From NCBI RefSeq assembly GCF_019649055.1, contig NW_026570602.1:1-31568 (forward strand): a stretch of DNA of 31,568 bases, read 5' to 3'. How positions within the stretch are numbered: the first letter of the stretch is position 1; each line of letters begins with the position of its first letter. This document shows, piece by piece, positions 1 through 31,568 of this stretch. The notes beneath the pieces were generated by a model, which was not told where the DNA came from, made no database searches, and saw only the letters and a list, made by a program, of their open reading frames with translations. Made by a program: the position numbers and the translations under genes. The stretch is from Paramacrobiotus metropolitanus. Its lineage: Eukaryota > Tardigrada > Eutardigrada > Parachela > Macrobiotidae.

Positions 1-6
1 TGTGGG
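1..6. repeat. Target-site duplication, left copy (TGTGGG)
   Basis: TGTGGG directly precedes the left inverted repeat and is identical, in direct orientation, to the six bases after the right inverted repeat. Six bp is the duplication length known for Polinton integrases. The window begins exactly here, so a longer flank cannot be compared. Confidence 0.85.
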
Positions 7-73
7 TGATGAAGAGAGCGCTGTTTTGGCGAACGGCGCCCCCCCACCCCCCGACATGCGCGGGCGGGTGACG
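7..73 (+). repeat. Left terminal inverted repeat
   Basis: Bases 7-48 are a perfect reverse complement of 30421-30462. The repeat starts TGATGAAGAGAGCGC and includes a run of seven C. After a short divergent stretch the block CGCGGGCGGGTG is shared again, so the imperfect repeat runs to about 73. Confidence 0.92.
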
Positions 74-540
74 ATTGAAAAAATGCAGCCATACGCGTAA
101 TGCATAACCATACGGTCAAACAGGCACCGACCATACGTTATCCTACAGTCACCTTATTGGTAGACGTACGGAATCTTAATTTATTTTTTAAGTACGGAGT
201 ACTAGATTCTGTATTGCGCTAAGTAGGGTCACTCCCTGTCTACCCTATTGTGACGTGCAAATGACTATAGCTGGTGACCATACGTATTACTGTAACTGAC
301 CATAGGCTGTGCGATGCGATCGATTATAGGCCATGACCATACTTACTGCATGACTGACCATAAGTTGTTCCATGCGACTAACCTTATTCTATGATCAACT
401 GTATTAGTGTGACTGATCATGGATTGTTGCGCGCCGTTGACTATAGGTCCATGATCTTAGTGTAACCAACCATAGGTTGGCATGTACGAATGACTATAAG
501 CAATGACCTTGCGTGTAAGCGTAACTGACCACAGGTGAAA
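74..540. repeat. Left subterminal array of TGACCATA-containing degenerate repeats
   Basis: From about 260 to 540 there are about five degenerate tandem copies of a unit near 57-60 bp, each opening with GACTATAG or a variant (near 262, 321, 380, 438, 490) and holding TGACCATA-like words. Before that (80-170) ACCATACG recurs irregularly. The word is the reverse complement of the TATGGTCA found elsewhere in the element. No gene is seen in 74-800; 541-800 looks featureless. Confidence 0.75.
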
Positions 541-800
541 TATACAGCGGCACAACATGGACCGAAAAGGGCATTTTTATCATTTTAGCTTAAAGATTTT
601 ACGAAGCAAGGACAAACTAACAAGAAGCGTGCAATGACAAAGATGAAATAAATTCATCCTCAGTATGCATTAAAAATCAATAACACATAAATAAGGAAAG
701 AATTTAATACCAGCACAGCCACACCATGAATAATCGTACGTTAAAAGGAGGATCAAAAAGTGTATTTTAGAATATAGCGTTAGGGGATTTTGAACAAATA

Positions 801-1904
801 TCATAAAACAGATTTTAAATCGCAATTACAGCACTCATAAAATTCAATAGCTGGAGTGCACCCGCGCTTTTGAACGGTGATTAAAACCCAGTGTGATCCG
901 TCCCTCAAAATGCGATCTAACGCATGTGATTGGTGGGAACTCATCGTACCGCAGCGTGGACACCAACATCGCAGATATTTTCTTTCAACGTCCGACCCTT
1001 CCTCCATGTAAGCAACATACTCGATCAAGTTTAATAATTCGTAGAAATCAAGCTTTGGCGCATGGTCCATTGCTTCGTGGAGCTGCAAAGCTGATGAAAT
1101 AATTTCTTTTGAATAGCCTCTTTTGACAGCTTTCCTGATCAAAACGTCATTTTCTTTTGACATTGCTTTCGCTTCTTCAACACACCCGCAGTTGTTTGAA
1201 ATGGTCGATGATATCGGCTCGGTAGGTAATGAAGGTTTCGCAATAGAAAACTCGTATGCGGAGGTTGGATTTTTCAGCGATGGACAGCATGCATCGGATT
1301 TGCAGTTTTTATTTTCTTTCTCATCGTCAACGTAGTTCAGATGCTCGGAGCCATGCACTCTCCAGTCAGAAAGCTGTGATATAGCAAAAATGCAGCTGGG
1401 AGACCACTTTATATGCTCCAAGGTTGGCACATCACCGACTTTCCAACGATTAATAGTAATTCCGCAAAAGAAACACGCAACGCTATCATTCTGACCTGTA
1501 TAATAAAAACCAGCGGATGACAGCTGATCGGGAGTTTGGACAGCCTGCTGGGGCCAATGCAAAAACGTTGCTCGCCGCTTAGCACTTGATGAAAGTTTTG
1601 GGAATTTGGGCTCAATTGAAAATGATAAAGGTAGAGTCGAGAATTCCTTCTTCACAGCCTGCAATCGCAAAGCAGCACAGTCAGGGTTCTCTTTAAGATG
1701 ATAAGTTAACGGTGATGTTCTTGAAGATAGAGAGTTATCGATCTTATAGCAGTAACGGCAGAAAAAAGCGTCATGCAAATTAACCGGGAAGAATCCATCA
1801 TCAGCCAACAGGATATCGGAGCTACTATGTAAGTTTTCCCATAAAAGGCGAAAAGAAGGAATATCGCATTGAAATCGATCTACGTATGGTAAAGTTGTTG
1901 ACAT
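801..1904 (-). CDS. IAP-like protein: two BIR domains, UBA-like region, Cys-rich C-terminus
   Basis: A 367-residue protein of the inhibitor-of-apoptosis family, probably acting in the host cytoplasm against caspase-driven death. BIR1 (about 5-80) is degenerate but keeps ligands C49, C52, H69, C76. BIR2 (about 107-175) is canonical, with the RRATFLHWP entry, AGFYYTG, C144, C147, H164 and C171. Residues 252-302 resemble the UBA helix bundle of cellular IAPs. Instead of a C-terminal RING there is a different Cys-rich element (C313, C315, C318, then C358, C359, C361), so ubiquitin-ligase activity is doubtful. The ATG at 1904 lies about 55 bp below a TATA box. It is transcribed divergently from the membrane-protein/PC4 unit. 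BIR proteins are known in adintoviruses and many large insect DNA viruses. Confidence 0.85.
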   Translation of the reverse strand: MSTTLPYVDRFQCDIPSFRLLWENLHSSSDILLADDGFFPVNLHDAFFCRYCYKIDNSLSSRTSPLTYHLKENPDCAALRLQAVKKEFSTLPLSFSIEPKFPKLSSSAKRRATFLHWPQQAVQTPDQLSSAGFYYTGQNDSVACFFCGITINRWKVGDVPTLEHIKWSPSCIFAISQLSDWRVHGSEHLNYVDDEKENKNCKSDACCPSLKNPTSAYEFSIAKPSLPTEPISSTISNNCGCVEEAKAMSKENDVLIRKAVKRGYSKEIISSALQLHEAMDHAPKLDFYELLNLIEYVAYMEEGSDVERKYLRCWCPRCGTMSSHQSHALDRILRDGSHWVLITVQKRGCTPAIEFYECCNCDLKSVL

Positions 1905-1957
1905 TTTCTGTGATCATTAGCAAGAACAACTGGTATCACCGTACTAGTTTACCGCCT

Positions 1958-1965
1958 CTTTTATA
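1958..1965 (-). promoter_or_regulatory. TATA box of the IAP-like gene
   Basis: TATAAAAG on the minus strand, about 55 bp upstream of the ATG at 1904. Confidence 0.6.
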
Positions 1966-2109
1966 GCTCCACTTATGAATTTCGAAACAAAGTTCAGATC
2001 TGATAATCTTGCGTTTTTCCCACGGTCGTTAAGGGTAAGGAGGAATCGATAAAATAAAACGGTTAAAAACAATAGAGCAGAGAACTAATTCGAAAAGTGT
2101 CGTGCAGAA

Positions 2110-2585
2110 ATGTCGCGAAATTTAATCTGGTTGACTGAATCCAGCGCAACAGGCACTGAATATGAAAAGCTATTGCGATCAGCTCCCTTCATTGTTGTGG
2201 TGAGTATTTAATAAATGTCCCGCATTGCTGAACTTTCATTTAGAGAGCTTTAGAAATGACTTTCAGACAGATGATTTTGTTGTATTTGCGAACGCACAGT
2301 AATGTTATAATAACGTCAGCTATTTTATTCCTTCAAGCTGCCATTTTATTGACACTACTTGCAACAAGTTATCGCAGTCGAGAGTTTTATGTAACTGTAA
2401 ACAATTTTAATGCTTCTAACTTTGATCTTAAAAACTTGCTCCCTATAAACGGTTCGCTAAATGCGTGTCTGAATCTTTTACCTGGTGTAATTAGAGCATC
2501 TGAAAAGGGGGATGAGTTGGGTGATATAGTGTATAATGTTACTGATGCGCACCACTTTCCAACTTCTTCCACTATTCCACGTTAA
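2110..2585 (+). CDS. Small single-pass membrane protein, spliced (44-bp intron)
   Basis: Not a family I recognise. Exon 1 is 2110-2199 and exon 2 is 2244-2585; the 44-bp intron starts GTGAGT and ends TTCATTTAG and keeps the frame (phase 0), giving 143 residues. One strongly hydrophobic helix (about 51-72) follows a basic, aromatic N-terminal part; the C-terminal half has three N-glycosylation sequons (N86, N99, N128), which suggests it faces the lumen (type II). Exon 2 alone has its own in-frame ATG at 2256, so an unspliced product is possible. It is divergent from the IAP-like gene and directly followed by the PC4-like gene. Small membrane proteins are common in large DNA viruses, but no role can be assigned. 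Confidence 0.6.
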
Positions 2586-2637
2586 TTAGAAAAGGTGTTA
2601 AAAATTATTTTAATTTTAGCACAAACCTGCAAAAATA

Positions 2638-3021
2638 ATGCTGAGCCTTAGTACCTTTAACAAAGATTTTCCCCGCGTCGACCTTCGTCTATTATTTCAA
2701 GAGTCATCGAACGCGGATTTTCTAGCCACTAAAAAGGGATTCTATCTACAACCGGACTACCTCCCAGAATTGATAGAAGGACTGCAGATTCTGAACGAGC
2801 GCACACAAAAATGGATACAAGACAACTCATCATTTAGACGAACAAAGAATGCAGCTTCGAATTCCCAAAAAGAATTCCATGTTGTTAAAAAGCAAAGTGC
2901 GGGGTCAAAAATGACCCTAAGGAAACGAAAAAACGATGGTAAATTTTTACGAGAACCATCTACGCCAGACCGCTGTGACCCGAGCAAAGAATACGAAGAT
3001 GGTGAAATCGATAGCACTTAA
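2638..3021 (+). CDS. PC4/Sub1-like single-stranded-DNA-binding transcription cofactor
   Basis: 127 residues. The N-terminal half matches the PC4 C-terminal core: a strand with VDLR (PC4 has the IDIR type), a variable loop, then KKGFYLQPDYLPELIEGL, the counterpart of the family's KG(I/F)-L-x-P-x-x-W-x-x-L segment. The C-terminal half is basic with a likely nuclear localisation signal (LRKRKN) and an acidic tail. PC4 proteins bind ssDNA and act with RNA polymerase II, so a role in element transcription or replication is plausible. An acceptor-like TTTTAATTTTAG ends at 2619, and reading from 2620 is in frame with this ORF, so exon 2110-2199 could also splice onto it. The assignment rests on one motif block and is moderately sure. 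Confidence 0.6.
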   Translation: MLSLSTFNKDFPRVDLRLLFQESSNADFLATKKGFYLQPDYLPELIEGLQILNERTQKWIQDNSSFRRTKNAASNSQKEFHVVKKQSAGSKMTLRKRKNDGKFLREPSTPDRCDPSKEYEDGEIDST

Positions 3022-3448
3022 AAAAATATTCCACGCCTCGAAAAAACGTTTTTTTCTGCCGTTGAACTAATGTAACTGTTTTATTTATATTCACTTGAAT
3101 TAAAGTTTACGTCGCTATGATGCATATTATGCTTAATGAGCAACTCCACGTTACAAAGGCTAAATAATTTTTTAAAGCAAAACATAATTTTAAACTAATT
3201 GGTTACACTGGCCAGCTAGAATTTTGAATGCTTATATGAGGACCATAAGCATTTATGATTTCGACCATACGTAACTTAGTTATAGACATAAGCATACAAA
3301 CAAAGCTGAATCATTATCTTTAGCACTTAGTAAAACGAAAAAACACTAAAGCTATCACAACAATAAATATTTCATTTTTTGAACGAAATAAAATCTAGAG
3401 AAAATAAAATTAACAAAACAAACAAAATATGTTTCATGATGGCCATGA
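3022..3448. other. Convergent intergenic region, no gene seen
   Basis: AT-rich spacer between the ends of the PC4-like gene and the packaging ATPase. It holds poly(A)-type hexamers on the plus strand and two keyword copies in the GACCATA orientation (near 3239 and 3264). Nothing else is recognised. Confidence 0.5.
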
Positions 3449-4261
3449 CTATCGTCGATCTAGCCGCGGCGTGCGCCTGCGTTTCACCGCCTTTTTTTCG
3501 CTGCCTTTGTTTTGCGAAACACGATTTTGTTTTCTCTGTGAGGTTTTTGGTAGCGATGTTAATTTATTCAGCGGAACCAGAGCAAACTCCTCCATTCCTA
3601 GGCAGGAAATAACATAAACACGTTGGAAGTTATCAGCTTTCTCATTTAATAAACAGGCGCGTATACGCAGACTGTTTGGGGTACAGGCTTTAAAATCCAA
3701 AAACAAGTATCCATAGTCGGGACTTGTTGCGCTTTTATATGCTTCCATAAATGCGCCAGTGCTGCGCGGGTACATTTGTCTAGCGAGCGCTTCTATTTGC
3801 AGCATGTCTCGGGGCTGTTTCCACAGCACTAAATAATGGGCGTTTAGCGAGATTGTACGCATAGATGGGTTTTGAAAAAACACATTTTGTACTGTTAGTA
3901 TGACAGATCGATTAAGATGATGAGTCCCGCGGGTAAAGAGCGAAACTACGTCCTTGTTTACATTTTGCATTTGATCGTCCAGTATAATTAATGATGGTTT
4001 ACATTTATCCGTAAAAGACTCATCAGCTATGTTATCTGGTATATTTTGTATAAAAACAACGTTTTTATTTTGTTGTTTTATCTGTTTGAAAATTGTTGAA
4101 TAGTACGAATAAATAAAAAAAATCTTTTCCGGGAAGGGACTGATTCTTCGTAGTTCTAACAAACGAGCTATCCAATAACTTTTACCGCCTTGACTCTGGC
4201 AACTGCACACTAAGTTGAATGGATGAGTTAAAACGGAGCAAAAATTAAATTTCTGATACAT
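3449..4261 (-). CDS. FtsK/HerA-type genome-packaging ATPase
   Basis: The Polinton counterpart of the poxvirus-A32-type motor that drives DNA into capsids. Of 270 residues, the start HPFNLVCSCQSQGGKSYW aligns with the family P-loop without gaps and keeps GKS, but the first P-loop glycine position is Cys. Walker B is PSLIILDDQM, followed by the family-typical block FTRGTHHLNRSVILTVQN (sensor/arginine region). The C-terminus is a basic tail (KKAVKRRRTPRLDRR). A minus-strand TATA box (TATATAAAA) overlaps the end of the polymerase gene just upstream. Family known; substrate inferred. Confidence 0.88.
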   Translation of the reverse strand: MYQKFNFCSVLTHPFNLVCSCQSQGGKSYWIARLLELRRISPFPEKIFFIYSYYSTIFKQIKQQNKNVVFIQNIPDNIADESFTDKCKPSLIILDDQMQNVNKDVVSLFTRGTHHLNRSVILTVQNVFFQNPSMRTISLNAHYLVLWKQPRDMLQIEALARQMYPRSTGAFMEAYKSATSPDYGYLFLDFKACTPNSLRIRACLLNEKADNFQRVYVISCLGMEEFALVPLNKLTSLPKTSQRKQNRVSQNKGSEKKAVKRRRTPRLDRR

Positions 4262-4296
4262 TTTTAATAGTGTTTCTTTGATTGCATTGAACTGAT

Positions 4297-4305
4297 TTTA
4301 TATAT
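4297..4305 (-). promoter_or_regulatory. TATA box of the packaging ATPase, overlapping the polymerase stop codon
   Basis: TATATAAAA on the minus strand, 36-44 bp upstream of the ATPase ATG (4261). Its TAA is the stop codon of the polymerase gene (4298-4300), so the two signals share bases. Confidence 0.5.
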
Positions 4306-7300
4306 GCCGAAAACCGAAAGGTACAGTCCAATAGTTAGAGGTAACAACTCTCTTATCAAATGTGAATCTAAAACGTTTTGTTTGTGGCCGCGATTGCAAA
4401 GTCCACGATCCTTTCAATCGAAATATTTTGAACGGGTTCAGAACATTATGTTCGGTTTCCGGATGCATTACCATTTCCTTTAATGTCTCTGGATGGAATA
4501 AAGTTAGGTTACTTTGGTTAATTGTTATGCCCTTGACCTTGAAGGCGCTATTTCCATTTTTAGTATAGTACGCATACATTTTAGGTCCTCCGCAAATAAA
4601 AACAGTGATCTGATCGTCACCAATCTCTGATTTAAATTCACCGAGGCAATCACCAACCGGTAAACTACTCCATCCAGGTCCTTCTAAAGCAATTATGCAG
4701 TCTGTATCGACATACAATAACCGCTCGATACCCACAAAATGCATAGCTGTATAAAGCTCCATTCGAGCGTAGCTCGTCACAAACGCAGCAATTATGACGT
4801 TAGCATTCAAATCATTTCCATCTGCTTCACACACTCGCGAGCTTTGCACTTGTAAAACTTCTTCGGTGGCAACATCCACATACGAAACAGAATAGTTACC
4901 CGAATAAAAAAGCTCATTAAATCTTTTTATGTTTTTAACGTACTCGAATTTTGGCCTGTTTTCCTTAATCGCAAGACGACCCCACAATGTGTTAAGCATA
5001 AGCTTTGAAAGGAGCCGACGAGTTGGATTGAACGTAACCTTTGCCGGATCAACCTTAACTTGATCTGTGTTTGCCAAGTTTTGCAAATAAGAAGTTTTGT
5101 CGGTTTCAGTTTTGCAGCTTTTTGGATATCCACTGGAGGCTACCTTTTCTGCCATAAATGTAGATATATATTTAGAAAACAAGTCTCCTTGCAGTGGATA
5201 ATGCCAGATTTCAAATATTTTAATGATTTGGTATCCGTAAGCAACAGCCATACGGAGCTCAGGGGTTGTGTATACCGCATTAAAACAGCGTTCTTTTTCA
5301 GTATGTTGACAGACAGCCTGATTATCTGAGGCGCATCTCCAACAGAGAACAAACATGCATTTATTGTTTATCCGTTGCGGAAGAACCGGAAGATTTAGGC
5401 TTGTTGGCGGTAAAATTCGAACATGAGCGATACCAAAAAAATCTGAAAGGTCACAGTCGTTAGGGTATAATTTTATCGGAAGACCGATTGGATACAATTT
5501 TTGTTTGCACACAGCTGGATATAAAGAATTCTTGTCTAAGTACGAAATGTGTTGACGTTTTGATATATCAGCTGTAGCTAGAAGGCGGAAAGCCTCCGTG
5601 CGACCACCATAGAGCACATCCCGTACGCACATGGGTTGGATATGACAAAATTCTTTAAGAACGCAGCTGATTTCTGGGAGCTGCTTCATTTTTCTCCACT
5701 GGCAACTCCAAATGCATGTATATCTATAACCTTGTTTTTTTAAGTTTTCCATTTTTTGCATCGTGGCTGTGTACAACTGTGCCATCGTTCGACCGCCATG
5801 GGCAGTTGACTCTTTAGTAAAACATTTTTCGCACCCATGGAAATAACAACCGTGGTACTCCAAAACCTCTAAATGCTCCTCGATAAAGCCATCAACCTTG
5901 TACTTTCCGATCCTTTTTTCACCATTCTGATGGTTTCTAGCATGTCTTATGTAACATTTTCGCTTAGCAGACAAATAATACAACCACTCCAAGCTTTCAA
6001 AAGAGTATGTTCTCTGCGTCTGCAGATCTTGGTAAGTAAAGTGCTGGATACTACTTTCTGGCATGAATCGTGCACGGTACACCAAATTAACAAAGCTAGG
6101 AAGTGACATTGACTCAACTAATGGATTAAAATCTGTCAACGCTTTCATATCCTTACAAAACCTCTGGCATGCTTCTTTTAAAACCTAAAAATTATGGTTT
6201 TTAAAATTGTTCAAATCGTAATGGAAAATTGTACCTGGCAATCATTTTCACAATATTTAAGTATTTCATCGTGAAAATTCCATATTGCTTTACTGTTAGA
6301 CTCTTCGGCATACCATCCAATGAATTCTCTGTATTCATTAGCTTTCATTTGCGAAACCATATAGTACTTGATATCTGGCATTTTACCGCTGTAATTAATA
6401 TTGTCTCGCGTTGCAAATAAAAACGGAAATCGCCCTTTAGCTCCACTAAAACCAAAAGCTCCAGGCATTTCGCCTAAACTCATTGGCAGGAACGCTAGTG
6501 AATCACGTAGCGTAATATTGAATTCTTTAACATAGATTTGCAAAAATTTTAATCCACGCATTACTACTTCTGGCCAAATTTCCTGCTCTTGAAGAAACTG
6601 CATAATAAAATTGCCATCGTACCCCATCAAGTTATGGAATATAACAATAAAATTCTTATGGGTGGCGTTAAATAACCAATGACAAAACTTCGCGCCTGCA
6701 TTACGCCCAAAAAAAGTTTCCGCCTTTCCATTATCGGATACCGCTACTGCTGCAATTGGCACGTGAGTGGTATTACTAATATCAGCTTCAAAATCACAGT
6801 ATAAAAATGAACGATCTGGCTTAGGGGAAAGCGAATATCTTTTAACAAAACAACGATGATCAGGCTCTACTGTTAACTTGCAGTTGCGGCAATAATATTC
6901 ACCGCATTGATGAGATGGGTTGGTAGGACTTCGCTCTTTGCATCGTTTCAATATTATTCCACAGTCTTGACACTTAAATCTTAGCTGGCACTCAGTCAAC
7001 CCTTGAAGCTTGATTGCAGTCTTGTGATAGTTATAACAAATTTCGTTTTTAAAAGAGCAGAAACATTCAGTGCAGTGAATTGTTTTTGTTGTGTCAGGTT
7101 GGCAGTCTAAGCGATGGCATACAAAACAAGCATATTCACAGCGGTGAGTTTTCAGTGAACATGTGATGAATTTTCTGCAACGGGGACATTCTCTACGTTT
7201 TCCAAAAAAGCGAGCAGGCTTTATGATGGGCCAGTAATGCCGCTTAAAAAGTAATATATATAATTTAGCAGGAACTGGATCAGCACCGACATTTCGGCCA

Positions 7301-8247
7301 CAGTAGATCAGCCCATTCTCAAAATCAGTATCTTTGTAAATTAAAATCTGGAAAGCTGGTGACAAGGCGGTTTGAAACTTTTCGTACATTTGTACGTTCA
7401 CTGCTCCTGGATGCACATCGGCCATTTTATATAATTTTAACGCTTCGTTTTTCTGGAAATCGCAGCGAGCGTCACATATTTTTTTCCATATATAGTTATT
7501 TGTCTGATGAAGTTTTCGAGCATGAGCTAAAACGATGGCCAATGCACGGGCGAAACATAAATCGTCAGTGTTACGCACGTAAATTACTCCTCGATAAGGT
7601 AGGATTCGTTGCAGGTTACGCAAGTGATGCACCTTTGAACCACCAGAAGGTGGTCTTGGTATACGAATTAAATTAATAAAAACAGGGGCATCCAGCGTAA
7701 ACTCCGTTTTTGAAGTTAGGGTGTTAGCAATCAAGTATAGAAACATCTCAGCATTTACAGAATCTTGGGGAGCTAGTTTTAGCTGTATGGGGTGAGATAA
7801 CTGGGTCGATTCTAAGGACATGCTTATCAAATCGTTTTGGTTAGGAATGTAAGTTCTTAGGTTGCGAAAAATGTCTTCTAGCAGGGAAAGCAATACCGGC
7901 AAAACGCTATCAACGCCCTTTATTGCCAACGGCTTTATCGAAATTTGAAAATTACCTGCCCAGACGTTATATTTTTTGCTGTGACGAGTTTTAATGGCTT
8001 TTAAAGCATACCATTCGGAGGGATGTAGTACTGCTTTTGCTGATAACGAAGTATCCTCCTTTTGACTAAGCTGTTTAATATACTTGAAAAATAGTTTATA
8101 GGAGAAAATCACGTGTCTTGTTTGGCGGTATAGGTTCGAGCATTCTTCAAGTGTATTACACTGAGAGTACAGATTCTCAAGCTTTTTTTCACCAAATTCG
8201 TCTTGCTTGATAGTCATGTTTTCATCGGTTGGTGCATGAATTGCCAT
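4298..8247 (-). CDS. Protein-primed family B DNA polymerase (pPolB), two exons
   Basis: Replicates the element by protein priming, as in adenoviruses and Polintons. Exon 1 is 8247-6235 and exon 2 is 6184-4298; the 50-bp intron (TGCCAG|GTACAA ... ATTTTTAG|GTTTTA) keeps phase 0 and gives about 1299 residues. Order: an N-terminal domain with TDDLCFARAL (C231) and a later KRHYW (H337), resembling an OTU-type Cys/His pair; a Cys/His-rich zinc region (354-466); Exo I DFE (D485, E487); Exo II HNLMGYDGNF (539-546); Exo III YCEND (665-669), right before the splice site; motif A DKNSLYP (near 888); motif B KLMLNTLWG (near 1065-1073); motif C YVDTDC (near 1163-1167). All polymerase and exonuclease acids are present. 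The start is the ATG at 8247, below a minus-strand TATA box. Without the intron the exonuclease part would end about 7 residues after Exo III. Confidence 0.93.
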
Positions 8248-8311
8248 TTGTACATTTAATGTAATTATGAATCGAAAAAACCTTCAAGGATTCTTTAAGA
8301 GCAAGGGCGAA

Positions 8312-8325
8312 TATTTATATATTTA
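8312..8325 (-). promoter_or_regulatory. TATA box of the polymerase gene
   Basis: The minus strand reads ATAAATATATAAATAT, about 65-80 bp upstream of the ATG at 8247, in the divergent interval shared with the 8511 gene. Confidence 0.5.
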
Positions 8326-8436
8326 TCGCGCGCCCTTGACATTTCCCACGATCTAAATGTGAGATTATAGCGCCTATCGTTTTATCTGGATAAAAGTAAT
8401 GTGATAGATGAAATTAATGATTCGCGGAAGGCATCT

Positions 8437-8443
8437 TATAAGG
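8437..8443 (+). promoter_or_regulatory. TATA box of the BIR-like zinc protein gene
   Basis: TATAAGG, about 70 bp upstream of the ATG at 8511. Confidence 0.5.
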
Positions 8444-8510
8444 AACACAACATACGAGCACATCCTTTCTTTACCAAATTTATTTGGAAAAAGTAAGGTT
8501 TGGAGAAAAT

Positions 8511-9005
8511 ATGGATCAGTCGATACAAATCGAGCACGATTGGGCCGTACTCTGCCCTAAATTTGAAGGTCAGTTAGACTCTTTTTTTGTATTCGAAGAG
8601 TTGCCCTATTGGCAAAGGTACTATTTAGCCGCCATGGGGTATATGAACAAAAACTGCGTGTCATGTTATAATTGTGGCAAAGAGTTTCACTGGCGCCAGT
8701 CCTCAGCAATAAACCATCATTTCGAAAGGCAATGCCAGGACATACAAGAATTCTCTCTTGAAAAACAGGAAACTCAAGTTTTTCGACGTAGAACAACGTT
8801 TCAACGCCTTAGTACATTTTGTGACCTACCAAAATTTTATGACATTGAGTTTTTGCTAGATCGTTCATTCTATGCAAGCAACGTTTTGCAATGCGCGCAT
8901 CCAGGATGTACCTGGTCTGGAAAGTGGCAGAATATTTCAACAATCACAAATTTGAAAAAAAGAGGTCACGGAAGGCATCACTGTTACAAAGTTTTTAATA
9001 CTTGA
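8511..9005 (+). CDS. Small zinc protein with a degenerate BIR-like fold
   Basis: 164 residues. The open frame extends upstream to 8484 with a TTG; the first ATG is at 8511 and is used here. The first half resembles a BIR domain: YYLAAMGYMN, then C52-x2-C55, His69/70 and C75, similar to BIR1 of the 801-1904 protein but with shorter ligand spacing. The second half has another metal-site pattern (C128-x4-C133, then H153/H157 and C158). No RING or other enzymatic domain. It could be a second apoptosis inhibitor or a virion/zinc-binding protein; only the zinc-binding character is well supported. It is transcribed divergently from pPolB. Confidence 0.55.
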   Translation: MDQSIQIEHDWAVLCPKFEGQLDSFFVFEELPYWQRYYLAAMGYMNKNCVSCYNCGKEFHWRQSSAINHHFERQCQDIQEFSLEKQETQVFRRRTTFQRLSTFCDLPKFYDIEFLLDRSFYASNVLQCAHPGCTWSGKWQNISTITNLKKRGHGRHHCYKVFNT

Positions 9006-9504
9006 GTTCAAGTATCTAATCTTGCGTTCAAAATCACTGATTAATAAAAAGCAATGCCTGAACATATTCTTTATTAATCACCAAACTATATGCTTTGTGC
9101 GCATTAACAAAAGTTTACACAGATTCTGTGGTCAGTTTGTGTTTCAAACAGTTGATGCTTTCAAACGCCGTGAAAAATGTGTGCTTCACGAATACTTCAT
9201 GTAGTGACGATGTGAATAAAATGCACTTGTGGTTACAGCCAATCTTCGTAAAGTTATGTAAATAAAAGTAAAAAAAGATTAGCTCGTGATCTACGGTCAA
9301 TAATAATAATTCAATTATACGATATATAGTATTGTCATTCAGGCTGAGTTTAAGCAGCAGTTAAAACAGAACACCGTAGTTAAAATGATTGCGTCATATA
9401 ATCAATATGCTACACAATTTGGAATTTCCAGACAAATGTAAAACGGTAGTAGTATTTATAAATTAAAGCAGCGGTTTCTTAATTCTTTTGGTTACAGTAG
9501 ATAC
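9006..9504. other. Convergent intergenic region, no gene seen
   Basis: AT-rich spacer between two converging genes. Poly(A)-type hexamers occur on the plus strand (GTGAATAAAATG near 9210, GTAAATAAAAG near 9258). The small open frames here have no recognisable protein features. Confidence 0.5.
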
Positions 9505-10503
9505 CTAGAACTCAGTATCTAAACTAAATTGGATCTCATTGTCTGTCATTCCAACATGAGCTTTCCGATATTCGGACACCCTTCTTTCAAAAAAATTCGT
9601 TTTTCCTTCCAGCGATATCGACTCCATAAAAGGAAAGGGGTTGGAGACATCATACATAGGTTCTAAATTAATCATAGCGCATAACAGATTGGCAACGAAC
9701 TGAATATAGATTTGCATCGAGCTGGAATTAAGTCCAACAAGAGGAAATAAGAAGGCGTTCTTCCAGAACCGCTGTTCAACTTCTACCGCATTTGCTATGA
9801 GTTCACTGGATTGTTCGGGTGATAATTTATTTTTTAGCTGACTGTATAGCCAACATGCAAACTCAACATGTTGGGATTCATCTCTTGAAATTAATTCATT
9901 ACTAAAGGTTAAGCCCGGTAAAATTCCTCGGCTTTTCACCCAAAATATCACAGCGAACGCCCCACAAAAAAAGATCATTTCTACACAAGCAAACGCCAGA
10001 ATGCGTTCCGCAAAAGGCTTTTCCTTGTCAGTTATGTATCTTGCTGCCCATTGGCCCTTTTCCTTAACATTTTTGTTTAAAATTATAGCTTGGAGAAGCT
10101 CCCCTCGTTCCTTTGAATTTCGAAAAAATGTGTGAATTAACAATGAATATGTTTCGCTGTGAATATTTTCCATCAGAATTTGGAAAGAATAAAAAGCTCG
10201 AACTTCTGGCCATTGCACTTCAGTTAAAAAATTTTCGGCTAAATTTTCCAAAATTATTCCATCCGATGCAGCGAAAAAAGCTAAGACATTCCCTAGCAAA
10301 AATTTTTCTTTGACGTGTAAGTCATTCCATTGCAAGATATCCTTGCTTAAATCAATTTCCTCAGGTGTCCAAAAAAGCGCTACTGTTTTTTTGTACAACG
10401 CCCATGCCTCTTCATGCTCGATAGGAAAAAGTACCAGTCGTTTCCATGATTTCATTAAAATAGGCTCGCTGTCTTTTTCAGTTTCCTCAACTAATTCCTT
10501 CAT
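9505..10503 (-). CDS. Ribonucleoside-diphosphate reductase small subunit (class I R2)
   Basis: Makes the diiron-tyrosyl radical for reducing ribonucleotides to deoxyribonucleotides. 332 residues of the eukaryotic/viral R2 type with no intron. All metal ligands are present at family spacing: D81, E112, H115, E175, E209, H212, with radical tyrosine Y119 in ENIHSETYSLL. Other R2 blocks are RLVLFPI, FWTPEEIDLSKD, SNELISRDE, NPFPFMESISLEGKTNFFERRV, and a C-terminal FSLDTEF that fits the peptide docking to the large subunit. The usual VEGIFFSGSF reads VEMIFFCGAF here. No large subunit is in the window, so it probably pairs with host R1. It is convergent with the 8511 gene and divergent from the 10771 gene. 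Confidence 0.95.
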   Translation of the reverse strand: MKELVEETEKDSEPILMKSWKRLVLFPIEHEEAWALYKKTVALFWTPEEIDLSKDILQWNDLHVKEKFLLGNVLAFFAASDGIILENLAENFLTEVQWPEVRAFYSFQILMENIHSETYSLLIHTFFRNSKERGELLQAIILNKNVKEKGQWAARYITDKEKPFAERILAFACVEMIFFCGAFAVIFWVKSRGILPGLTFSNELISRDESQHVEFACWLYSQLKNKLSPEQSSELIANAVEVEQRFWKNAFLFPLVGLNSSSMQIYIQFVANLLCAMINLEPMYDVSNPFPFMESISLEGKTNFFERRVSEYRKAHVGMTDNEIQFSLDTEF

Positions 10504-10540
10504 TTTTGAATCGTCCTAATTTTTGGCCGACTGTCCAAGT

Positions 10541-10546
10541 CTTATA
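10541..10546 (-). promoter_or_regulatory. TATA-like box of the RNR small-subunit gene
   Basis: TATAAG on the minus strand, 38-43 bp upstream of the ATG at 10503. Confidence 0.45.
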
Positions 10547-10703
10547 TCAGCTGTCGGCTATGACACCACGTAGTGAAAATTTTTATTCTCACGCACAGAT
10601 AAGATGACCTTGAACTTTGATCCACGAAACTTTCTCATGGCAAAAGTTTACATACGTGCCAGTTACTTTTTAAAAGTTCGTTAAAAACGCGATAACTGAT
10701 GCT

Positions 10704-10711
10704 TATAAAAA
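10704..10711 (+). promoter_or_regulatory. TATA box that fixes the start of the 10771 gene
   Basis: TATAAAAA lies right after an in-frame ATG at 10699. Transcription should begin about 25-30 bp downstream of the box, so that ATG is outside the mRNA and the ATG at 10771 is the real start. Confidence 0.6.
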
Positions 10712-10770
10712 GACCACCAAATCCGTGCAACGCGTGTTACTTAATAACTGTATTTACGACTTACATCAGA

Positions 10771-11567
10771 ATGGCAGAACAGGCGCCAGATTCTTCCGCG
10801 CGCCCGGCAGTGGCTGGTGTTGTTAACAATGCAGTCGAAAATTCTCGAGTAACTGGCCCAGTTGCTCGAGAGCAGTATCCGTACCAAGTTGTTGGATTTA
10901 TGAAACAACATCAGCAACTTCCAGCGTTACAACCGCAATTTCCGACGAATGTGCCAATTGAAGGTAATTTTAGTGTCTCCAGACATTTCCTTATAATTAG
11001 AAATAGTTCTTCTTGATTTGAGATAAAACTGGTGTATTTGAAGGTCAACAGGCACAGCCGGAAATATTACGTCTTGAGGAGTATTTTAAAAGCTTTGGGG
11101 ATCAAGGAGCCTCTGGTCCACAACACCCTCCACAGCCATTAAATCCAGCAATTCTCTTCCAACATCCGGTGTCCTTAGCGAATTCCCCGCAATATCAGCA
11201 AGGAATGGACAGTCGGAATGCTAACTGCGGTCGGATGTATAGTGCCCAGAATATTCCCTGGTGTGGAGCTCCTATGGATGTTAATTTGCATTCGCCATCT
11301 TCTCCGTTGCCGAGTCGCATTCGGCTGGATGCAATTTACCTTGCTGAAGTGGAATTAGAGAAACTGTTGTGCGATCTTCGAAGTTTATCCGGCGAGAATC
11401 AGAATTCGAAAAGCGTGGCGTTTGAGATCCTAAAGAATGTTGCCGCGCATGAGTACTTAAAAGGGTTTACCATAGCTGAGAAATTGGTTGCCTTTCGAGA
11501 CATTAGACAGCACCACCAATCTGGCGTTCCTAAGCGGGGTGGCCCTACGGAGTATTTTTCTGGGTAA
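10771..11567 (+). CDS. Unrecognised Gln/Pro-rich protein, spliced
   Basis: No family recognised. Exon 1 is 10771-10963 (donor GAAG|GTAATT). Two in-frame acceptors fit: GATTTGAG ending at 11022 (exon 2 11023-11567, 245 residues in total) or TTTGAAG ending at 11043 (238 residues). Both restore the same frame, so the intron is 59 or 80 bp. The first two thirds are rich in Gln, Pro, Ala and Asn and look disordered. The last third (LPSRIRLDAIYLAEVELEKL onward) is predicted helical, with an ILKNVAAHEYLKGFTIAEKLVAF stretch. The start is set by the TATA box at 10704. Placed between RNR2 and TMK and before the virion block, it could be a structural or assembly protein, but this is only positional. Confidence 0.65.
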
Positions 11568-11746
11568 ATCAGATTGTTGTCAATCGATTAAAGTTTACTT
11601 GATGTAACATCTAGAATTGCGATAATTTTATCATTGATCATGAAACTGTTATCACCTTTGCGTGTCTTGCGTGGTAATCATGAATAAAAACGACATCCTA
11701 CACTAACTTGAGCATTGGTTCTGTTTTTCTCTATTGGCATGCCATT

Positions 11747-12373
11747 ATGACTAAATATGGTAGATTAATAGTGCTTGAGGGATTAAACGCTTCAGGAAAG
11801 TCTACGCAATGCTTACGTTTGCAAAGGTCGCTTACTGATTTGGGTCACAATGTCAAAGTTTACAATTTTCCGCATGTGCCTGACAGGGACAAACTAGGTT
11901 TGTTGCCCCTTATACAAGTGATTCTATCCTCTCCTGAGCTATTGCGTTCGACAACCGCACATCTTCTGTTTTGCTCTCAGCGCTCAGTATACGCAGAGCA
12001 AATTTCGAATGATCTAGCGGCTGATAAAATAGTAATAATTGATAGATACTGCTTGTCTGGAATGGTATATGGAATTTCACGAGGCTTAAATCCGCAGTGG
12101 ATTGAAGAACTCGAAACAGGGCTGAATTGTCCGACTCCTGACCTGACCTTTTTTCTGGAAATTCCTCCTATGGCAGCTCTACGCAGAATGCTTATTCGGA
12201 AAGAAGAAAATCCGGAAGCTGTCAAGGATATTGTGATAGATGATTTAGGGAAAGTGCAGGCTGCATATGATAACATTTTGCGTCCTCTTAAAAATATCAT
12301 TCGAATAAATGCGCAACTGCCCGAAGACATCATTGCGAAAACGATTTTAAATACTGTATTAAATAATTTTTAA
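11747..12373 (+). CDS. Thymidylate kinase (dTMP kinase)
   Basis: Phosphorylates dTMP to dTDP, the step feeding dTTP synthesis. 208 residues from the ATG at 11747; the frame is open upstream but only with a non-ATG codon. P-loop EGLNASGKST (11-20), the family DRY-x-x-SG motif (99-105, DRYCLSGMVY), PDLTFFLEIP (131-140) before the LID segment (RRMLIRKEENPEA). The substrate-binding FPxR region reads FPHVPDRDKLG, a slight rearrangement. No intron. It pairs functionally with the R2 gene 1.2 kb upstream on the other strand. Its 5' side holds the poly(A)-type signal of the preceding gene (near 11684). Confidence 0.93.
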   Translation: MTKYGRLIVLEGLNASGKSTQCLRLQRSLTDLGHNVKVYNFPHVPDRDKLGLLPLIQVILSSPELLRSTTAHLLFCSQRSVYAEQISNDLAADKIVIIDRYCLSGMVYGISRGLNPQWIEELETGLNCPTPDLTFFLEIPPMAALRRMLIRKEENPEAVKDIVIDDLGKVQAAYDNILRPLKNIIRINAQLPEDIIAKTILNTVLNNF

Positions 12374-12640
12374 TATGTCTAGTTGTACACTTGCTGAACG
12401 TGCCAACAATAATCGATTTATGGTAAACGATGATACTGCCTGTGGTAGATCCCTATTATATTTTATCAAATTTCCTGGTTTTCGGACACTTCGTTGTCTC
12501 TGCTCGACTGTCGTATTTCATGCTGTGAACTGCTAATTATTAATCAATTTGGTAATAAATTATGCTTTTTTATTCGGTGAGCAGATACTTCAAACAATGG
12601 CCAGGTGTACTTTTACTTATCGCCAATCGCAGTTTAGTAA
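12374..12640. other. Spacer after the thymidylate kinase gene
   Basis: No gene, RNA or clear repeat seen; grades into the TATGGTCA array. Confidence 0.4.
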
Positions 12641-13580
12641 TGATCGTAGGCTCTTCCACTTATAGCCAGTAATTTTACTTATAGGCAGTTGTAGCTTTAC
12701 ATATAGTCAACCATACTTAACATATGGTCAAATGTACATCATGTTTTACTTATGGTCAACCGTACTTTAATCTATGGTCTACCGTACTTCAACTTACGGT
12801 GAAACATACTTTACGTCTTATTAATGCTCAACCGTTACTTTCCGTTATGGTTAAGCGTCTATGGTAAACCGTACTTTTACGTACGGTCAACGGCACTTGC
12901 ACTTATGGTCAAACGTGCCTCTACCTATGGTTAACTGTACTTTGACTTATGGTCAGCTGTACTTTCACTTATGGTCAAACGTGCCTTTACCTATGGTTAA
13001 CCGTATTTTAACTTATGGTCAACTGTACTTTTACTTATGGTCAAGCGTGCTTTCACCTATGGTCAGCCGTACTTTGTGTTTTAATTATGGTCAGCCGTGC
13101 TTTCACTTATGGTCAAACGTGCCTTTACCTATGGTCAACCGTACTTTCACTTATGGTCAAACGTGCCTTTACCTATGGTCAACCGTACTTCATTATATAG
13201 TCAAACGTACTTTGTGTTTTAATTATGGTCAGCCGTGCTTTCACTTATGGTCAAACGTGCCTTTACCTATGGTCAACCGTACTTTCACCTATGGTCAACC
13301 GTACTTCATTGTATAGTCAAACGTACTTGTGTTTTAATTACGGTCAACTGTACTTTTACTTATGGTCAAGCGTACTTTCACCTATGGTCAGCCGTACTTC
13401 ATTATATAGTCAAACGTACTTTGTCTTTTAATTATGGACAGCCGTACTTTCACTTATGGTCAAACGTGCCTTTACCTATGGTCAACCGCACTGTCACTTA
13501 TGGTCAAACGTGCCTTTACCTTTGGTTAACTGTACTTTTGCCTATATTTTTAAGTCGTGATTTTGCTTGAGGTCAAGCGT
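12641..13580 (+). repeat. Central tandem array of 22-bp repeats built on TATGGTCA
   Basis: Over 30 tandem, partly degenerate copies of a 22-bp unit whose core is TATGGTCAACCGTACTTT (variants TATGGTCAAACGTGCCTTT, TATGGTCAGCCGTGCTTT). Two variants often alternate as 44-bp dimers, and a longer module with TTTGTGTTTTAATTATGG recurs near 13076, 13216, 13330 and 13423. The keyword is always on the plus strand. The array lies between the replication half and the virion half, in a gap between converging genes. Long open frames across it are a by-product of the repeat. From 13581 to 13776 nothing is seen. Confidence 0.9.
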
Positions 13581-13776
13581 TCTTTGAAAATGCTCAGCGT
13601 TTATGTCTTGGGGTTTTTTAAATTCACTACAACAAACGACAAATTTTCGCACGTCAGTGAGGTTTGAGTGGAAAAAATCGAAAAAAAACAACTAAAAAAT
13701 TTATAGCTTTATAAATACATAAGAAAATAGGCATGCAGGAGCAGGAACACGTAAACATTTCTGATTATAAAATAGA

Positions 13777-15387
13777 CTAAAAAATAGGCAAAAGTTTTTT
13801 ATTTTTATCCACGTGAAAAATCCGTGGCTGTTCCGAAAAAACCAGTAATTCTATTGGTTCAGTAAGCGGCTTGCTGAATCTCAATTCTAGTCTTGCAAAC
13901 TGTTTTCTTTCAATCGGAATATCTTCAGTGTTATGATTAGGAGTTAAATCAAAAGGAAAAATACTTGTCCCATATTTCAGATCTTGATAAGAAGTGTCAG
14001 AGGAGCAGCCAAAGTCCCTATTTCCTAACTGACAAGACAATGCTGAGAATAGCATGGCGTATTGTTCGTTTGCAAAATCGACTTTATAAGAATATATTTG
14101 ATTATCGACCACTAAAGTAATTTCTTCTAAATTAAAACGCTGAAAATTAAGCGGGTTTTTTCTGTAATTTCCTACGTACGCTTCGTGCGTAACCATAGCA
14201 AATATAATACGATTCGGTATTCTTTCAGATCCAAAAAAGTTGTCTATTGTGTACTGTCTCGATCCCGGCGTTAAAGCTCGTGTACGAACATCCGTGGCGG
14301 AATATATTTTGTAAATAGCCGGTTGCGTGGTTAGTCTTTTTTGAATCTGCTCGTGGATTTTTGCCGTTATTTTAACGTAGCGCGTTAATAAACGCATATC
14401 CAAAATATTCAGGTAATAATTCGGTGACTCGTCACTTGATAAAAGGAAAAAACTGGGATTTCGTTTGAATAACTTAATTTTAACAGAAATTTCCGGTAAT
14501 AAATAATTTTCGATAAAGAAAAATTCATGCATTATTCTACCCAACATTTCAAATGGTTTTCCTTCTTTAGTTAATTCATAGCGTTCTGCAAGACCTTTAT
14601 TTTTTTCGGGTAGAAGGAGGTCAGTGTGGTCCATACTGTTTTCAGGATCACTTTCATTAATCCGATCTTTTCTCCACAGAACATTGCGCAACAGATTTTT
14701 TTTCACGCCACGCGAGTAGTTCAACAGGGTATGAAAAAATCCCTTATATCCGTAATTATTGTAGCTCACAACAACTGGTATGCCATTTATTTCTATTTCG
14801 CAGCGTTCGAAGCACATATAAAACAACAAATTCACCGGCGCCGCATCGCGGATCCCCTTTGTACTAATCTGTTTTGATAATCGGTCCCTCTCAGCAGGGT
14901 CTAAGCTGGCTAAAGCAGCTGCGATCTGAGGATCCGCTAAAGGATCAATTGTGTAATCTACGTTTGCAGGTTGGTTGCTGTTGTTTGGTGGATTACGTGT
15001 GTTGGGCAGTATTCCACCTCCTGAATTACTTGCCGCAGAACCATTACTTCCTGGTTGAACGGCATCGCTTGTATTTTGACTTGCGATCTCTGTACCTGAA
15101 AGTGTTCTTTTGATGGAAGTCGTTTTAGCTTTTATCAAGCCTAGTGGCTTGGATTTATCGTTTTCTAAAATTTGGCATCGCATATACAGCAAGACGTCAG
15201 CCAGGTCTAAGTAGTTCTCAGTAGGCGGAAGGAGAAATTCTATTACATCAGAATTGTTAACTATCTGATTTATCGGTAATACTTCCGTTTTATAACTTTC
15301 TTCTATTATGGATTGTGATATTGGTGGGTCAAAAAGCTGCAACTCATCAGGGAATTTTTCCACAGTTGATTGATTTTTCGTAGACAT
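13777..15387 (-). CDS. Major capsid protein (double jelly-roll)
   Basis: Forms the hexon-like capsomers of the predicted virion. 536 residues. Family blocks: NYLDLADVLLYMRCQI (59-73), then MCFERCEIEINGIPV (191-205), a DxLL/R-x(n)-EML-G-R-I-M-HEFFF-x-ENYLLP region, IHEQIQ..IYKIYSATDVRTRALTPGSRQYTIDNFFG, RIIFAMVTHEAYVGNYRKNPLNFQRF and FPFDLTPNHNTED near the C-terminus. Between the first two blocks there is an unusually long insertion (about 97-185) rich in Gly, Ser, Asn and Pro, likely a surface loop. The ATG at 15387 is 8 bp after the stop of the basic ORF, and an acceptor-like CTTGCTTCAG lies about 20 bp above it, so a spliced 5' leader is possible. Confidence 0.92.
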   Translation of the reverse strand: MSTKNQSTVEKFPDELQLFDPPISQSIIEESYKTEVLPINQIVNNSDVIEFLLPPTENYLDLADVLLYMRCQILENDKSKPLGLIKAKTTSIKRTLSGTEIASQNTSDAVQPGSNGSAASNSGGGILPNTRNPPNNSNQPANVDYTIDPLADPQIAAALASLDPAERDRLSKQISTKGIRDAAPVNLLFYMCFERCEIEINGIPVVVSYNNYGYKGFFHTLLNYSRGVKKNLLRNVLWRKDRINESDPENSMDHTDLLLPEKNKGLAERYELTKEGKPFEMLGRIMHEFFFIENYLLPEISVKIKLFKRNPSFFLLSSDESPNYYLNILDMRLLTRYVKITAKIHEQIQKRLTTQPAIYKIYSATDVRTRALTPGSRQYTIDNFFGSERIPNRIIFAMVTHEAYVGNYRKNPLNFQRFNLEEITLVVDNQIYSYKVDFANEQYAMLFSALSCQLGNRDFGCSSDTSYQDLKYGTSIFPFDLTPNHNTEDIPIERKQFARLELRFSKPLTEPIELLVFSEQPRIFHVDKNKKLLPIF

Positions 15388-15395
15388 TTTTTCGA

Positions 15396-15578
15396 TTAAA
15401 TAACTGAAGCAAGTGATCTGCCCCGAATGATCTTCTTAAACAATCCAGTACGAATTGAACGTTTGCGCTTTCTACTCTTCCGTCTAGATTTACGTCCAAC
15501 AAACACAGTTTGTACCGTGGTACGCTTTATTATTCGCCTCTTTGCAGCCTTTTTCTTCTTTCGGTAAGCCGTTTTCAA
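15396..15578 (-). CDS. Short highly basic protein, likely virion core/DNA-condensing protein (no ATG)
   Basis: A 60-codon frame packed with Lys and Arg (KTAYRKKKKAAKRR, RKSRRKSRKRKRS), like the small basic core proteins (mu/pX type) of adenoviruses, adintoviruses and Polintons, which condense packaged DNA. It is directly upstream of the capsid gene on the same strand, the expected virion-gene setting. The frame opens with TTG; a stop (TGA) lies a few codons earlier and no ATG occurs between. So either an upstream exon supplies the start (an AG preceded by AAAAGTGC is nearby), or initiation is at a non-AUG codon, or the ATG was lost by mutation. A TATA box lies at 15631. Confidence 0.6.
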   Translation of the reverse strand: MKTAYRKKKKAAKRRIIKRTTVQTVFVGRKSRRKSRKRKRSIRTGLFKKIIRGRSLASVI

Positions 15579-15630
15579 AGGATAAAATCAGAACTGCACT
15601 TTTATGTTTTTATCCGTTCACTGCGCCATG

Positions 15631-15639
15631 CCTTATATA
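15631..15639 (-). promoter_or_regulatory. TATA box upstream of the core-protein/capsid unit
   Basis: TATATAAGG on the minus strand, about 55 bp above the basic ORF; the only TATA box seen for this ORF and the capsid gene. Confidence 0.5.
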
Positions 15640-15753
15640 CTAAACCGCTACTTTAATAGAACCGCAAAGCGAAAGCTCGATATAATTTAATGTGATTGCA
15701 GTGCCTGATAAGAATTATGAATGATTTTTACACAGGTTAAAAATCTTGCAAAC

Positions 15754-16620
15754 TCAGTAGGCGTAAAATCCGTCTTTAAATCCATCGCTTGATTTGCATT
15801 TGCGATAATGCAAGGTCACAGTGGTTTCTCCCAAAACGTCTTCGCCCCAAAGCATTTTCCAGTCAGACTGAATGATAAACAACGGGTTGGCTGAAAAAAA
15901 CCAGTTCTGAACTGGGAAGTACGCAAGATGGTACGGCTCATATCCTTTCAGAAGTTGATCTACAGTGGCCATGCCAATAATTTTATCGGATAAATTACCA
16001 TAAGAAGACATTAAGTGACTCATTGAAAAGATAACCTGCCCTCTCCCCCTTGTGTTATCTACCACATTTTTATTCCGAAGGGTGGTCGTATCTCGATGCA
16101 TGCGGAAATTTTGGTCTGGAACAAAAGAATTAGCAACTGCCTGAACGGGTGTGGGATCACCCTCTTCTCTTGGTAATCCCAGAGCTATCGTTAAAAGATT
16201 TCCTCTATTGACCAGCTGTATTCCTTCATCTCCACTCTCAAAAACGAACCTCCCTGCCTTTAATCCAAGTTTTGGCTTAGAAAACTGAGGGTAAGCCGTC
16301 ATAATACGCGTTATTTCTCGTTGTACGCCATCAACCAAGATCGCTGGTGTAGACTGGAAATCAGATTGCGTCATAAATCCATGAAGAAATTGTCCGTGAA
16401 CAAACAATGTAAGTTGGCGTTGCTCTAATGGAATAAGTGTTAACTGAGCAGACGAGAATATTCGCACTAGCGCAACTTCCCACTGTTGTTCTTGCTCTCG
16501 GAACGTCAGCGGTGGATAGTTTTGTTTGCTTGAGAACATAGTAGCCGTGTTACGTATCGAGAGTGCTTCATTGGTAGGATTTGCTCCGCTGTGAAGATGA
16601 ACGTAGAAACCGCTCTCCAT
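15754..16620 (-). CDS. Penton/minor capsid protein (single jelly-roll)
   Basis: The Polinton minor capsid protein, expected at the fivefold vertices. 288 residues starting MESGFYVHLHSGANPTNEA, with the family pattern of FYV-x-L-x-S near the start, NTATMF, the PPL-x-F..QQWEVALVRI block (about 36-54), then beta-rich sequence. The C-terminal part (VLGETTVTLHYRKC) closes the fold. It lies between the core-protein ORF and integrase on the same strand, the usual virion block. TTTTTCTTAAAATAG, acceptor-like, ends 10 bp above the ATG. Family recognition is strong; exact vertex role is known from relatives, not shown here. Confidence 0.85.
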   Translation of the reverse strand: MESGFYVHLHSGANPTNEALSIRNTATMFSSKQNYPPLTFREQEQQWEVALVRIFSSAQLTLIPLEQRQLTLFVHGQFLHGFMTQSDFQSTPAILVDGVQREITRIMTAYPQFSKPKLGLKAGRFVFESGDEGIQLVNRGNLLTIALGLPREEGDPTPVQAVANSFVPDQNFRMHRDTTTLRNKNVVDNTRGRGQVIFSMSHLMSSYGNLSDKIIGMATVDQLLKGYEPYHLAYFPVQNWFFSANPLFIIQSDWKMLWGEDVLGETTVTLHYRKCKSSDGFKDGFYAY

Positions 16621-16672
16621 TGCTTTTACCTATTTTAAGAAAAACTTTGCACAAAGCAACACGCATAACAAA

Positions 16673-17695
16673 TTAGAATGCTGACCTGACTAAAGTTAAG
16701 TCTTGTTTATAAAATTGCGCCACACGACTTCCATCACGCACCAGTACCTGTCGGCTATCAGCTGTGGCAATGTGGTACGTAATGACCGGTCCATAAATTA
16801 TATTAGAAATTTGAAATAATTCGTCCGAAAAATTCCTTGTGTAACCTTTAGAAAAGGAATTTTTTTTCAAACTTATTCGAACGCGATCACCAATTTTAAA
16901 TGCCGGTTTCTGAAGCTTTATAAACTTTTTCTCCTGTCCTTGCTTAAATAAAGATGCTTGATTCATGTGGGTTATTTCTTTCGGTTTCTTTTTGTGCCCG
17001 GTATGTACACGATTGTTATAGTTTTCAATAATATTTTGCAGGGCGTTTTCCCAGTTGGGATTTTTTGTAAATGTTAAATGCCTGAATATAATCATTTTTA
17101 AAGTACGGTTAAACCGTTCAGCTAAGGCGGCTTTATGGCGAGAACTTGATATCTGGTGATAAATGCCATATTTCGCGTACATCTCCCGCGATTTTTCATT
17201 GACAAACTCTTTCCCGGCATCAGTCACTAAAACACTGGGGTGACGTTTTTCAAAAAGCTGACCCATTGCTTCCGCAACCGCAATGGCTGATTTATTTTTT
17301 AAAGGTTGCGAAAATGCAAAGCGACTGACACAATCGATCATAGTCAAAATATAGCGAAAACGAAGATTAAATCGCTTAAGCTTTTGCATTTCTACAAGGT
17401 CAGCATGCCAGACGTTGTCCACTCCTACGCAGAAATTTTTTAATTTTTTAAACTTTATTCGTAAAGGGCGGTGCAGCGTATATACATCTTGCTGTGCCAG
17501 AAAATCTTTTACGTCTTTTCTCGAAAAACTCAAATTTAAATTTTTTGATCTATCCTTCGCTATGCGGTACAACGCCGATTCATTGGCTAGATAAGCTGGG
17601 GAGGAAATGTCCGTAAATAAACTGCGTAAGAGAGTCGCTTTGCGCCGATTTACAGACGCTGACGGGATTTTAGTTGCTGCGCTTGTCTTCACCAT
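16673..17695 (-). CDS. Retrovirus-type (rve) integrase
   Basis: Inserts element DNA into the host genome, giving the 6-bp duplication seen at the ends. 340 residues from the ATG at 17695; the frame continues upstream only to a GTG. Catalytic triad: D99 (VWHADLVEM), D159 (VLVTDAGKEF) and E193 (LAERFNRTLK). Spacing is D-x59-D-x33-E. An N-terminal zinc-finger of HHCC type is not obvious. The C-terminal part (FKIGDRVRIS...) is the usual SH3/chromo-like tail. It is transcribed divergently from the dsRNA-binding gene; a minus-strand TATAAAA is at 17756-17763. Confidence 0.93.
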   Translation of the reverse strand: MVKTSAATKIPSASVNRRKATLLRSLFTDISSPAYLANESALYRIAKDRSKNLNLSFSRKDVKDFLAQQDVYTLHRPLRIKFKKLKNFCVGVDNVWHADLVEMQKLKRFNLRFRYILTMIDCVSRFAFSQPLKNKSAIAVAEAMGQLFEKRHPSVLVTDAGKEFVNEKSREMYAKYGIYHQISSSRHKAALAERFNRTLKMIIFRHLTFTKNPNWENALQNIIENYNNRVHTGHKKKPKEITHMNQASLFKQGQEKKFIKLQKPAFKIGDRVRISLKKNSFSKGYTRNFSDELFQISNIIYGPVITYHIATADSRQVLVRDGSRVAQFYKQDLTLVRSAF

Positions 17696-17755
17696 TTCTA
17701 GTGCACTCACCTCAAAATCAATTCCTTCACAAAAATGGTTATTCCAGTAAGTCAG

Positions 17756-17763
17756 TTTTATAC
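17756..17763 (-). promoter_or_regulatory. TATA box of the integrase gene
   Basis: TATAAAAC on the minus strand, 61-68 bp above the ATG at 17695. Confidence 0.5.
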
Positions 17764-17855
17764 CATTAATGCATACAGGCTATAATTTCTCTGCGCCCGA
17801 GAATGTTGTTCGATAAAACCAAGTAAGCTGTCTGATAACTTCTAACGTTCGGTCT

Positions 17856-17863
17856 TATATAAA
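17856..17863 (+). promoter_or_regulatory. TATA box of the dsRNA-binding/eIF2-beta-like unit
   Basis: TATATAAA about 44-51 bp above the ATG at 17907. A short upstream ATG (17891, 8-codon frame) lies close to the predicted start of transcription. Confidence 0.55.
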
Positions 17864-17906
17864 CTATGAAATCAAGATATCACTGTAGTCATGCTGTGTA
17901 GCCGAA

Positions 17907-18539
17907 ATGATTAAATCTTTTCTCATCGGCTGCCGTGCAGAAGAAAATGTTTATAAGCATACTGGAAATCAGAGTGGAGCATCGTTTCCTCATTTTCTGA
18001 CAGTAATGGTTCGACGCTACTTTTCTAACATTGCAAATGCTGTCGGAAAAATTTTAGCTTTTGAGGTTACCTATAAAACTATACCTCGAAACAAAAACGA
18101 ACCACCGATCTGCAAGCAACGTGCCGGTATTAGTGTGGAAGATATCTTTGCGGTAGGTGTTGGTAGAAGTCCACACACTGCAAAACAGGACGCTGCAAAA
18201 AAATTGCTTGCCGTTATTTTAAGAAATTACCATTCTAGATTGCTCGAGTGTTTAGAAAAATCGTCATTTGATCACCCTTTAATTTACCCCAATTTTTTGG
18301 AAAATTTGGCAAACATACTGGGGTTTGATGTTGAATTCAAAAAACTTCTTTCGGCAGAACCCGCTATTTTTAATTATCAGGCCAGTGTTCCTAACGAAGA
18401 AATATTAGTCACCTCAACCGGGTCAACAGTTAACAACGCTAAAGCCGACTCTGCACGACAGTTACTAATTATTATATTGCATAATTATCATAAACAATTA
18501 CTGGAAATTTTGGATTTGCCGCCTTTTATCAGTAGCTGA
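17907..18539 (+). CDS. Protein with two double-stranded-RNA-binding domains
   Basis: 210 residues. dsRBD1 (about 40-105) has the third-helix signature GVGRSPHTAKQDAAKKLLAVIL with the basic KKxAK-type residues (K93, K98, K99). dsRBD2 (about 130-192) is more diverged: VTSTGSTVNNAKADSARQLL. No catalytic domain is attached. Free-standing dsRBD proteins are known in viruses as dsRNA sponges that block RNAi or PKR-type sensing; that role is inferred here. The stop codon is one base before the ATG of the eIF2-beta-like gene on the same strand, so the two are probably coexpressed. No intron in this frame. Confidence 0.82.
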   Translation: MIKSFLIGCRAEENVYKHTGNQSGASFPHFLTVMVRRYFSNIANAVGKILAFEVTYKTIPRNKNEPPICKQRAGISVEDIFAVGVGRSPHTAKQDAAKKLLAVILRNYHSRLLECLEKSSFDHPLIYPNFLENLANILGFDVEFKKLLSAEPAIFNYQASVPNEEILVTSTGSTVNNAKADSARQLLIIILHNYHKQLLEILDLPPFISS

Positions 18540-18540
18540 A

Positions 18541-19150
18541 ATGGCGCCAATTCGCTTGGGGAGTGGAACGCCGCGAAACACATCACCGGAGCCGACCGAA
18601 TCGATATTGTTTTGCGGTGAGGAGCCGCTACCTGGCACAAGTCTTCACAATTTAACACTGACCTTGGTAAGAATACCGGTCTCAAACAGTTTTTGCTCGT
18701 TAAACTATATATCATTTTTGTTCTTTTATACAGCCTTTACCGGTTCCGCTGTTAAATTACCACTACTTCAATACTGCAAAGACGCGTCTGACAAATTTTT
18801 ATCATTTTCGGAACATTATGGAGCAGCAACTGGTTCCACTTCACGTTTACATTGGCTACGCTTTACGAACGTTTGCAATTTGCATGGCAGGAAGTGCTGC
18901 AGATATCGATACGGTTACCGGAAATTCATCGGTAGACGTTTACGATAAATATACATGTTTGGAAATTTATGGTCATTTTCATTTTCGGCAAATTCACCAG
19001 GTTTTAAAAAATTATTTCAAATTTTATGTCCAGTGTCAACACTGTAACCGTTGCGCGACTATTATCGTACGTAAAAGACGCCGTTTATGTGTGTGCTGTT
19101 TTGCTTGTCACTCAAAAGTCTACGTTACCAAGCATGAAGGCTGTGCTTAA
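18541..19150 (+). CDS. eIF2-beta/eIF5-fold protein with intact zinc ribbon, two exons
   Basis: Exon 1 is 18541-18666 and exon 2 is 18734-19150; the 67-bp intron (ACCTTG|GTAAGA ... TTTATACAG|CCTTTA) is phase 0 and gives 180 residues. Residues 60-180 match the eIF2-beta/eIF5 N-terminal core: helix YALRTFAICMAGSAADID (like the family AELGTSGSID), an inhibitor-like linker, HFRQIHQVLKNYFKFYV (like QIENVLRRYIKEYV), then a zinc ribbon C143-x2-C146-x17-C164-x2-C167, the same spacing as eIF2-beta. The lysine-rich N-terminal extension of cellular eIF2-beta is missing; the first 42 residues (exon 1) are unrelated and proline/threonine-rich. It directly follows the dsRBD gene. A decoy for initiation-factor partners is inferred, not shown. 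Confidence 0.75.
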
Positions 19151-20111
19151 CGTTTAAGATGAGCCTGATAAAACAATAAACATCGGACTTGAAAAAATTT
19201 TGGACTGCAGTTACCATGGGATTGCCGGTATATAATTATTATATTCTAACTTACAAATTAAACCACGTATGTCATGCTACTGTTCATTCTACCTTACCGA
19301 ACTACCACAGTTTTCACTAACACCACGTACGCCAGCGAGGTAACCATGTAGCTCCTATGGTCAGCATCAGTGGTCAAATGGTCAATGTAATATATATATA
19401 TATATAGGTATATTAAGAATACTTGAGTGCTGGTGGCCGGTATTCATATTTATCGTACCGCATATGGTCGTCTGTATTTTGCCATATTGTCAGTGTGATA
19501 CACAAATGCAGATATTTTAAGAATCGGGCGCTCATTGGAGGTAATTGAACGGACATTTTATCTTACGGTCAGTAATATTTCATCATATGGTCAGTATGGT
19601 TAAATTTATGTTCGGTAATATTTCTTTGAGGTTCGGTACAATGGGAAAAACATTACTCAGCAATATTTTCAGACCAATCTTCTTAAATTTTTTTACCTCT
19701 GATTTATTAATAATTACATATTTTCATTTTTGCACTTGTAGATACAACGGTATTGCACGTAAAGGGCACTTTATTTAATTATTTTTATGGAATTTATTTC
19801 AGGAACGGAATTTATTTTTATAAAAAGCCAACTAAACTAAAAGAAGCTAAAAAACGCAAGAATACAATCAGAATTATAGGAGAAACTCGTACCACCATTA
19901 ACAGAAGAATTACAATATGGTCAAAATAAAATGTGGTCATATGGTCAAAAAACAAATGCGTAAGCAAATCAATTGATAAGAGAACGCAAAAACAGCAGTT
20001 GCAATTTTAGAATAATCCATTTAAACAGCAAGAAATTTATTTTTCAAGATGATTCACATCGCCGGCTTGGCGAATTTACACTGTTACGCCGATAGCAACC
20101 AAAGCAAAATG
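19151..20111. other. Intergenic region with scattered TATGGTCA words and a TA run
   Basis: Between the converging eIF2-beta-like and glycoprotein genes. TATGGTCA or close variants occur near 19358, 19463, 19565, 19585, 19917 and 19937. A short (TA)n run lies near 19390. No gene recognised; open frames here lack protein features. Confidence 0.55.
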
Positions 20112-23100
20112 TTAATTCTCTTCATGTCTGAATCTCTCACAACTACGCCACAACCGAATGCCACTGGCAGCAGCGCCTTCGTTTTCCCGGGCCAAAGTGT
20201 CATAAATGACGCTGGCGGAATATGCAGCCATCCCGCGATGGAATTCCGGTGTGTTGGCGCTCTGGGACCACACGTTGGAGAGTCGCATCGTGCGCGGGTC
20301 CAGGTTGTGAGCGAACGACTCCATCACCGATCCGCGCTGTTGCCGTTCTGACGAAATTCAGGAAGTTAGTTATTTAAATTATTTTTTTACTGGTAAACGA
20401 TAGCAAAGCAGATTACATATGATTGTACCTTCATCTTCCAAATCAACAGCGCTAAGAAACAGTTCATCGTCGCCGATGTTGCCGTTGCTAACGGACTCAC
20501 TTCCGCTGGCGGCACCGTTCTCTGCTGAGGGTGAGACCAATGTATGTGAACTTATGATTGATAATTTTTTATCCATATGGGTACGAATTAAGACAGATAA
20601 ACTTAGTTTTCGTCTGGTTAGCGCAGTTCTTATCTATTCTTACACTATTTTAATTTCTGTGATTTTTATCAAAAACACATTTCATACCTTCGGGTTGCTC
20701 GCCGGGGCCGACATAATTTTCATTGTTGAGATTGTGAGGAGCGTCTTCTTCAACGGGGGCAGAAGGTTCGGCCGTCCGATGGAAAAAACTGCGGATTTTC
20801 TCGCGCTTGCGGAAAAGCAGGAAAGCTCCAATTAAAACGCATCCAATAATAGCAACTGTGACGCCGACCACACCACCTACACCAAATTCCAAAGGTGGCG
20901 GAGTTGGTTGCCCTGTAAAACACGATGGGCATGGAGGGCAGACGTGTACTACAACGCATTGTTTTTCATATTAACAGCAAAGTATAGAAGAAGCGGCAGT
21001 GGCACTGCTCACCCGTCTCGTTGTTAGTGTTGCGTCCCACAGTGGAGTTATCATCATGCACATGAATGAAAGTTGCATTTTTATTATTCACCACATCAGA
21101 CGAAGAAGAAAAATTAAAAAGCGAATTCTCCGCAAAATCAACTGATATATACGCCGTGTCGTTGATTATAAAATCAGCAAAATCCATTACTAATTGCGAC
21201 GAATTTTCCTGACTCCATGAAACAAGGCCAGATAAATTCGACGATTCAAAAAACGACGTGTAATCCAAATCAACGGAGGTTGATTCCAGCGACTTATTGC
21301 TGTCTCCATCGAAAGCAATAGATACAGTAAAATTAATCGCCGCGTTTTCTGACGCTTTCTCAGGATATACAGCGCTATATTCTGACGAAGTTGACACAGC
21401 AATAGCTTCCCCGGTTTCATTAAAATGAGACGGTCGCGGATAATTCGGAATCAATTGACTGCTCGTATTTTTTATGAAATTAATAACCGAGGAATTCGCA
21501 CTAACATTTTTTGACACACTCTCGATTCTAAACGAGAATTTTTCCTCGCGTTCCATTATGTAAACTTTTTCTGTCTTTTCAATCTGACTTTTATCATTAA
21601 CGATTTCTGACTGCGTGTCTTTAATCAGGTGCTCTGACACGTTTAAACTAGACGTCACCACGGGGTGATTATCCGCATATTCAATGGAAACAGACGGCTC
21701 TGTATATAACGAGGATAATGCTGAAATTGCGGTGGGATAGTAAGTGGTCACGAAAGATAACTCAGCGGTAACCAGATCTGGGTCCAGAGGTTGTGGATCA
21801 GTAATTGCAGATGAATCATAAAAGTCTACACGTTCAGGGGACGTTGTCACGCTCATAGCTTTCACCGGCAGACTTTCACTGACCGTACTTTGAACTGTAC
21901 TGGAATAATCGTCCTTACCATCAGTAGTATCATGTGTCGAGACATCGACAGCCGCCTGCGTGGAAGACCAATGAAGTGGAACCGTATGTGTTTCGGAGGG
22001 TGTGGTCGCGCTAATCCATGGTGGGAAAATGGGTGGCAGATCCATCCAGTGACAGCATGGTGCGTGCGAGCAGCCTTTACGTAAGTCTGTAAGTCAAAAA
22101 CTAATCTTTCAAGATTAATCCTCTTTAAATACTGTTTGTAAAAACAAAAGCAGAATATCATACCTAATATCTTAGAGAATAATTCCGTTATTCGCCCTTG
22201 CACATAAACCTGAATTTTTATTCATTATTAATTTTAACGTTTTGTTTTTTATTGGCATTAACCTGGTTGACTAACGCCTACCTGCGGTTAATCCGCACTC
22301 TTGCCTATAGTTAGTCGTAGTTTACTTATGGTCGTCCGATCATCTACATTTTCTTCGACTCTTAATTGTGTCCTTCTAGATTAGCGAATAAAAATGAAAT
22401 TCAGTCAGAAAAAAACCTACTTTGGAAAAAGTATTTTTAACGAGAAATAGTGCGGCAGAGGTAATAGTTTAAAACATTGTCGGTCGTAGTTTTACGTATG
22501 GTCAACCGTAATTTCACCTATGGCCTCACATACTTTTAGTTTTACATAGAGGCAGCCATACTTTCAGCTATGGTCTAACGTACTTGTTCCTATGGTCACC
22601 TCGTGATACGTACCAGCGTCGATACTAAAAATAAAATTCAGTAATAAATAAAATCAACTTTGGGAACAGCATTTTCAGCGCGCCAATGTGCGGCAGCAGT
22701 AACAGTTTTAAATATTACCGATTGTAGTTTTACATATGGTCAACCGTAATTTCACCTATAGTCTAACATACTTTTAGTTTTACATAGAATCAGCCATACT
22801 TTCACCTATAGTCTAACGTACTTGTTCCTATGGTCACCTCGTGATACATACCAGCGCCGATACAAAAAATGAAATTCAGTAATAAATAAAATCAACCTCG
22901 GGAACAGCAGTTTCAGCGCGCCAATGTGCGGCAGCAGTAACAGTTTTAAATATTACCGATTGTAGTTTTACATATGGTCAACGGTAATTTTACCTATAGC
23001 CCACAATACTTTTAGCTTTACATAAAATCAGCCATACTTTTACCTATGGTCTAACGTACTCGTACCTATTGTCAGCTCGTGATACGTACCAGCGCCGATA

Positions 23101-23673
23101 CAAAAAATTAATTTCAGTTATAAATAAATCTACTTTTAGATCATCATTTTGAACGAGCAAATATGCGGCGGCAGTAACAAATTTCAATTTTTTCGGTCGT
23201 AGTTTTTCGTATGGTCAACCGTAATTTTACCTATAGTCTAGCAGACTTCTTGTTTTTCATAGAATCAAACCATTCTTTTATCTATGGTCTACCGTACGTT
23301 TATCTATGGTAACTACATGTTACGTACCAGCGCCGCAGCGAGAGATGGCCCTAACACCGAGTTGCTCAATACACTCCAGTTCTCGGCAACGGTGTCCGTC
23401 AAAGGTCGTGCCGGAAAGAACAATGACTTGCAAATCCGGAAAATTTAAAGTCGGACGCCAGTTGGGCAGCACATAAATGCCGGAATTGCTCATGTCCAGA
23501 ATGCGAACACCGGAAACTATATCTTTCGGCTGGTTGTCCAAAGGCCATGTCGTCACGCGATGGTCATTACATTTCCATAGGGCTGCAGTACAAATGCAGA
23601 ATCGCGGGCATTGTACAGAATTTGCAGCTGACAAAGCAGCTGCTAAAACGATCACACAAAGTCCCAGCCACAT
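20112..23673 (-). CDS. Five-exon membrane glycoprotein: signal peptide, LRR cap, mucin-like stalk, TM helix, tail
   Basis: Exons 23673-23328, 22086-21013, 20912-20688, 20524-20429, 20347-20112; all junctions are GT-AG and every phase fits (1,1,1,1), giving about 658 residues. The ATG at 23673 follows a non-ATG open stretch and gives a clean signal peptide (MWLGLCVIVLAAALSAANS). Next is an LRR N-terminal cap (CPRFCICTAALWKC) and one or two LRR-like strands with Cys pairs. Exon 2 encodes a 357-residue Ser/Thr/Asn-rich ectodomain with many N-glycosylation sequons. Exon 3 has the transmembrane helix (VGGVVGVTVAIIGCVLIGAFLLF) followed by KREK. The tail has no known signalling motif. This looks like an animal surface receptor or adhesion protein, and could also serve as a virion glycoprotein. 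Intron 1 is 1.24 kb and full of repeats. Confidence 0.78.
22260..23335. repeat. Tandem array of ~238-bp units inside intron 1 of the glycoprotein gene
   Basis: About four copies start near 22483, 22721, 22958 and 23196, each opening (C/G)GT(C/T)GTAGTTTT(A/T)C(A/G)TATGGTCAACCG and ending with a (T/C)GTGATACGTACCAGCG-like block. Each copy holds two to three TATGGTC words. The last copy runs into exon 1: its end block contains the splice donor of exon 1 (minus strand, G|GTACGT at 23327), so the other copies duplicate that donor-like site. A partial related stretch is at 22310. Confidence 0.8.
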
Positions 23674-23694
23674 GTTGGCGTACGCAAAAAACAA

Positions 23695-25602
23695 TAATTA
23701 AACAACCAAAATTTCAATAAGAAACCGAAATGCACCAGAAGAAATTATCCTGAAGCAGTTAGCAATTGTAAGCTTGGGGAAATACTTCGATCGATCAGTG
23801 CCACAACTGATTTGAATTTCTTTCAGTGACAATCAAAGATAAAAATTGTAGCCAGTGCTTGTAATTCACGAGTCATGTCTATTGAAGGATCGGTGTTTTC
23901 TCTGTTTCCTCTTATTTTTGTAACTATGGTACGCTTCTACTGATAAGGATGCGTGGGAACAGCAAAATAATCGCCATTCCTAACTCCTCATTTGCTAGTT
24001 TTTTTCTGCATCGCTTAACAGCTTGTCAACAGCTGGCGCCTATGATGAAGTTGGCGCGTCTACCGATTTATACCGTTCGGGTTCAATGCAAAGCACCAGG
24101 ACGATACAACCCCGCAGAAATTTGTCGTTAACCGCTACTCTGCTTGTATCGGTTTTATCTCTACCGCAAAATAAAGTGTAAGTCGTGTTGATATAGGTAT
24201 TTAAAAAATGGTTTTATCTTACTTTTTAAGTATTTTATTTATTTTTAAGTAAGTTTTGAATATCCGTAATTTGTGCACGTAATATTAATTTACTTCTTTC
24301 AAATAAAAATTTAATTACTCGGTGTTGCAATACTATCTACGGTTTGTACCGTACGTAAGGTGATTTGTACCGTGTTTAGTGTTCCGATTATCGTAATGCG
24401 GTGATTTAATAATTAAAAATATACCTGTGTTTCCAGGTTCCACTTTGTCGTTATAATTATTTTTATGAATTACGGTTTTCGTAATTGATAGTTTTTGACC
24501 CAGGTTGGATGCGCGTAATCTTGAATTATGGATGTGATAATATTCTAAATTATTGTTATCGATGCAAAGGTACGTACGCACGTATCATTCCTCTCACATG
24601 TTGAAGCAATGTTTCCCCCTGCGCTTGCTTGTGTAAAGAAAATATTATCTGCTCTTATGCTCTAATAATATTTTGTGATAGCCCCCGTACGTACTGTACT
24701 GTAGTGCACAAAGAGCGAATACACGCCGATGCAACAGGTGCAACAATGTACGAGTACGTATGTACGTAATAGAGTGTGCTTAATTTACTGTACGCTTGAT
24801 GTTTGCATACTGCACATTAATGAATACTACACGAGATTTACTAGTGGGGTGATAATTTACGGTATCTAATAGATAATGCTCAACCTTACTGTAGAACATA
24901 GACGGCGGTATTATTGTAAGGCGCTGATCACAGGCACCGGCGATGAAATGTGCGACAGTTTAATGCAGAAATTGGGCCGTCTACCGGCGGAAGCAGCATG
25001 TATTTTTAGAACGGCATTCTTGATAACGTAACAACCACCAATCTGCCCGTAGTTCCATATGCCTGATTGATTCACGCTTCTGCGGGCGCGCATGACAGGG
25101 ACCTTATTAAATGCAGGAGATCACGTTCTCAATAAAAACAGTTGATATCATAAAGGCATACCATCCCGGGAATTGTGGCACGTTTATCACACGGCGAGAT
25201 TGTCATTTTATTTGCAGAATAAATCTCATCATTATCTTCATTAGTGTACTATGTAACCAATACTATTTCTGCTGTTTAATGCATAAATCCGCCATAAGAA
25301 GGAAATAGGTCTGTTTGAAGAGGTGCACGGAAACCGCTATTTATCGAAAAATATAAATGTAGCTGTATCATATTTCTACTTAACGCTGAAATAGCCAGCG
25401 TAATACCGCGTCATTGTCTCTGGCACAAACTTATCGTCCGGCGTTTATCGTCTTGGTGGTGAAAATGGAGATGGCTCTCACTATAGCTCACTATACCGCT
25501 TAATTATGGCTCTCACTATACCTTGATTGGTTTATAAACCAGCCACTACTCTTGTAAGCTATATCATCTGATTTAGTTCTGGCTCCCGGGCGCAGACTCG
25601 AA
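23695..25602. other. 1.9-kb region without a recognisable gene
   Basis: AT-rich DNA with many GTACGTA-like words (near 24348, 24570, 24690, 24755). No intact open frame with protein features, no clear exon chain, no TATGGTCA array. It includes the upstream region of the glycoprotein gene, in which I see no strong TATA box. Confidence 0.5.
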
Positions 25603-27075
25603 ATTACTAATCACCTGAAAAAAATTGCAGGCGCTCTAATTGTTCTGGCACTTTCTCTGGTAGTGGCGGTGGGCGGTAAGTAATGTACATACCGCACATA
25701 AGCTGAGATGCGGCTGCGGGACTGTGCGCGCGCCCATTGTACTTGTAATATTGATAACATAACATTTAAACCACCAAGTTTTTTATTCCGAAATTGTACA
25801 GTAATAACGTTGTTGCTGAAGTGCAGGCCAAGCTGATGTGTCTGTTTCCGGCTACCAGTATGTGGCGACCAGTCTGTGGTGTGGACGGGACCACCTACAG
25901 CACCGACCGCCAGGCCGGATGCCAAGGTCAGTTCACTTTACGGGATTGGTCTGGTACAATGTACAAGGTACAATCTTTCGGACTCTCATAAACCCAGCAT
26001 ATTTTCCACTTTTGTAGCGCATATCTGCTGAACCTTCTACGCCTTGATTAGGAGTAAGCGTAGCGCACGAGGTCACTGCAGCAACGTACAGCCCAGGATC
26101 GCTTTCTATACTCTACAGTACTCTCCTGGGTCGCGTGCCCACAGCTGTGGTCAACAGTGGCGAACAGAAGTCGGCTAGCGTTCCGGTGGAGCTGAATCTG
26201 GCCAATCTAAAGTAGGAGCTGGCGCGGCAGAATCTGAGCGATGAAGACGACTACGACGATTAGAAATACTTCGGTAAGTCACTTGTAAGTTGTACTTACG
26301 AGAAACATACGAGTACATGTCGGCGGCTGCATCTACTGCCGCGTTGATGCAGGTAGTAATTCGCCGATAATACCGGGAAGATCGAGCTTAAGTGTCTGAG
26401 GAGTTTGTTTATTAATTTTTGTTGATCATGAATGGGTGATTGTGCGCCGAACACGGCTGTCGCGATAGAACGCTGCCTATCGGGGAATTTTGACGGGGTC
26501 TAGTGTTGAGCTGGCTGTTTACTTATGTGCAAATCAAATGCCGCTTGTGTTCCGATGTCCCAGCTCACTGCAACATATGCAAATTTGCATAATTGTCGGC
26601 GAATACCGGGCAGCTGAACTATCGATATCCTAGTATACATAATTTGTAAAACAGTTTAGCAGTTGCTTATACACTACTTTTCAGTCTAACAACAGTCTTT
26701 CAACCCTACACTAGACAATGGTGAACCGAGCAAGTGTGGCATGTACGACGTGGACTACAGCAATGCCACCCAGCTGTATACTTTTCAGCCAAAGCACACG
26801 CGTACGATAGCGTGCCAGCATGGATGATACATCGAGGTACATCGGTGTATGATACATCGGTGTACAAGAAGACCGCGGCGACGGAATGGAATTTGGTCTG
26901 TGCGGGGGATTTCTCCTCTAGTCATCGAGTTAATGTGGTTCTTGGCGTAGCAGCGGCACACCACGGCCCGTTCTGAGCACCAGTGATCTGCACTATGGAA
27001 TGGGCATCCGTACGTGGCAACGATGGGAACACCTATGGCAATCGATGCGCTGCCAATGCCGCCGGTATGCCATTT
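25603..27075 (+). pseudogene. Decayed multi-exon Kazal-domain (secreted protease-inhibitor type) gene
   Basis: Remnant exons on the plus strand: a signal-peptide exon (25603-25675, AGALIVLALSLVVAVG, donor GTAAGT) without an ATG (ATT where one is expected); a Kazal exon (about 25818-25926, RPVCGVDGTTYST... CQ, donor GTCAGT) where an expected Cys is Arg; an acidic linker exon (about 26127-26274, SASVPVELNLANLK) with two in-frame TAG stops; an exon near 26715-26830 (EPSKCGMYDVDYSNATQLYTF), phase-compatible with the previous donor, then a stop; and a second Kazal piece (26995-27069, GNDGNTYGNRCAANAAG) also missing a Cys. The parental gene encoded a secreted Kazal protein. Stops, lost cysteines and a lost start show it is dead. 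Confidence 0.7.
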
Positions 27076-28234
27076 GCGGGAACTAGTCATATCTAATTAA
27101 ATAGCAATTATGCCGAGTATGATCAACAGTGTGCGAATACGTAACAGATTATGTCAAATAACTGTTCGGCTGCAGGTGTTGAAGTGGTTCACTCCGTAGA
27201 TTGCTGAAGTAATACCGCGCGGATTGCAATTAACATATAAATCATCTTTATTTCCTTAACTAAAGAGTCGAAATCATCTTCTTCATCTATTTTGACTGCA
27301 CTGCTCCATTCAGTGCCAACAAAATTTGTAAAATACCGGCAGTTTTTTGGTTGCGGGATTTTTGTTGGCACACTCGAAATATTAATTAAAAAATAATATT
27401 GAATTTTTTGGTTAATCTTCAGCATATCTGGGGATGCAGCGCCGTGCCGTTGACCTTTACCGGCGTCATCGATACTGTCACGCCCTCGGCGGCTTTCCGC
27501 TAGCCGGAGCTCTCAGTGACACACTGCTCATCGTTTTCCTGCTCTTCCATGTCCTTCTCTTTGTCGGACGCGATCTTGACTGGATCGTGGTTTTATCCCA
27601 TGTAGGGACGAAATTCGATTGCTAAACAGTTTTTCATATTTTCGTGTGTTGCTGTTTTTCACAACAGCAGCTGTCCACTGTTAACGGCTCTGTGCCATTT
27701 ATATGAGTCCTGTAAACTGTACGCTGTAAAGATAAATTAATTTAAATATGTGCAAATTACAGTTATCTTTGTCCCGCGGAGGGGATACTGTATTGGGTCA
27801 CAGTATGATCGATAGATAGCATTTCCTAAATGATGAAGCTGGTCTTTTTATTCAGACAATGCCGACTAACGTAACTACATGCATGTGTTGATAGAGCGTA
27901 ATGAAAAAGACTGAAGAAGCTTGACCTATTTACCGAAGAAGTTTTGTATCGCTCTCTCCTCTAATGCATACCAAAGTATTCCAGGTACTGATCCGGCAAG
28001 CTGCAGCGTCAGGGCAATTGTATCCTTAATGAGGTTTCTCTCTGAAAATTATGCTGCGAGAAGATAACAATACTCTACTGTCATCACTACCCACAGCAGT
28101 AACAGATAACCGGTAAAACCCGGATTCTAGCGCCATGGCAACTTGAACTACTCCTGGGTATTTAGATAAACACTTTACAAGCAATAACGTCAGTATTCGC
28201 ACTGTGAAATTAATTTATTTTACAAACGTTGGCA
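27076..28234. other. 1.1-kb region without a clear gene
   Basis: AT-rich sequence. On the minus strand, 27440-27600 reads as an acidic exon-like stretch (KEKDMEEQENDEQC) interrupted by a TAG stop, possibly another exon fossil. The rest shows nothing recognisable. The last 30 bp lead to the JmjC ATG; no TATA box is apparent. Confidence 0.4.
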
Positions 28235-29773
28235 ATGTCTTCTAATAAAGCGAACCCTCGCCGGCGGTACATCACAGTCAGTGAGATGCCCACCATTGGG
28301 AATATAATCTACGAGTGTTTAGAACACCATGTTGAAAATCGCGGTTATAAAGTGCTGAATATCCCACCTCAGTGCCGAACACGTCTTGATCCGATCCCAG
28401 CAGTTCGAGAACTGTATGCAAAGAAATCCATTTTACTTGAACGGGCGCCCGGCTGCTACTTTTCTCACGTGCAGAAAGAAAAGGTCCTTACTTACCAGCA
28501 GTATCGAGCTAGCAGTCGCGGAGAAAGCTCACTTGACGCCAGCTTTGGGGAGCTCGCCAATCGCCGGAAATGGTATGTGGCCGATATTCACATACCGGAA
28601 TTGGACGGCCTCCAGACAATGGAATTCTTCAATTTCAATACGTTTTCGGATATTTTTCGCCAATCTGGAGCGAACATCCCGGGATTCAACACCTCCACCG
28701 GCTTTATCGGCGCACCTTACACTTATTTTGGTTATCACGTCGAGGTGGCTAATTGCGCCTTCATGAATATGCATCATGGAGGTAAGCCAAAGCGGTGGAA
28801 CATTAGCCCTCCCAGATGTAAATGGGCCTTCGATAACTTCCTGTACAAGACTTTTCCTGAAGAGTTTGAAGCGTGTGGAGGAGCTGTGGGCCACCTCAAC
28901 TTTGTGGTAGAGCCCGACACTCTCCGTGACGAAGATATCTTGGTCGATGAGTTTGATCAAGAAGAAGGGGATTTGATAATCAGTGCCTACGGTGCGTACC
29001 ACGCTGGGATTAATTCAGGGTTTTGTATAAATACGGCGACAGCCATCACAACTCCCGCCTGGATCCCAGCATTTGCTGAATCCGTCAACTGCCACTGTGA
29101 CCCGCAGGCTGATATCGCCCCTGAACTGGAAAAGATTCGTACGTACCTCACGAACCGGAATAATTTCGATGTGGATGTCAATTATGCTTACCTGCAGCGA
29201 GTAAGTTACACTTTGAACTTCAGTCAATTTTATAATTTCTAGTACGTAAATAACATAAGTACTACTACTTTTCTTATTTTAACGAAATAACTTTTTTTAG
29301 AGAGGAGAGTGGCATTTAGAGCAGTTTTTACCGGCGTCCCGTCGGCGTCAAGACGCCTCCTTAATGGTGGGAGCGGTGACACAGCCAACCGCCCCAGTCG
29401 ACATCATGGACCAGTGGATCCACCAGAACATCGTTTACGACCCGGCGTATAAAAAATGTAAGTAAAATGTATGTATGTATTAAATGGAATATTAATAAAA
29501 ATGTATGTGCCAAATACAAACATGTTACGTACACGAAAATACACTTTTGTATAACTTGATTAAGGGATCCGCCCATGTCAAGCTGCGCGCCGGTTCCGCC
29601 AGTACATGCAGAGCAATGGTATGCCGTACAATATGGAAGAAGTTGCTCTGGCAACAAGCCTTGGGAAGCGAATGCCCCTTGTTCATGATGGATTTACGGC
29701 TGGCGCTCGTAAGGGAGAGCATCGAGAGTCTCTCTGGACTTGGCCGCACTGTTATTTCATCGATGCGGATTGA
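28235..29773 (+). CDS. KDM4-like JmjC histone demethylase, three exons
   Basis: Iron/2-oxoglutarate lysine demethylase, expected in the nucleus on H3K9/H3K36 methyl marks if it keeps family specificity. Exons 28235-29200, 29301-29457, 29565-29773, introns 100 and 107 bp, phases 0 and 1, giving 443 residues. A diverged JmjN (about 12-46) is followed by JmjC. Fe ligands H168, E170, H256; 2-oxoglutarate-site N178 and K186; the KDM4-specific zinc site C214-x5-H220 and C286-x-C288. All sit at a constant offset from their KDM4A equivalents. A 7-residue gap after PYTYFG precedes H168. There are no PHD or Tudor domains, as in short KDM4D-type proteins. The open frame starts at a TTG at 28229; the ATG at 28235 is used. 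Splice sites and ligands are intact, so it may be functional. Confidence 0.85.
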
Positions 29774-30394
29774 CCGACAGCTTGCGGTATCTTTTCCATT
29801 AAGGTTTTGCGTATTTCTTTACATCGCTAATGTTTGCAAAAGGATAAATTTCGTCGTATTTCTTTAGATTTTCGAGGTGGTTTGCAATACCTTTTTTCGT
29901 TTGAGTAGTTTACAAACACCTTTCGTGCTTATTGTTATACCACTTATACCATCCGTTTGCTCGGTTTGGAGTTTTCTCCTTATATTTGTGGTGTGCGAAG
30001 GTTTTTAAATCAAACCGATAGGTGGAGTGCAACTATGGTACTTATGGTCATTTACAATAGTATGTATGGTTATCTGCATTGTTCTGAATTTGTTGCAACT
30101 GTTACGTATGGTCATTTACATGAAACCGTTCGAACTGACTGTTTGGTCTTTACTTATGGTCATCTATAACACTACTTATGGTCATCCCTTAAAAATGTAG
30201 AAGGAGACAGAGAAAGAGAATACTAATGACTAGAAAAAGAGGGCAGACGCAAAAAGCGAGGCCGATCGTACATTCATACGGACTGAGAGTCCTCATTTTT
30301 TCATGCACGGTGTACTGCATCCTGTATTACGCTACGTATGAGTATTACCTAGTCGACGTATGGTCACTTTTGTCATGCACTATTCGTATATTTT
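29774..30394. repeat. Right subterminal region with plus-strand TATGGTCA words
   Basis: No gene. TATGGTCAT-type words recur near 30044, 30065, 30108, 30153, 30177 and 30360 in spaced, non-tandem copies. At the left end the same word is on the minus strand, so the two ends are in mirror orientation as for the inverted repeats. The small open frames at 30226-30573 and 30422-30761 cross the element end and are not genes. Confidence 0.65.
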
Positions 30395-30462
30395 TGACCA
30401 CCCGCCCGCGTAAGTCTTTAGGTGGGGGGGCGCCGTTCGCCAAAACAGCGCTCTCTTCATCA
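30395..30462 (-). repeat. Right terminal inverted repeat
   Basis: Reverse complement of the left end: 42 bp identical (30421-30462), then a diverged stretch and a second shared GC-rich block (CACCCGCCCGCG). The outermost bases read TCTTCATCA on the plus strand, directly followed by the TGTGGG repeat. Confidence 0.92.
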
Positions 30463-30468
30463 TGTGGG
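30463..30468. repeat. Target-site duplication, right copy (TGTGGG)
   Basis: Direct copy of bases 1-6, immediately outside the right inverted repeat. Confidence 0.85.
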
Positions 30469-31027
30469 CGTCAAAGCCCAGGAGCCCTCTCCTACACATG
30501 CTTCGGAACTCCCTCGGAGACATCCGTGTGCGCACTTCAATTGCGCCGTCATGCTCAACAGCATACACCATAACACCAGCCCGGTTAGCTGGGCGAATAG
30601 CTGCAACGCAGCTCAATCGGTACTTCCGTTGGGATTCCAAGAGATATCGGGTGTATGCCGCGTCACCACGGTATCCATCCACAGCTGCATCCCGGCTGTG
30701 GCGCACTACTCGCCTCTCTTCCGTTAGAGCGTGCTCCAGACCACTGCATCATCTTCCATGACTGGTCTGTATCCGACGATGATCCAGGCCAAGGCCAGTA
30801 TACCAAAGTAAGTCCGGCTCCCCACCGGCACCAGTGGCCGTCCCTCCAGCAACGCCACTGTCCAGGGTTGGTTCTCCTCCACTCCCTGTTGCACCCCGCG
30901 TCCAATGCCATTCCCAGCTGCAGACTGGGAGGCCAGTGCACGGCCTCCATCGTCCAAGGTCAACAGACTGCGCCTGCTGCGCGCCTGCTCCGGTCGTATT
31001 CCGTGGCTGCTGTGTGACCTTGTTCTT
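30469..31027 (-). pseudogene. Retroelement remnant downstream of gag, unidentified
   Basis: Host flank outside the element. On the minus strand, downstream of the gag zinc knuckle, GC-rich sequence holds open stretches in shifting frames (for example about 30470-30706, RDAAVDGYRGDAAYTRYLL). I could not match it to protease or reverse transcriptase. It reads towards the insertion point and is cut by the Polinton at 30468. Confidence 0.4.
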
Positions 31028-31568
31028 CGGGCAATCCCGTTGAATGAATCCGTTCCGTTGCAATTATAGCAACGCTTAACCGGCCTGTCAGTGGGCTTAG
31101 GTCCCCGTTACCGGCAGCTGTACCGGCATTGGTGACCTTTCGCATAAACGGCTTCCCCATTACCGCCATTGCCCCCGTACTGACCTTTTCCATAATTGTT
31201 GCTCCACGGCCGGTTGCCGCCCTTCCTCTCCACTGTCGTCCACTCCGTCGCTCGATTCTTCGACTCTAGCGCAGGGAATCCGACACCTTCTGCATGTCCG
31301 AGAGGAACTCCATTGGCGTGGCAGCCAGGCCATTGCCAGTCTGCTGAGATACTCCGGCAATAATCCTGCCTTCAACTTCGATGACATCGTCGTCATCCAT
31401 GTCTGCATTAATCTTGTCACACAAGGTCATGACATCATTAAAATAATCTTCAATGCCTCGTCGCGCTTCATCTTACGTAAACGCAGCTTGACCTTAAGCT
31501 GATTACGATAGTCTTCAGTTTGGAAACGGCTGATAATAGCCTTCAGTAACTCATCGGAAGTGGCGTAA
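31028..31568 (-). pseudogene. Decayed Ty3-type retrotransposon gag
   Basis: Read on the minus strand: a capsid C-terminal piece (SDELLKAIISRF ... YRNQLKVKLR, then after a frame change DYFNDVMTLCDKINADMDDDD), a Gly/Asn-rich linker, and a CCHC zinc knuckle split by a frameshift (RCYNCN ... FIQRDCPKNK). Several stops and at least two frameshifts show decay. The window ends inside it, so its 5' part is outside. Confidence 0.65.

Follow-up and report, generated by a model that had tools for sequence, protein, structure and literature searches.

Why should a mobile element of a tardigrade carry, side by side, a gene for a dsRNA-binding protein and a gene whose product resembles part of the translation initiation factor eIF2-beta, and how would the second gene of such a pair be translated? 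The question is raised by a 31,568-nt stretch of DNA from Paramacrobiotus metropolitanus (the window), which is the whole of contig C382 in a 169.8-Mb assembly. The window holds a 30.4-kb element (positions 7–30462), and this element is a Polinton, as terminal repeats, a 6-bp target-site duplication, a B-family DNA polymerase and an RVE integrase are all present. Its left terminal inverted repeat (7–70, plus strand, 64 nt) is 91% complementary to the right terminal inverted repeat (30399–30462, minus strand), and the six bases TGTGGG that precede the former (1–6) recur after the latter (30463–30468) as a perfect duplication of the length typical of Polintons. DNA polymerase B is encoded in two frames (DNA_pol_B_2, PF03175, viral type; 2.6e-27 and 5.7e-21), and the integrase (16673–17710, minus strand; Pfam rve, 8e-13) is the divergent neighbor of the gene pair studied here, ORF1 and ORF2. 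A candidate packaging ATPase of A32-like type reached E = 4.2e-4 against Pox_A32 with 20.3 bits, below the cut-off of 22.8. As cargo the element carries genes for the small chain of ribonucleotide reductase, for thymidylate kinase and for BIR and JmjC proteins. Two genes which, from their position, we take to encode a putative double-jelly-roll major and a putative minor capsid protein had no match in Pfam or PHROGs, and the larger had none in the PDB. A close copy of the element on contig C55 (126397–156641) is 98% identical to that of the window at the DNA level and has its own target duplication, TATAAA; since the two duplications differ, the gene pair is carried by two independent insertions.

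ORF1 (18006–18539, plus strand) encodes a protein of 177 residues and ends in a TGA at 18537–18539. The original prediction had started this gene at 17907, which we revise: ten aligned copies share an MVR(R/K) start that corresponds to MVRR at 18006 in the window, behind a TATA-like box, and in several copies a stop a few codons 5′ of MVR(R/K) closes the frame, so the 33 residues preceding 18006 in the window are probably outside the gene. The two dsRBDs that had been proposed were corroborated by several comparisons. Pfam dsrm matches all ten aligned members at E ≤ 0.1, the half-profiles of dsRBD1 (18006–18260, plus strand) and dsRBD2 (18261–18536, plus strand) match each other at E = 2.5e-21, and up to E = 10 each half-profile retrieved exclusively dsRBD-containing proteins from the PDB, namely the Staufen and PKR dsRBDs for the first (best E = 0.0056) and those of PKR (8e-5), Loquacious, PACT and TRBP for the second. 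Searched as single sequences, the halves gave weak matches or none. By profile ORF1 has the dsRBD fold of Staufen, Loquacious, PACT and PKR; unlike those proteins, it lacks the canonical KKxAK motif in all 20 intact copies, and the window's ORF1 has no other Pfam domain above cut-off. KKxAK and GPxH mark RNA-binding dsRBDs, and a loose GPxH pattern occurs in 4 of the 20 copies, where visual inspection places it at the beginning of the last helix of dsRBD2 and not in the loop. The absence of KKxAK makes sequestration of dsRNA by ORF1 uncertain. Among the closest solved dsRBDs are protein-binding domains of Staufen, Loquacious and PACT, and given the missing RNA-contact motif the ORF1 protein may either bind dsRNA or dimerise with host dsRBD proteins.

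A single base (18540) separates the stop of ORF1 from the ATG of ORF2 at 18541, and the spliced structure that had been predicted for the second gene holds. Exon 1 (18541–18666, plus strand) has 42 codons, none of them for lysine, and its N-terminus is poorly conserved, its last residues being conserved; it is followed by a 67-bp phase 0 intron (18667–18733, plus strand; GTAAGA...ACAG) and by exon 2 (18734–19150, plus strand; 138 codons and a stop), which we aligned over 14 copies. The splice junction is kept in other copies, with ...LIL or a similar (L/I)xL end before the donor and PLPxP... after the junction, and it is shared by NCBI's P. metropolitanus model LOC129602211 (P0003 here). A fusion of the dsRBD and eIF2-beta-like genes by frameshift was considered and rejected, as the frame relation of ORF1 and ORF2 differs among copies.

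The likeness of ORF2 to eIF2-beta lies in a last helix and a zinc ribbon of the form C-x2-C-x17-C-x2-C (18950–19126, plus strand), in the register of the human protein. Exon 2 of the window matches PF01873 at E = 1e-7 (32.3 bits, above the curated cut-off of 27) and human eIF2-beta at E = 1.5e-5 over residues 73–131, and PF01873 matches all 14 aligned members at E ≤ 0.1, some of them just below cut-off (P0003, 26 bits). The 14-member profile retrieved aIF2-beta and eIF2-beta chains from the PDB at 5e-7 to 3e-3 and eIF5 at 0.77, and compared with a profile of four eIF2-betas it gave a probability of 95.9 and E = 5.9e-9, the match again being confined to helix and ribbon. The similarity is therefore not limited to the four cysteines, since the match covers residues 73–131 of exon 2. 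All four cysteines are found in 14 of 14 aligned members and in every intact copy of the 20 but C127, where Gly replaces the first. At the position of yeast F217 each of the 20 intact copies has F; at that of Q221 the window and its C55 copy have Q and the remaining 18 have H. Three of the 20 have S at the position of S264, where the others have F, I, M, A or G, and the T238 position also varies.

The likeness does not extend over the whole exon. The first 70 residues of exon 2 scored 10.4 against eIF2-beta, versus a mean of 10.9 and a maximum of 22.5 in 100 column shuffles, and we rejected them as a proven part of the eIF2-beta core, as the score is no better than that of the shuffles; their best alignment still falls in the co-linear place, with KTxxxNFxxxxxxM only. 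Of the eIF2-beta/eIF5 core originally proposed, the last helix and ribbon with its cysteine spacing stand, the upstream part lacks significant similarity, and the match favors eIF2-beta/aIF2-beta over eIF5; an eIF5 origin was set aside with eIF5 at E = 0.77 and with host eIF5-like loci, named by eye, on C12 and C218. The eIF2-gamma-binding alpha1 helix was not found (the profile alignment spans columns 72–131, with nothing upstream), nor were the N-terminal lysine boxes (K-boxes) or the full C-terminal tail of eIF2-beta, and exon 1 of the window alone had no Pfam match. Because two defining parts of that factor, the alpha1 helix and the K-boxes, were sought and not found, ORF2 is, as judged from its sequence, a partial relative of eIF2-beta and not an eIF2-beta. 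A stray retrocopy of the host gene was likewise rejected: the host's own eIF2-beta is a separate gene on C154, 34% identical to ORF2 over 64 residues, and the intron seen in it is at a different place; moreover, the ORF2 family is diverged and under selection.

The pair had been proposed to lie inside a mobile element, and its distribution in the genome bears this out. Exon 2 gave 29 matches, which fall at 26 element loci, two of these being split into two pieces, and at the host eIF2-beta on C154; ORF1 matches occur at 25 loci, all within those 26, the locus without ORF1 being the fragment C10. The order integrase (minus), dsRBD (plus), eIF2-beta-like (plus) recurs in other copies, and at 833657–834785 of C55 the two genes stand tail to tail, apparently through a local inversion. 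Among the best 117 of 1044 candidates, the integrase of this clade (44–100% identity) was found at 24 loci or more, all with the pair, and had no match at the ORF2 loci C186 and C10. The clade's capsid-like protein, among the best 81 of 347 candidates, was found at 25 loci or more, 23 of them with the pair, and had no match at C148, C186 and C10, which have ORF2. The capsid-like loci without the pair are C9, which was not read, and C149, which has neither integrase nor pair in the 3.5 kb read and looks truncated. A weak exon-2 match at C149 (E = 0.005) falls in a stretch with stop codons. At 40 or more further capsid-like loci (22–29% identity) there was no match to ORF1, ORF2 or PF01873, a profile that recovers 19 of the 26 known loci. 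With the pair at 23 clade loci and at none of the 40 divergent ones, it looks like the mark of one Polinton clade. ORF1 and ORF2 protein distances are correlated (r = 0.90, 17 copies), none of 2000 permutations being as high.

Beyond P. metropolitanus, no relative was found in the protein collection, viral contigs or phage records. Exon 2 as a single sequence had no match among 5.8 billion proteins, the exon-2 alignment matched only P0003, and the dsRBD alignment matched nothing at E ≤ 0.01 among the best 8000 candidates; this type of search requires shared 5-mers, and distant relatives may be missed. Viral contigs, searched with exon 2, its alignment and the capsid-like protein, gave no match, and phage records gave none either. 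That the protein collection gave one ORF2 and no ORF1 protein is what longest-frame annotation would give, and as one ORF2 copy was returned of many, this says little about whether the two genes share an mRNA.

Both genes bear the marks of selection. At the 25 pair loci other than C111, which was not fetched, exon 2 has an open frame of 130 codons or more in 20, and ORF1 one of 170 codons or more, also in 20. Within groups, exon 2 gave 21 omega values, of which 16 lie at 0.05–0.17; the other five comprise three with C148 (0.32–0.68), whose ORF2 has an altered C-terminus, C11/C127 (0.50, 17 changes) and C32/C65 (0.86, 4 changes). For ORF1, 20 of 26 values are 0.08–0.31, and six are 0.43–0.71 (four with C148, C32/C65 and C361/C17). 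Between subfamilies pS is 0.67–1.04, which is near saturation, and pN is 0.11–0.35 for exon 2; because it was conserved over saturated synonymous time, these rates indicate that ORF2 has been functional.

A feature that was absent from the original prediction, a desert of AUG codons across ORF1, points to a single bicistronic mRNA for the two genes. Of the 20 intact copies of ORF1, 19 are free of internal Met, and C95, which is decayed, has two. In eight representatives, chosen by hand from the 20 intact ORF1s with C95 and C222 left out, ORF1 has no Met in 1769 codons, compared with 22 in 1121 for exon 2 and 74 in 3644 for nine other genes of the window; the Fisher value of 1e-13 for this depletion overstates independence, as the copies are related, and for ORF1 of the window by itself p is 0.027. 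Counted in all frames between the two starts, these representatives have 13 AUGs versus 36.7 ± 3.7 expected by synonymous permutation (minimum of 1000, 26), and a single AUG with a purine at −3 versus 16.1 expected (minimum of 1000, 8). There is no AUG between the starts for 775 nt in C21b and for 754 nt in C222; the latter has a frameshift before the donor, yet its ORF1 has no internal AUG.

The position of TATA-like boxes agrees with a shared promoter before ORF1. In sets of 12 copies (for AUG1, the start of ORF1) and 11 copies (for AUG2, the start of ORF2), both chosen by hand and including near-duplicates, TATA[AT][AG] occurs at −40 to −90 of AUG1 in 11 of 12 versus 0.64 expected from shuffles, the hexamer lying 52–76 nt upstream of AUG1 in those 11, whereas a TATA-like box precedes AUG2 in 2 of 11 versus 0.70 expected, both of one subfamily (C288 and C361). 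In the window the putative promoter element of the bicistronic unit is at 17952–17957 (plus strand). Together, an AUG-poor ORF1 and a TATA-like box before ORF1 and rarely before ORF2 form the signature of a leaky-scanning bicistron, and they are most simply read as a bicistronic mRNA with a short leader, on which the second gene would be reached by leaky scanning. One study argues for leaky scanning in green-algal bicistrons, with Drosophila stoned and Snapin cited likewise (PMC11291117), and the Polinton unit shares with those systems a scarcity of possible start codons ahead of the second gene. It differs from them in that the context of AUG1, with G at −3 (C in C90) and G at +4, is not weak by vertebrate rules, and in that its second product itself resembles part of the machinery of start-codon selection. 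The AUG-poor ORF1 is also unlike HPV E6 of the E6/E7 pair, for which the same study gives 12 internal AUG triplets (PMC11291117). Against leaky scanning speak the decent context of AUG1 and, in C7 and C21a, an AUG that coincides with or follows the predicted transcription start.

ORF2 could instead be reached by reinitiation after termination at ORF1, or through an internal promoter or a splice form that escaped notice. Reinitiation would suit the placement of the ORF2 ATG, which among the 19 same-strand copies whose ORF1 is intact lies at −83 to +4 nt from the ORF1 stop in 15 (in the other four, the ORF2 frame is interrupted by a stop or shifted ahead of the donor; by eye, the ATG is at +5 in C11, C127 and C186), but the overlaps of 68–83 nt in several copies suit it poorly and it does not require an AUG-free ORF1. 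The TATA-like box before AUG2 in the subfamily of C288 and C361 could mark an internal promoter; however, 9 of the 11 copies have none, and the acceptor-like sites upstream of AUG2 in the 11 copies share no common place, so that we consider these routes unlikely as a group.

The leaky-scanned bicistron would operate as follows. A single Polinton promoter would yield one mRNA with both genes; ribosomes stopping at AUG1 would make the tandem-dsRBD protein, and those passing it would meet few or no AUGs for about 530–780 nt and initiate at AUG2, producing a short protein with an eIF2-beta helix and zinc ribbon at its end. Clues to its target come from eIF2-beta itself, which, according to a study of that factor, contacts eIF2-gamma through its alpha1 helix and, through its ribbon, at the nucleotide-binding face, the ribbon affecting both Met-tRNAi binding and fidelity (PMC11230868). 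The residues compared above belong to this account: in yeast, F217 and Q221 of the HTH and S264 and T238 of the ribbon bear on the fidelity of initiation and on binding to gamma, with F217A/Q221A causing a fidelity defect and S264Y weakening eIF2-gamma binding and increasing UUG initiation (PMC11230868), and SUI3-2 is discussed in a second paper (PMC6298780). The ORF2 protein most likely acts on the eIF2-gamma/40S machinery of start-codon selection. Its module would dock most likely on eIF2-gamma near the GTP-binding face, or alternatively on the 40S/initiator-tRNA surface used by eIF2-beta, where an untethered ribbon could compete at, or add to, a second eIF2-gamma site and shift start-codon stringency or ternary-complex use in favor of the element. 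The dsRBD protein would act on dsRNA or on host dsRBD proteins, for example RNAi cofactors. The genes, their order, the AUG desert and the TATA-like box can be read directly, and the low omega values with them; that ribosomes leak past AUG1, where ORF2 docks and how the element gains are what we infer. Taken whole, a leaky-scanned bicistron with an ORF2 protein that acts on the start-codon machinery and a dsRBD partner is our best explanation, and we give it an even chance of being correct. Counting against it are the context of AUG1, the AUGs of C7 and C21a, the small number of copies with S or Q at the S264 and Q221 positions, the low score of the first half of exon 2, the missing KKxAK and the four copies whose ORF2 frame is interrupted or shifted.

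A repurposed ribbon would also fit some of these features. ORF2 could be a basic RNA- or protein-binding zinc ribbon that serves gene regulation, suppression of RNAi or the virion and has no role in initiation, as might be expected from the 4–6 basic residues in its 17-residue loop, from the variable T238 and S264 equivalents and from a first half of exon 2 that matches no eIF2-beta above shuffles. Yet all 13 distinct PDB sequences matched by the exon-2 profile up to E = 1 are named translation initiation factors, all 20 copies keep F at the F217 position and omega is very low in most comparisons, which leaves such a role quite improbable. A helper factor for the element's own mRNAs is a further alternative, modeled on giant viruses (Mimiviridae and others), which according to one report encode eIF2-beta homologs apparently derived from eukaryotes (PMC11946776). 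Those proteins are treated there as homologs of the eukaryotic subunit (PMC11946776), whereas ORF2 is a short stand-alone module with a tandem-dsRBD partner in a Polinton. Lacking a detectable alpha1 helix, K-boxes and a full C-terminal tail, it should not replace the whole eIF2-beta subunit, and we regard a helper role as very improbable.

The original prediction had likened the pair to viral combinations of a dsRBD protein and an eIF2-alpha mimic. The functional likeness stands: as in poxviruses with E3 and K3, or ranaviruses with vIF2-alpha, a dsRNA-binding-type protein and a mimic of an eIF2 subunit occur in one genome, and PKR is inhibited in two ways by most poxviruses, which have both E3 and the eIF2-alpha mimic K3. 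The Polinton pair could act in the same manner, the dsRBD protein hiding dsRNA and ORF2 competing at eIF2, so that translation persists under active eIF2-alpha kinases, and PKR is indeed the best solved match of dsRBD2. However, ORF2 has a beta-type zinc ribbon and mimics beta, not the kinase substrate alpha; by Pfam it has no eIF2-alpha (S1) pseudosubstrate domain, PF01873 being the sole match in exon 2 and exon 1 having none. KKxAK is missing from every intact ORF1, and we know of no PKR from invertebrates. The genetic arrangement also differs, as E3, which binds dsRNA, and K3 are separate genes, whereas ORF1 and ORF2 adjoin or overlap as one unit. By analogy the Polinton pair may work like E3/K3, but it is no member of that class, and an anti-shut-off role seems doubtful. 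Of the originally proposed manipulation of translation initiation and dsRNA sensing, initiation is still the best reading and dsRNA sensing has become the weaker part.

To our knowledge, viral attack on eIF2 has been described mainly via its alpha subunit. The view that an eIF2-beta-type partner is undescribed for Polintons agrees with our literature search, in which no title or opening of an abstract dealt with an eIF2-beta-like gene in a Polinton, the scope being literature outside most subscription journals; within papers on related viruses, searches by term gave no mention of eIF2, initiation factors, dsRNA or tardigrades.

The conserved two-gene unit suggests that these elements tamper with the start of cellular protein synthesis, and that Polintons can carry host-interaction cassettes. 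As a small, conserved, stand-alone eIF2-beta ribbon, ORF2 would be a natural reagent for studying the ribbon's own role, for which yeast genetics has relied on point mutants. Since ORF2 itself would be reached by scanning past an AUG, a feedback loop is possible, in which the leak-made ribbon changes start-codon stringency and thereby determines how much of each protein is made and biases initiation on other mRNAs of the element; we consider this self-tuned switch a tentative and rather unlikely proposal. Because the cassette is apparently leaky-scanned and its second product resembles part of a factor of start-codon choice, such a loop acting on start-codon selection can be tested directly.

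In two related copies of the element, C21b and C27, the intron of ORF2, the eIF2-beta-like member of the pair, contains a tandem duplication that carries a second splice acceptor together with the first codons of exon 2. Because of this duplication, alternative acceptors may possibly be used in ORF2 of both copies. Among the loci listed genome-wide, many copies show small gaps that interrupt the matches to the integrase and the capsid-like protein at about residues 161/162 and 475, which suggests that these genes contain additional small introns in these Polintons. The PolB gene of the window's Polinton (4298–8247) lies in two frames split around 6148/6211; the split may be a small intron or a disruption of the reading frame.

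The block comprising the capsid-like, integrase and pair genes has a direct-repeat array on each side (12669–13585 and 22389–23335), and stretches of the two arrays are 67–77% identical to each other. The P. metropolitanus genome also harbors a second, larger Polinton-like group of at least 40 loci, whose capsid-like protein is 22–29% identical, and the genome search did not find the dsRBD/eIF2-beta-like pair at these loci.

Several other genes are cargo of the window's Polinton. Within its terminal repeats is a JmjC-domain protein (28229–29242; Pfam 4.2e-19), a putative histone-demethylase-like cargo, and the element also bears a BIR-domain protein (801–1904; Pfam 2.5e-28, in two stretches) that is predicted to be inhibitor-of-apoptosis-like. 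The Polinton-borne ribonucleotide reductase small chain (9505–10503) and thymidylate kinase (11708–12373) would function in nucleotide supply, and genes of this type are commoner in large DNA viruses than in Polintons.
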